A stretch of DNA of 45,166 bases, taken from positions 1-45,166 of the forward strand of contig NZ_CACZDK010000028.1 in the NCBI RefSeq assembly GCF_902779965.1. The letters are read 5' to 3'. A model generated the notes under the pieces. It worked only from the letters and a program-made list of their open reading frames with translations. It was not told the origin of the DNA and did no database searches. Positions within the stretch are counted from its first letter, which is position 1; each line of letters begins with the position of its first letter. The position numbers and the translations under genes are program-made. Below are positions 1-45,166 of this stretch, in pieces. Source of the stretch: Fibrobacter succinogenes (lineage in GTDB: Bacteria; Fibrobacterota; Fibrobacteria; Fibrobacterales; Fibrobacteraceae).

Positions 1-41
1 TCTTTGCAGAAGGCGTCAAAACGCTTCTGAATTCAATCTAA
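1..41 (+). CDS. C-terminal fragment of the 44680-45108 gene (junction copy)
   Basis: The first 41 bases encode the last 13 residues and TAA stop of the gene that is complete at 44680-45108. It is the same gene seen twice because of the terminal overlap, not a separate or truncated gene. Confidence 0.9.
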   Translation, partial: FAEGVKTLLNSI

Positions 42-99
42 AAGGAACACTGATGCAGACAATCGAAGAATATAAGGAATACGCCAAACAGCTCGAAGT
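1..99. repeat. Terminal direct repeat (left copy), circular junction
   Basis: Bases 1-99 are identical to 45068-45166. The repeat splits two genes that are intact when the ends are joined, so it is an assembly overlap of a circular molecule rather than a biological terminal repeat. The unit length is 45,067 bp. A genuine 99-bp terminal redundancy cannot be excluded from sequence alone, but the uninterrupted gene order across the join favours a circular genome. Confidence 0.93.
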
Positions 100-340
100 C
101 GAAGTGAAACAATGGCACGACGCTTTCGACGCAAGCCAGGCTCAAGTCAAGGAACTTGCAAAAGAAAACTTGCGACTTGAACGCGAACGCGTCGAACAGA
201 ATTCCATCATCGAAACTTGCGCTAACGAACTTGAAGAGCTCCGCCTGCACGAAGTTGAATGGGATTTGGCAAAGGCCCGCATCAAGGAACTCGAAGCAGA
301 AAAAGTTCAAAACCTAATCAACCAAAAGGAAACTACTTAA
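53..340 (+). CDS. Small coiled-coil protein, unknown function
   Basis: A 95-residue protein of mostly Glu, Lys, Ala and Leu with heptad-like spacing over nearly its whole length, predicted to be one long coiled coil. AAAGGAA about 8 nt before the ATG is a good ribosome binding site. It starts 11 nt after the stop of the preceding gene (44680-45108, seen as 1-41 here) and is part of the plus-strand early operon that runs across the circle junction. A second, partial copy at 45120-45166 is the junction duplicate. No family recognised. Confidence 0.75.
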   Translation: MQTIEEYKEYAKQLEVEVKQWHDAFDASQAQVKELAKENLRLERERVEQNSIIETCANELEELRLHEVEWDLAKARIKELEAEKVQNLINQKETT

Positions 341-344
341 ACAA

Positions 345-443
345 AGGACCGTAGCTCAAAAGTAATACTCAGGCAGAGCTTCAGCGATTGAAGGGATATG
401 CGCTTGAATGCCCTTGATGCTGGTTCGAATCCAGTCGGTCCTA
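345..443 (+). tRNA. tRNA-like element, non-canonical centre
   Basis: Seen directly: a 7-bp acceptor stem (345-351 with 436-442), U-A at the position 8-9 spot (352-353), a GCUC/GAGC D-stem (354-357 with 376-379), and a canonical T arm (419-423 with 431-435, one G-U pair) with loop UUCGAAU. The middle is odd: the D loop is 18 nt, and the anticodon arm is ambiguous, either AAGGG/CCCUU (391-395 with 411-415) with a 15-nt loop or CUUC/GAAG (379-382 with 390-393) followed by a long variable arm. CCA is not encoded. It could be a degenerate tRNA, a tRNA with an insertion, or a tRNA mimic. Isotype not assignable. Confidence 0.45.
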
Positions 444-462
444 TAAAAAAAAGGATAAAAAA

Positions 463-537
463 ATGACCTTAATCATAATTCTATCGATCTTGATTTCCGC
501 AATCGCCATAATCACCAACATCAAGCACAAGGATTGA
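463..537 (+). CDS. 24-residue hydrophobic membrane microprotein
   Basis: ATG at 463 follows AAGGAT at a suitable spacing. The peptide is one Ile-rich hydrophobic stretch (residues 3-18) ending in a short basic tail (NIKHKD). It lies between the tRNA-like element and the MazG-like gene, 2 nt before the latter's ATG, which suggests coupled translation. It resembles the other tiny membrane peptides of this genome (43826-43900, 4770-4868). Function unknown; the reading frame is supported mainly by its ribosome binding site and tight packing. Confidence 0.55.
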   Translation: MTLIIILSILISAIAIITNIKHKD

Positions 538-539
538 CT

Positions 540-974
540 ATGAACACTTACAAAAACTACACCTACCAAAAGCTAAACGACGGTCGCATCCTGGCAAGCA
601 TGCCAACCGTCGGCGACATGATTTTTGAAAACGAAACCGAATTCAAAGCCTACATCGATGGCTACAAGATCACACAAAAGTTCTTTGGTGAAATTGAAAA
701 CGAGCTCCGCCATGCCGTCGCCAAGCATCCCAAGTTCTGCGACGCGATGGTGTCGCCTGACTCTTCCGTAAGCTGGGCGGAATCCGAGTACCGCATCAAG
801 CTACGCAACGAAAGAGGCCCCTGGACCGCCGACAACATCCTCATGGAAGAAGTCGCAGAGGCTTTTAACGCCTACCAGCACGGCGACAAGAAAAACGCGC
901 TCAAGGAATTTGCTCAGGTCGGTGCGGTCGTTCTGCGCTGCATGGAATTCATTCAAAAGGAGATGGAAAAATGA
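540..974 (+). CDS. MazG-like nucleotide pyrophosphohydrolase-like protein
   Basis: A 144-residue protein. The C-terminal third has the all-alpha NTP pyrophosphohydrolase pattern: an EEVAEAF helix at about residues 103-109, then a KKNALKEFAQVGAVVLR helix at about 118-134, recalling the ExxE/ExxD metal-binding layout of MazG and phosphoribosyl-ATP pyrophosphatase-like proteins. The usual second acidic pair is only partly present (E with Q/V where D is expected), so activity is uncertain. Phage MazG-like proteins are thought to act on nucleotide or alarmone pools; that role here is inference. ATG at 540 was chosen over an upstream in-frame TTG. The stop overlaps the next ATG (ATGA). Confidence 0.55.
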   Translation: MNTYKNYTYQKLNDGRILASMPTVGDMIFENETEFKAYIDGYKITQKFFGEIENELRHAVAKHPKFCDAMVSPDSSVSWAESEYRIKLRNERGPWTADNILMEEVAEAFNAYQHGDKKNALKEFAQVGAVVLRCMEFIQKEMEK

Positions 975-1273
975 ACACCGAAGAAATCGCCACAAAAGAC
1001 GACCTTGCCAAAATGGAGTGCCGCATTCTCCAGGCTATTCACAGGAAAGTTGAAAGCAAGGACCGCACTCTGAACATCGACGAAGCTGTCAAACACATCA
1101 AGGCCAAGAACCGCGGTACCATTTACAAACTCACCAGCTCAGGCGAACTCGCTTACCTAAAGGTAGGCAAATCGCTCGTATTCTGGGAATCCGACCTCAA
1201 CCGTTACCTGGCAAGGCAACGCAGGTCGAGCAACGAAGAACTTTCTGCAGCCGCAGCATTACGATCGGTATGA
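971..1273 (+). CDS. Excisionase-like helix-turn-helix protein
   Basis: A 100-residue protein. Residues about 36-80 match the MerR/HTH_17 excisionase fold: LNIDEAVKHI, then a second helix (RGTIYKLTSSG), then the basic wing YLKVGKSLVFWESDLNRYL. Such proteins bend DNA at att sites and set integrase direction. It is the last gene before the attP-like region and integrase, which fits an Xis role, although a transcription factor of the same fold is possible. The start overlaps the preceding stop by 4 nt (ATGA). An intrinsic terminator follows at once. Confidence 0.65.
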   Translation: MNTEEIATKDDLAKMECRILQAIHRKVESKDRTLNIDEAVKHIKAKNRGTIYKLTSSGELAYLKVGKSLVFWESDLNRYLARQRRSSNEELSAAAALRSV

Positions 1274-1301
1274 CCGATTATAAAAACATTTTTAAAAACA
1301 C

Positions 1302-1328
1302 AAAAGGCGTTTCGAAGCGTCTTTTTTT
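1302..1328 (+). terminator. Rho-independent terminator after the early operon
   Basis: A short stem (1306-1311 with 1316-1321, two G-T wobbles, loop TCGA) is extended by A/T pairs and followed by seven T residues (1322-1328). It lies 28 nt after the excisionase-like stop codon and separates the early operon from the attP/integrase region. Confidence 0.75.
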
Positions 1329-1339
1329 GTTTTTTACAC

Positions 1340-1582
1340 GGTCACTTTAAAAATTTTGGTCACTTTTTGGTCACTCTGCAAGTATAAAGCAAAGTGCAAC
1401 ATCAGTATTTACAAGGGATTGAGCGAATATCAGAAAACTACTCCAGGTAATCCAGATTATAGAACTTACAGAAAGCCGGTTCGAAAGAATCGGCTTTTTT
1501 ATTGCATTTTCGGCAATTTCATTTACTTTCATTTGCTTTCGTTTTCTATCATTTTATAAAAACGGTCACTTTTCGGTCACTC
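1340..1582. other. Candidate attP: integrase arm-type repeats flanking a core
   Basis: GGTCACT occurs five times in direct orientation at 1340, 1358, 1369, 1564 and 1575. The pair 1358/1369 and the pair 1564/1575 have the same 11-bp spacing. The two clusters lie about 190 bp apart, immediately upstream of the integrase gene. From established knowledge, lambda Int arm-type sites have a consensus close to AGTCACTAT, so these look like P and P' arm sites with the crossover core between them. The core is not identifiable without the host attB. No convincing gene lies in 1274-1590. Confidence 0.55.
1473..1500 (+). terminator. Strong intrinsic terminator inside the attP-like region
   Basis: A 10-bp stem (1473-1482 with 1487-1496, one G-T wobble), loop GAAA, followed by a T run (1495-1500). 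It lies about 90 nt before integrase and would block read-through into int from upstream. Integration cores often coincide with the 3' end or terminator of a host gene, so this hairpin could also be part of the att core. Confidence 0.75.
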
Positions 1583-1590
1583 AAAAAAAA

Positions 1591-2646
1591 ATGAAAATCA
1601 AAGAGAAAGTTCACATCAACCAGCGCCCTGTAAAGGGCGGCGGTTTTTCGCTGCACCTCGACTACAGGATCGGCGGCAAAAGGGTCAGGGAATTCCTGAA
1701 ACTATACCTCGTGCCCGCCAAGACTCAGGCAGACAAGATAAAAAATGACGAGACTCTGAGGCTGGCAACCGAAATAAAAAACAAGCGGATCCGCGAGCTG
1801 GATTCAGGCGAACTTAATGTCGACACCCCGAAAAAGGCAAAGACCATCTTTGCTATCGACTATTTCCAAAAGAAAATAGGTCAGATAAAGGTCGAAAACT
1901 CGCGACAGAACAATTTCACCATGCTGAAATCCTTGACCGAATTCCGGAAAAATGCAACGCTTGTCGAAATCAACCGCGAATTCTTCAAAAAATTCATTGA
2001 CTTTCTGGCATCAAAAGATTTGTCACCCGGCACAATCCGCCTTTACGGCGTGCTCTTGAAAGCCAGGTTGCACAACGCCTACATCGACGGGCTCATTCTG
2101 CACATGCCCGACTTTTACGGAATCATGCCAAAAAAGCAGTCTTCAGAAATCGAATTCTTGACACTTGACGAACTGCGTGACCTGGACTCCGCACCAGCTC
2201 CCGATGAAATCAAGAATCCATTCTTGTTCTGTTGCTTTACCGGCTTGAGATTTTCAGACATTCAGACACTCAAATGGGAAAACATCGACAACGACACAAT
2301 CGTCATCCGGATGAAGAAAACAAAAGAAATTGTCCGGGTGCCGCTATCAGCCAATGCGAAAAAGTTCTTACCCGAAAGAAAATGCAAGGGTAAGGTCTTC
2401 GAAATTGGTCCGCTAAACAGTTTGACTCGCGGGTTGAAAGCCTGGGCCGAAAACGCCGGACTGAAAAAGAACTTGCATTTTCACATGAGTCGCCACACGT
2501 TCGCGACGCTGGCCCTGGCTAACGGAGCCGAACTTTACACGGTCAGCAAACTCCTTGGGCACCGTAGTCTACAAACCACACAGGTCTACGCCAAAGTGCT
2601 CGACGAGGGCCGCCGCAAGGCAGTTGACGCGATTCCAGAGCTATAA
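1591..2646 (+). CDS. int: Tyrosine recombinase / phage integrase
   Basis: A 351-residue site-specific recombinase. The catalytic set is visible in order: R220 (in FTGLRFSD), a Lys around 242-245, H298-x-x-R301 (HMSR), H324 (LLGHRS) and the nucleophile Y333 (QVYAKV). Residues about 1-75 form a basic N-terminal arm-binding region and about 85-180 the core-binding domain. It would integrate and, with the excisionase-like protein upstream, excise the phage at attP. No clear Shine-Dalgarno site precedes the ATG, only an A-run. The gene converges on the last late gene, with a shared hairpin between them. Confidence 0.93.
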   Translation: MKIKEKVHINQRPVKGGGFSLHLDYRIGGKRVREFLKLYLVPAKTQADKIKNDETLRLATEIKNKRIRELDSGELNVDTPKKAKTIFAIDYFQKKIGQIKVENSRQNNFTMLKSLTEFRKNATLVEINREFFKKFIDFLASKDLSPGTIRLYGVLLKARLHNAYIDGLILHMPDFYGIMPKKQSSEIEFLTLDELRDLDSAPAPDEIKNPFLFCCFTGLRFSDIQTLKWENIDNDTIVIRMKKTKEIVRVPLSANAKKFLPERKCKGKVFEIGPLNSLTRGLKAWAENAGLKKNLHFHMSRHTFATLALANGAELYTVSKLLGHRSLQTTQVYAKVLDEGRRKAVDAIPEL

Positions 2647-2648
2647 GA

Positions 2649-2678
2649 AAGGCGGTCCACATCGCTGCAAACCGCCTT
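2649..2678. terminator. Hairpin between convergent integrase and late operon
   Basis: AAGGCGGT (2649-2656) pairs perfectly with ACCGCCTT (2671-2678) across a 14-nt loop. It sits between the integrase stop and the last minus-strand gene. The minus side is followed by a short T-rich stretch, so it may terminate the late transcript; the plus side lacks a T tract. Confidence 0.55.
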
Positions 2679-2695
2679 GAGAAAAAGATTGACTA

Positions 2696-2932
2696 CTAGA
2701 CAATGCCGGGCACAGTCTTTGCAGCCATCTTGGAAGCAACAGTTTCACCGCTGCCATGATCCATCAGTTCCTTGATGCATCGAAGAGTCTTGACAGAATC
2801 CTTGATACCATCGAGAACCATGTGATTCTTGATTCGACCGCCATCCTGTTCCACCTGATCATTCAGGTCTTCAAGGTGGCGGCAAAGCGTTTTTTCGGTA
2901 CGCTCCAGAACCATTTTCACGCGTTCGTTCAT
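2696..2932 (-). CDS. Hypothetical protein, last late gene
   Basis: A 78-residue, charged, mainly helical protein with no recognised family. Its ATG overlaps the stop of the gene upstream by one base (TAATG), indicating translational coupling. It ends the long minus-strand late operon, just before a hairpin. The location next to genes of the entry/lysis-like cluster suggests an accessory structural or host-interaction role, but nothing in the sequence shows it. Confidence 0.65.
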   Translation of the reverse strand: MNERVKMVLERTEKTLCRHLEDLNDQVEQDGGRIKNHMVLDGIKDSVKTLRCIKELMDHGSGETVASKMAAKTVPGIV

Positions 2933-3270
2933 TACGCAACCTCCGTTTGGGTGCCCTGCATCTTCGCAAGAAGGACCGGAACGTCTTCGCTGGTAAACGA
3001 GAATCCGAAATAGCTGACTTTCGGAACATTGGCAAAAGCCATGTCGAGAGCGGCTTTGGCGGAATCCAAGTTCACCATGCCGTCGGCATCAAGAATCCCG
3101 GACATTTCCATCCAGGGCTTAACCTTGGATACAAGTGCAGCGGGATTGCTCTTGAGAGCGCCAAGAGCGGCGAAGCCCAGAAAACGGTCACCCATTTTCG
3201 GAATCATTGCCACCTGGTCCGCCATGAAACCGATGAAGCCGTCAACAGCCTTTTCGAGAGAAATATGCAT
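2932..3270 (-). CDS. Hypothetical protein
   Basis: 112 residues with alternating hydrophobic and Gly/Ala-rich helices (residues 8-45) and a C-terminal part containing VSYFGFSFTSEDVPVLL. AGGTAG precedes the ATG. It is coupled to the following gene by a TAATG overlap. No family recognised and no signal peptide or clear transmembrane helix. Confidence 0.65.
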   Translation of the reverse strand: MHISLEKAVDGFIGFMADQVAMIPKMGDRFLGFAALGALKSNPAALVSKVKPWMEMSGILDADGMVNLDSAKAALDMAFANVPKVSYFGFSFTSEDVPVLLAKMQGTQTEVA

Positions 3271-3283
3271 AAGCTACCTCTTT

Positions 3284-3784
3284 TTACGCAGTCTGCGACG
3301 TGCTGGTGGAAGTGGCGGGAGTCGGGGTGACGGTTCCGCTACCGGCGGCGACGGGAGGGACGGGCGGAAACGGGGACACGAAAGCGGGCCCCCAGCCCGG
3401 AGCCACAGCGTAGTTCGGCACAAACGGAGCGCTGATGCGGTTCACGATTGCAGAAAGCCCGGCGATGCGGTCACCCAGGATCTGGTCGCGAAGCGGGTCA
3501 GTCTTTTCGTCGGCGAGAACGCGAGCTTCAAGGTTTGCGACACGTTCGGTCAGCGCGGCAACCTTGGCATCAGCATACTTTTCGGACTTGAGCTGAGCGA
3601 TTTCGTTGTCCTTTTGGGCCAACTGGTAAACCGGGTTAGCAGTCGGGTTCTGGTTGCCAAAAAGGCCACCGAGACCGTTGCCGTTGAGCACGCCGCTGGC
3701 AAGTGCCGTGCCGATAACGCCGAGAGTAAGACCGGCGGTTCCCACACCCTTGCTGGTGTAGCTGTCGTTTTCGTAAGTAGCCAT
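3284..3784 (-). CDS. Hypothetical protein: Gly-rich N-terminus, coiled coil, Pro/Thr tail
   Basis: 166 residues in three visible parts. Residues about 12-50 are Gly- and Leu-rich and moderately hydrophobic (GTAGLTLGVIGTALASG). Residues about 52-110 form a charged coiled coil (QLAQKDNEIAQLKSEK onward). The C-terminus (about 120-166) is rich in Pro, Val, Ser and Thr. This resembles a membrane- or virion-surface-associated protein, but I recognise no family. AAAAGGAGA gives a strong ribosome binding site. An intrinsic terminator and a dyad lie directly upstream, so it may be controlled separately from the genes before it. Confidence 0.7.
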   Translation of the reverse strand: MATYENDSYTSKGVGTAGLTLGVIGTALASGVLNGNGLGGLFGNQNPTANPVYQLAQKDNEIAQLKSEKYADAKVAALTERVANLEARVLADEKTDPLRDQILGDRIAGLSAIVNRISAPFVPNYAVAPGWGPAFVSPFPPVPPVAAGSGTVTPTPATSTSTSQTA

Positions 3785-3802
3785 AATATCTCCTTTTGGG
3801 AT

Positions 3803-3833
3803 AAATGAAAACCGCCGGGAGTTTCCCAGCGGT
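3803..3833 (-). terminator. Intrinsic terminator on the minus strand
   Basis: ACCGC (3811-3815) pairs with GCGGT (3829-3833), and GGG (3817-3819) with CCC (3825-3827), with one C-A mismatch. On the minus strand it is followed by TTTTCATTT. It either ends the upstream operon (4290 and above) or acts as an attenuator for the 3284-3784 gene. Confidence 0.65.
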
Positions 3834-3840
3834 CTACACT

Positions 3841-3869
3841 CAAAGCTAAAAGAAGATTCGGCTCGAATC
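3841..3869 (-). promoter_or_regulatory. Possible promoter with dyad operator
   Basis: On the minus strand, TAGCTTTG (3848-3841) matches a TAnnTTTG -7 box. Just upstream is a perfect dyad GATTCG-N3-CGAATC (3855-3869). A transcript starting here would run straight into the terminator hairpin at 3811-3833, so regulation by attenuation is possible. No good -33 element seen. Confidence 0.3.
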
Positions 3870-3894
3870 GTATTTTAGGAAAATTTGTGCAAAT

Positions 3895-4290
3895 TTAGTT
3901 TGTTAATGAGTACGGCTCAACGATTAAAAGATAATCGCAATTCCGACATAGCATAGCTACCATGGTTTCTGCCGGAGCCGACTCCATAAGTTTATTTTCG
4001 TCACGCATCATACCGACCAAAATACAACCATTCGAATCCTTGACCGCATCGTTGCCAACATGAATTCGAATCCCACGAGAAGCTTGAATAACTCTGTTGT
4101 ACAGCAAGGGGAGCTCACGTTTGAATTTCGGACTTTGTGAATTCTTGACGCAATAACCGACTGCAGGGATTAGCTTGGAACGGTTCTCCAAAGTCCAGCA
4201 GACAAAATGATTGTTCAGGTAAAGTTCGCCGAATACGCCTTTTTTATTGTAGTTTAAACCAGTACGAATTAGAACAAGTTCAGGTTTCAC
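3895..4290 (-). CDS. DUF5675-family protein (lysis-cluster type)
   Basis: 131 residues with the DUF5675 pattern: GELYLNNHFVCWTLENR (residues about 21-37), an IPAVGYCV segment, SPKFKRELPLLYN, then IRIHVGNDAVKDSNGCILVG (about 74-93). The IHxGN...GCILVG motif recalls an L,D-transpeptidase-like His/Cys pair. The family is common near lysis genes in phages, but its biochemical role is not established; a peptidoglycan-related function is inference. It follows DUF1353 by 2 nt. Confidence 0.75.
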   Translation of the reverse strand: MKPELVLIRTGLNYNKKGVFGELYLNNHFVCWTLENRSKLIPAVGYCVKNSQSPKFKRELPLLYNRVIQASRGIRIHVGNDAVKDSNGCILVGMMRDENKLMESAPAETMVAMLCRNCDYLLIVEPYSLTN

Positions 4291-4292
4291 AA

Positions 4293-4760
4293 CTACCCCA
4301 CCTTTTCAAGTTTGCTCAAGAAATCAAAATTTTTGTAAGCGTTGTCGCCCCAATGGCCCCAGGCCCCGATCATCAAGCAGAAGTCGATAGTCGACGCCTG
4401 GAAACGGCTGCAGCCAGCTTCGCGGAGCCCGCCACGGCAAAGCGCATCGGAGTCTTCGCGATCAAAGATTTCATATCCTTTTTTTTGATAAAGGTCGTCA
4501 TGCAAGAAGAAGAAGGCGTTCTGCAACGGATTATCCGGATCATAGGATTTCACCCGTAGAATCTTTTGGCCGAGCCACGGGATGGACCCGCAGTTGCTAA
4601 TATACCCTTCGCCAACCCGCCATAGATAATCGCCACGGCTAGTATGCAACAGCATTTCAAAATCGCGCTCGAAAGCATAGACGGAATCGCCATGCAGTTT
4701 GCCGGTCGCAACCTGGAGCGGTTTGATGATTTCGGCGCTACGAAGGACTATTCCAGACAT
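4293..4760 (-). CDS. DUF1353-family phage protein
   Basis: 155 residues. It matches DUF1353: the GEGYISNCGSIPWLGQ segment (about 50-65) corresponds to the GFxTDxaSiP motif, followed by FFFLHDDLYQKKGYE (about 82-96) with conserved HDxLY, then the R-x2-aD-x2 region and a C-terminal W/G-rich helix. DUF1353 genes are frequent in the lysis/tail-end cluster of myoviruses. The exact role is unknown. ATG at 4760 is preceded by AGGAGTGAAAT. Confidence 0.75.
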   Translation of the reverse strand: MSGIVLRSAEIIKPLQVATGKLHGDSVYAFERDFEMLLHTSRGDYLWRVGEGYISNCGSIPWLGQKILRVKSYDPDNPLQNAFFFLHDDLYQKKGYEIFDREDSDALCRGGLREAGCSRFQASTIDFCLMIGAWGHWGDNAYKNFDFLSKLEKVG

Positions 4761-4769
4761 ATTTCACTC

Positions 4770-4868
4770 CTACTTGTTATTCGGTTTACCCCAATCATCT
4801 TCGTCAAAGAAAATCCAGCCAAACGTCATAATCAGAGCGAAGAAAACCACTAGTATTAAAGCTTCCAT
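4770..4868 (-). CDS. 32-residue single-pass membrane peptide
   Basis: ATG at 4868 is preceded by GGAAGGAAGTG, a good ribosome binding site. One hydrophobic segment (residues 3-21, LILVVFFALIMTFGWIFF-like) is followed by an acidic and Lys/Asn-rich tail. It lies between DUF1353 and a small coiled-coil protein, in the position where holin or spanin-like genes are often found. Too short for family assignment; a holin-accessory role is only a guess. Confidence 0.6.
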   Translation of the reverse strand: MEALILVVFFALIMTFGWIFFDEDDWGKPNNK

Positions 4869-4869
4869 A

Positions 4870-5130
4870 TCACTTCCTTCCAGCGCGAACTTCGCCAATA
4901 AGCTGATTCAAAAGTTCATTATTGCGATCAATTTTCTGATCAAGAATTTTAAAATTCGAATCCCCGTCATCAAGACGTTTATCATGATGACGAATGTCAT
5001 TCTCGATAACCGACATTCGTTCATCAAGAGTTTTTTTTGCCGAATCCGACTTACGGTCGGAATGAAACGATTTTATAATCGCTCCGATTCCGGTCATAAA
5101 CGCACCTATGTCTAATCCAGTGATGTCCAA
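4870..5130 (-). CDS. Small amphipathic/coiled-coil protein, possible lysis or entry accessory
   Basis: 86 residues. A short hydrophobic N-terminus (GLDIGAFMTGIGAIIKSF) is followed by a charged coiled coil with many Asp, Arg and Lys (residues about 25-80). The layout loosely recalls XhlA-like proteins, but those carry the membrane helix at the C-terminus, so I do not assign it. It begins 2 nt before the 32-residue membrane peptide gene, and the two are probably co-translated. Confidence 0.6.
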   Translation of the reverse strand: MDITGLDIGAFMTGIGAIIKSFHSDRKSDSAKKTLDERMSVIENDIRHHDKRLDDGDSNFKILDQKIDRNNELLNQLIGEVRAGRK

Positions 5131-5195
5131 TGTAAAATTCCTTTTCTAAAAAGTGTTTTCATTTCGCCCATCAAACATCTACTCCAAAAATCAGT

Positions 5196-6011
5196 CTACA
5201 GCACACCGCCAGCCGGATAAATCCTACCACCGGATTTCACAACTAGAACCGATGCGTCGTAAGGCACGATGAATGACCGAGGGTTAGGAGAACCTTGCGC
5301 GGCAGGGAAAGACACGTCGCTGGACCCGCTGTTGAATATGATTGCAATCTGTCCGTCTTCAAGACTATTCATTTTTTCCACGATATCGGACGCGCTTGCG
5401 TTCCATACATGATTAGTCAATGAGAGACCGCCGAAAGCATCAAGATTGCCCGTCACCTTTAGCCCACCGCCCACCTGCGTTGGGCCTAGCAGCAGAGGCT
5501 CGTTTTCCTGGCCAGGTGCATTATCCCTCACAAGACGCTTCTTGACCTGGATCGTATTCATACCGTCGCCGTGCGAGTCAATCGTGTCGGCCTGCAAGTT
5601 GGTCGTGCCGACATTGCCCGCATCAACGCCGTACAGTCCCTCGATTTTAGGCTGGTTGTTTCCAGGAATCCATTGCGAATCGCCGACCTTGAACATTGTC
5701 AGCGCCTCAATGACGCCAGCGGACAAGGCCGCAAGATTACTCAAAGACACGCCCAAACCGGAAACAACTTTTAATTCCGCAGACCCGACCTTTACAGAAC
5801 GAAAAGTCCGATCACCGTTCAACGCATCAATAACCTCATGGTTAGATAAGCCTTTCACGGCCGCGCCTGTAATAAGTTCCACAATCGCGCACAGTTCTTC
5901 CTGTATGGTGTTACACCATTCAGACGAGAACTGAGTTGCCTTTTGGCCAAGAGTCCTGTTGCCATCAACGAACTTGCCATTAACAGCTGTAGCAGTATTA
6001 ATTCGTTTCAT
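5196..6011 (-). CDS. Tail fibre-like protein
   Basis: 271 residues. The N-terminus (about 1-45) has a common phage fibre attachment pattern: RINTATAV...KFVDGN...ATQFSSEWCNTIQEEL, comparable to Mu-like and prophage tail fibres. The middle contains beta-rich repeats (GDRTFRSVKVGSAELKVV; TNLQADTIDSHGDG), and the C-terminus ends in a compact beta domain. It probably attaches to the baseplate and contacts the host surface. The ribosome binding site AGGAGTT lies in the end of the small upstream ORF. Confidence 0.75.
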   Translation of the reverse strand: MKRINTATAVNGKFVDGNRTLGQKATQFSSEWCNTIQEELCAIVELITGAAVKGLSNHEVIDALNGDRTFRSVKVGSAELKVVSGLGVSLSNLAALSAGVIEALTMFKVGDSQWIPGNNQPKIEGLYGVDAGNVGTTNLQADTIDSHGDGMNTIQVKKRLVRDNAPGQENEPLLLGPTQVGGGLKVTGNLDAFGGLSLTNHVWNASASDIVEKMNSLEDGQIAIIFNSGSSDVSFPAAQGSPNPRSFIVPYDASVLVVKSGGRIYPAGGVL

Positions 6012-6014
6012 TTT

Positions 6015-6128
6015 TTAACTCCTATAAGAAATTTGTCCAGTTTTTTTTTCATTCGGGCCTGCGTCCGGCGTGAGTCCCTGCTCCTGCGAAGCCAGCAGCT
6101 CGATAATGGATGTGATGTTTTGCGCCAT
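6015..6128 (-). CDS. 37-residue peptide upstream of tail fibre
   Basis: ATG at 6128 is preceded by AAAGGAGAATAAACC. The peptide begins MAQNITSIIELLASQEQG, an amphipathic helix, and ends in a polar tail. Its last codons carry the ribosome binding site of the following fibre gene, so it may act as a leader ensuring coupled translation. No family recognised. Confidence 0.5.
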   Translation of the reverse strand: MAQNITSIIELLASQEQGLTPDAGPNEKKTGQISYRS

Positions 6129-6170
6129 GGTTTATTCTCCTTTCAAAAATTGGAATCGCTTTCTCCTTAA

Positions 6171-7655
6171 CTATGTATAAGTTGCGTATGAGTCCTTAAT
6201 ATTCACGTTCGTTATCTTCAATGTGCACGTACCGCTGTAGTCCCCATAAATTGACCGAGCTCCAATGCATAGGCCATAGCCCATGATAACCTGACCGCTC
6301 TGCAAGTATCCGGTTATATGGAGATGGCCGCGCAAATGACCGCCTACACCCTGGCCAGATACGGTCGCAAAGGCGAATATACGGCCGTCGTTGGTGGCTA
6401 TGGCTGTTTGCGGGGTTCCTGCCATCAAAGTGGATGCCAGGCAGAAAACAACGCCGATTGACGATGTGCTGTTGGTTGCAACAATATCATAGTCAAAATC
6501 AACTTCAATAAGGTCATGATAAGATCCCATCGATTGACTTGTGAGCGCATTTAAATACCCACTCTGCGATTTTCTGCCTGCGATTGAGAATGCTGTCTGG
6601 GACAAATCAAGATATGTGTCGGGGTCATTGTAAGTCATGTATGGAGCGCCGACTTGCTGTATGCGTGTACCTACGCCAAGTCCGTAAGACTTATAAGTGA
6701 GTTCTACGTACTTACGATTACCTATAGTTGCATCATCGCTCTTTATCGCTGCGCCGGATAAAACGGTAATTGAGGATCCTGGATACAACGTCCCGCCACC
6801 GCCATTAACTAGCTTTGCATTACAGACGTAAGTTGACTTTATTTCAGAGCCCTCCCCGTCATTCGTAGCGTTTGTCGCGTTGGCAGCACTCCCAGCCGTG
6901 TTAGCGGAACCAGCAGTTGCAGCTACCCCTGCATTGTCTGCATAGTACGGAGAAAGAGTCGTTACATCCCATCCCGCACTCGTACACTTCACCTGCAGAA
7001 TTGAGCCTCTTGCATTAACGTCGCCGTAGGAGTCTCTAGGCATATTGAAATAGAAGGCGACTATAGCGCCTCCGCTGCCGAACTCAACATAGGACAACGG
7101 AACGATAGCCTCAGCAGAGTTGAATTCTGAACTTCCTCCACCCAATCCAACCGCGACACAGATCTTCTTACCTTCGCCGCGACCGTCGCCGCGAGCATTT
7201 GTCATTGCGGTAAATTCGGAAATCACTCCGTACTGCGCGACGTACATATCGGCGTTAGGAGCAAGCCTTGAATCGTTGCCCTCGCAGAACGTGTTCGCCG
7301 AAGAGCCGAACGAACCTGCCTGAACTACGCCTCCAGTTCCAGTGATTAGAGGCTTGTTCGCCGTAGTTCCGACCTTGCCTGCAGATGTAATGTTCCCGTG
7401 TCCGTGCGTATTAGGCGACACGTCCACGCCGGTCACCTTGAGCGACTGTGCGTCAAGCGAATCGGCCATGCGGTCACCGATGTTCGAATTAGCTACCTGC
7501 TGCTCGACGGATGAAAGTCGACTTTCAAGCTCGACCAGCGCTCTAGCCGATACCATACCGTTGTCTACAAGCTTCTGGACTACAAGATTTGTAAGCTTTT
7601 CAAACGTTTCGCCTTTAATCGCGTCATTATTGTAATCTTCTGGAGTTATCGGCAT
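6171..7655 (-). CDS. Large tail fibre / receptor-binding protein
   Basis: About 494 residues. N-terminal MPITPEDYNNDAIKG is a fibre attachment module identical to that of the 59-residue protein at 10741-10920. A coiled coil follows (about 18-55), then a GDRMADSLDAQSLKV linker also seen in the 10932-12134 fibre, low-complexity Gly/Ser/Ala/Asn repeats (SANTAGSAANATNATN) and a C-terminal beta-rich domain of about 200 residues. Probable host-recognition fibre. ATG at 7655 (with AAGGTGAGG upstream) is preferred to the GTG one codon earlier. It overlaps the reverse transcriptase stop (TGATG). Confidence 0.8.
   Translation of the reverse strand: MPITPEDYNNDAIKGETFEKLTNLVVQKLVDNGMVSARALVELESRLSSVEQQVANSNIGDRMADSLDAQSLKVTGVDVSPNTHGHGNITSAGKVGTTANKPLITGTGGVVQAGSFGSSANTFCEGNDSRLAPNADMYVAQYGVISEFTAMTNARGDGRGEGKKICVAVGLGGGSSEFNSAEAIVPLSYVEFGSGGAIVAFYFNMPRDSYGDVNARGSILQVKCTSAGWDVTTLSPYYADNAGVAATAGSANTAGSAANATNATNDGEGSEIKSTYVCNAKLVNGGGGTLYPGSSITVLSGAAIKSDDATIGNRKYVELTYKSYGLGVGTRIQQVGAPYMTYNDPDTYLDLSQTAFSIAGRKSQSGYLNALTSQSMGSYHDLIEVDFDYDIVATNSTSSIGVVFCLASTLMAGTPQTAIATNDGRIFAFATVSGQGVGGHLRGHLHITGYLQSGQVIMGYGLCIGARSIYGDYSGTCTLKITNVNIKDSYATYT
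7612..7655. repeat. 44-bp direct repeat, downstream copy (brackets the DGR)
   Basis: Bases 7612-7655 equal 10877-10920 without mismatch. Both copies encode the first 14-15 residues of a fibre gene from its ATG. The two copies bracket the DGR cassette (RT, TR, avd, target and VR), 3,265 bp apart. Confidence 0.95.
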
Positions 7656-8836
7656 CACAACCTCACCTTGTACTTGCGCCGAAGCACCGCACGAAAACCG
7701 TAGCGGGCACGCAGCGCAAAGCAGTTCTTCTTGTCATTCCATTGCAAATACCGCCTAAACGATGTCAGCACTTCACGCCTGAATCGCTCGGCGACATTCC
7801 GCATATCCTTTGTCCTCAAAATCCCGACGTAGGTATTCATCGAAGAAAGTAGTCGCGCAGTTTTCCACTGCACGTTCCGAGCATGCTTCCATTCATTGAT
7901 TTTCGCAAAAGCCCGACAGACCGTTCCGTTGTCGGCATACTCGCGATCGAACTTCACCCTGCTACCTAGTATATGTACACCCTTCGAATAGTGCTGGCAG
8001 TAGAACTTCCGTTCATTCAGCCGTACCTTCAAAGCCGAAAGCCTTGAGCGAATCTCCGGCATCATCGAGAGGAATTTCGCCTTGTCGGTAGTCACGATGT
8101 AGATGTCGTCAACGAAGCCAACAACACGCAGGAAGCCGAAAGTCTCCAGCCATTTCACGACATTGTTGATGTAGTGACCCATGGCGTTTTGCCAGCAAAG
8201 AAATCCTATCGCGCCGCCAGTTCCCACCGGCTTGTTGAACAGGCTCTTTTCCGGAGCAATCGCGGACCAGTTCGAACGCGGTACGTACACTTTGCAGTTC
8301 CTCGCAGGGTCAGCCCGCATGCAGGATTCCATCATGTACATGATGTCGGCCTCGTCATCTCCGATGTAGTAACGGTCGATAATGTCCAACTGCTGCGCAA
8401 GCGCAATCTCGACATCCGCGTTAGGGAAATAGCCCTTGAGGTCCATATGGACTATCCAGGCGTCACGCGTGTAGTTGCAGGTCATCTCGCGCACGTCCTC
8501 GCGGAAGCGAGCGATACAGGCGTGAAGGCCCTTGCCCTTGCGGTTGTTGTAGGTTCGGTCCGAAAGCACGTCCTCGTATATCGGGCGCAGCTTGCGGTCT
8601 AGGTAGTGATGCACGACACGCACGTACATCGCAGTGGCGAAAATCTCCCTCGCCTTGGGGCTAAAAACGACGAAGGCATAGTTCGGGGTAGTATCGAGCC
8701 TACGCCCGTTCAGGTCATTGCACAGACGGACGAGAGACTTTTCAAAGCACATCTCGAACAGTACCGCGTCTCTCGAGCGGCGCTTGTTGCTACGCGCAAC
8801 GAAATAAGTCTCTAGCAATTCATCTAGCAATACCAT
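7655..8836 (-). CDS. Diversity-generating retroelement reverse transcriptase
   Basis: 393 residues from the ATG at 8836. RT motifs are visible: VHMDLKGYFPN (about 129-139, catalytic D132) and the YxDD-type box FVDDIYIV (241-248, D243/D244). The DGR hallmark (I/V/L)GxxxSQ appears as IGFLCWQ (210-216), with Trp in place of Ser. The enzyme would copy the template repeat with errors at adenine and place the product in the variable region. An in-frame extension to 9004 would translate the template repeat itself as poly-Asn and is rejected. The stop overlaps the next fibre ATG. Confidence 0.93.
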   Translation of the reverse strand: MVLLDELLETYFVARSNKRRSRDAVLFEMCFEKSLVRLCNDLNGRRLDTTPNYAFVVFSPKAREIFATAMYVRVVHHYLDRKLRPIYEDVLSDRTYNNRKGKGLHACIARFREDVREMTCNYTRDAWIVHMDLKGYFPNADVEIALAQQLDIIDRYYIGDDEADIMYMMESCMRADPARNCKVYVPRSNWSAIAPEKSLFNKPVGTGGAIGFLCWQNAMGHYINNVVKWLETFGFLRVVGFVDDIYIVTTDKAKFLSMMPEIRSRLSALKVRLNERKFYCQHYSKGVHILGSRVKFDREYADNGTVCRAFAKINEWKHARNVQWKTARLLSSMNTYVGILRTKDMRNVAERFRREVLTSFRRYLQWNDKKNCFALRARYGFRAVLRRKYKVRL

Positions 8837-8863
8837 ACTATCCGCCGAACGGCCTGCATTAGT

Positions 8864-8966
8864 CAAGTTCGCGACCGACAACGCCCGATTGTTGTTGTTC
8901 AGGTTGTTGTTGCCGTTGAAATTCCCGTTGTTGTTCAAATTCCAGCCATTGGAGCGGGAACGGACA
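8864..8966 (-). repeat. DGR template repeat (TR)
   Basis: The 103-bp TR lies between the avd stop (8994) and the RT start (8836). On the minus strand it is rich in AAC codons (13 Asn-type codons in the target frame), the usual TR design that yields many amino acids when A is mutated. It aligns base for base with the VR at 9524-9626 (offset 660). All 19 differences are at TR adenines (about 30 in total). Confidence 0.95.
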
Positions 8967-8993
8967 AAGGGAACCGCCGCAGCCGAAGCTGCA

Positions 8994-9452
8994 TCAAGGC
9001 GCACTGCCGGAACTGGTATTCATGATACCGTCGCCTCCTCTTAACTGTTCTTGCATGCCGGAACGACGGCCATTGTTTGATGCCGCCGTTGACCGTACTT
9101 CGCGGGCGATCCTTTCTCGCCACGCGATTATGCCATCGTCAATTCTCTGTATATATTCGTATGATTCTACGCACTTTTTTCCGGGCACCACCTTCTTGTC
9201 GATACACAGCCGCATCAGGCCTTTCAGTACCTCGAAATGCGCGAGGAACCTGTCCGTGTGAACCACCTTCTCGTTTCCGCGCAACTTGTAAGAAAGAGTG
9301 AACTCAACAAGCATCGCAGTCGACGCGTCAAGGATTCTGTCGCCGAGAACGGCCCTGTCGCGTTTTGGAATCGAAAACCGCAGACCGTACACGATACCAA
9401 CCAGCTTGTAGGTATCCACGTATATCGGAGTATCGACAACTTTCTTTGACAC
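8994..9452 (-). CDS. avd: DGR accessory variability determinant (Avd)
   Basis: 152 residues, mainly helical and basic (TYKLVGIVYGLRFSIPKRDRAVLGDRI and RFLAHFEVLKGLMRLCIDKK segments), matching the Avd four-helix-bundle family; the last roughly 25 residues are a disordered tail. Avd forms a basic pentamer that binds RT and TR RNA during mutagenic homing. The start is GTG at 9452, preceded by AAAAAAGGA. Position between target and TR/RT is the classic DGR order. Confidence 0.88.
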   Translation of the reverse strand: MSKKVVDTPIYVDTYKLVGIVYGLRFSIPKRDRAVLGDRILDASTAMLVEFTLSYKLRGNEKVVHTDRFLAHFEVLKGLMRLCIDKKVVPGKKCVESYEYIQRIDDGIIAWRERIAREVRSTAASNNGRRSGMQEQLRGGDGIMNTSSGSAP

Positions 9453-9476
9453 TTTCGAGATCCTTTTTTAGGTGCG

Positions 9477-9499
9477 GGCGCGGCTTCAAAGGCCGCGCC
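9477..9499. other. GC-rich hairpin just downstream of the VR
   Basis: GGCGCGGC (9477-9484) and GCCGCGCC (9492-9499) form an 8-bp perfect stem with a 7-nt loop, 15 nt beyond the target stop codon. In the Bordetella phage BPP-1 DGR, a similar hairpin/cruciform next to the VR stimulates homing. There is no T tract on the minus strand, so a terminator role is unlikely. Confidence 0.7.
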
Positions 9500-9514
9500 G
9501 AATAAGGTGGAAGG

Positions 9515-10732
9515 TTAAATATCCAAGAGCGCGACCGACAACGCCCGATAGTAGCTGGACAGGGAGTAGTAGCCGTAGAAAAGCCCGTTGGAGCCCAAAT
9601 TCCAGCCATAGGAGCGGGAACGGACACAGGGAAGCCAATAGCGCGAATCGTTCGAGTTCGTGTTGAGCTGTAGCGTGCTGCCGCCGATTTTCGACAGCGT
9701 CTTGTTGAAAACGTCGGCAGCAGGACTCTCAAGAGTGTACTTAACATGCCTGAAAACATCCTGCACGATGCCTAATCCGGGCTGGAACCAGTCGCCACGG
9801 CGAAGTCCGTCAACATTCGCGAACTGACCGTAGGAACCCCATGTCAGGTTATGGTTGTAGGCGAATTGCGCCACGCGGAAGAATGCGGAATTGTCGGCCT
9901 CGTTCGCATCGACAAGCACCTTCGTCGCAGCCTTGCCGTCCTGGAAGACGACGGAATTGCTCGCCAGCGAGCACGGATACGCAAGCCTGCGAGAATCCAA
10001 ATATTTGCGGAAGCCCGCCTCGCCTGCACCAAACTTGGCGATAGTTTCGGCCACTTTGTACGTCGTGGCGTCATGAGCCGTAATGCTGTACGCCGCAGGA
10101 CCGAGTGTCAGACCCCAGTCGGCCCCATTCAGAAAGGCGTTTTGCAACCCGTCCGTACCGCCGTTCCAGCCTTCGTTCTTGCTCGCGCCGCCACGACCAG
10201 TGAGCCACGCGAACAGCACGTCTACATTGCACGTGGCGCGGAAGCCGACAAGACCCTGCGTGTCCTTGGCGTCTCCAGCCGTGATTTTAGCAAGGTCGGC
10301 ATCGGAAAGCTTGCCGGACGGAATCGTGTAAGAGGAAGAAGTCGCACCGGTAAAGAACGGCCCTGCGGCACCGATGTCCTTGTACAGCACGTAGCACTTG
10401 TTTCCGTGCACGCTCGCCACGACACCAAGCGCGGTAAATCCCGCCGCCGTCATCTTGGCATTGTCCACGGTATCACCAGAAACAAACGTCACAGAGCCTT
10501 CCGTAACGCCACTGCCAGGTGCGGCCGCGCTGTACACGCTCGTTGTCGGCACGTACACCGCGTCGCCCTGCTTGGGGCGCTTAACAACGACGTTCACGCC
10601 GTCGAAGTGAACCTTGCCGGAGTCGGCCTCGAGCGAAACGGTACTCTTGCCGAGAGCGGCTCGCGCAGACGCGTCAGCGGCATACGCCGCTGCGTCAGTA
10701 TACTTGTTGATATATTTAGTGTCTAAAGCCAT
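9515..10732 (-). CDS. DGR target protein: variable receptor-binding tail protein
   Basis: 405 residues. N-terminus (1-60) is an Ala-rich attachment helix plus beta segment. The middle has a Gly/Asp-rich domain, and the C-terminus contains DGLRRGDWFQPGLG and the variable lectin-like region RYWLPCVRSRSYGWNL onward (VR residues about 369-403), typical of C-type-lectin-fold DGR targets. Variable residues are Tyr, Gly, Ser, Asn and Leu where TR encodes Asn. It lies among tail fibres, so it probably determines host receptor specificity. ATG at 10732 has GTAGGAGACATT upstream. Confidence 0.9.
   Translation of the reverse strand: MALDTKYINKYTDAAAYAADASARAALGKSTVSLEADSGKVHFDGVNVVVKRPKQGDAVYVPTTSVYSAAAPGSGVTEGSVTFVSGDTVDNAKMTAAGFTALGVVASVHGNKCYVLYKDIGAAGPFFTGATSSSYTIPSGKLSDADLAKITAGDAKDTQGLVGFRATCNVDVLFAWLTGRGGASKNEGWNGGTDGLQNAFLNGADWGLTLGPAAYSITAHDATTYKVAETIAKFGAGEAGFRKYLDSRRLAYPCSLASNSVVFQDGKAATKVLVDANEADNSAFFRVAQFAYNHNLTWGSYGQFANVDGLRRGDWFQPGLGIVQDVFRHVKYTLESPAADVFNKTLSKIGGSTLQLNTNSNDSRYWLPCVRSRSYGWNLGSNGLFYGYYSLSSYYRALSVALLDI
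9524..9626 (-). repeat. DGR variable region (VR)
   Basis: This is the C-terminal end of the target gene. 19 mismatches to TR lie at 9528, 9529, 9550, 9553, 9555, 9558, 9559, 9564, 9565, 9568, 9571, 9577, 9582, 9583, 9591, 9592, 9594, 9595 and 9610, each where the minus-strand TR has A. The block 9531-9547, invariant and GC-rich, is the candidate IMH. The first non-adenine mismatch, at 9627, marks the upstream limit. Confidence 0.95.
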
Positions 10733-10740
10733 AATGTCTC

Positions 10741-10920
10741 CTACGAGTTAGGCAAAACGATCGAAATGTTGTTAGCGATAATCATAGAGTTCGCGGAATC
10801 GTACTCAATATCGAGTATATCCTGCTTTTCTTTGACCTTATTCAAGACATTTTTTGTCAACTGTTCTAGCTGCTGACCTTTAATCGCGTCATTATTGTAA
10901 TCTTCTGGAGTTATCGGCAT
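10741..10920 (-). CDS. 59-residue fibre-attachment protein or remnant
   Basis: ATG at 10920 has an AAAGGAGGATGAT upstream region. Residues 1-15 (MPITPEDYNNDAIKG) are identical to the N-terminus of the 6171-7655 fibre and the next 15 are similar (QQLEQLTKNVLNKV against ETFEKLTNLVVQKL). It then ends after a short beta-like stretch. It is either a small baseplate adaptor or the 5' stump left when the DGR cassette entered a fibre gene. It contains the upstream copy of the 44-bp repeat. Confidence 0.75.
   Translation of the reverse strand: MPITPEDYNNDAIKGQQLEQLTKNVLNKVKEKQDILDIEYDSANSMIIANNISIVLPNS
10877..10920. repeat. 44-bp direct repeat, upstream copy (brackets the DGR)
   Basis: Identical to 7612-7655. 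Together the copies enclose the complete DGR with its target gene. Recombination between them would remove 3,265 bp and leave one intact fibre start. Confidence 0.95.
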
Positions 10921-10931
10921 ATCATCCTCCT

Positions 10932-12134
10932 TTATGTTGTGGCGTTCCAGGCGTTCTCGAACATCGCGTCCACTTCATCGTTCGTCATCCAAGAAAGCGA
11001 GTCCTGCTTTCCCGCAAGGCTGTTACGGATAGAGGCGAGTTCAACGGCTACATCGCTTCCGCCGATCTTCAGTACCTGCGTGTCGAGACTGTCGGCCTTC
11101 CTGTCACCCATATTTTCGGCGGCGGCCATCTCCTCGACGGCACGCATGCGCGCGTCGAGATTGTCAAGAGCGGCAGCCGTAGTCTCTTCCTTTGCGGAAA
11201 TGTCGGTGGCAGGAGCCAGGTCGCCGGGTGCGACGCCGCTGTCCACGGGGTTGCCATTCTCGTCAAATACTGCCAAGTTGCCGGGTACGGCGTCCGCGTC
11301 CTTGTCGGCCTTCGCGTTGATCAGTAAAGTAAGGTTCGCGTTTGTCGGCAGCGCATCTAGCTTGGTGTAAAGCTCCTTGGTCATCAGGCCGTTGCCGCTT
11401 GCGCTTGCGGTCGGAATGTCTGCAAACGTAGCAGTAATATCGCCATTGCCGTTCTGCTGCAGGCGAACAAGCGTCTTGAGCGGCCCGCCCTTACCAGAGC
11501 CACTAGCATTGTCCGTGTCGACGGGATTCTGAATCAGCTTGAACTCGCCGTCGATTGACTGCCATTCACCGGTAACCTGCGCACCCGTACCCTGCTTGTG
11601 GAAGATGAGGTTCTGGCCGTTGCGCACGGTAAGATTGCCGAGCGTAATCACATTTGCGGGCGATTGTTCGGAAATACCTGTAACGATAACAAGGTCGCCG
11701 TTGTGCAGGTTGTCAAGCGTCATCGCGTTGATGGCCGCAACAGTCATCGTTCCGTAATTCTGGCCGTAGCCCTGCAGCAAGCGTGTGACGTAGGCAACAA
11801 CCTGCGCGTGCGTCGCAATATGCCCGTCGTTGTCAGACGCAACGTCGTTATTTCCAAAGCACGCTGTGGCAAATTTTGACAGCGGTATAGTTGCATCAAG
11901 AATGTTATTCGCTTGGACTGAATCGTCACCGAGTTTTGCATGAGTGACCGCGCCATTCGATATTGTAAGCGTAATGCTCACATCCTGACGCAAATCCGTA
12001 GACACGGACCCAGTAACATCGTTGGTAAGGCGTATCGATATTGCGTTCTGCAATCCGAGAGCCCTCAATAAATATATTACGTTATTGGTCTTGTCATAAA
12101 ACCGCGACCAATCCAAATAAGTCGGCTCAGGCAT
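10932..12134 (-). CDS. Tail fibre protein
   Basis: About 400 residues. The N-terminal part (1-150) includes LTNDVTGSVSTDLRQDVSITLTI and AKLGDDSVQANNILDATI, typical fibre beta repeats. A central domain has GEWQSIDGEFKLIQNPVDTD. The C-terminal region has a coiled coil (about 315-345), GDRKADSLDTQVLKIGGSDV shared with the 6171-7655 fibre, and ends LSWMTNDEVDAMFENAWN. ATG at 12134 is chosen because GGAGG lies 6 nt upstream; an in-frame TTG six bases before it sits on that site. Confidence 0.8.
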   Translation of the reverse strand: MPEPTYLDWSRFYDKTNNVIYLLRALGLQNAISIRLTNDVTGSVSTDLRQDVSITLTISNGAVTHAKLGDDSVQANNILDATIPLSKFATACFGNNDVASDNDGHIATHAQVVAYVTRLLQGYGQNYGTMTVAAINAMTLDNLHNGDLVIVTGISEQSPANVITLGNLTVRNGQNLIFHKQGTGAQVTGEWQSIDGEFKLIQNPVDTDNASGSGKGGPLKTLVRLQQNGNGDITATFADIPTASASGNGLMTKELYTKLDALPTNANLTLLINAKADKDADAVPGNLAVFDENGNPVDSGVAPGDLAPATDISAKEETTAAALDNLDARMRAVEEMAAAENMGDRKADSLDTQVLKIGGSDVAVELASIRNSLAGKQDSLSWMTNDEVDAMFENAWNATT

Positions 12135-12489
12135 ATTCAACCTCCGTTTTAAAGTCTATTTCTTTATACAATTCAGAAAACTTTTTTCGGGACTTCGGCT
12201 CCACATGCGCGGCACTAAAATATTTCCAACAACCTTCATTACCGTCATAAATCAATTCAAGTCCATTCACAACCGAAACCCCTCCACGAAGAGTAAACGT
12301 ACCAGCTTCTTCGCGTTCGCTTCCGTCATCAAGTTTCCTTTTTTCACGGGGAATCCCACAGACAATTGCCATATCGCCAGTAAAGAAGTTCCCAACCTCA
12401 AGTTCGCCGACGCTCATATGGCCCAGAAAACGATTGCCATCACTCTTCGCCAAACAATCGCTTACACACTTTCTAATCGTGTCAATCAT
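12127..12489 (-). CDS. Hypothetical tail-associated protein
   Basis: 120 residues with alternating beta-like and charged segments (VGELEVGNFFTGDMAIVCGIP; GTFTLRGGVSVVNGLELIYDG). The pattern resembles short domains found between fibre modules; the related phrase NLHNGDLVIVTGISEQ...LTVRNGQNLIFHK occurs in the neighbouring 10932-12134 fibre, suggesting a shared ancestry. The start overlaps the preceding stop (ATGA) and the stop overlaps the next ATG by 8 nt. Confidence 0.65.
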   Translation of the reverse strand: MIDTIRKCVSDCLAKSDGNRFLGHMSVGELEVGNFFTGDMAIVCGIPREKRKLDDGSEREEAGTFTLRGGVSVVNGLELIYDGNEGCWKYFSAAHVEPKSRKKFSELYKEIDFKTEVEYA

Positions 12490-12743
12490 AAAAGAAGTTG
12501 CCCCCTGTAAAAAATCACCTCACCAGCGCCAGCCGCTTCAGGCGGCGCAATCTTGAGAACATGCGCGTCGACATACGCGGCATCAACTGCACCTATCTGC
12601 TCAGCTGTCACGTTGTGCGGATTGTCCGTCCGGTCAGCATGCGTGCTGATGACATCGGCATTGTCCTGGTCGCCCTTCTTGATTTTGGCTATGAGCGCAC
12701 GTGTCGCCTCGGTGTCTATCGGCTGCCTTGTCACTTCCGCCAT
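12486..12743 (-). CDS. Small tail fibre-like protein
   Basis: 85 residues containing the widespread fibre repeat HADRTDNPHNVTAEQIGAV (about 35-53, H-x6-NPHxVT-x3-GA) and an N-terminal helix. It ends VLKIAPPEAAGAGEVIFYRGQLLL, close to patterns in the other fibres. Likely a short fibre or fibre-baseplate adaptor. It starts 4 nt after the gp48-like stop. Confidence 0.7.
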   Translation of the reverse strand: MAEVTRQPIDTEATRALIAKIKKGDQDNADVISTHADRTDNPHNVTAEQIGAVDAAYVDAHVLKIAPPEAAGAGEVIFYRGQLLL

Positions 12744-12746
12744 ACG

Positions 12747-13934
12747 CTACACCTCCCCTTCCGCAGGTGTGGATTTCCACAGTTCGTCAAGCGTAGCCTC
12801 GTCCATGGCGCGGCTCTTGACCGTGCCCTCGGTATCGCTGTCGCGCACCATGTAGCTGTTGGTGTCGGCACCGTCGGGCAAGTCCTTGATGCGGACGGTT
12901 CGAAACACGGTTCCATCTTCAAGCTCAATCGTCCCAGTATATCTGACCTGAGAACTCTTGACAGACGCCACAATAGGAGCATTATTTGCAATCAAGACAT
13001 TGTCTTGGTTATCTACAAGCACCAGCTCAACATCTACATCGACATACGAGCACAGAAGCTTAGTGTGCGCTGGCTTCAGCTTTTCAAACATGACCTCGGC
13101 AGGGACATTACTCCATTCCTGCAAATAGTCATTACAGGTATCGTTGCACGTGCAAATATGCCAGTCTTCAGCACTTCCCTCGACAGCAATCATCCAATAA
13201 AAATTCGGATCATCGTCGCCAAAATCTACGCCTTCAAAATGAGACCTATGTTCAGGATTCCAGTATTCGTACACTTCTGCCCGCAAGCCAAACAGCGCTG
13301 CAAGACTTTTAAAATACGGAACGGTCGCGCCACCCTTTTTCCTGGCAACTCGAAAGATTTCTTCAAGACGCCTTGCGCTAGTAGACTGTTCAAGGCCTTT
13401 AATCGGCAATCCCAGCTCACGTTCCCATGTTTCGTAGGACGTCGTTTTTGCAGGGCTAGATTCAAAGACAAGGTCGCGCAGAATTTTATACACAGCAGAA
13501 AAGCCGAGCGAGAACCCTGCAAAAAGCTTCCACCAATTTCCGGCTTTACCCTTAAACCAGGCGAACCCGCGCGGCAGCAACCCTAAAAGGGAGCTTCTAA
13601 ACTCTTCATTTTCGTAATCAACGCCGTCACGCACGACATTATCACGCCGAGCAACATTCCAAACATTTAATTCGCTCAGAGTAACGACTGTAAGCGAAAA
13701 TCGGCCAAACAAGATATTTTCGCGAACGACAAGCACATCGTAAGAACCAGCATCTTTCGGCGCTACAAATTCAAGAGAATTATCGTCGTAATCGAGGACC
13801 GTAAGTTCTGCAATCTGAGATGGAGTTCCGTTGTCAGCCAAAACCTTGCACTTGTAATCAAAGCCCGATCCAAAGACATAGACCGAGCCACCTTGGTTTA
13901 CACGCAGCGGACTTATTTGCTGAACCGAAAGCAC
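12747..13934 (-). CDS. Baseplate protein, Mu gp48/YmfQ-like, with N-terminal IPT/TIG-like domain
   Basis: 395 residues. Residues about 1-85 look like an IPT/TIG immunoglobulin-like domain (ISPLRVNQGGSVYVFGSGF). From about 115 it follows YmfQ/DUF2313: SSLLGLLPRGFAWF, ESSPAKTTSYETWERELGLP, RKKGGATVPYFKSLAALFGL. This family sits at the baseplate periphery, following the gp47 (J-like) protein. A C-terminal extension (about 290-395) is beta-rich. The fusion of an Ig-like module to a gp48-like protein is unusual. Confidence 0.8.
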   Translation of the reverse strand: MLSVQQISPLRVNQGGSVYVFGSGFDYKCKVLADNGTPSQIAELTVLDYDDNSLEFVAPKDAGSYDVLVVRENILFGRFSLTVVTLSELNVWNVARRDNVVRDGVDYENEEFRSSLLGLLPRGFAWFKGKAGNWWKLFAGFSLGFSAVYKILRDLVFESSPAKTTSYETWERELGLPIKGLEQSTSARRLEEIFRVARKKGGATVPYFKSLAALFGLRAEVYEYWNPEHRSHFEGVDFGDDDPNFYWMIAVEGSAEDWHICTCNDTCNDYLQEWSNVPAEVMFEKLKPAHTKLLCSYVDVDVELVLVDNQDNVLIANNAPIVASVKSSQVRYTGTIELEDGTVFRTVRIKDLPDGADTNSYMVRDSDTEGTVKSRAMDEATLDELWKSTPAEGEV

Positions 13935-15085
13935 TACACATCTCCGTTCAGAAGATTGATTCCACCAGCTTCAATTTTCGAAACTTCGGCAACCGGACTT
14001 TCGCCAGAGAAATCCAAATCCATTTCGAGCACCTGAACCTGGGAACCGCTTTTCGTCACCGACTGAATAAAGAATTCTTTCGCAGCAGAATTCGACAGCA
14101 CATGCAACCGCAACGTTTCGAAATCAACAGAAGTTCCAGGTTGCATTTTTTGCAGATACTGTTTAATCGCCGTCGTAGCGCTTTCACGCACATACTGATT
14201 GTAAGGAGCTACCGACGCAGTAATCGTAACGGGAACCGGCGTCACCGCAAACACACGCACATCGGCAGTGACCGGTCTACGGGCATCATCTTCGATGTAA
14301 GACTTAACTTCGGCAACCTGATCTTCCGTCGGCACGATGTTTGCAGAATTATAATTCGCCAAGGCGACGCTTACCGAGTTGGTTTCGGGCTGATTCGGAA
14401 AAATAAACGCATCCGTAACAAATGAAAACTTCGTCGCCCAACCATAATAGTCGTTCGCGGCACCGCCATGCGCAGGGTTTTGGATGCGATTCAAAAGGCG
14501 GGCACGATAGTCTTCCGCCAATTCGCCCCACACCTGGATATCGCCATCCACTTCAACAGGATCCGCAACGCCACCGGATATCAACTCGGATACAACAGAG
14601 GCGACGCCATCAACAGCGCCATCCCTAAACGTCAAAGACACGCCTTCACCAAGGTCAGAGTCCTTACCGACATCCAACGCAACAACAGGGATACCGATAT
14701 GTTCAGAGTCAACTATAACATCATTAGGCACTTCATACTCAATCCCCGATTCCTCATCGACCAAAACAGTCCCCTGCGGAATCGTAACCGTAGAAACACC
14801 TTCTTCCAAAGTAACAGCAGCCGTTCCGGAAGATTTTAACGGCACCTTGTGCGGGATCCCGTATTCAGCGCCAAATCCTTCGAGAGCAGACACGTCGCAA
14901 GTAGAGACGAAACGATTTTTCCATATCCGTTTTGCAATCAAAATTACCATGTACAAGGCCCCGCCAAGCACATGCGCAAGCACCTTAAGCACGGTCTTAC
15001 GCAACACCGTAGACTGGCCAAAAAACTGAATTGCCAAGGCATTTTCGACGATACGGATAAGTTCCTGCAAGCTCTTAAATTCCAT
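13934..15085 (-). CDS. Baseplate J-like protein (Mu gp47)
   Basis: 383 residues. Baseplate_J pattern: N-terminal helical segment, GFGAEYGIPHKVPLKSSGTAAVTL (about 70-93), IPQGTVLVDEESGIEYEV, a central LAEDYRARLLNRIQNPAHGGAANDYYGWA motif and VTADVRVFAVTPVPVTITASV. Forms the baseplate wedge. Overlaps gp46-like upstream by 11 nt and is adjacent to the gp48-like gene, the canonical Mu order. Confidence 0.9.
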   Translation of the reverse strand: MEFKSLQELIRIVENALAIQFFGQSTVLRKTVLKVLAHVLGGALYMVILIAKRIWKNRFVSTCDVSALEGFGAEYGIPHKVPLKSSGTAAVTLEEGVSTVTIPQGTVLVDEESGIEYEVPNDVIVDSEHIGIPVVALDVGKDSDLGEGVSLTFRDGAVDGVASVVSELISGGVADPVEVDGDIQVWGELAEDYRARLLNRIQNPAHGGAANDYYGWATKFSFVTDAFIFPNQPETNSVSVALANYNSANIVPTEDQVAEVKSYIEDDARRPVTADVRVFAVTPVPVTITASVAPYNQYVRESATTAIKQYLQKMQPGTSVDFETLRLHVLSNSAAKEFFIQSVTKSGSQVQVLEMDLDFSGESPVAEVSKIEAGGINLLNGDV

Positions 15086-15533
15086 CAGTAGCCATCCACT
15101 TTATTTCGTAAGCATAAGCGTCGTCACTACCATCAGGACGTCCAATAGTGATAGTGACATTCATCGTTTCTTCGGCTGCGACTTCAGCTTTACAGCCGAC
15201 AGACTTAGCAACGCCATCCTCAACCATCCAAGCCAAAGATTCGTTCACAAGATTTTCGACAGACCTTGCCGTCACCTCGGTCAGTTTTCCAGGGAAAGCT
15301 TCGTAAAGATACCCGCCAAGATTCCCTTTTTCAGAAAGGGCATCACCCCACCATCCACCAATAACCGGCTTCAGATTAGCCACTTTTCCAAGCTTGCGCT
15401 CGCGGGCGTAAGTTCCAATCGATATCACGACAGCATTTTCAAGGCTGTCAGAAGTCAGCAAATCACCTTTGACTTCATCGAAGGCAAGGTCAAAATCACC
15501 GGAACTTCTGCGATACAAAGCAAGGTCGCTCAT
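15075..15533 (-). CDS. Baseplate protein GP46 family (Mu gp46)
   Basis: 152 residues: DFDLAFDEVKGDLLTSDSLENAVVISIGTY, then WWGDALSEKGNLGGYLYE, LVNESLAWMVEDGVAKSV and NVTITIGRPDG, matching phage GP46. Baseplate assembly protein in Mu-type tails. No Shine-Dalgarno site; it starts 5 nt after the -7 box of late promoter 5, so its transcript is probably leaderless. Confidence 0.9.
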   Translation of the reverse strand: MSDLALYRRSSGDFDLAFDEVKGDLLTSDSLENAVVISIGTYARERKLGKVANLKPVIGGWWGDALSEKGNLGGYLYEAFPGKLTEVTARSVENLVNESLAWMVEDGVAKSVGCKAEVAAEETMNVTITIGRPDGSDDAYAYEIKWMATDGI

Positions 15534-15538
15534 CGCAA

Positions 15539-15584
15539 TAAAAATAAACAGCCCTTACATAGTAAAGGCCGATTTTGACACAAG
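15539..15584 (-). promoter_or_regulatory. Late promoter 5 (upstream of GP46)
   Basis: Minus strand: CTTG (15584-15581) within CTTGTGTCAAAA, exactly 34 nt, then TATTTTTA (15546-15539), 5 nt before the ATG at 15533. Same architecture as the sites at 20290, 27751, 29557 and 32822. Confidence 0.7.
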
Positions 15585-15594
15585 TTTTTTTTAG

Positions 15595-15840
15595 CTACGA
15601 AAGTCCGCCGGTATGGGTGGCATCGCCACCTTTCAAAGTTAACGATACGGCATTAGCCTGCGCAGTCGGAGACCCAACCACAGACACTTCTTTCGGGAGA
15701 GCCGTAATCGTCACCTCGGCACTTTTGACAAAATCATAAATGATTCCAGCCAAAGCTTCAGCAGCCGCTCCGTCATCAGCAGGTCGCGACTCGAACATAT
15801 TTTTTAGAGCATCTTTTAGCGCATTTTTATCCAAAGCCAT
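15595..15840 (-). CDS. Hypothetical baseplate-associated protein
   Basis: 81 residues, helical and acidic at the N-terminus (ALKDALKNMFESRPADDG), with a C-terminal beta segment (SVVGSPTAQANAVSLTLKG). Located between the gp45-like spike and GP46 in a Mu-like baseplate cluster, so a baseplate or spike accessory role is likely by position. It begins 1 nt after the spike stop. Possible promoter sequence follows its stop codon. Confidence 0.65.
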   Translation of the reverse strand: MALDKNALKDALKNMFESRPADDGAAAEALAGIIYDFVKSAEVTITALPKEVSVVGSPTAQANAVSLTLKGGDATHTGGLS

Positions 15841-15841
15841 A

Positions 15842-16336
15842 TCACATCCCTGGTTGAGGCGGATCCGTCGGGCCCATACCCGTCTTATGAATATGACCAG
15901 TCAAAGTGACGAAAGTTCCGTCGCACAGAGCCTTAAAATCTCCCGTCGCTTCAACATCGCCAACAAAACGGAACTTGTTGGAATTGGTCAAAAATTCAAT
16001 AGAACCATCGTTTTTGAGAGTTATGCTAGTGCCGAACGGAGAATGCACCCGCACCTCGCCTTCTTTCAGATCCGGGCATTCGCCCCGAGTGGATATAACC
16101 ACTCCGTTGTCGCGGGACCCGCCAATGAAAAGCGCAACGCCTTCCACATCACCTTTGGGGCGACTCGAAAAACCGAACTGTTGCAAGAATTCAACATTTC
16201 GGCGTCGTTCGCCAGCAACAAGTTCAATATCGGCCAACAGCTCACCGTTTTTGTAACGGCTGGCAGAAATCACGCAACGGCCCACCATCAGGCGGAGCTT
16301 CGCCATCAACGATTCAATCAAAGATTCAAAGCTCAT
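15842..16336 (-). CDS. Baseplate spike / assembly protein V (Mu gp45-like)
   Basis: 164 residues from the ATG at 16336, which overlaps the preceding stop (ATGA) and follows AAGGAA. An upstream in-frame start would lie inside the previous gene. Residues about 50-90 form an OB-like domain (GDVEGVALFIGGSRDNGVVISTRG), then a beta-helix spike (EGEVRVHSPFGTSITLKNDGSIEF), ending TGHIHKTGMGPTDPPQPGM with a His-x-His motif like the iron-binding tip of gp45/gpV spikes. Punctures the outer membrane. Confidence 0.88.
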   Translation of the reverse strand: MSFESLIESLMAKLRLMVGRCVISASRYKNGELLADIELVAGERRRNVEFLQQFGFSSRPKGDVEGVALFIGGSRDNGVVISTRGECPDLKEGEVRVHSPFGTSITLKNDGSIEFLTNSNKFRFVGDVEATGDFKALCDGTFVTLTGHIHKTGMGPTDPPQPGM

Positions 16337-17403
16337 TTTCCTTGCACCGCCTTCTTGATAGATTTCCACGGGTCGGATTTAGGACTTTTCGCAGACTTTA
16401 CCGCCTTGACCTTCTTTGATTCCGGCTGAGGCTCAAAAACTTCGGGCGGAACCAGCGTCAAGTTCGTCATCTCACCCGAAGACCCCCAGGAATACTCTAC
16501 GGATGATACCAATAAATCAAGCGGTGTCTCGACGAAAAGCTCCGGGGCTTCGAAAGAGCAAATCACGCCAGGAATCCAAAGACCCGACGAATGCTCCCAA
16601 CCATGGACCGTCGCCCTGAATCCCATCGATTTAGCCCTGCGAACGCGGCATTCCCAGTCGGCACGGGCTTGCACCTTGTCTTTTTCGACCGCATTGGAAT
16701 CCACGACAATCAGCGGGCGGTTTCGGCTAACGTCCGAATCAGAAGATGTCGCTACAACCTTGTTTTTCGCCTTGCCAGTTCCGTAAACCGTATAGGTTGA
16801 AAAGCGGTCAACAAGCGAAAAATCTACACTTGCCGCCATCAAGTTTTCACCTTGCTTCAAGGCTGGCCCACGTGGGCACGAATCAGGCTTTAGCAGATAC
16901 ACTTTGCCCATGCCGTCGGAACAACACAGGATTCCACGTTCTTTGCAAAGCTTCGTGATCGTGTCAAGCGCCTTGGCTCCAGGCTCGACAGAAAACTTCT
17001 GGAACGGACCGCCAACATCCACGCCCATGCGGTTCGAGAAAGAAAGACCGAAATTCGCGCAGACAATGCGGATGATTTCGTCCATTTTCTTGTTTTCCCA
17101 CTCCAGCGGGTTATCAATACAGCAATCGGCGATATCCGCAGAACATTCGCTCCCGGAAACACCCACCGAATGCGAACCAGCGGAAAACGACGTTGAAAGA
17201 CGGTCCACAAACCCGGAAATCACCTTGGTACCATTGACAGCAACCTCGACTGAATCACCAGGGAAAAGACGCACACGGTCGCCATCCGAATTCCTGGCAA
17301 CCAAGGTGAGCGAAAATGCCGCCGCAATATGGTCAAGAGACCGGACCACGCGGGCTTCCGTCCACTCCGAAAACTTACGGCCGTTGGCGAAAACCTCTAT
17401 CAT
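16333..17403 (-). CDS. Baseplate hub protein, Mu gp44 / late-control D-like
   Basis: 356 residues with the gpD/gp44 hub pattern: MIEVFANGRKFSEWTEARVVRSLDHIAAAFSL start, then LFPGDSVEVAVNGTKVISGFV, a central domain (EIIRIVCANFGL; KALDTITKLCKERGILCCSDG), and a C-terminal part ending in a Lys/Ser/Pro-rich tail. Forms the trimeric hub on which the spike sits. Overlaps gp43-like gene upstream by 4 nt. Confidence 0.85.
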   Translation of the reverse strand: MIEVFANGRKFSEWTEARVVRSLDHIAAAFSLTLVARNSDGDRVRLFPGDSVEVAVNGTKVISGFVDRLSTSFSAGSHSVGVSGSECSADIADCCIDNPLEWENKKMDEIIRIVCANFGLSFSNRMGVDVGGPFQKFSVEPGAKALDTITKLCKERGILCCSDGMGKVYLLKPDSCPRGPALKQGENLMAASVDFSLVDRFSTYTVYGTGKAKNKVVATSSDSDVSRNRPLIVVDSNAVEKDKVQARADWECRVRRAKSMGFRATVHGWEHSSGLWIPGVICSFEAPELFVETPLDLLVSSVEYSWGSSGEMTNLTLVPPEVFEPQPESKKVKAVKSAKSPKSDPWKSIKKAVQGK

Positions 17404-18632
17404 TTGGAAAGTACCCTCAAACTTTCGCGGGTCATTACCAGCGGGTCACCGACATCGTTACGTTCCAGGATTTCGTCAACACGGTCCAGGCTGCCGTAAC
17501 AATCAAAGCACACCGAAAGAATATCGCGAGTCCCGTTCAACGGCAATTCTACGACCACCGCAAGTTTCGACATTTCGTCACGCAGATACTTGAGTGCCGT
17601 CGCCTGCAGATCCATCAAAGTCGCATAATCTTCGACAGAACCGGCCTGTTCGGCCGCATCATCAAAAACAGAACTTAGCGAGTCCTGCATTTCACGAGCT
17701 TCTTCAGCACTTGTGAAAGAGCAATCCACCACAGATCGAGCTGCCATTGCCGCAGCACTCATGAGAGCCAAACGGTCAACTTCAGAGCTCAATTCATCTG
17801 CCGAAGAATAGGCCGAATCCCGCCTCTTGGCCATTGTCGAACGCATCATGACCAGGCTTTCGTTCACATATCCGTTGGCATCGTCGTCAGACACGGTTTC
17901 TTTGGTCAGCGTCAAAAGATTTTGTATGCGATTCGCAAAGTCGGACGGCGACATCATGATTAGCTGAACATTCTCGCGAATCTGCGAAAGCGTATTGACA
18001 AACGCCGAAACACTACGAATAGATCCACGTGCACTTTCGATGTCATCAAGCATTTTGGTGGTTGAATCAGCCACCGAATCTACGACAGACTTAGCCTTTC
18101 CCGCAATACTGAAAACCTCGGTAAAAATCGACTTTGCGGAACTCAGTGCGGAATCCGATTTTCCAATCGCAACGCCACGCAAGTCCGTTACACTTTGAGC
18201 CTGATTCTCGACTTTCTGTTCCGGAACAAACGTAAGTTCACCCGAAATGAACTCCTGCTCAGCCTTCTTGAACGAAAGGCTGTACGCCGTGCAGCGGGCG
18301 TTCATGCGGCCATAATGCGGATGAATGAACTCGAAAGCACCTTCCTTGTTCAGCGCCTCTTCCAGGCGTTCACGCTTGGTTTCGCAATCCGCTCCGGTCA
18401 GGTAGATAGTGCAGGTGATTCCAAGAACCTTTTTGCCGACATCTTCGTTTACATGGCTATCGGAAAAAGGCAGCGGAGTAGTAACCACTTCGCGACCGCC
18501 GGAACTCGCCGTTTCTTCCACAAAAAACGGGACCCCTGCATAGGATGCGGCCACGCACTCGACAACGCCCTGGGGCGTATCGATTTGAACCTTGTGTAAA
18601 GAATTTGCGTATAAAAATTCGTGTTCAGCCAT
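17400..18632 (-). CDS. DNA circularisation protein N-like tail protein (Mu gp43)
   Basis: 410 residues. The N-terminal domain (about 1-160) fits the DNA-circularisation-protein N family: YAGVPFFVEETASSGGREVVTTPLPFSDSHVNEDVGKK, then FEFIHPHYGRMNARCTAYSLSF. The rest is long alpha-helical with many Ser, Asp and Arg. In Mu it is a tail/baseplate component with a name taken from its proposed genome-circularisation function. The stop overlaps the gp44-like start; the start overlaps the tape-measure stop by one base. Confidence 0.85.
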   Translation of the reverse strand: MAEHEFLYANSLHKVQIDTPQGVVECVAASYAGVPFFVEETASSGGREVVTTPLPFSDSHVNEDVGKKVLGITCTIYLTGADCETKRERLEEALNKEGAFEFIHPHYGRMNARCTAYSLSFKKAEQEFISGELTFVPEQKVENQAQSVTDLRGVAIGKSDSALSSAKSIFTEVFSIAGKAKSVVDSVADSTTKMLDDIESARGSIRSVSAFVNTLSQIRENVQLIMMSPSDFANRIQNLLTLTKETVSDDDANGYVNESLVMMRSTMAKRRDSAYSSADELSSEVDRLALMSAAAMAARSVVDCSFTSAEEAREMQDSLSSVFDDAAEQAGSVEDYATLMDLQATALKYLRDEMSKLAVVVELPLNGTRDILSVCFDCYGSLDRVDEILERNDVGDPLVMTRESLRVLSK

Positions 18633-20284
18633 TACATACCCGCCAAAACATAACCACGAGAATAGTCAAAGTCGCCGTGATCCGGAGCCGTCACCTGGAC
18701 GCCGCGAGGCATATTCTTGAAATCGACCGCAAAGCGGCTGGTAGTAGTCGTGTGGGATTCGCTTACCGCCTGAGCGACGGAAGCTCCAAGCGACGAAGAC
18801 GAAGAACCCGGAGCTGCAGAAGCCGAAGAAATATCACGAATCGAAGGTTGTTCATCATCGCCGAAAAGATTCCCTAAAACAGGAATACCTTTTACAATAG
18901 ATTTTATTCCAGAAACAGCCGATTTGACACTGCCAATAAAAGTATCGTAGAGCAAATTGCCTATTTCAGAAATACCCGTTTTAAATCCATCCCATAAATC
19001 CGAAATAGCACCTGGAAGAGCCGTAAAGAAATTCCACCACGGATCAATAAAGATAGATTTAAAACCGCTCCACATCCATTTTGCAACCTCGACAAACTGG
19101 TTTGCAAAATTCTTGATAGCACCGCCAATATCGTCATAAATGAAAGACTTCAGCATATCGAAATTATCGATAACACTTGAAATCGCTTTTTTCCATGCCA
19201 CAAAGCCAACAACGGCAAGGCCGATTCCCGCAACGATAGGCCCAGAAACAACGCTTGCAGCAGCCATCAAAGACGGCACCAAAGGAACAACCACGCCAAG
19301 AATTCCGGTAAACCCAGCAAGCGCAGCAAGTACGCCCGGACCAATCAAGTCGACCAGCTTGACAACTACGTTCAGAATCTTCGGAATGGACGGCAGAAGA
19401 CCCTTGACAAGATTGCCGACAGAACCCACCACAAAGCCAACCTGTTCGCGAATCTTCGGGCCATTATCTTTGACAAACGCCTGAATCGTCTTGAACATTT
19501 CTGTAAATGTCGGGAACAGTTCTTGCATCACAGAAATCTTGACAGAATTAATCGTTCCGCGCATATCCTGGAGCGCATCATCGAAGGCTTCTGCATTCTT
19601 GGCACCTTCTTCGTTAAATCCGCCACCAATCGCCGCAAAATCGTCAAGCATTTTCTGAACGCCAGTGCCGCCGCTAGAAAGCATTTCAGACATTTTCAGG
19701 CCAGAACGACCAAAGAGTTCTTGAGAAACAAAAGCCTTTTGTTCAGCCGTCGCAAGCTTCGAATAACCGTCCGCGATTCCCTTCAGCAGCTCAGTCGAAT
19801 CCTTAAATTCTGTAATCCTACGACCGCCCAAAATCGAATCGAACACCCTGAAAGCGGTCTTGTCGCCGCCACGGGCCTTGCCGAGGTTCACGCTGAATTT
19901 TTTCAGTGCGGAATCAAGCTCTTCGGTAGACATGCCCGCATGTTGCGCGGCAGCGTCAAACGCCTGATAATCATTAACAGACAGCCCGACAAGTCGCGAC
20001 GTTTTTGCAATGCGGTCACCAGTTTCTGCGAACTTGCCGACAACGCCGACAAGGCTTTCAACCGCACCGATAGCGGACTTCACACCGCTAGTAAAGTTTG
20101 AAACAAGCACAGACGCAGAAGCAAAGCTCGCCATCTTGCTTCTAAAATCCATCTTTTTCTTGAAATCTTCGAGAATACCGTTTGCCGTGCCAAGAGTTGA
20201 ATTCAAAATCTTGACATCACCGGCGGCTTTGCGGAAAGAACCGCCCGACAACAGATTCAGTGATACGTTCAAAATATTGGCCAT
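18632..20284 (-). CDS. Tail tape measure protein
   Basis: 550 residues. N-terminal helical region, ADTGDRIAKTSRLVGLSVNDYQAF-type phage TMP core (about 85-115), a large hydrophobic membrane-like segment (about 285-370, VLAALAGFTGILGVVVPLV), and Trp-rich helices at 390-450. It sets tail length. At 550 residues it is short, implying a short tail near 80-90 nm by the usual length rule (inference). It lacks a Shine-Dalgarno site and starts 4-5 nt after the -7 box of late promoter 4. Confidence 0.9.
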   Translation of the reverse strand: MANILNVSLNLLSGGSFRKAAGDVKILNSTLGTANGILEDFKKKMDFRSKMASFASASVLVSNFTSGVKSAIGAVESLVGVVGKFAETGDRIAKTSRLVGLSVNDYQAFDAAAQHAGMSTEELDSALKKFSVNLGKARGGDKTAFRVFDSILGGRRITEFKDSTELLKGIADGYSKLATAEQKAFVSQELFGRSGLKMSEMLSSGGTGVQKMLDDFAAIGGGFNEEGAKNAEAFDDALQDMRGTINSVKISVMQELFPTFTEMFKTIQAFVKDNGPKIREQVGFVVGSVGNLVKGLLPSIPKILNVVVKLVDLIGPGVLAALAGFTGILGVVVPLVPSLMAAASVVSGPIVAGIGLAVVGFVAWKKAISSVIDNFDMLKSFIYDDIGGAIKNFANQFVEVAKWMWSGFKSIFIDPWWNFFTALPGAISDLWDGFKTGISEIGNLLYDTFIGSVKSAVSGIKSIVKGIPVLGNLFGDDEQPSIRDISSASAAPGSSSSSLGASVAQAVSESHTTTTSRFAVDFKNMPRGVQVTAPDHGDFDYSRGYVLAGM

Positions 20285-20289
20285 AGTTC

Positions 20290-20335
20290 AAAAAATAAGC
20301 ACACGACCCAACAAAAAGACTTTTTTTGAACCAAA
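20290..20335 (-). promoter_or_regulatory. Late promoter 4 (upstream of tape measure)
   Basis: Minus strand: TTTG (20335-20332) in TTTGGTTCAAAA, 34 nt, then TATTTTTT (20297-20290) followed by G, close to the ATG at 20284. The TTG-N3-CAA dyad is kept although the CTTGTG part is changed to TTTGGT. Confidence 0.6.
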
Positions 20336-20372
20336 TTTTTTTTGTTTACAAAATTTTACATTTTAAATATCG

Positions 20373-20398
20373 ACTTTCGTGTGTAAAGTGTGTATATT
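20373..20398 (+). promoter_or_regulatory. Promoter/operator of the plus-strand moron cassette
   Basis: An inverted repeat ACTTT-N7-AAAGT (20373-20389) lies directly upstream of TATATT (20393-20398), a plausible -10 box 33 nt before the first cassette ATG. The dyad would place a repressor between the -10 and -35 regions. The DNA is strongly AT-rich compared with flanking genes. Confidence 0.45.
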
Positions 20399-20430
20399 AT
20401 AAATGCAGCAAACAACAAAGCGAGGACGCA

Positions 20431-20673
20431 ATGATTATCAAGACTTACATCGCAAAGAACACCGAATTTGCCATCGACACCGAAAAACTCGAAATGGATA
20501 AAAAAGGAAAAATCGTTGGCGTTCCTAACTGGAAGTTTTCAAAGCGCCAACTCGCCAACGCAGATATAGTCGAATTTTTCGTCAGGTCTTACAGCCTGGT
20601 AAAAATCGGAAATTTCTACTACGCAAAAGATGATGTTGCCGGAATGCTCCGCGGGGCTTCCATCCAGGTCTAA
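20431..20673 (+). CDS. Moron cassette protein 1, unknown
   Basis: 80 residues: a beta-rich N-terminus (MIIKTYIAKNTEFAIDTEKLEM), a basic middle (GVPNWKFSKRQLANADIVEFFV) and a C-terminus YAKDDVAGMLRGASIQV. The ATG at 20431 follows GCGAGGA; longer in-frame starts run through the promoter. It is transcribed opposite to the tail genes on both sides. No family recognised. The position in a self-contained cassette suggests a lysogenic-conversion or anti-defence role. Confidence 0.6.
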   Translation: MIIKTYIAKNTEFAIDTEKLEMDKKGKIVGVPNWKFSKRQLANADIVEFFVRSYSLVKIGNFYYAKDDVAGMLRGASIQV

Positions 20674-20731
20674 AGCGCTCGCCAGGACTCGCGACCTGGC
20701 AGACCTCGAAATTTTAACAAGGACAAAAACT

Positions 20732-21034
20732 ATGAAAAACGAAATCATCCAAAGCACTCTCAAAACCATCGCCGAGATTAAATCCGGGAACAAGTGCATG
20801 CGAGTCGAAGCCAGCACGTGCGGTCACCTGGTCGAAGAATGGCTCCGGGAATTCGAAGAAAACGGCTACAACGACATCGTCAACGCCACCGAAAAGGATG
20901 TCGTCGAGGCATACGACGAATGCGTCGAGTTCGGATGCGAGGACATCACTGTCGGCGATGCGCTTCGCCAAATCGCTTCACACGCAGCATGCCACGACGA
21001 ACACGCAAGCATCGACCGAGTGAATATTTGGTAA
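20732..21034 (+). CDS. Moron cassette protein 2, acidic, unknown
   Basis: 100 residues, strongly acidic (many Glu and Asp: EEWLREFEENGYND; DVVEAYDECVEFGCEDITVGD) and helical, with five Cys. ATG at 20732 follows AAGGACAAAAAC. Small acidic proteins with helical folds include DNA mimics and anti-CRISPR proteins, but this is only a resemblance in composition. Located between protein 1 and the ribbon-helix-helix-like protein of the cassette. Confidence 0.6.
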   Translation: MKNEIIQSTLKTIAEIKSGNKCMRVEASTCGHLVEEWLREFEENGYNDIVNATEKDVVEAYDECVEFGCEDITVGDALRQIASHAACHDEHASIDRVNIW

Positions 21035-21047
21035 AAAGGAGCTATAA

Positions 21048-21218
21048 ATGCCACGCCCACTAATTCGCGATAAAGTCATGACAAGGATAAACCTGATGCT
21101 GGATAAAGAATCGCTCGAAAAAGCCCAGCGCAAGGCAGCAAAAGCTGGAATTGACCCAGCCATCGCCGGAAGCTCCAGCGCCTTTGTGCGCTGGCTGATT
21201 GACGAATACAACAAATGA
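21048..21218 (+). CDS. Ribbon-helix-helix-like small DNA-binding protein
   Basis: 56 residues. DKVMTRINLMLDKESLEKAQRKAAKAG gives a basic beta strand (TRINLML) followed by helix 1, and SSSAFVRWLIDEYNK gives helix 2, matching the RHH (MetJ/Arc) layout. Strong site AAAAAGGAG upstream. As the last gene of the cassette it is a good candidate autoregulator acting on the 20373-20389 dyad, comparable to Aca proteins that close acr operons; Aca proteins are usually HTH, so the analogy is functional only. Confidence 0.65.
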   Translation: MPRPLIRDKVMTRINLMLDKESLEKAQRKAAKAGIDPAIAGSSSAFVRWLIDEYNK

Positions 21219-21247
21219 AAAAGCGACCCGCAAAAGGTCACTTTTTT
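21219..21247 (+). terminator. Intrinsic terminator of the moron cassette
   Basis: AAAAGCGACC (21219-21228) pairs with GGTCACTTTT (21236-21245), one C-A mismatch, loop of 7 nt, T run to 21247. On the other strand the same bases encode the end of the frameshifted tail chaperone (stop 21240-21238). Confidence 0.75.
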
Positions 21248-21629
21248 GGATTCATCCACTCGGCATACTTTTCGGCAGCTTTCAGGCTGAACGCAAACGC
21301 TTCGGCATCCAAGTCCATTATCTGGTCATAAGACCAGTGAAAAACGCCTGCCAGGGCGGCAAAGCCGTCGTCGAAACCTAAGCCTCCCCACCGACTAAGA
21401 AAGGGCGGGCAAGTTCGCCAATAGCCTTCACGTCGCGGGCATCCATGCCAAGCACATTGTTTTCCGTCAGGCCGGACGCAGCAACAACGAGTGCAATCAT
21501 GGCATCACCTTCGCCTTTACAGTTTACAATAGCCTTGATGTCGCGACCGGTAAAGGATTCCTTGACCGCAACATGGTCAATTTCGGTTCCATCCACTTTC
21601 TTGATGGGAACAATCAGTGTGTAATCCAT
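21238..21629 (-). CDS. Tail assembly chaperone, -1 frameshift fusion product
   Basis: The zero-frame chaperone (21378-21629) is followed in the -1 frame by an open stretch with no stop until 21240-21238, encoding GFDDGFAALAGVFHWSYDQI and a helical tail ending EYAEWMNPKK-like residues. A canonical X-XXY-YYZ heptamer, C CCT TTC, lies at 21405-21399 in the correct frame. Slippage there gives about 77 + 53 = 130 residues. This arrangement is the standard gpG/gpGT-type (P2 E/E', Mu gp41) tail chaperone before the tape measure gene. Confidence 0.75.
21378..21629 (-). CDS. Tail assembly chaperone (Mu gp41 / Phage_TAC_7-like)
   Basis: 83 residues: DYTLIVPIKKVDGTEIDHVAVKE, then GRDIKAIVNCKGEGDAMIALVVAASGL and NVLGMDARDVKAIGELARPFLVGGEA. 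This matches the short tail-chaperone family that coats the tape measure during assembly. ATG at 21629 is preceded by AAGGAGTAAAAAT; a longer reading frame begins in the structured intergenic region and is unlikely. It normally abuts the tape measure gene; here the moron cassette separates them. Confidence 0.8.
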   Translation of the reverse strand: MDYTLIVPIKKVDGTEIDHVAVKESFTGRDIKAIVNCKGEGDAMIALVVAASGLTENNVLGMDARDVKAIGELARPFLVGGEA

Positions 21630-21869
21630 ATTTTTACTCCTTGTATGAATTGAAAAGAAAACTAATCCCATGACCCATCGACAGCTGCAAGGTTTCTCTT
21701 GTAAGGGCAACACAATGGCGTCGGGAACCTAGACCGGAGCGCCTTCCGTCCATGAGATTAGTTTAAGCCGCGCTGGGGCTTCGATCCCCACCGGAAAGCG
21801 GCTCACAATCAAGTTCGCCGCAATCCGTCCCCAAGTAGCGCGGATATGAGCCGTAGAAAAGGCATCAAA
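21630..21869 (-). other. Structured 240-nt intergenic region between tube and chaperone genes
   Basis: No gene is convincing here. The region holds several inverted repeats: 21661-21672 with 21751-21762 (11 of 12 pairs) enclosing about 78 nt; AGCCGC/GCGGCT around a TGGGG/CCCCA hairpin (21766-21802); and CCGTAG/CTACGG at 21851-21875, just past the tube stop codon. Such density suggests a structured RNA or mRNA-processing element that sets expression of the chaperone relative to the abundant tube protein. No T tract marks a simple terminator. Confidence 0.45.
21767..21843 (-). other. tRNA-like fold inside the tail-gene spacer
   Basis: On the minus strand: CCGCGC (21843-21838), then TA, a 14-nt segment, GCGGC, a 14-nt loop, GCCGC, 7 nt, a 5-bp/7-nt-loop arm TGGGG-ATCGAAG-CCCCA, then GCGCGG (21773-21768). 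The total of about 77 nt and the T-arm-like hairpin resemble tRNA, but the loop starts A rather than T, the D arm is missing or tiny, and the anticodon loop is twice the usual size. Not a standard tRNA. Confidence 0.3.
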
Positions 21870-22241
21870 CTACGGCATGAGTTCCTTGCCCGGAGGGCCA
21901 GAGAATTCGAAACTGATTTCGCCTTCGGCTCCTGATTCGCTCGGATCACCACTGAAGGCGGCTCCGGTAATCACGAACACCTTGCCGTTCGGCTTTTCGA
22001 GCTTCACGGTGGCGTTTTTCAGCTGGCGGAGTTCAATCTGGTCCAGGTCGGAAGTATCGGTGATGGTGCCGGACACCTTCGCAGGCATGGTTTCGACCTT
22101 ATAGCCGTGCATACGGCCATCGACACCCATAATGGGCGTGCGCTTTTCGCCGCCAATATCGATAGTCGGGTCGCCCTTGAGGTTGAACTGGACGCCGTTC
22201 ACATAGAGCTTGTGGGTTCCACCCACGTCTTCAAAAGCCAT
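21870..22241 (-). CDS. Tail tube protein (Mu gpM-like)
   Basis: 123 residues: HKLYVNGVQFNLKGDPTIDIGGEKR, IMGVDGRMHGYKVETMPAKVSGTITDTSDLDQIELRQLKNATVKL, matching Mu-type tail tube proteins that polymerise inside the sheath. Starts 13 nt after the sheath stop with GGAGGCTCAAG upstream. High expression expected. Confidence 0.88.
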   Translation of the reverse strand: MAFEDVGGTHKLYVNGVQFNLKGDPTIDIGGEKRTPIMGVDGRMHGYKVETMPAKVSGTITDTSDLDQIELRQLKNATVKLEKPNGKVFVITGAAFSGDPSESGAEGEISFEFSGPPGKELMP

Positions 22242-22253
22242 CTTGAGCCTCCT

Positions 22254-23774
22254 TTACTTGAACTGAATCTTGGACTTGCCGATGAAGAACTGGTCAATCA
22301 AGTCGGCGGGGATGAGGAACTGGAGCGCGGTATCGTCGTCAGGATCGCGGGCTACAACAAGGTTCGCCTTGAAGGTGGCGTAATCCTGGACAAGGCCCTT
22401 CGAAATCCAGTATTCGTAGCGGCCCAAAAGTTCGGCTTCGCCAAGCTTCGGAGTCATGATCACCTGACCCGGACCAAAGTCCGTACCGTCATCCGCAAGC
22501 TTTGCGTGCGGGTAGCGGCCAGCGAGGTAATTGTTCCAGTCCCAGCGCAGGAACGAGAGAGTGAACACCTTTTCGAGCTGCTGGTAGCTGGTATCCTTAG
22601 CACCGGCCGGGTTCGTCTTGTAGGTGGTCACCATGCGCTTGAGGTACACGGTGCCGTCGTTGCCGCAGGTCAACAGGGCGCAACCGGCCTTCAGAAGCAG
22701 GTTATTGCCTTCGAGGTCTTCGCGGTCGGTTTCACGCGGAGCGACGATGCCAGCGACAGCCCAGTTAGAAAGCGGCTGAGCGGGGTCGTTCAGGGCCTTC
22801 GGGGCAACGCAGCCGAGCACGGCGGCAGCAACTTCGAAGCCCGGAGTCGGCGTTTCCGGAAGAGACGGCAAGCAAATCACCTGGGAATTCAGGTCGCCGC
22901 CACGTTCCACGAGAGCGTCAAGGCTTGCTGTGCCATAGTCGACCGTAGAGCTGCCTTCGGTCACGCTACAGCCGTTCAGGCTGAAGAACAGCACACCGGT
23001 CTGCTGCACGGTTGCCGTCCAGCGGTCATCCAGGATGCGCTTGATTTCGGCGACATTCGTCGCATCGTCGGAACCGGCAACGATAGCGTTGAACCAGGTG
23101 CCGCGAATGATGTTGGCGACATTGGCCGTCACGTAAGACGTGTCGGAGCCACCGCCAGTCATGGCGGTAATGGCCAGCTGGACGCCCTGCGGGAGTTCCT
23201 GACCCTGGTAATGGTTGTAGCGGATATCGATGCCTTGGCCGCAAGTACCGCCGTTCTTTGCAGTAAGCGTCACGGTAGCGCTCGAAGCTTCGGCAGTAAC
23301 AGGCAGCTGCTGGTTTTCGTTGATGGCAGCGGCAATGGCAGTCGCAACTTCGGCTGCAGTCTTGCCCGCGACCACATCAGCGGCAACGCTCTGGCCACCG
23401 ATCATCAGGCGGATTGCTCCGGACTTCGGAGCGACCGTAGCGGAGCCCGCGAAAGACACCGCGATAGAACCTTCTGCAGCGGTCGAGCCATCGGCAACAG
23501 CCAAGGCCCAAAGTTCACTGTTGCGGGTATTCTTGCGGAACGCACGGATCATGCGGGCAATCTGCGAGCCTGCACCGTAAAGGGCGTCGGCCTGTTCGTC
23601 GCTCGTAATCAGCTTCAACGTTCCAGTGTTGGCGGAGTTTGCCGAAAGGGCCTGCCCAATGAGCAAGTTCTTCCAGGGCATTGCACCGCCCTTTGCCGCG
23701 TTCGAGTTGTCGAACTCGGTCATAAACATGGGGACAAGGTTGTCCGCCGGAATTTCACCAAAAGAAATGCTCAT
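22254..23774 (-). CDS. Contractile tail sheath protein (Mu gpL-like)
   Basis: About 506 residues. N-terminus ISFGEIPADNLVPMFMTEFDNSNA, then LLIGQAL...LITSDEQADALYGAGSQIARMIRAFRKNTRNSELWALAVAD, the gpL pattern. Residues about 110-190 form an inserted beta domain (IRLMIGGQSVAADVVAGKT; LPVTAEASSATVTLTAKNGGT) characteristic of Mu-type sheaths. The C-terminal part has APRETDREDLEGNNLLLKAGCALLT. ATG at 23774 is preferred because GGAGG lies 6 nt upstream; the ATG at 23780 touches that site. Confidence 0.9.
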   Translation of the reverse strand: MSISFGEIPADNLVPMFMTEFDNSNAAKGGAMPWKNLLIGQALSANSANTGTLKLITSDEQADALYGAGSQIARMIRAFRKNTRNSELWALAVADGSTAAEGSIAVSFAGSATVAPKSGAIRLMIGGQSVAADVVAGKTAAEVATAIAAAINENQQLPVTAEASSATVTLTAKNGGTCGQGIDIRYNHYQGQELPQGVQLAITAMTGGGSDTSYVTANVANIIRGTWFNAIVAGSDDATNVAEIKRILDDRWTATVQQTGVLFFSLNGCSVTEGSSTVDYGTASLDALVERGGDLNSQVICLPSLPETPTPGFEVAAAVLGCVAPKALNDPAQPLSNWAVAGIVAPRETDREDLEGNNLLLKAGCALLTCGNDGTVYLKRMVTTYKTNPAGAKDTSYQQLEKVFTLSFLRWDWNNYLAGRYPHAKLADDGTDFGPGQVIMTPKLGEAELLGRYEYWISKGLVQDYATFKANLVVARDPDDDTALQFLIPADLIDQFFIGKSKIQFK

Positions 23775-23789
23775 CGGCATCCTCCGTTT

Positions 23790-24371
23790 TTAAGGTCTAA
23801 CATTCGTATCAAATTCAATCTTGTTACCAGAGCCACTACCCATCGAAAGCGTGTTTTCAGCCTTCAAGAAATCGTCAGCAGGACCACCAACCGTAATTGT
23901 CACGGCATACTCAATGCCAAAGACCATTCGCTGAGAGCCACGGTCCGCTTCTCCTGCAGAACTCAAGTTATTTGTAATCGACTTGAGCACAAGCCTTCTT
24001 ACAAGCCCCGAATAGGGGCCAATGCGGCGTTCTATAGGCTGAAGAGCTTCGGCAACGGCCTTAGCTACATCATCAAGAAAATCGTTTACATCGTATATTT
24101 CGGACTGATCATTCGAATCATCTACAGCTCCACGGCCATACACATCAATGACCAAATCACCGGTCACATAGTAAAAGCGCGGAGAGGTCCGTTTATCATC
24201 AAAATTCGTTTCAGGCGTATAAACACAAATAAAGCCAGATTCCTCCGGCCAGGCACGTTCCTGCCTGGCGGAGAAAACATTTTGGCCAATTCCAGGAATG
24301 TCCGCAGTCTTAAGCGTCTGCACAACACTTGCTCGCAAAGTCTTAATGCAATCAAGAGTTCTATTAGCCAT
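23790..24371 (-). CDS. Tail terminator-like protein (Mu gp37 / gpU type)
   Basis: 193 residues: LRASVVQTLKTADIPGIGQNVFSARQERAWPEESGFICVYTPETNFDD, then FYYVTGDLVIDVYGRG and the C-terminal IEYAVTITVG. The alpha/beta pattern with an N-terminal helix and SARxxxxxxxELPxixVYT-like motif fits the tail-terminator family that caps the tail tube. Lies between head-tail joining and sheath genes, as expected. Overlaps the upstream gene by 8 nt. Confidence 0.7.
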   Translation of the reverse strand: MANRTLDCIKTLRASVVQTLKTADIPGIGQNVFSARQERAWPEESGFICVYTPETNFDDKRTSPRFYYVTGDLVIDVYGRGAVDDSNDQSEIYDVNDFLDDVAKAVAEALQPIERRIGPYSGLVRRLVLKSITNNLSSAGEADRGSQRMVFGIEYAVTITVGGPADDFLKAENTLSMGSGSGNKIEFDTNVRP

Positions 24372-24738
24372 CGACAGGCACCTTCTTTACCAGTTCAAGC
24401 TGGTAGGTTACAGTTCCGTCAGATTCGTCGGCAAAATCAACCGCTTTCAACTTGAGTGACTTCTGGAATCCGGATTTCATCTCAATTTCAAAGACATCAC
24501 CCTTGCGGGCCACCTGCCCAGGCAAATCGACCTTGCGGACAACCAGCCTAGGGCGGTGAGAAATAGCAGTCACTTCAGGGCCAAGAGATTCACCACTATC
24601 AAGCGCCTGCGAGTCGTAAAGTCCATTCATCTGAATTCGGTCAGACCCACGGACTAAAACCACGGCATTACCGAAAGCTTCAACGTCGAAAAAAACGCCG
24701 TTTAAATCTTCATTGAGACTTTCGGAAAATGCACTCAC
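24364..24738 (-). CDS. Head-tail joining / stopper protein
   Basis: 124 residues: SAFSESLNEDLNGVFFDVEAFGNAVVLVRGSDRIQMNGLYDS, then VVRKVDLPGQVARKGDVFEIE. The N-terminal F-x3-D-x2-VFFDxxxFG pattern is common to lambda FII-like/head-tail connector proteins next to the capsid gene. Role: closes the head after packaging and presents the tail-binding surface. Starts 10 nt after the capsid stop. Confidence 0.68.
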   Translation of the reverse strand: MSAFSESLNEDLNGVFFDVEAFGNAVVLVRGSDRIQMNGLYDSQALDSGESLGPEVTAISHRPRLVVRKVDLPGQVARKGDVFEIEMKSGFQKSLKLKAVDFADESDGTVTYQLELVKKVPVDG

Positions 24739-24748
24739 GGTTTAGTTC

Positions 24749-25777
24749 CTAGAGGTTGACAACCTTGGCCCAGGCGATCCCATCCGGTTGCTGGAGAACA
24801 GCAAGCGGGCGGCTCTTCATGATGAGCTTCTGGATTTCTTCGTCTTCGTCGTAAATCGTCTTGGCAAAACGTTCTGCACGGAACCAGCCATCCTTGACAT
24901 TACCGACGCAACCGAAGTACAGCTTGGCAGCAAGACCTTCGCCGATAGCAAGCACCTTGTCCTTCGGGACAAAGCTCGTCTTGGCCTTGTTGACGGTATA
25001 CGTATCGTTGTACACCCAAATGCGGCTACCATTGTGGTAACCAACAAGTTTCGCACCGTTGCTGTTGACTCCGCCACCCAGGTCCATGGAATTGCCCGTC
25101 ACATGGATACGGTCAAAGTCTTTCATGAACTTTTCGTTTGCACGAGCGGCCTTCCAAGCAGCAGCGCCGAAAATCTTGTCGGCAACAGCCAAGCCGGAAT
25201 CTTCGCTAACAACGGTATCGAGATCAGACAGGTCGCCGATAATGTCAGCATCGTTTCCAGTCCAAATCGAAGTACCGCTCTTGGTAATCTTGTGGGTAGC
25301 CTTGACATCAAAAGAAATACTGTCGATTTTCTTCCCTTCTTCGTCAAGAATTTCGTAGCCGCCTTCGAAAAAAGCCTTGGAGCAAATCATTTCGATTGTG
25401 CGGTTGATGCGGTTGCTCAGGTCAGTAGTATCATTGCCCAAGATGTAGGACTGGCGCTGGTTTGCATCCATCGGATCAACAAGGACCGCCGGTTCACCAG
25501 GCTGAGCCTTGAGCACGTCAAACGCGTCGGTCGGACGTTCCAAAGCAATTTCATAGCAATGGAACGGGCGCTTGGTGTAGCCGGAACGTTTCGTAACGGT
25601 GCGCTTTGCCCCTTCACGCTTAAACGGTGCAAGAACGTGGGTTCCTTCGACAGTGTCGAGTTCGGCATTCACGGTCTTAAGCGTTTCTACCTGGAAAAAG
25701 CCGGAAAGAAAACGCTTGGGAGGCAGGTTGTTGTTTACCTGCTTGGTAAGAGTCGCGACATTCATATAATCAGGCAT
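24749..25777 (-). CDS. Major capsid protein (lambda GpE family)
   Basis: 342 residues. Phage_cap_E pattern: NVATLTKQVNNNLPPKRFLSGFFQVETLKT, TKRPFHCYEIALERPTDAFDVLKAQPGEP, SIWTGNDADIIGDLSD, then FGAAAWKAARANEKFMKDFDR and GYHNGSRIWVYNDTY. It adopts the HK97 fold and forms the icosahedral shell with the decoration protein upstream. Strong AAAAGGAGG site 7 nt before the ATG. Confidence 0.92.
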   Translation of the reverse strand: MPDYMNVATLTKQVNNNLPPKRFLSGFFQVETLKTVNAELDTVEGTHVLAPFKREGAKRTVTKRSGYTKRPFHCYEIALERPTDAFDVLKAQPGEPAVLVDPMDANQRQSYILGNDTTDLSNRINRTIEMICSKAFFEGGYEILDEEGKKIDSISFDVKATHKITKSGTSIWTGNDADIIGDLSDLDTVVSEDSGLAVADKIFGAAAWKAARANEKFMKDFDRIHVTGNSMDLGGGVNSNGAKLVGYHNGSRIWVYNDTYTVNKAKTSFVPKDKVLAIGEGLAAKLYFGCVGNVKDGWFRAERFAKTIYDEDEEIQKLIMKSRPLAVLQQPDGIAWAKVVNL

Positions 25778-25789
25778 GTCATCCTCCTT

Positions 25790-26476
25790 TTATTCGTTGA
25801 CAGTGCGCGGGAAGATTCCAATCTTGCGCAGAGCCTTCAAGAAATTGTTGATGGAATCGCCTTCGGCGAATTTGAGTTCGGCAACGTCCACTTCGCCCGT
25901 AAAGGCGATAGCGCCAGACTTACCCGCCTTGGTATCTTCAAGCAAGACGCCGACCGGATCCTGAAGCGCAGCAGTGCCACTGTCGGAATCGACGATTTCG
26001 AAGAGTTCATCACCGACGGACTGGCCAATGGTTTCGACAGCAACCGCACCAGCTTCGACACCAGCACCGTCGCCAACCGTAACAACAATCACCATGTCAT
26101 TACCGGCAAAACCAGTTTCCTTCCATTCGATAAGAAGCTTGCCTGCGGAATTGGTGGCAGCCACAATGTTCTTCAGAACATTGTCAGCATTGATTGCCGC
26201 CTTGAGACCGGCAACTTCATCAGCCAAGGTCGTAGAAGCAATCGTGTAGGTTACTTCGTTGCCATTGACAGACAGCTTGACAGTCTTGGTAGCAACCGGA
26301 GTTCCGGTAAAGGTTACAGACTTCTTTGCCTTCGTAGCAGAGGTAGCCACGCCACGGGAGGCAAGCACAGAACCGGCCTGAAGGTCGGCACCGTAAATGA
26401 TACCGGAGCCGATATTGCGAGGCTGAGTGTTACCTGCAAAGATTTTCTTGTTTTCAAAAACAATCGGTTCAAACAT
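25790..26476 (-). CDS. Head decoration protein D-like, with inserted beta domain
   Basis: 228 residues from the ATG at 26476 (GGAGG 5 nt upstream; a GTG two codons earlier lies too close). The N-terminus (NTQPRNIGSGIIYGADLQAGSVLA) and the C-terminus (DPVGVLLEDTKAGKSGAIAFTGEVDVAELKF...FLKALRKIGIF) match lambda gpD-type decoration proteins. Between them residues about 50-135 hold an extra domain (TVKLSVNGNEVTYTIAS; LKAAINADNVLKNIVAATN) resembling the beta domain inserted in the sheath. Longer than the usual 110-130 residues. Confidence 0.85.
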   Translation of the reverse strand: MFEPIVFENKKIFAGNTQPRNIGSGIIYGADLQAGSVLASRGVATSATKAKKSVTFTGTPVATKTVKLSVNGNEVTYTIASTTLADEVAGLKAAINADNVLKNIVAATNSAGKLLIEWKETGFAGNDMVIVVTVGDGAGVEAGAVAVETIGQSVGDELFEIVDSDSGTAALQDPVGVLLEDTKAGKSGAIAFTGEVDVAELKFAEGDSINNFLKALRKIGIFPRTVNE

Positions 26477-26488
26477 TTTCACCTCCTT

Positions 26489-26944
26489 TTATCGAAAGTT
26501 TTTTGCACCGGCGGCGAACGCGTCAAAAGCACGCTTGTCAGCGTCAGACATCGGTTCAGCCGTTCCAGCCTGGACAGAGTTTGCGGCAGCGGCACCAGCG
26601 GCCATTCCCTGGGCAATCAGAGCCTTCTGTTCTGCAGTAAGACCGGCGGTAGCGGCAGGATCTGCAGCGGGATTATCGGGAGTAGCCGAAGCGGACGGAG
26701 CCGCAGTTTTAGCTTCAGCAAGTTGCTTCTTGCAAGCCTCAAGACAAAACGCCTTCGCTTCGTCAACCGTCTTGCCTTCGGCAATAAACTTCTTGCAATC
26801 GCCGTCAAGGCCAAGGCCTTCGAAGGCGGAGGAAATACCCGCAATTCGGGTACGTTCGGCGGCAACAGCCTCTTGACGCACAGCATCCACATCTACAGTG
26901 GCCTGAGCAGCCGGAGTCTGAGCCGGAGTTTGATTAGTAGGCAT
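26489..26944 (-). CDS. Nested scaffold protein (lambda Nu3-like), internal start
   Basis: In-frame ATG at 26944 inside the protease gene is preceded by AGGAGG with a 4-nt spacer, the best internal ribosome site in the gene. The 151-residue product (MPTNQTPAQTPAAQATVDVD onward) is Ala/Glu/Gln-rich and helical, typical of scaffolds. The arrangement copies lambda C/Nu3, where the scaffold is the C-terminal part of the protease gene. Confidence 0.75.
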   Translation of the reverse strand: MPTNQTPAQTPAAQATVDVDAVRQEAVAAERTRIAGISSAFEGLGLDGDCKKFIAEGKTVDEAKAFCLEACKKQLAEAKTAAPSASATPDNPAADPAATAGLTAEQKALIAQGMAAGAAAANSVQAGTAEPMSDADKRAFDAFAAGAKNFR

Positions 26945-27745
26945 GTTGCCTCCTATGGTTTGATGTTTAATCATTTTTTCAACAACGGAATCAAGGGAAT
27001 CAATCGCATCGACCATACCGGCCTCAAGAGCCTCTTGACCGACAAAAACTTTTCCTTGTCCATAATGTTCAAGTACAGAATCAAAATCGGAATTTCGATT
27101 TTTCGCAAGAGCTTCGACAAAGACTTTAGCCATGGCGTCCAAGTTCTTTTCGACAGCGGAGCGCCCCTCGGGTGTATTCGGATCCAAGTTCTTATTCGGG
27201 CTAAGACTCGAACGCAAGTAAGTCACAGACTTGTCTTCGTCGCCACTCAAAACACCCATAACGCCAATAGAACCGACTTGCGCGACACCGGACGCAACAA
27301 CTTTTTCGCAAGCAGACGCAATCCAGTATGCAGCCGAGCACATCGCACCGGCAGAATGAGCGACAATTCCGCATTCTTTTGTTCCACGAGCGGCAAAAAT
27401 GCGGTCAGCAAGGTCGGAAACCCCCTTGATTTCGCCACCCGGAGAATCAATCGAAAGTACAATACCCTTCACCGATTCGTCGGCAACAAGTTCATTGAAC
27501 GCATTTTCGATAGAATTGTAGGTATCAACGCCAAACCAAGCTTTCCAGATGTTGGAACGATACGTCAAAGCTCCATCGATGTGCAAAACAGCAATACCGT
27601 TCTTGATATCGACATTATTCTTGTGATTTGGCTCGTTAGATTCCTTCCAGGCCGGGTCGCCAAAGTCAGAAGAACACAAGGCCTCCATGGCTTTAGGCTC
27701 AATAGCCCATTGTCCGGAAAGAATTTTCAACAATTTTTTGTTCAT
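26489..27745 (-). CDS. S49-family head maturation protease (lambda gpC-like)
   Basis: 418 residues. Residues about 45-260 are a SppA/ClpP-like fold: VLHIDGALTYR, GIVLSIDSPGGEIKGV, then HSAGAMCSAAYWIASACEKVVASGVAQVGSIGVM with probable nucleophile S137; a Lys around 185 is the candidate general base. Residues 268-418 are the Ala/Gln/Glu-rich scaffold domain, also made from an internal start. It cleaves scaffold and portal during head maturation. No Shine-Dalgarno site; the ATG lies 5 nt after the -7 box of late promoter 3. Confidence 0.9.
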   Translation of the reverse strand: MNKKLLKILSGQWAIEPKAMEALCSSDFGDPAWKESNEPNHKNNVDIKNGIAVLHIDGALTYRSNIWKAWFGVDTYNSIENAFNELVADESVKGIVLSIDSPGGEIKGVSDLADRIFAARGTKECGIVAHSAGAMCSAAYWIASACEKVVASGVAQVGSIGVMGVLSGDEDKSVTYLRSSLSPNKNLDPNTPEGRSAVEKNLDAMAKVFVEALAKNRNSDFDSVLEHYGQGKVFVGQEALEAGMVDAIDSLDSVVEKMIKHQTIGGNMPTNQTPAQTPAAQATVDVDAVRQEAVAAERTRIAGISSAFEGLGLDGDCKKFIAEGKTVDEAKAFCLEACKKQLAEAKTAAPSASATPDNPAADPAATAGLTAEQKALIAQGMAAGAAAANSVQAGTAEPMSDADKRAFDAFAAGAKNFR

Positions 27746-27750
27746 CGGTT

Positions 27751-27796
27751 CAAAAATAAGCTACAAGTCCATTAAAAAAACGCGTTTTGGCACAAG
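27751..27796 (-). promoter_or_regulatory. Late promoter 3 (upstream of protease/capsid genes)
   Basis: Minus strand: CTTGTGCCAAAA with CTTG at 27796-27793, 34 nt, then TATTTTTG (27758-27751), 5 nt before the ATG at 27745. Perfect TAnnTTTG match. The box overlaps the end of the portal gene. Confidence 0.75.
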
Positions 27797-29317
27797 TTAT
27801 TTTTCGTCTTCAGTTTCATCGATAATCTGTTTAGCCTCAGAGACGGAAACAGAACGGTTGACGGCACCCGGTTCAGGAACGCCGTTTTCTTCGCGCCATT
27901 TAGCTTCTTCCGCAAGTTCCTCGACATTCCTGGAGTATTCACCACCGTTCATCTCGAGAACCGCCTGGGAACGAGTCTTGAACTGTTCATCCACCTGCAT
28001 CTTAAGTGCGGTGGTTTCCTTGAGCGGATCAAGCATCACCGGAGCGTCACCAATCCAATCGCAATTCAGCCAAGCCATACGCTTGAGCGGATCTTCAAAA
28101 CCAGGACAATCTAGCACGCCGAGCATAACGCTTTCGAAAATGAGCGCTTCGTAAATCGGCTGGCAAAAATCGGATGCCAGATTTGCGCGTTCGATATCGA
28201 ACATTTTCTTGGATTCAAGAATTGCGCCGCGAACAGAGTTGTAAGATCCTTCGAAGTGCTTGAGCACCTGTTCATAGCTCATATTCAGGCGAGAAGCCAT
28301 TTCCATGCAGACTTCGCGCATGTAATCGCGATAATCTGAATTAGGCCTTTTTGCATCGGCAACTTCAATGGATTCGCCCTTGCCAAGCTCGATTACATTT
28401 CCCGCGGCAAGTTCAGCAGCAGCTTTAGGACCCGCTTCAGGCGTAACACGTTCTTTACCCTGAACATTCCCGGTAAAATTATTCGGAACCGTGGATTCAG
28501 CCGACTTGATAAACACCGTGTACATCGACTGCACGATGGCATTGATCAAGGTTGCATCCTGGAACCGTTCCTGGTGCTTGATCATCGGGATAATCGGAGC
28601 AAGCCAGGGAACGCCACGACGCTGGTTCGGACGGTCAGACTTGAAAACATGCACAACATTCCGGAAACCGAAAGCGTCATAAGTCGGCACACGCACCGAC
28701 TCCCAATACCTGCCCAAACCGCCGACATCGTAATCCGGATACTTGGTAAACCAATAAGCGATATGCACGGAATCCTTGTCGTTTTCCACGCCCATCGCAA
28801 GTTCCCTAGTATCGCTTTTGTCATACGGATTTCTGCAACGGTTACCTTCCAGGAGTTTGTAGCAAAGACCAAAGGCAGAAGAAGGCACATTGTGCCAACA
28901 TTTCAACGCAAAGCAATCACCGCAGATTGCCTTGGTCTTCATTACAAGTTCCTGCATTTGGTAAAAATTCTTGTCGCGCTCGGCGTCACAGTCTTTCGAG
29001 GCGGCCCAAAGCTCGAAAAGCCCACGCGCCTTTTTACCGAATTCCTTGATTTTTTCCTGGGAAACATCACTCAGAAATTCCGACTTCGGCGAAGGACGGC
29101 AAGACAGCCCCGAACCGACAACATTGATAACTTTCGTATCGACCGCAGCACCGGCAAAAGGAGCGTTCTGATAAAGCGCACGCGACCGATATTCAAGAAC
29201 ATCACGAGTTTCGGCCAAATCAGCATCGGCAGAACCACGAGAATACAAAAATGTTTTCAGGGCATCGCCAATAAAATCGGCACCTTTCCACGGAATTGTC
29301 GGGCTATAGTTAGCCAT
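27797..29317 (-). CDS. Portal protein (lambda gpB family)
   Basis: 506 residues. Phage_portal_2 features: LEYRSRALYQNAPFAGAAVDTKVINVVGSGL (about 42-72), RNVVHVFKSDRPNQRRGVPWLAPIIPMIKHQERFQDATLINAIVQSMYTVFIKS (about 222-275), RLNMSYEQVLKHFEGSYNSVRGAILESKKMF. Forms the dodecameric DNA channel. Its start overlaps the gpW-like stop by 8 nt. Confidence 0.92.
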   Translation of the reverse strand: MANYSPTIPWKGADFIGDALKTFLYSRGSADADLAETRDVLEYRSRALYQNAPFAGAAVDTKVINVVGSGLSCRPSPKSEFLSDVSQEKIKEFGKKARGLFELWAASKDCDAERDKNFYQMQELVMKTKAICGDCFALKCWHNVPSSAFGLCYKLLEGNRCRNPYDKSDTRELAMGVENDKDSVHIAYWFTKYPDYDVGGLGRYWESVRVPTYDAFGFRNVVHVFKSDRPNQRRGVPWLAPIIPMIKHQERFQDATLINAIVQSMYTVFIKSAESTVPNNFTGNVQGKERVTPEAGPKAAAELAAGNVIELGKGESIEVADAKRPNSDYRDYMREVCMEMASRLNMSYEQVLKHFEGSYNSVRGAILESKKMFDIERANLASDFCQPIYEALIFESVMLGVLDCPGFEDPLKRMAWLNCDWIGDAPVMLDPLKETTALKMQVDEQFKTRSQAVLEMNGGEYSRNVEELAEEAKWREENGVPEPGAVNRSVSVSEAKQIIDETEDEK

Positions 29318-29549
29318 GAATAATCACCCTCCGGCATCGGATTGTGCCAACATCGCCACCTTCGGCAGCTTTAGCCTTAGCAAGCTCGTCATTCCAGTAT
29401 TTAAGGCCTTCCAAAATTTCGTTGTGGTTCACTCGGGTAAGTGCGCGGCCATTTATGGAGTAACTTTGACCCAAAAGCACTTTTGAAAGAGCGTGCTGAT
29501 ACTCGCTCACCATCTGTTGACAAAATTCTACCGAATGCAATGCAGCCAT
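29310..29549 (-). CDS. gpW-like head-tail joining protein
   Basis: 79 residues: LSKVLLGQSYSINGRALTRVNHNEILEGLKYWNDELAKAK fits gpW (LxG-x-SYxxxGRxLTRxxxxEI). It fills the portal channel and is added after packaging, before the tail. There is no Shine-Dalgarno site; ATG follows the -7 box of late promoter 2 by 7 nt. Confidence 0.82.
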   Translation of the reverse strand: MAALHSVEFCQQMVSEYQHALSKVLLGQSYSINGRALTRVNHNEILEGLKYWNDELAKAKAAEGGDVGTIRCRRVIIHG

Positions 29550-29556
29550 ACAAATC

Positions 29557-29602
29557 CAAATTTACACGACGGTTTAACGCTTTTCCACAATTTTGGCACA
29601 AG
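29557..29602 (-). promoter_or_regulatory. Late promoter 2 (upstream of gpW/portal)
   Basis: Minus strand: CTTGTGCCAAAA with CTTG at 29602-29599, 34 nt, then TAAATTTG (29564-29557), 7 nt before the ATG at 29549. Confidence 0.75.
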
Positions 29603-29612
29603 ATTTTTAAGG

Positions 29613-30266
29613 CTATTTCGCCGTTTCCATCGCCTTTTTGAACTCCTTTTCGAATTCCTTGGGTAAATTCCGTTCAGCAGTTTTCTTGACAATTCCGTAA
29701 AAATCCCACCGTTTCGGTACTTTCGCTGTTTTTTGTATTGAATACGGCCACTTCGTCTCTTTACCGTCACGAATACCAATTACTTCGTAGCCATGTTTTC
29801 CTTTCGTCTTGAAAGCATGAGGCTTTGAAGTTCCTTTTTTATTTTTACCACGTTTTTTGTGCTTATCCGCATAATCCAAAAGAGACGCCGGACGTTTTGT
29901 TTTCTTGATTTTTCCGGACTGCAAACGTGATTCTCCTTCAAGCTTGTCAGATGGAAACGCCAAGTTTTTCCCTGAATCAGCCTGCTTAGTCCCGCCCTTA
30001 ACATTTATTTCCATCCAATCTTTCGGAAATTCAACTTCGGCCTGAAGATTTTCCTTTGTTGCCTTTTTGACAGTAATCGCTTTCGGAAGACTTTTATTTC
30101 GAACCTTGAAAGACGCATTGTAGTTCTTAATCAAATTATCTCTCGCCTTAAAAGCAACATTATTCAGTGCCTTCATGGCGGCAAATTTTGCCTGCTTGAC
30201 TTCTTTCTGGACTTCCTTTTCCAAGGTTTTTGCCAGGTTGTCCAACGTACACTTGATCGTACTCAT
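29613..30266 (-). CDS. Basic phage protein, possibly minor tail protein Z-like
   Basis: 217 residues, very Lys-rich (KKTKRPASLLDYADKHKKRGKNKK). The N-terminal helix VQKEVKQAKFAAMKALNNVAFKARDNLIKNYNASFKVRNKSLPKAI resembles the minor tail protein Z / gp10-like start, where a neck protein binds DNA or the tail. Placed between terminase and gpW rather than near the tail terminator, which is atypical. Codon content is more AT-rich than neighbours. Starts 4 nt inside the terminase stop. Confidence 0.55.
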   Translation of the reverse strand: MSTIKCTLDNLAKTLEKEVQKEVKQAKFAAMKALNNVAFKARDNLIKNYNASFKVRNKSLPKAITVKKATKENLQAEVEFPKDWMEINVKGGTKQADSGKNLAFPSDKLEGESRLQSGKIKKTKRPASLLDYADKHKKRGKNKKGTSKPHAFKTKGKHGYEVIGIRDGKETKWPYSIQKTAKVPKRWDFYGIVKKTAERNLPKEFEKEFKKAMETAK

Positions 30267-32122
30267 ACGCTTACCCCGCTGCTAATTGTTCTACGGCCCT
30301 GATTTTCCGGAACATACGGTTCAGACACGTTCCGCAAGAACTTCACGCCGTTTTCGGCCATCGCGTCCACATCTACGCCGATAAGGTCAAGGGCAGCACG
30401 TGCATATATTCGACGGTCGAGGGCTTCGTTACGTTCCCTCGTCTTTTTGTAGCCCCACACCAGGTTTCCACGCACGTAATGCTTGACACGCTTCTCGGCG
30501 GTTAGTTGCGCGAAAAATTCGTTGTTGTACTCGTCGTTTCGTGGAAAATGGCAATAGCCCGCACAGACACGCTCTTTCGTCAACCAGTCGAAAAGCTGGT
30601 CCTTTGCCGTATCGACACCGACCGGAACGACGCTCGCTCCAATCATCGCCGACTTCTTCGTTTCGCGAGGCCTTGACGCAATGGGCCTGCCTATTCCTGC
30701 CTTACCGATGCTCGCGAACACGTTTCGCCATTCCCGCTGGGCCGTAAATCGATACACGTAGTCCGTCTTGTGACCGCCCGCGTCAATCAATGTCGATGCG
30801 ACATACATCCTGTTACCCTCCGAATTGATGTAACCGGCCTTCAAGATGTTGTCCAGGAGCTCCCAAACAGCCGGCTGCGACGGATCACCCACCAGGACCC
30901 TGTTCGTGATTCCCCAGGACTCAAGGCCGACACCCCAACCGACAATTTCAACTTCAAGACGGTCATCCTGAGTGTCAACGCCAGCCGTAAGCACAAGAAC
31001 GCCTTCCGGAACTTCCGCATCATAATCTTCGCAACGCTCCATCAGCCCAAATTGGTCAACCTGCATTCCTCCATCAATGTTCCACGCCTCGCCCAAGATG
31101 TTGTTCGTGAACGATTTCATCTTGTTCACGTCGCCCTGGGCTTCCAAAAAGTCGTTTACGGCATTTTCCCAGGAATACCACCCAAGCGGACTGTAAAGCG
31201 CATTGATATGGAAGCTCGGGTAAGCGCCGTTTTGGTTTTCGGCAACCCATTGACCTTGAGCCATCAGGTCCGTCTTGTAATGTTCACCGTATTCCTTGCC
31301 GCAATGCGGACAACGCATTCGCACAGTGCGCGGCAGGTGATTTCCTTCGGAATCGCGGTCCCACACGATGTTCGACCACAGCCACTTGTGCAAGACTCCG
31401 CAATGCGGGCACGGCACCTGGTAATGGCGCTGGTCGCCAAGCCTGAACTTTTCGGTAATGTTGCATTCGCCGTCAATTCCAGGCGTACTGTTCCAAAAGC
31501 GTTTTTTTCGCGGAAAGTTTGTCGTTCTGCGCTTGACAAGTTCGCACGGGTCACCCTGACCGCCACAATCTTTTGCCCACTCGGATATTTCGTCACAAAG
31601 CGCAATTCGTATCGGCATCGAACGCAGGTTCGAAGGCGAATTCGACCATCCGGTAATCAGGGCCCCGCCCGGGAATTCCTTGAGGTACATTTCGTCGCCA
31701 TAGAATAGCTTGTCGATACCCATTGCCGTAAAAGCCGGGTTCTCACGCTGTTTCAGGAACCTCTTGGCGGTCTGTTCGGTGGTCTGAAACTGGCCAATCG
31801 GCGACGGACAATGCTTGATGTAGTAAAGCGCCGTATTGATGAGCACTTCGGTGCCGCCGATCTGCGAGCCCTTCATGAAAACGACATCCGTCGCAGAGCT
31901 TTGCGGCGAGAGCTCATCCATGATTTCGACAAGGTACGGCGTTCGGGCGTTGCTCCAGCGGCCAGGTTCGCTCGATGCGCTTCCGGAAAGAATGCGGTAT
32001 TCTTCGGCCCATTGGCTGATGGTCATATCCGGAGGCGGTTTCAAACCGGCCAACAGGTTGTTGGCCACCATGTTTGCGTTCGCCTCAAGTACAGGCGAAT
32101 TGCTTACATCGCCATTAACCAT
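30263..32122 (-). CDS. Terminase large subunit (lambda GpA family)
   Basis: 619 residues. ATPase domain: adenine-motif region near QFQTTEQTAKRFL, Walker A-like KGSQIGGT (84-91), Walker B IRIALCDEIS (171-180, D177/E178). Two CxxC pairs (VPCPHCGVLH and MRCPHCGKEYG) flank the linker, as in GpA. The C-terminal nuclease domain begins about 370 (TAGVDTQDDRLEVEIVGWG, D at the metal site). Cuts and packages genome concatemers; GpA enzymes usually recognise cos sites. Overlaps the small subunit by 8 nt. Confidence 0.93.
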   Translation of the reverse strand: MVNGDVSNSPVLEANANMVANNLLAGLKPPPDMTISQWAEEYRILSGSASSEPGRWSNARTPYLVEIMDELSPQSSATDVVFMKGSQIGGTEVLINTALYYIKHCPSPIGQFQTTEQTAKRFLKQRENPAFTAMGIDKLFYGDEMYLKEFPGGALITGWSNSPSNLRSMPIRIALCDEISEWAKDCGGQGDPCELVKRRTTNFPRKKRFWNSTPGIDGECNITEKFRLGDQRHYQVPCPHCGVLHKWLWSNIVWDRDSEGNHLPRTVRMRCPHCGKEYGEHYKTDLMAQGQWVAENQNGAYPSFHINALYSPLGWYSWENAVNDFLEAQGDVNKMKSFTNNILGEAWNIDGGMQVDQFGLMERCEDYDAEVPEGVLVLTAGVDTQDDRLEVEIVGWGVGLESWGITNRVLVGDPSQPAVWELLDNILKAGYINSEGNRMYVASTLIDAGGHKTDYVYRFTAQREWRNVFASIGKAGIGRPIASRPRETKKSAMIGASVVPVGVDTAKDQLFDWLTKERVCAGYCHFPRNDEYNNEFFAQLTAEKRVKHYVRGNLVWGYKKTRERNEALDRRIYARAALDLIGVDVDAMAENGVKFLRNVSEPYVPENQGRRTISSGVSV

Positions 32123-32816
32123 CCAGGATATTCGCCTCGTTTTTGTCTGTCAAGTCCTTTAAAGCCTGCAGGCAGGCTCTACGAATCTTTTCTCCGATTT
32201 CATGCGAAGATTCCATAGTAAGGTCAACCACCTTTTGGTTTTCCATACCCGACGCCACCATCAATTCGCGGAAATACCCCACGATTTCGGGAGCCAGCCA
32301 CGAATAGACAGTCATGATCTTTTCCTGGACATCCGCCCCGATTTGGTACACCTTGATGGCGACTTTTGCCTTATCGACAAGTCGGCCCTCCATTTCGTCG
32401 GCACGGAGCTTCGCAAGTCGTGCCATCTGGAATTCCTTTTCGGCCTTCGAAACAGCCAGGTTGCCACGTTTAAAGGCAGCGGCATCAAGATCCTGCAGTT
32501 CGCCAACGGCTTCCGACGGCATATCGAATTCGGCATCGTGCGCCACCGCCTGGGCAGTCAGGTCATCGAATCCCATTCTTCTTTGCCCCTGTGTCGGCGT
32601 CGTCACATGGCGACGGTCACGGTTCTCGCGGAACTGCTGCACGCTCAAGATGCGGTGATACATCCGCTTTCCCTTTGAGTTCTCGTAGGTATCCAGGCGT
32701 CCGCTGTAAGTTGCCTTGGTAATTGCAGCTCCCGAAACGCCCAAATGCGCCCTGAGCGCGGTTGCGTTGCAAAGATCGGCATCCGGATAGCTGTGTTTTG
32801 ACTTCGGGTAGTTCAT
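32115..32816 (-). CDS. Terminase small subunit-like protein
   Basis: 233 residues from the ATG at 32816, chosen because it lies 5 nt after the -7 box of late promoter 1; a longer frame runs through that promoter. The N-terminus (SYPDADLCNATALRAHLGVSGAAITKATYSGRLDTYENSKGKRMYHR) is a winged-helix-like domain resembling Nu1-type DNA-binding domains; the middle and C-terminus are helical (EKEFQMARLAKLRADEMEGRLVDKAKV). First gene of the packaging/head operon. Confidence 0.75.
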   Translation of the reverse strand: MNYPKSKHSYPDADLCNATALRAHLGVSGAAITKATYSGRLDTYENSKGKRMYHRILSVQQFRENRDRRHVTTPTQGQRRMGFDDLTAQAVAHDAEFDMPSEAVGELQDLDAAAFKRGNLAVSKAEKEFQMARLAKLRADEMEGRLVDKAKVAIKVYQIGADVQEKIMTVYSWLAPEIVGYFRELMVASGMENQKVVDLTMESSHEIGEKIRRACLQALKDLTDKNEANILDG

Positions 32817-32821
32817 ACCCG

Positions 32822-32867
32822 ATATTTTACCTATTGCGTTAAAAAACCGCAACGAAAACGGCACAAG
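32822..32867 (-). promoter_or_regulatory. Late promoter 1 (upstream of terminase)
   Basis: Minus strand: CTTGTGCCGTTTT with CTTG at 32867-32864, exactly 34 nt, then TAAAATAT (32829-32822), 5 nt before the terminase small-subunit ATG. The -7 box is the weakest of the five but the spacing and the CTTGTGCC box are kept. Confidence 0.65.
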
Positions 32868-32970
32868 AAAAACGGGAGCCCTTAACCCAAACGAAAAACC
32901 CAATCAAACGCCGGATTCAGCGCGTCGGACTCACCCCATTTGGCTCCCCCACCCCTAGCAACTCTTTTGA

Positions 32971-32996
32971 CCCCCGGGGGTACCCCACCCGGGTGG
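32971..32996. other. GC-rich chained palindromes, candidate cos-associated site
   Basis: CCCCCGGGGG (32971-32980), GGGGTACCCC (32977-32986) and CCACCCGGGTGG (32985-32996) are overlapping perfect palindromes within an otherwise mixed region, 155 bp upstream of the terminase small-subunit gene. Position and symmetry suit a terminase nicking or binding site. The cohesive ends themselves cannot be read from a circular sequence. Confidence 0.4.
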
Positions 32997-33043
32997 TGGC
33001 GGCAACCCGTTACAAAACGAAACGGATAAAAAATTAAATCATT

Positions 33044-33264
33044 CGGTTAAAAAATTAACCGCCCCACTAAACGCAAAAGTAAAATCCAACACACAACACC
33101 ACGCGCAATCCCTTTATTTACAAGGAATTACGCTTTGTTGAAGGTTAAAAAGTTTAGGTTAAGGAATAGGCGGTCAAGGTAAAACAACGCCGTAGGTAAG
33201 CCAGCAGACAAGGCTAGGCCTCACAAAATCGGCCGAAAACGGCGTTTAACCCTTAACTTTAACC
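33044..33264. repeat. GGTTAA repeats (iteron-like) in the non-coding region
   Basis: GGTTAA occurs at 33045, 33143 and 33157, and its complement TTAACC at 33055, 33246 and 33259. The first pair forms CGGTTAA-N4-TTAACCG (33044-33061). The pairs at 33143/33157 and 33246/33259 face each other with 13-14-bp spacing across about 80 bp. They could be terminase R-sites or replication iterons. No gene is seen between 32868 and 33858. Confidence 0.5.
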
Positions 33265-33452
33265 CAGGCAGGCAAAGCGAGCCACCCAGCGCGGGCCGCA
33301 GCGCTCTCTTTTTACTTTGCCCGCCTAGCACCATGCCCAGATGCAAGAGGGCCGCAGAACGCGCGTATAGGCTATAATTTGCCATGAGCCTCACGAGACC
33401 CCGGCAAACAGGGTATCGAACCAGGCAGAATGCCACCCGCAAACACCAACAC

Positions 33453-33580
33453 CGCCAATTTTTGACAATTGCAAAATTTCAACCTGTTGAAATAAATTTA
33501 AATTATTTCATTTTTCACACAAAAACGCCAATTTTCGGACAATAAAAAACTTTAAATTTAAAATTTCAACTAGTTGAAAT
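33453..33580. repeat. Duplicated unit with two 18-bp palindromes
   Basis: CGCCAATTTT...GACAAT occurs at 33453-33469 and 33526-33543. Each is followed by ATTTCAAC-N2-GTTGAAAT (33476-33493 and 33563-33580). The second palindrome is perfect throughout. AT-rich DNA surrounds both. Fits a double operator or an origin of replication. Confidence 0.6.
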
Positions 33581-33586
33581 AGGTGG

Positions 33587-33615
33587 TTGACTCTTTCTCT
33601 ATTTATTTATAGTAT
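33587..33615 (+). promoter_or_regulatory. Possible plus-strand promoter next to the palindromes
   Basis: TTGACT (33587-33592), 17 nt, TAGTAT (33610-33615). The palindrome at 33563-33580 ends 6 nt before it. No plus-strand gene follows; a transcript would be antisense to 33859-34758 or serve as a primer. Confidence 0.3.
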
Positions 33616-33858
33616 AGGATAATATTTATTTATATAAAGAAAAATAAAGTATTTGATAATACTTCTTTCTTTTTGGTGCTTTTTCTTTCTTGCGGTGGTC
33701 GGGCAACCGGCAGCCGAACCGACCGCAAACAGAAAAGGCCGCCTTGTGGCGACCTCTTGAAAGAAAATTGCGGCGTGCGGGACCCATCCCGCCGTTTTGG
33801 CACGCTTGCGCGGTCTTGTGGCCCCATTGCTGGCACCGATAGCCACAATATACAAAAA

Positions 33859-34170
33859 TCAAACCGGGCTTTTCCAGCCTTCAGCACGCACGAACCAGTA
33901 GGCCCACACGGGCACGCCCTTGACCTCGTTTTCCGGATTTCGGGCACACTCGATCATCCAGCGGACGTAATCCTGGTAATAAATCTCGATGTCGCCCTTG
34001 GGTCCGTGGCGGAGCGCCGGGAGCCCGTCGCGCACCCAGGTGTAGACGGTCTTGGGTTTGACGCCTTCTTTTGCGGCAAGCGCCTTTGGGCTATACTTGC
34101 CCAGGTCGGGCTTGGCCTTGGCAGCCTCGGCGCGGCTCGCCACGATGCAGAAAAGGGGCCTATCCTGCAT
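33859..34170 (-). CDS. HTH DNA-binding protein
   Basis: 103 residues. Residues about 25-75 (YSPKALAAKEGVKPKTVYTWVRDGLPALRHGPKGDIEIYYQDYVRWM) are a winged HTH of the MerR/HTH_17 type. The start abuts the stop of the gene upstream. As the last gene before the non-coding region that precedes terminase, it is a candidate regulator of late genes or a DNA-packaging/replication factor; neither is shown by sequence. Confidence 0.7.
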   Translation of the reverse strand: MQDRPLFCIVASRAEAAKAKPDLGKYSPKALAAKEGVKPKTVYTWVRDGLPALRHGPKGDIEIYYQDYVRWMIECARNPENEVKGVPVWAYWFVRAEGWKSPV

Positions 34171-34464
34171 CTAGGCTTTCTCGGCGACGGACTTTGAAAT
34201 CAGGCGCACATCGCTCGCAAGTTTTTTCTCGTAGACGGCACGCATGGCGTCCATGGCATTCAATGTCGTCGCAAGCACTCCGGCAGCATCATTGCTCGAT
34301 TCCAGGTCTTTGCGTGCGGTCGCCACGCATACCGTGAGCCAGTCCAGAACGTTCTCGAGCGCAAGGCGCTTGCCCTTGCATATGGCGAGCTCCGTTTCGG
34401 CGAAATGGTCTGCAGCGATTGTCATGCCCTTTTCCAGGGCGGCTTCGTATTCCTTGTGGTCCAT
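34171..34464 (-). CDS. Hypothetical helical protein
   Basis: 97 residues, helical and mildly acidic (EYEAALEKGMTIAADHFAETELAICKGKRLALENVLDWLTVCVATARKDLES). AAGGAGACCTCT upstream is a good ribosome binding site. In an operon with the XRE repressor upstream and the HTH protein downstream. No family recognised. Confidence 0.65.
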   Translation of the reverse strand: MDHKEYEAALEKGMTIAADHFAETELAICKGKRLALENVLDWLTVCVATARKDLESSNDAAGVLATTLNAMDAMRAVYEKKLASDVRLISKSVAEKA

Positions 34465-34479
34465 AGAGGTCTCCTTCAG

Positions 34480-34758
34480 TTAAAAGTTTCCAATCTTCGC
34501 GAACATGCGCTTGAGCGCGTCTTCCACCTTGCTGTCAAGCGCCTCGTGGGCCTTGCCTACGCTCGAAAGGTACGGCTTGCCGAAGAGTTCCTCTACGGTC
34601 ATGCCGAGTTCCAGCATCTTGACGCACATGTCATAAGTCGGAGTTCGCGATCCGGCAGACCAGGAGTCCACCGTAGACTTTTTGGTGCCGAGCTTCGCGG
34701 CAAGCTCGGTGTGGTCCGCGATTCCGACGCGGTCGATAAATCCCTGAATGTTTACCAT
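34480..34758 (-). CDS. XRE-family repressor-like protein A
   Basis: 92 residues. HTH at about 12-40 (ADHTELAAKLGTKKSTVDSWSAGSRTP). The C-terminal GMTVEELFGKPYL is similar to GMTLEEMFGKEV of the second XRE protein (36754-37122), so the two are related. TATATTTA lies 4 nt before the ATG and no Shine-Dalgarno site is seen, suggesting a leaderless mRNA. Three operator-like repeats lie directly upstream, giving likely autoregulation and control of the divergent 34885 gene. Confidence 0.78.
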   Translation of the reverse strand: MVNIQGFIDRVGIADHTELAAKLGTKKSTVDSWSAGSRTPTYDMCVKMLELGMTVEELFGKPYLSSVGKAHEALDSKVEDALKRMFAKIGNF

Positions 34759-34778
34759 GCCCTAAATATAACATATAA

Positions 34779-34843
34779 TTTGACAAAATGTCTAATTTTT
34801 TAATAAAAAATTTGACAAAATGTATAATTATTTGACAAAATGT
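34779..34843. promoter_or_regulatory. Three operator-like direct repeats
   Basis: TTTGACAAAATGT is present perfectly at 34779-34791, 34811-34823 and 34831-34843. The first copy extends to a dyad GAC-N5-GTC (TTTGACAAAATGTCTAA). Each carries a TTGACA -35-like box, and TATAAT (34823-34828) and TATTAT (34843-34848) lie within them. This looks like a three-site operator between divergent genes, analogous to OR. Confidence 0.75.
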
Positions 34844-34884
34844 ATTATATTTACATCAAAGCACTAGGAATTTGCAGGGAACGC

Positions 34885-34992
34885 ATGAAAAACGCAGAGA
34901 CACTTGGCTACATCTACGCCATCCTAATCAAGCTCTCGCAAAAAGACCTCACCGTCGAAGAGGCCATGCTATTGATACGGGAACTGCTCTAA
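34885..34992 (+). CDS. 35-residue peptide divergent from repressor A
   Basis: ATG at 34885, upstream GCAGGGAACGC. A short helical peptide (MKNAETLGYIYAILIKLSQK...TVEEAMLLIRELL). It lies where Cro-like or antirepressor genes are found, transcribed from the operator region, but has no recognisable DNA-binding motif. About 80 nt follow before the next gene, which is convergent. Confidence 0.5.
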   Translation: MKNAETLGYIYAILIKLSQKDLTVEEAMLLIRELL

Positions 34993-35073
34993 ACCGCCAC
35001 GCCTAGTCGGCTTCAAATTCAAAAACCGTCTTTCCGGAACGATTCAAGATATGCAAGTCTCCCCGCGATATGA

Positions 35074-35316
35074 TTACTGAAAAATGTTGAGCCAGACGGT
35101 ATATGCCTTTTCGCCAGGAATGCAGTTCTGCAAAGAAAAGTTCCCGTCACCAAACAGCCGAATGCCTTCAAGGTCCGCATCGAGCATGGAATCAAAAGCG
35201 CCGACAACCTCAGCACCACGCATCAACAAGCACTTGCCGTTGTATTTAGCGACAAGCTCGTTCTGATGAGCGATAAAGTATTCAAGAGCTATTTCATGAA
35301 TGCTTTTATTTTCCAT
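35074..35316 (-). CDS. Small protein of a widespread unnamed (DUF5678-like) family
   Basis: 80 residues from ATG at 35316: NELVAKYNGKCLLMRGAEVVGAFDSMLDADLEGIRLFGDGNFSLQNCIPG has the LVxKYxGKxxxxxxxxVVGxxDSxxxA...GxFxxQxC pattern that I associate with DUF5678-like proteins. Function unknown. TATATTTT (35328-35321) ends 4 nt before the ATG and CTTG lies 20 nt further up, a good FCB-type promoter; no Shine-Dalgarno site, so a leaderless message is likely. Confidence 0.6.
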   Translation of the reverse strand: MENKSIHEIALEYFIAHQNELVAKYNGKCLLMRGAEVVGAFDSMLDADLEGIRLFGDGNFSLQNCIPGEKAYTVWLNIFQ

Positions 35317-35375
35317 GCCGAAAATATACACAATGCTGAATCCAAAATCAAGTTGAAAACAACAAGGCGAACAGC

Positions 35376-35501
35376 TTACTTGATGCCCTGTTTTTTGCGT
35401 TCCTCGATTATGGCCATTCCTTTTTCGAGGGCGGCGAGGAACTTCGTGTCCCGGTAGTCGACAGGCGTCGTGTCGGGTTCAGGGGCAAGTTGATCAGACA
35501 C
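35376..35501 (-). pseudogene. Remnant: C-terminal module of an XRE repressor
   Basis: The frame reads PDTTPVDYRDTKFLAALEKG...IEERKKQGIK before its TAA, closely matching the C-terminus of repressor B (NPDNTPIDYQDPKFLEAVKK...LDERIKNGIK). There is no HTH and no ATG; a GTG at 35501 could start a 41-residue peptide. An 11-bp tandem repeat (CACTCTGCTAT at about 35500 and 35513) lies at its 5' end, at the junction with the WYL-TerB gene. Best seen as a broken repressor copy. Confidence 0.6.
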
Positions 35502-35518
35502 TCTGCTATGGCACTCTG

Positions 35519-36727
35519 CTATAACTTAATTTTAGACTCGATGTATTGCAGACTGGCAAGACCGAAAGGTTTCGCTTTTTCCTTACCACCTACGATTTCG
35601 TTGGCGGCCGCAAGGAACAACGGCTTCTTTGACGGATCGATTTTTACTGAATAATCGCGAACATACTTTTTGAACGTGTTTAACTCAACTTTTATTTTTT
35701 TGCCAATTAAAACCAAAACCTCATCTGAGCAATCATGACCAGATTTTTTTAGATAATCACAAATAACATTTCTCTTTTTTGCAGTAAAAGCAGAATCTGC
35801 ACGAGCCAAATAAATCAGTATCGTAAGCTCTTCTTCACAATCTTTCTGTAAACAAACAGCTTTACCCTCGTCACTGTTTAAAAATTTGTCATTAAGATAC
35901 TTGCCAAAATCCTCTATTCCGTCAACAGATATGATTTTATTAAACGCTATATCGTAAAGAGTCCCGTTTGTATTTTCCAAAGAAATGTAAAAACCTTCGG
36001 AGCGAGTGATCCAAACAGATCCACAACTAAATTTTCTGGTAATAAAGCCATCGTCATAATCAGCAATTTTCATCACGAATACTTCGTTAATTTCGAATCT
36101 ATCCATTTCGTCCAACAACGGCGAAAAAGAAGAAAAGGAAAAACCATTCCATTCTTCAGGATTAAACATGTCCGATGGTTTATATCTATTATTAAATTTT
36201 TTATTGAAATACCAACGCAAATCGCCATAAAACTCATCCGCGTTGATAACTTCACTAGTCTCCAAATCTACACATTCAACGATTCTCGGAACATAAAAAG
36301 TTCTCTCATCACCTCTCAAAAAGCAATGAGCTTCTATAACCCTTCCGTCAAATTTTCTAACAAATATTTTTCTAACGCTTTCATTACCTTCCGCGTCTCT
36401 ATACTTGATTTCGTAATTAGGTTTTAAATTTCCTCTTTTACTCACGGAATCAACTGCAATAACATCCACCGCTTTACTAGAAGATTTTGGGACATCTACC
36501 TTTTCAATTTTAGAATCATCATCTTTAGCATTATCAAGCTTTTTGCTATACGAACGGCACTTCACCGTCAAGAAAATAAAGAAAGCTGAAAAGACAATAC
36601 CAACTACAACGGCACTAGGTTCTTTTTTGTCAATAGCGACAGCAACTGTAGCCAAGGCAAACAAGATATCAAGTATCAGCAACAAACAGAACAAAACCAA
36701 AGACACGATGTACTTAATTTTCTTCAT
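35519..36727 (-). CDS. Membrane-anchored WYL and TerB-like domain protein
   Basis: 402 residues from ATG at 36727 (GGAGGTTTGGTT upstream). Two N-terminal transmembrane helices (about 5-30 and 38-58). Residues about 95-165 match a WYL domain: YEIKYRDAEGNESVRKIFVRKFDG, VIEAHCFLRGDERTFYVPRIVECVD. A middle region is unassigned. About 290-345 (EEELTILIYLARADSAFTAKKRNVICDYLKKSG) is TerB-like. WYL domains sense nucleic-acid or nucleotide ligands; TerB occurs in stress and defence proteins. AT-rich codon use differs from the structural genes. Likely a lysogeny-expressed accessory or defence protein. Confidence 0.7.
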   Translation of the reverse strand: MKKIKYIVSLVLFCLLLILDILFALATVAVAIDKKEPSAVVVGIVFSAFFIFLTVKCRSYSKKLDNAKDDDSKIEKVDVPKSSSKAVDVIAVDSVSKRGNLKPNYEIKYRDAEGNESVRKIFVRKFDGRVIEAHCFLRGDERTFYVPRIVECVDLETSEVINADEFYGDLRWYFNKKFNNRYKPSDMFNPEEWNGFSFSSFSPLLDEMDRFEINEVFVMKIADYDDGFITRKFSCGSVWITRSEGFYISLENTNGTLYDIAFNKIISVDGIEDFGKYLNDKFLNSDEGKAVCLQKDCEEELTILIYLARADSAFTAKKRNVICDYLKKSGHDCSDEVLVLIGKKIKVELNTFKKYVRDYSVKIDPSKKPLFLAAANEIVGGKEKAKPFGLASLQYIESKIKL

Positions 36728-36753
36728 AACCAAACCTCCGTTTTTTACTAGGC

Positions 36754-37122
36754 TCACTTAATCCCGTTCTTTATACGCTCATCAAGTTCGATCATTGCTT
36801 TTTTGACAGCTTCCAGGAACTTCGGGTCCTGGTAGTCGATAGGCGTATTGTCGGGATTTGGCAAAATTTTTACTTGCGCATTTTTAGCCTCTTCAAGCAC
36901 AGCTTTTTTTACGCAATCAGCAACTTCTTTGCCGAACATTTCTTCAAGCGTCATTCCAGCAAGAAGCAATTTCGCGCAATTTTCTCTGGTAACATCAGAG
37001 ACATACGTATTCCATTTCCCAATAGCGCCACGATTAACGCCTATTTTGTCGGCTAACTGTTGCTGAGTAAGACCTTTACGGTCCATAAATTCTTGCAACT
37101 TAACGCGCTCTAGCATAGCCAT
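36754..37122 (-). CDS. XRE-family repressor-like protein B
   Basis: 122 residues. HTH_3 at about 7-60: LQEFMDRKGLTQQQLADKIGVNRGAIGKWNTYVSDVTRENCAKLLLAGMTLEEMF. The C-terminal tail PDNTPIDYQDPKFLEAVKK recurs in the 35376-35501 remnant. No autocleavage peptidase domain, so SOS-type cleavage is not expected. Divergent from the early operon at 37268 with repeats between them: the probable lysogeny repressor. Confidence 0.8.
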   Translation of the reverse strand: MAMLERVKLQEFMDRKGLTQQQLADKIGVNRGAIGKWNTYVSDVTRENCAKLLLAGMTLEEMFGKEVADCVKKAVLEEAKNAQVKILPNPDNTPIDYQDPKFLEAVKKAMIELDERIKNGIK

Positions 37123-37138
37123 AACTCACTTTTTTGGT

Positions 37139-37230
37139 CAAAATGTATAAAATGTGTGAACATTATGAAAAAAAAAGTGATTTTTTTTCACACAATCTAT
37201 TGACTTTGTGAAAAATCGGAACTATATTTG
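37139..37230 (+). promoter_or_regulatory. Early promoter with repressor sites
   Basis: TTGACT (37200-37205), 17 nt, TATATT (37223-37228), also readable as TTG-N20-TATATTTG. Upstream, TGTGTGAA (37153-37160) and TTCACACA (37187-37194) are perfect inverted arms, and TGTGAA recurs at about 37206. CAAAATGTATAA (37139-37150) is identical to a core of the 34811 operator. Drives the early operon under repressor B control. Confidence 0.7.
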
Positions 37231-37267
37231 TTCGTGAAAAGAACAAAATGAGAAAAACAAGAACATT

Positions 37268-37492
37268 ATGACACAAGCAAAAAACATAAGAGTAAGAATT
37301 GAGACTTTCAACAAGCTCAAGATTATCCAAAAAGCAGCTAAAGAGTTCGGCAAGCAAATTTCGCTTGGCGTCGTAATCGACGACTTGTGCGAAATAAGCA
37401 GCAATTTGCCATACGCAGGAACTAATTGCGCTAAAGCTCTCAAAGACATGCACTCCAGACTCAAGGAGTCGCAGTATGGCACGCAGGCGTAA
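37268..37492 (+). CDS. Small basic protein, first gene of the early operon
   Basis: 74 residues: AKNIRVRIETFNKLKIIQKAAKEFGKQISLGVVIDDLCEI has a short beta strand followed by two helices, suggestive of a ribbon-helix-helix protein. First gene after the early promoter, 40 nt downstream of the -10 box. It may regulate the early operon or the repressor (Cro-like role); inference. Overlaps the next gene by 17 nt. Confidence 0.65.
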   Translation: MTQAKNIRVRIETFNKLKIIQKAAKEFGKQISLGVVIDDLCEISSNLPYAGTNCAKALKDMHSRLKESQYGTQA

Positions 37493-38369
37493 CACAATCG
37501 CTCAATTCGTGAGTTTCGATATGCAGGCGATGGCAGCAAGAATCCAGGGAATGACTGACGCAAAGCTTGGCGCTTGGTGGCGCAAGGCCGTCATCGACTG
37601 TTGCTCCGGTTGTATCGACCCGAAAACCGACCCTTTTATCAAAGAACGTTACGATTGGGCAATGTCAAGAATTCTTGACACCCAAGAGCACAACGCCAAA
37701 ATGTACCAAAACCGCAAGAACAGACTTAACGACCAAGAAACCAACAACGGCACTGCTACCACATCCTGTGCCAGTACGATAAGCACAAACCCCTCGCAGG
37801 AGGCCCCTACCCGTAAGGCCGGGGATGAACTGACAGAGTCCGGAAACGGATCGCCTTGGAATCCGCCACCTTCCTGCGAGGAACATTTAGACGAGGATCG
37901 GCAAAGTCACCAAGATTCTCCATCCGGAGAGGCTCTGGTAAACCAAGGGTCTGCATCGGGCTCAACCGTAAGAGGGTTGGCGAAAGTATCACAGCCCGGT
38001 GCAGATTCCCCTGCCGACCTTTTCCCAGAAGATACCGCCAAGAAGCCTTACGGCACCTGCAAGCACGTGATGCTTACCGACGCCGAAGGGCACCACTTGC
38101 GCGAAGTCTACGGCACGGACCTTGCGCTCGCCATCGAAATCCTTGACGCCTACCTGGAAAACAACCCGAAGGCGCTCAAGAAATACAAGAACCACGCGGC
38201 CGTGCTCCGCAAGGGCAACTGGGTTTGGCAGAAGGTGCAGGAATACCGGATCAACGAAAAGCGCCTCGAAAACGCCACCAAGAACAACAAGAGCTTCAAG
38301 CAGCAAGACCTTGACGCCCGAACCGAATTCTTCACCCATTCAATCTTTGACAACGGAGACGTTCAATGA
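37476..38369 (+). CDS. Replisome organiser / DnaD-like replication protein
   Basis: 297 residues. The N-terminal part (1-75) is helical with a Cys-rich stretch; residues about 95-190 are a low-complexity Ser/Pro/Asn/Gln linker. The C-terminal domain, HVMLTDAEGHHLREVYGTDLALAIEILDAYLENNPKALKKYKNHAAVLRKGNWVWQKVQE, matches the C-terminal helper domain of phage replication initiation proteins (YKxHxxxIRxWV-like). Likely binds the origin and recruits the host helicase. AAGGAG lies 5 nt before the ATG. Confidence 0.65.
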   Translation: MARRRNTIAQFVSFDMQAMAARIQGMTDAKLGAWWRKAVIDCCSGCIDPKTDPFIKERYDWAMSRILDTQEHNAKMYQNRKNRLNDQETNNGTATTSCASTISTNPSQEAPTRKAGDELTESGNGSPWNPPPSCEEHLDEDRQSHQDSPSGEALVNQGSASGSTVRGLAKVSQPGADSPADLFPEDTAKKPYGTCKHVMLTDAEGHHLREVYGTDLALAIEILDAYLENNPKALKKYKNHAAVLRKGNWVWQKVQEYRINEKRLENATKNNKSFKQQDLDARTEFFTHSIFDNGDVQ

Positions 38370-38854
38370 ACACCCAAGAACAGGTAAACAAGTTTTCCAA
38401 ACTGCTCAGGATGCAAGTCATAGAATTCCTTGTCAAGGAAGACGTGTTCAAGTATCGCGGCGAGCGTCTGAACGACGCCGACCTTGCAATGACAGTCATG
38501 TTCATCGATAAGATTCCCTGCTGCACCCGAAAGCTGCGTTCACTCTTCGCCGACGCGCACCAGTACCACGAAGACATCGGAATGATGCCGCACGCGGCAA
38601 CCATCGCCGACCTTGAATTCTGCATGAAGCAGCGCTACATCGGATTCCAGTGCGAACAGAGAATCGCGCATTCGTGGCTCCCGTTCAAGGAAGACGAAGA
38701 TTTGCGCAGGCTCCCCGCATTCAAGCAGCTCGCGCAAATTTACGCGCCGCTTATCCAGGCGGGCAAGAAAATACTCCCTCCGGTCGACCGCAAGGCCGTC
38801 GTGAGCGAGGCGCAGGCAATCATCAATCAAGTTTCAAACGCTATTACCGCATAG
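38366..38854 (+). CDS. Replication-linked hypothetical protein
   Basis: 162 residues, helical with a Cys/His-containing middle (IPCCTRKLRSLFADAHQYHEDIG). The ATG overlaps the preceding stop by 4 nt. Sits between the replisome-organiser-like gene and SSB, so a helicase-loader or similar role is possible by context only; no Walker motif is present. Confidence 0.65.
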   Translation: MNTQEQVNKFSKLLRMQVIEFLVKEDVFKYRGERLNDADLAMTVMFIDKIPCCTRKLRSLFADAHQYHEDIGMMPHAATIADLEFCMKQRYIGFQCEQRIAHSWLPFKEDEDLRRLPAFKQLAQIYAPLIQAGKKILPPVDRKAVVSEAQAIINQVSNAITA

Positions 38855-38861
38855 GAGTTTT

Positions 38862-39272
38862 ATGTCAACGAATGTATGCACTTTTGTCGGCCGCCTCGGC
38901 AACAATCCCGAAATTACCACCATGCCCAGCGGAAAGGAGCGCGTTCGCTTTTCCATCGCCGTGGACCGCAACTACAAGCGCGAAGACGGCAGCCGCCCCA
39001 CCGACTGGATTCCGGTCGTCATTTGGGGCTCCGCAAATTACGCCCGCAAGGTCCACCTGGGCAAGGGCGACAAGGTGTGCGTCACTGGCCGTTGGGAAAT
39101 CAACAACTGGACCGACAACGACGGCATTCCGCGCACGACGGGGGCCCTGAACTGCACCGGCATCGAACTCACGGGCCACCGAACCACCGACAAGAACCAG
39201 GCCGCACAGGAAGGTGCCGCCGCTACCAATCCGGAATCTAACACCGCAGTCGACGAAGACTTGCCGTTCTAA
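38862..39272 (+). CDS. ssb: Single-stranded DNA-binding protein
   Basis: 136 residues. OB fold at 1-105: NVCTFVGRLGNNPEITTMPSG, VRFSIAVDRNYKREDGSRPTDWIPVVIWG, LGKGDKVCVTGRWEINNW. Ends with the acidic tip DEDLPF used to bind replication partners. Coats ssDNA during phage replication. Follows the upstream gene by 7 nt with AGGAGTTTT. Confidence 0.93.
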   Translation: MSTNVCTFVGRLGNNPEITTMPSGKERVRFSIAVDRNYKREDGSRPTDWIPVVIWGSANYARKVHLGKGDKVCVTGRWEINNWTDNDGIPRTTGALNCTGIELTGHRTTDKNQAAQEGAAATNPESNTAVDEDLPF

Positions 39273-39284
39273 AAGGAGAAAACC

Positions 39285-39449
39285 ATGAATAAAGAAGAAA
39301 AACTTTTCCTCGTCCGCGCAAACGGCGAAGACCTCAGCATCATGACCATGCGCGACGCATTCCGCTGGAGCTGGAGCCAGTCCGCAGGGCAGCACGTGTC
39401 GCTCTCGTTCGAGCCCGTCAAGAATCTTTCTCCGATGGAAGCCGTCTAG
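39285..39449 (+). CDS. Hypothetical protein, 54 residues
   Basis: ATG at 39285 with AAAAGGAGAAAACC. The sequence (LFLVRANGEDLSIMTMRDAFRWSWSQSAGQHVSLSFEPVKNL) is mixed alpha/beta with two Trp. Packed between SSB and the next small gene, 12 nt and 9 nt away. No family recognised. Confidence 0.65.
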   Translation: MNKEEKLFLVRANGEDLSIMTMRDAFRWSWSQSAGQHVSLSFEPVKNLSPMEAV

Positions 39450-39458
39450 GAGCACGCC

Positions 39459-39782
39459 ATGCGGAAACCGAAGAGACAACAGCGCCCGCTGACGGCGGAG
39501 CAGGCCGAGGAAGCCGTGAAGCGCCATAACTTCTGGCGGGCCCTCGAAATGCTTTGCGCCAAGGTCGGCAAGGCTAAGGAGTTCCGCTGGTATATCCGCA
39601 GGCGCGATCCTGACGCGACCATCGGTCAGATCAGCGAATTCAAGAGCAAGATGGTGCGGCTGCTCAGCTTCAACTACGACGTGCACCGCCGCCCGAACCC
39701 GAACTTCAGCAAGAAACTTTTGCCGAGCGGAACACCTGGAGCAGAGCCGCTCAGCTACCCACCCGAATGGAGAGAACAATGA
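39459..39782 (+). CDS. Hypothetical basic protein
   Basis: 107 residues, basic (KPKRQQRPLTAEQAEEAVKRHNFWRALEMLCAKVGKAKEFRWYIRRRDP). Possibly nucleic-acid-binding. The stop overlaps the next ATG by 4 nt. No family recognised. Confidence 0.65.
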   Translation: MRKPKRQQRPLTAEQAEEAVKRHNFWRALEMLCAKVGKAKEFRWYIRRRDPDATIGQISEFKSKMVRLLSFNYDVHRRPNPNFSKKLLPSGTPGAEPLSYPPEWREQ

Positions 39783-40012
39783 ACGAAGTCACACGCCTTA
39801 AGGGCAAAACTTTTTGCGGGTCATACGTGGTAAGCGTCTTTGTCTCTTGCGAAAAAATCGACAGGATAGAGATCAGCGGAAAACCCCACAAGAGTGTAAC
39901 CGAGCTGTGCGAAACCCTTGCCAAGTCGCACACCAGGCTCTATGCCGACAGCATCAAGGCAATCAAGTTCACCATGGCAAGACACAACGAATATCAAGGA
40001 ATAGCACAATGA
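39779..40012 (+). CDS. Hypothetical protein, 77 residues
   Basis: ATG at 39779 (GGAGAGAACA upstream) overlaps the preceding stop. KGKTFCGSYVVSVFVSCEKIDRIEISGK is beta-rich and the C-terminus is a helix (CETLAKSHTRLYADSIKAIKF). It overlaps the exonuclease gene by 4 nt. No family recognised. Confidence 0.6.
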   Translation: MNEVTRLKGKTFCGSYVVSVFVSCEKIDRIEISGKPHKSVTELCETLAKSHTRLYADSIKAIKFTMARHNEYQGIAQ

Positions 40013-40551
40013 TCAACGAGTTAATGGTAGATATAGAAACATCTGGCGACAAGCCGGGCTGCAAGGTCCTGAGCCTCGGTGCCTTCGGCTTCGACAAGGA
40101 CGGCCAGCAGGTGGAATTCTACCGCCGCTTCGACGCCAAGTCGCAAAGCGCACAGGGCCTTTTCGACACAGACAGCACCATGACATGGTGGCAGTCGCAG
40201 GGCAAGGAAGCCTTCGAGGAAGCCTTCGGCGGCGACACCGACCCCATCAAAGGCATCGCGGATTTCAAGCAATGGGTCATGGCGAACTTCCGCACCGGCC
40301 GTGCCGACAAGTTTAAGGTTTGGAGCCGTGGCATTGATTTTGACTTCCCTATTCTTAACAGGTTCTTTGCCGCATTCGGCTTTAACGGGTGCCCGTGGCA
40401 ATTTTGGCAGCAGTACGACTACCGCACCGTAGCCAACCTTTTCCCAGTCATCAAGAGCGCCGAAGGCAACCTGCTCAAGCATTCCGCCCTCGAAGACTCC
40501 AAGGCACAGATGCGCGGGCTCCGCGCGTTCTACAGCTTGACAAAGGACTAG
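40009..40551 (+). CDS. 3'-5' exonuclease (DEDDh, Rv2179c-like)
   Basis: 180 residues. DEDD motifs: MVDIETSGDKPG (D8, E10), WSRGIDFDFPIL (about D110), and HSALEDSKAQMRG (about H155/D160). The spacing and FDTDSTMTWWQSQGKEAFEEAF segment match the Rv2179c-like 3'-5' exoribonuclease family common in phages. Could process DNA or RNA ends in replication. Begins inside the previous stop (ATGA). Confidence 0.85.
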   Translation: MINELMVDIETSGDKPGCKVLSLGAFGFDKDGQQVEFYRRFDAKSQSAQGLFDTDSTMTWWQSQGKEAFEEAFGGDTDPIKGIADFKQWVMANFRTGRADKFKVWSRGIDFDFPILNRFFAAFGFNGCPWQFWQQYDYRTVANLFPVIKSAEGNLLKHSALEDSKAQMRGLRAFYSLTKD

Positions 40552-40569
40552 AACGAAGGGCCCGCACGC

Positions 40570-42216
40570 ATGAAAAAGTACGACAAGACATTCAAGACAT
40601 GGACCAACATTGACGTGAAGATCATGCGCTGCGGGGTATGCCCGCAAGGACGAAGCATCAGGGCATGCAGGGTATTTTGCAACCGACACGGTATTCCGTT
40701 CCCAGGCAAACGCGAAATCGACGAAGTCGAAGCCCTGATCGAAAGAATTGAAAACAACCACAAGGAAAAAGGCATCGAAATGAAAGAACACACCATCAGC
40801 GGAAACACCTTCGCGGTGAAGACCGTCAACATCGACTACATCAAGGATTCGGGCAATATCCGCGCCAACGATTCCGACGTGTCCGACCTCGCGGCAAGTA
40901 TCAAGGCGCACGGCATGCTGCACCCGATTACCGTCACGCAGGACAAGGCGTCCCTCGGGCTCTACTACGTGCTCGTGGCAGGCCACCGCCGCTTTGCCGC
41001 CGCCAAGCAGATCGGGCTCAAGGAGATTCCCTGCCATGTCATCAGCGACCAGAGCAAGGCCGCACTCCATGAAATCGCATTGACCGAGAACGTGAGCCGC
41101 GTCGAAATGACCCCCTACGAAGAATGCCTCGCTGTTAAGAACCTCGAAAACAAGAAGAACACTCCCGCTCAGATCGCGAAGAGACTCGGCAGAACGGTGC
41201 GCTGGGTGATGGTCAGAAAGAAGCTCGCTGATGCCGGTAAAGAGGTGCTCGAAAAGGTGAAGGACGGCAGGATTGAACTCGGTGCCGCCGCCAAGCTGGT
41301 GGAACTCCCTGACAAAACTTTCAAACAGGAAATGGAAGACGCCTGGAACCTGACCGCAAGCGACGCCGAAAGAATCATCCACCGCCTTACCCACGACCTC
41401 GACAGCGCAAAGTTTGACGTTTCCCCGTGTCTCGGCTGTGCCAAGTGCAGCGACGCACAAAAGGACCTTTTCGAAAATGACCAGAAGGCGTTCTGCCTCG
41501 ATAACGATTGCTGGAACAAGATGTGTCAAAAGCAGGCTCAGAAGCGTGTCCAGGAACTGCAAGCCGAAGGAAAGCAAGCAACTTGCGATGGCGACGAATT
41601 AGACGACAACGTAATCGAAAAGTGGGCGTCTGATTTCAAGGTCGCCGAAGAAAACGGAATCTCCAAGCGCGTCTTTGTTCATCCGCACGACCTGACTGAA
41701 GTGGAATACTACGACCGCCGTGACCTTCCGGATTTCGAAGAAGAAACCGAAGAACAGCGCGAAGAACGTATCGAAAAGGAAAACACCGAACGCGAATTCG
41801 AGCGCAAGCGCGAATCCATGTTCAAAGAACGGCTCCGCAAGGCAATCATCGAAAAATGCTTCGATTTCAGTAGCCATGCAGACCTCATCGTGACCGTACT
41901 CGCATTCGCATCTGACAATTACCTGATCAGCGACGAAGCCGCCAAGGAATGCCTTGGCGTCGAAACCGAAGACGGTTATTGCGGCGACCTCGAAGACATT
42001 CCGGAAGGCAAAACCTTCCGCGATGTAGCAAACGCAATCCGCCGCAGCGGCGAAACCGTGCTCGACGAAATCTACAGCACCAGGAAGCTTCATAAGCTCT
42101 ACACGATGGTAAGCGCAATCAGCCCCGAAAAGCTCATGCCTACCGACAAGGAAGTCCAGGCCGCCATCGACGAAGAAAAAGCAACCGAACCCGAAGACGG
42201 AGAAACCGACGAATAG
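40570..42216 (+). CDS. Large ParB/Spo0J-like protein with Cys-rich region
   Basis: 548 residues. ParB N-terminal domain at about 85-180: DVSDLAASIKAHGMLHPITV, YYVLVAGHRRFAAAKQIG (arginine motif), ALTENVSRVEMTPYEE; HTH about 197-220 (NTPAQIAKRLGRTVRWVMVRKKL). C287, C290, C293, C309, C314 and C319 could bind zinc. The C-terminal 230 residues are acidic and helical. An extra N-terminal segment (1-70) has its own Cys cluster (C21, C24, C33, C37); the ATG at 40780, after AAGGAAAAAGG, is an alternative start. Role: plasmid-like partition, regulation or DNA processing. Confidence 0.85.
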   Translation: MKKYDKTFKTWTNIDVKIMRCGVCPQGRSIRACRVFCNRHGIPFPGKREIDEVEALIERIENNHKEKGIEMKEHTISGNTFAVKTVNIDYIKDSGNIRANDSDVSDLAASIKAHGMLHPITVTQDKASLGLYYVLVAGHRRFAAAKQIGLKEIPCHVISDQSKAALHEIALTENVSRVEMTPYEECLAVKNLENKKNTPAQIAKRLGRTVRWVMVRKKLADAGKEVLEKVKDGRIELGAAAKLVELPDKTFKQEMEDAWNLTASDAERIIHRLTHDLDSAKFDVSPCLGCAKCSDAQKDLFENDQKAFCLDNDCWNKMCQKQAQKRVQELQAEGKQATCDGDELDDNVIEKWASDFKVAEENGISKRVFVHPHDLTEVEYYDRRDLPDFEEETEEQREERIEKENTEREFERKRESMFKERLRKAIIEKCFDFSSHADLIVTVLAFASDNYLISDEAAKECLGVETEDGYCGDLEDIPEGKTFRDVANAIRRSGETVLDEIYSTRKLHKLYTMVSAISPEKLMPTDKEVQAAIDEEKATEPEDGETDE

Positions 42217-42226
42217 ACATAACGCT

Positions 42227-42286
42227 CGCGCACGGCATTTTACCACAACACAACGGTAAACACTATCCAATCCCTCTCCGTGCGCG
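42227..42286. other. Long nested hairpin after the parB-like gene
   Basis: CGCGCACGG (42227-42235) pairs perfectly with CCGTGCGCG (42278-42286); inside it TTTACC (42239-42244) pairs with GGTAAA (42255-42260). No T tract follows. It lies in the 202-nt gap between the parB-like and GNAT genes, the largest gap of the early operon. It may be an mRNA processing/stability element or a protein-binding site. The rest of the gap (42287-42418) holds nothing I recognise. Confidence 0.55.
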
Positions 42287-42418
42287 GGCAACCCTTTAGC
42301 CCGATGGTGTGCAAAACTGAAAGTTAAACCCATATTTCAAACTTCTTCTAAAAACGTAAACATACACAAAGACCGCCGCCGGAGGGCAAAATTTGAAACA
42401 CCTGTAAGGAACATTTAA

Positions 42419-42874
42419 ATGAAAATCCGCGAACTTAACAACAACGAATGCAAGAACATAGCCATCAATTACCTTACGCATGAATATCGTAATTACCACA
42501 AGTCCGAAGTTCTTACACCACAAGATTATGACGCTTTTGTTGAAAAAATTAGACAAACAAATTGTGCTACCTACTGCACAGAAGATGGGAAAAGTGCGGT
42601 AATTATGACGCGGAATCACGACAAGTTTAATTCGCAATACGTATCCATTGTTTTTGTCAACGAACCGGACCGTAACAAGGGAATCGCAACAGCGTTGCTG
42701 CTACACGCAATCGAGATGTCGCCAAACGGCGTATCGCTACACGTAAATGCTGACAACAACATCGCTTACAACCTTTACCGTAAGCTTGGATTCAAACCTT
42801 ACGGCATGCAGATGCCCATGCGGGAAATTTTCATGGCAACAAAAAAAGGCCTTGGCGGCAGGGAGAACTGGTAA
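42419..42874 (+). CDS. GNAT-family N-acetyltransferase
   Basis: 151 residues. Motif A in VSIVFVNEPDRNKGIATALLLHAIEM (R-x2-G-x-A acetyl-CoA loop) and motif B in ADNNIAYNLYRKLGFKPYGMQMPM. The substrate is unknown; phage GNATs can modify host proteins, tRNA or nucleobases. AAGGAACATTTAA upstream. More AT-rich N-terminal half than neighbours. Its stop overlaps the next ATG. Confidence 0.85.
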   Translation: MKIRELNNNECKNIAINYLTHEYRNYHKSEVLTPQDYDAFVEKIRQTNCATYCTEDGKSAVIMTRNHDKFNSQYVSIVFVNEPDRNKGIATALLLHAIEMSPNGVSLHVNADNNIAYNLYRKLGFKPYGMQMPMREIFMATKKGLGGRENW

Positions 42875-43497
42875 TGAATGGACAGAAGAAACGCGGTCGA
42901 CCGAAAAAAAAGACATTCAATGAATTGCTCCGGGAAAAGATGGCCAGGCTTGCAGACGAGGCTATCGAACGCCAGATACCCAAGCCCGTCGTAGAACCGT
43001 CTCTTGACAGCAAAGACCCGCTCCAGCGCAAAAAGGCACGCGACAAGGAAAAGCAGAAAGAACGTCATTACCGCTACGACCACAGTGAAAAAGGCCGCGA
43101 ATCGCAACGCCGACGAGCCGCACGGTGGATTGCTAAGCCAGGCAAGAAGGAACTCAAGCGCAAGTCGCATAAAGCCTGGTACGAGGCCAACCGCGAGCGT
43201 GAAATCGAGCGAACTGCAAAATGGCGCAAGGAGCATTCGGGCTACAACGCGAAACGCCTGAAAGAACGCCGCGTCTGGATCAAGGCAAACGACCCGCAAA
43301 AATACGCAGAAATCCTTGAGCGCGAACACCGGTACCACAAGAAAGCCCAAAAGGAGCATCCTGAAAAGTACAAGGAATACCAGAACAAGTGGCTTGCAAA
43401 GTTCAAGGAAGAGCACGGCATGAGCTACAGCACTTACAGGTACAAAGTCAAGCATGGTCTAATGGAGGAATTCGCAAATGACAGCATTTCACCCTGA
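42874..43497 (+). CDS. Highly basic AT-hook protein
   Basis: 207 residues, about a third Lys/Arg. An AT-hook motif (KKRGRPKKK) sits at residues 5-13. The rest has irregular repeats of aromatic residues in a basic helix (KAWYEANREREIERTAKWRKEHSGYNAK; PQKYAEILEREHRYHKKAQK), a pattern seen in phage DNA-binding proteins. Likely binds AT-rich DNA. The ATG overlaps the GNAT stop (TAATG). Confidence 0.75.
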   Translation: MNGQKKRGRPKKKTFNELLREKMARLADEAIERQIPKPVVEPSLDSKDPLQRKKARDKEKQKERHYRYDHSEKGRESQRRRAARWIAKPGKKELKRKSHKAWYEANREREIERTAKWRKEHSGYNAKRLKERRVWIKANDPQKYAEILEREHRYHKKAQKEHPEKYKEYQNKWLAKFKEEHGMSYSTYRYKVKHGLMEEFANDSISP

Positions 43498-43630
43498 GTA
43501 CAGCGAATACGCCACCTGCAGCAAGTGCGGTCTGAAAAAATACTGCAAGCTGGACGGACGTCACTTCATCTGTTTTTCTTGCTCCAACGGAAACTATCCA
43601 AAATTCAAGTTCAGCAATGCCAATCGATAA
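43478..43630 (+). CDS. Small zinc-ribbon protein
   Basis: 50 residues with two CxxC pairs (YATCSKCG and ICFSCSNG), plus a lone Cys, forming a zinc ribbon. GGAGGAATTCGCAA precedes the ATG at 43478. Overlaps both neighbours in other frames (20 nt and 14 nt), a dense early-gene arrangement. Function unknown; nucleic-acid binding is plausible. Confidence 0.7.
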   Translation: MTAFHPEYSEYATCSKCGLKKYCKLDGRHFICFSCSNGNYPKFKFSNANR

Positions 43631-43829
43631 ACAGCACCTTCTACCCAACCACCACCCCGCACCGCTCTATGCAACCGTACCCAAGGCAGAATATGACGCT
43701 CTCAAGCGAAAGCTCGACATCTGTCAAAAGGAATGCATCCGCATCGCCGAGCTCTATCAACGAGACCAGCAACTTTTCATCACCAAGATCCAACGCATCA
43801 TCAGACACATCATGGAGCTTAAGAAATGA
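43617..43829 (+). CDS. Small coiled-coil protein
   Basis: 70 residues: a Pro/His-rich N-terminus (HLLPNHHPAPLYATVPKAEYD) followed by a coiled coil (LKRKLDICQKECIRIAELYQRDQQLFITKIQRIIRHIMELKK). No family recognised. Overlaps the zinc-ribbon stop and the next microprotein start (ATGA). Confidence 0.6.
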   Translation: MPIDKQHLLPNHHPAPLYATVPKAEYDALKRKLDICQKECIRIAELYQRDQQLFITKIQRIIRHIMELKK

Positions 43830-43900
43830 TCGGGCTAATTCTAGGATGGCTTTTCGGAACAGCAATTGCAATCATCTTAGCAATCAAAGGAAAGATTTGA
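43826..43900 (+). CDS. 24-residue membrane microprotein
   Basis: MIGLILGWLFGTAIAIILAI is a single hydrophobic helix, followed by KGKI. Start and stop overlap both neighbours (ATGA and TGATG), which supports real coupled translation. The upstream GGAGCTTAAGAA gives a ribosome site. Function unknown. Confidence 0.6.
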   Translation: MIGLILGWLFGTAIAIILAIKGKI

Positions 43901-44040
43901 TGAACACAAAGATTTTCCCGACGATATTGATGGCCCTGCAATTTGTCGCAGCCGTCCCCTACGCCATCGAAGGCGACGTCAGGATGACCGTCTACTGGAT
44001 CGCCGCAGGAATTTTAACACTGGATTTAACTTACCTATAA
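43900..44040 (+). CDS. 46-residue two-helix membrane protein
   Basis: FPTILMALQFVAAVPYAIEG and MTVYWIAAGILTLDLTYL are two hydrophobic helices with a short charged turn (DVR). AAAGGAAAGATTTG precedes the ATG, which overlaps the preceding stop. Similar small double-membrane proteins are common in phage early operons; some act in superinfection exclusion, but no evidence for that here. Confidence 0.65.
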   Translation: MNTKIFPTILMALQFVAAVPYAIEGDVRMTVYWIAAGILTLDLTYL

Positions 44041-44051
44041 GGAGATATGAA

Positions 44052-44114
44052 ATGAAAATCAGTATTGACGATGTAAAAGACATTTTGAACAAAGTAAATA
44101 TGGGGGGGGGGTAG
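44052..44114 (+). pseudogene. 5' part of a gene interrupted at a poly-G tract
   Basis: ATG at 44052 (AAGGAGATATGAA upstream, strong) encodes MKISIDDVKDILNKVNM followed by Gly codons from a 10-G run, then TAG. With 9 or 12 G the frame would join the downstream frame at 44149 to give about 109 residues. As sequenced it is a 20-residue stub. See the poly-G entry. Confidence 0.6.
44102..44111. repeat. Poly-G tract (10 G) at a frame junction
   Basis: A run of ten G residues, the longest homopolymer of G or C in the window. Its length decides whether 44052-44114 and 44149-44382 are one open reading frame. Either a phase-variable switch, a programmed slippage site, or a sequencing/assembly length error. 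Confidence 0.7.
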
Positions 44115-44148
44115 CAATTACACGCCCCTAGAAATTGAACTTGCAAAG

Positions 44149-44382
44149 ATGGTGGTAAAATACCGACAGACGATAGGCAGACTCGCGGACGAAAAGTCGA
44201 AGATGTTCAACAACCTTTTCAAGGTCTACAACGCAATCCATAGCACCGAATTTACCGCTGACCTGATGCACAAACACGCGGCCACATTGGATGGCAACAG
44301 CAAAGCGCATTTCAAGCAGGCCGTAAAACTTGACAACCAACTAAAGGATTTCATCGACAATGGCACAAAAGAAAAAATCTAA
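44149..44382 (+). CDS. Helical protein, 3' part of the poly-G-interrupted gene
   Basis: 77 residues: VVKYRQTIGRLADEKSKMFNNLFKVYNAIHSTEFTADLMHKHAATLDGNSKAHFKQAVKLDNQLKDFI, all helical. No Shine-Dalgarno site near the ATG at 44149, which supports it being the rest of the gene starting at 44052 (linking residues SNYTPLEIELAK in the shifted frame). It overlaps the SpoVG-like gene by 23 nt. Confidence 0.6.
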   Translation: MVVKYRQTIGRLADEKSKMFNNLFKVYNAIHSTEFTADLMHKHAATLDGNSKAHFKQAVKLDNQLKDFIDNGTKEKI

Positions 44383-44677
44383 GCTCGAATTTGACTGTCT
44401 CGCCGTAACAGAAGTTAATGTCACGAAATTTCCGAATCTTCCGGGAGCCAGCCACATAAAAGGTGTCGCGGAAATAGTATTAAACGACCAGCTAATCCTG
44501 CGCGGATTGCGTATTGTGGACGGCACAGCCGGTCTTTTTGTAAGCTACCCCATCGACCCGTTTTTCAAGGGCGAAGACTTACGCAACATCGCAATTCCCA
44601 TTACACGACAGCTTCGCGAACACATCGAAAACTGCATCCTGAGAAAGTACCAAGATATAGCGAATCAGGAGACGTAA
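44360..44677 (+). CDS. SpoVG-like protein
   Basis: 105 residues. SpoVG pattern: VTEVNVTKFPN, KGVAEIVLNDQLILRGLRIVDGTAGLFVSYPIDPF, then EDLRNIAIPITRQLREHIENCILRKYQ. SpoVG proteins bind DNA/RNA and act as global regulators in many bacteria; phage copies are found in early operons. No own Shine-Dalgarno site obvious; coupled to the preceding frame. Confidence 0.82.
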   Translation: MAQKKKSKLEFDCLAVTEVNVTKFPNLPGASHIKGVAEIVLNDQLILRGLRIVDGTAGLFVSYPIDPFFKGEDLRNIAIPITRQLREHIENCILRKYQDIANQET

Positions 44678-44679
44678 TC

Positions 44680-45108
44680 ATGCCGATTGCAAAGATCAAG
44701 ACTGAAGAAGAACGTGCAAGGCTTGACCGCATCTTTGCGGAGGTGGAAGCCGCCGAGCGCGGCGAAACAGCACCGGAAGCCGACTCCAGGACTCAACAGC
44801 AGATCGACGAAGACAACCGACGCGCAAAAATCAAGCGCCTCGCAAACCTCGAAACAAAGGAGTTCATTGGGAACGTGAAGGCCAACATAGGCAACGGAGC
44901 TTTCACGACGCGTTGGGAAAAAATTTTGTCGCAGTTCATCATGGACCGAATCGCGCCGATGAATGACGAATTGAACACGCTCCGGAACTTTGCCACAGCC
45001 GTTGACATTCGCCTTCAGAAGGCCGAAAAAGCAGCCAAAGAACAAGAAAATCACCATTACTATAAAATCTTTGCAGAAGGCGTCAAAACGCTTCTGAATT
45101 CAATCTAA
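44680..45108 (+). CDS. Hypothetical helical protein spanning the circle junction
   Basis: 142 residues, helical and charged (EEERARLDRIFAEVEAAERGE; FTTRWEKILSQFIMDRIAPMNDELNTLRNFATAVDIRLQKAEKAAKEQ). AGGAGACGTAATC before the ATG. Its last 13 codons reappear at 1-41. No family recognised. Confidence 0.7.
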   Translation: MPIAKIKTEEERARLDRIFAEVEAAERGETAPEADSRTQQQIDEDNRRAKIKRLANLETKEFIGNVKANIGNGAFTTRWEKILSQFIMDRIAPMNDELNTLRNFATAVDIRLQKAEKAAKEQENHHYYKIFAEGVKTLLNSI

Positions 45109-45166
45109 AAGGAACACTGATGCAGACAATCGAAGAATATAAGGAATACGCCAAACAGCTCGAAGT
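45068..45166. repeat. Terminal direct repeat (right copy), circular junction
   Basis: Identical to 1-99. See the left copy. The last 47 bases (45120-45166) are the start of the coiled-coil gene at 53-340. Confidence 0.93.

Follow-up and report, generated by a model that had tools for sequence, protein, structure and literature searches.

Organization of the locus

The window, i.e. the whole stretch of DNA analysed here (45,166 nucleotides), is one entire contig and carries an exact 99-bp direct repeat at its two ends (positions 1-99 and 45068-45166). Taking this repeat as an assembler k-mer overlap, we most likely have before us a phage genome closed into a circle, of about 45,067 bp, and not a prophage flanked by host DNA. 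Profile matches identify genes for a tyrosine integrase, terminase, portal, head protease and major head protein, as well as tail genes for the sheath, tube, tape measure, Gp48, hub and baseplate J/baseplate proteins. The presence of the integrase together with the head and sheath/baseplate genes therefore indicates a temperate contractile-tailed phage, whose host genus is Fibrobacter. These matches also bear out the placement, in the preliminary description of this DNA, of the target gene within the tail-fibre region of a contractile phage. The cassette, a diversity-generating retroelement (DGR), lies on the minus strand in the order target gene with variable repeat (VR), hairpin, Avd, template repeat (TR) and reverse transcriptase (RT), and consists of the following features:

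9515-10732 (minus): target gene of tail-fibre/receptor-binding type, 405 aa, an ORF with the VR at its 3' end
9524-9626 (minus): VR, 82% identical to TR over 110 nt; 19 differences in the 103-bp alignment, all at TR adenines
9530-9548 (minus): GC-rich block TCGGGCGTTGTCGGTCGCG, identical to TR 8870-8888, counterpart of the IMH GC element
9528-9529 (minus): fixed VR mark CT (AA in TR at 8868-8869), presumed edge of information transfer
9477-9499 (minus): hairpin/cruciform GGCGCGGC-CTTTGAA-GCCGCGCC, just downstream of the target stop codon, candidate homing-site element
8994-9452 (minus): Avd accessory protein, 152 aa, matched by phrog_3206
8864-8966 (minus): TR, aligned to VR over 103 bp
8837-8863 (minus): spacer between TR and the RT start codon, 27 nt
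7655-8836 (minus): DGR-type RT, 393 aa (RVT_1, phrog_1423, 8ub7 family), with motif 4 IGFLCWQ and motif 5 FVDD
8687-8836 (minus): first ~50 RT codons, with lowered synonymous divergence, possibly a template RNA 3' arm within coding sequence

The RT is matched by RVT_1 (E 3e-11), by phrog_1423 (E 7e-43) and by the PDB 8ub7 family (E 6e-16), which comprises the DGR RT structures 8ub7-8ube. Avd is matched by the phrog_3206 Avd profile with an E-value of 3e-12, while its Pfam bAvd (E 4e-5) and NCBIfam NF033474 matches are both under the cut-off. Avd is common in DGRs without being universal. Both frames are open and intact, and the RT retains the catalytic FVDD (8105-8116; the Trp codon of motif 4 is at 8192-8194). 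The classic DGR gene order of target, Avd and RT that had been proposed from the bare sequence is thus confirmed by the profile matches. In summary, an RT of the DGR clade adjoins TR, Avd is present, the VR occupies the 3' end of a target gene with a predicted C-type-lectin fold, and a GC-rich IMH block is followed by fixed mismatches to TR and then by a hairpin. The claim of a complete DGR holds for this anatomy, to which the 3' hairpin, the homing block and the atypical RT motif, absent from the preliminary description, are now added. Searches of the host genome found no second copy of TR or VR and no second RT match.

We also note some other features of the phage genome. Positions 7561-7664 and 10826-10929 form a direct repeat with 75% identity, which is the N-terminal fibre segment of the gene at 6171-7658, recurring in a small ORF (MPITPEDYNNDAIKG...) beside the target. 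The protein encoded at 25790-26482 (minus) is head-decoration-like, and its middle part matches a tail-sheath domain (phrog_165 and phrog_49). A 412-aa protein encoded at 35519-36757 (minus) gives a weak WYL-domain match, including to an RT-associated WYL model of a defence library, and is probably a phage regulator.

The target protein

The VR domain of DGR targets typically has a C-type-lectin fold, which is diversified in receptor-binding proteins. An AlphaFold model of the target built with 44 relatives (mean pLDDT 63.6, with some parts poor) shows a C-terminal C-type-lectin domain carrying the VR; it replaced an earlier model from 13 sequences, which was too poor (pLDDT 42.6) to be used. 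When the model was searched using VIA-align, the first match was 4eps with a Z-score of 14.2 and 3.3 Å over 188 residues, followed by the C-terminal domain of Legionella Lcl (8q4e; Z 9.7) and then by many animal C-type lectins (Z 5-7). The modelled fold of the target is that of a C-type lectin. At the other end of the protein, residues 7-45 align with the collagen XV trimerisation domain (Z 4.0), and the N-terminal ~40 aa as modelled resemble a trimerisation module. The target protein has no match in named phage records.

Differences between TR and VR

The ungapped alignment of TR (8864-8966) to VR (9524-9626) spans 103 bp. It contains 19 differences, each of them at an adenine of the minus-strand TR (A>T 11, A>C 5, A>G 3), a base that makes up 30 of the 103 positions in TR. 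If the differences fell at random, the chance of finding 19 out of 19 on adenine would be about (30/103)^19 = 7e-11. The differences fall in 13 Asn codons, which become Tyr, Gly, Ser or Leu codons in VR. The alignment, its adenine-only differences and the codon changes are all as they had been described previously.

Related contigs were collected from IMG/VR, and seven distinct VRs (those of the window, L002, L003, L023, L024, L026 and L029) were compared with TR. Among them, 28 of the 30 TR adenine columns are variable as against 5 of the 72 other columns (Fisher p 9e-18), and five of the seven VRs depart from TR solely at adenines, the exceptions being L003 and the orphan VR of L029. This alignment of VRs from related contigs had been set beforehand as a check on the DGR, and the bias to TR adenines is present. 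TR itself is identical in the window, L002 and L023 over the sequence available, and it is identical between the window and L002 even though the 3-kb segment shared by these two is 8% diverged; the L003 TR is one codon off. In the latter (L003 5863-5978, on a contig shared with L025), TR has AA>TC at one codon and is otherwise the same as the other TRs, and the cognate VR has GA at this place. The change came about either by mutation at adenines of the template itself or through VR reads that the assembly mixed in, and unless it stems from such a mix, it counts against the DGR reading because it breaks the constancy of TR.

The two adenine columns that do not vary are adjacent and form the AA of TR at 8868-8869, opposite the fixed CT of VR discussed below. 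With this pair left out, about 17 of 28 adenines have been truly hypermutated in the window. The 28 mutable adenines lie in 14 Asn codons, in which no stop codon can arise and 15 amino acids can be encoded at each, and they give access to about 10^16.9 DNA variants.

A fixed mark at the probable homing boundary

The AA of TR and the CT of VR at 9528-9529 lie directly 3' of the GC-rich TCGGGCGTTGTCGGTCGCG, and CT is fixed at this site in all seven related VRs, that of the window included. We surveyed 61 viral loci together with genome and phage loci and obtained 67 same-strand TR/VR pairs, by a detection that starts from stretches with mismatches only at A and is thereby biased towards A-specific pairs; only four of the 61 viral loci were without a pair, and three of these have little upstream sequence. 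The boundary mark was read as the first mismatch after the 3'-most identical TR/VR block. AA in TR against CT in VR is this first mismatch in 54 of the 67 pairs in ungapped alignment and in six more once a small TR/VR indel is allowed, and in L052 an additional A/G mismatch block comes first and the mark follows one base after it, giving a total of 61 out of 67 pairs. By comparison, only 7 of 312 upstream AA pairs read CT in VR. Beyond the AA/CT site, VR ceases to resemble TR within a few bases.

Based on these alignments, AA/CT is most likely the directionality mark or homing boundary of this lineage and would lie outside the transferred stretch. On this reading the mark, which is fixed in seven VRs and recurs in 61 of 67 pairs, should not be counted as hypermutation. 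The assertion that the differences are strictly adenine-directed thus stands for their location (19 of 19), whereas the assumption that all of them stem from mutagenesis does not, as 2 of the 19 make up this presumed boundary mark and probably did not arise by hypermutation. The mark offers a simple rule for locating the homing boundary and keeping it out of hypermutation counts.

The hairpin just after the target gene fits the homing hairpin described by Guo et al. (PMC3240598), save for its loop: the GRNA loop consensus of BPP-1-type hairpins, also reported for the hairpins of other phage DGRs (PMC3240598), is not seen in the window loop CTTTGAA. In many relatives, hairpins occur after VR at the same place with other stem sequences, for example GTGGCGGCT-CTTTGT-AGCCGCCAC.

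Two further observations come from the surveyed loci. Six pairs (L071, L076, L084, L087, L092 and L093) have a small TR/VR indel, which is of 3 nt in five of the six and lies within runs of Asn codons, so that VR length may vary by whole codons. Loci L038-L047, from other Fibrobacter genomes, hold a second, distant type of DGR whose TRs are longer, at up to ~200 bp, and whose VRs are more than 1 kb away, and their TR/VR pairs end without the AA/CT mark.

An RT clade with tryptophan in motif 4

According to DiGReF, (I/V/L)GxxxSQ in motif 4 is characteristic of DGR RTs without being strictly required, and the variants given there are SP, SH, NQ, PA, AQ and VQ, with WQ not among them (PMC3521204). 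The SQ dipeptide has been proposed as the cause of adenine-specific errors (PMC3521204). The RT of the window has IGFLCWQ, i.e. GxxxWQ in place of GxxxSQ, and because SQ is not treated as strictly required, this mismatch lowers its assignment to the SQ type and not its assignment to DGRs. Of the 73 RTs placed in a tree, nearly all adjoin their own TR/VR pair; 56 have WQ and 15 have SQ. All the WQ sequences fall in a group of 66 (support 100/98), inside which nine SQ sequences cluster together, and therefore one change of Ser to Trp and one reversion suffice to explain the distribution. In the motif-4 codons looked at, Trp is encoded by TGG and Ser by TCG, TCA or AGC.

When the TR/VR pairs were extended past the A-only seed, 785 of 794 mismatches faced adenine in 52 pairs outside the SQ group (nearly all of them WQ) and 180 of 183 in 12 SQ pairs, with no mutation-spectrum difference of note between the WQ and SQ RTs. 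Because about 99% of mismatches face adenine in WQ and SQ alike, the motif-4 serine is, as judged from these pairs found by seeding on A-only stretches, not needed for adenine specificity. This clade thus bears on the open question of which residues confine the errors of DGR RTs to adenines. In addition, motif-based detectors may miss WQ elements; for example, myDGR is reported to have missed a DGR element with SP (PMC11054128).

Spacing of TR and RT and the template RNA

TR and the RT gene are separated by 27 nt in the window as compared to 144 nt in BPP-1, and such close spacing is the rule within the clade. Comparisons at four-fold degenerate sites show differences in 13-17% of cases over the first 50 codons of the RT and in about 28-47% from codon 75 onwards, the pairs compared being not independent of each other. 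The short gap and the suppressed synonymous change over the first ~50 codons suggest that the RT gene overlaps the template RNA arm on which cDNA synthesis depends, though codon effects close to the start of the gene, or local recombination, may also play a part in the low synonymous change. A consensus RNA fold downstream of TR (RNAalifold) has an energy of -4.1 kcal/mol with almost no covariation and lends the overlap no support. We also considered reading TR as an N-terminal extension of the RT; the frame is open in the window and L002, but it contains stops in many relatives, and this reading was rejected.

With confidence somewhat short of even, we put forward a broader proposal: that these elements form a large clade of phage DGRs, most of it uncultured (in Fibrobacter and Bacteroidales phages), in which the motif-4 Ser changed to Trp once and reverted once with adenine specificity kept, and which has an AA/CT boundary code and a template RNA 3' arm in the RT coding sequence. 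With such a 3' arm, the template RNA and the RT mRNA would be one molecule. The general biology of DGRs is already known. For the WQ clade and for the AA/CT boundary, we found no earlier report in the literature searched, a coverage that leaves out most subscription journals.

Loss of the cassette in relatives

In L026 and L029 the target is kept and the Avd-TR-RT cassette is lost or absent, and the cassette is therefore dispensable. In L026 (13563-13702), the target is joined directly to the last RT codons across the 8-bp TTCGGCGC, of which the window has one copy at the hairpin and another at the RT end, with Avd, TR and RT deleted between the two copies; this junction lies about 120 bp from a contig end and is possibly an assembly artefact. 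L029 has an orphan VR-bearing target (742-1965) with lysis-type genes downstream and three non-A changes, and no matching TR is found within its contig. This target looks frozen after loss of the cassette.

Interpretation

We regard it as nearly certain that the temperate, contractile-tailed phage of Fibrobacter in the window carries a working DGR with a single target, which would diversify the lectin domain of a fibre protein. That TR and VR are instead an ordinary duplication, with the differences at adenines reflecting selection on an Asn-rich domain and not template-directed mutagenesis, has a negligible chance of being correct. TR is indeed rich in Asn codons and readable as protein, and the RT frame is open through it in the window, but many relatives lack this open frame, the repeats are accompanied by RT and Avd, all three alternative bases occur among the substitutions, and the comparison of variable columns across the seven VRs refutes such a duplication. 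It is also improbable, though less so, that the DGR is decayed or inactive, its TR/VR differences being relics of earlier homing and its VR by now evolving like any other gene. The close relatives L026 and L029, which keep the target without Avd, TR and RT, attest that such loss happens; however, the window retains intact RT and Avd frames with the catalytic FVDD, its TR/VR pair has no non-A difference compared to the three of the orphan VR, and its TR has stayed identical to that of L002 despite the divergence around it. The DGR of the window is probably active.

The AA/CT mark has its own alternative explanation, namely purifying selection for a Leu codon (CTY) in the last lectin strand, re-selected after each round of homing, in which case it would not be a homing mark at all. 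The VR codon at this site is Leu (CTC or CTT) nearly everywhere, and from an NNY codon Leu can be reached only as CTY. Yet none of the marked pairs shows Ile, Val or Phe at the site, the TR homology stops within a few bases of the mark, and in the corresponding 21-bp segment of BPP-1 five fixed TR/VR mismatches have been shown to set directionality (PMC3240598). We give selection for Leu perhaps one chance in four and favour a homing boundary.

In the DGR of the window as we read it, diversification would proceed by mutagenic retrohoming, in which cDNA is made, VR is replaced and TR stays unchanged; the cDNA step, the direction of transfer and receptor binding by the target are modelled on BPP-1. 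A transcript containing TR would be copied by the RT with Avd, and the RT would misincorporate mainly opposite template adenines. The cDNA would then replace the 3' end of the target gene, its entry taking place within the GC-rich block, next to the AA/CT mark, and the downstream hairpin serving as a recognition element; transfer would end by homology on the 5' side. Since the mutable adenines lie in the C-terminal lectin domain of the fibre protein, each round would be expected to yield phages with altered receptor binding.

Comparison with known systems

The DGR of Bordetella phage BPP-1 (mtd-avd-TR-brt, NC_005357) has the same order and orientation as that of the window, and Avd is present in both. 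In both, a receptor-binding gene ends in the VR, the changes upstream of a GC-rich block are confined to adenines, fixed TR/VR mismatches follow this block, and a hairpin with an 8-bp stem comes after VR (PMC3240598). They differ in motif 4 of the RT (WQ in the window, SQ in BPP-1), in the boundary mismatches (AA/CT in the window as against five in BPP-1, viz., C>A, T>C, A>T, C>G and C>A) and in the hairpin loop, which is the 7-nt CTTTGAA in the window as against the GRNA consensus of the BPP-1 type. Among named phage records, the nearest RTs are those of the Bacteroides phages F1, F2 and F4 (MT635598, MT806186 and MT806185, respectively) with 31-34% identity. These phages share Avd and a C-terminal VR with the window but, unlike it, have SQ in motif 4, and F2 and F4 are without the AA/CT mark.

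Hankyphage and other gut-phage DGRs resemble that of the window in having substitution-free TRs and adenine changes in Asn codons of VR across tropic variants (PMC6199706). The target of the Hankyphage-type DGR is likewise a C-type lectin, whereas Hankyphage itself differs from the phage of the window in its Mu-like transposase, flexible siphovirus tail and host (PMC6199706). The C-type-lectin fold predicted for the target is also common to the tentaclin/tgt2-type lectin targets and to the Bacteroides pilin 4EPS, whose surface β-hairpin has been likened to that of DGR targets (PMC10743442). In contrast to these proteins, the target of the window has its lectin domain at the C-terminus behind a fibre-type N-terminus, with no Ig domains seen.
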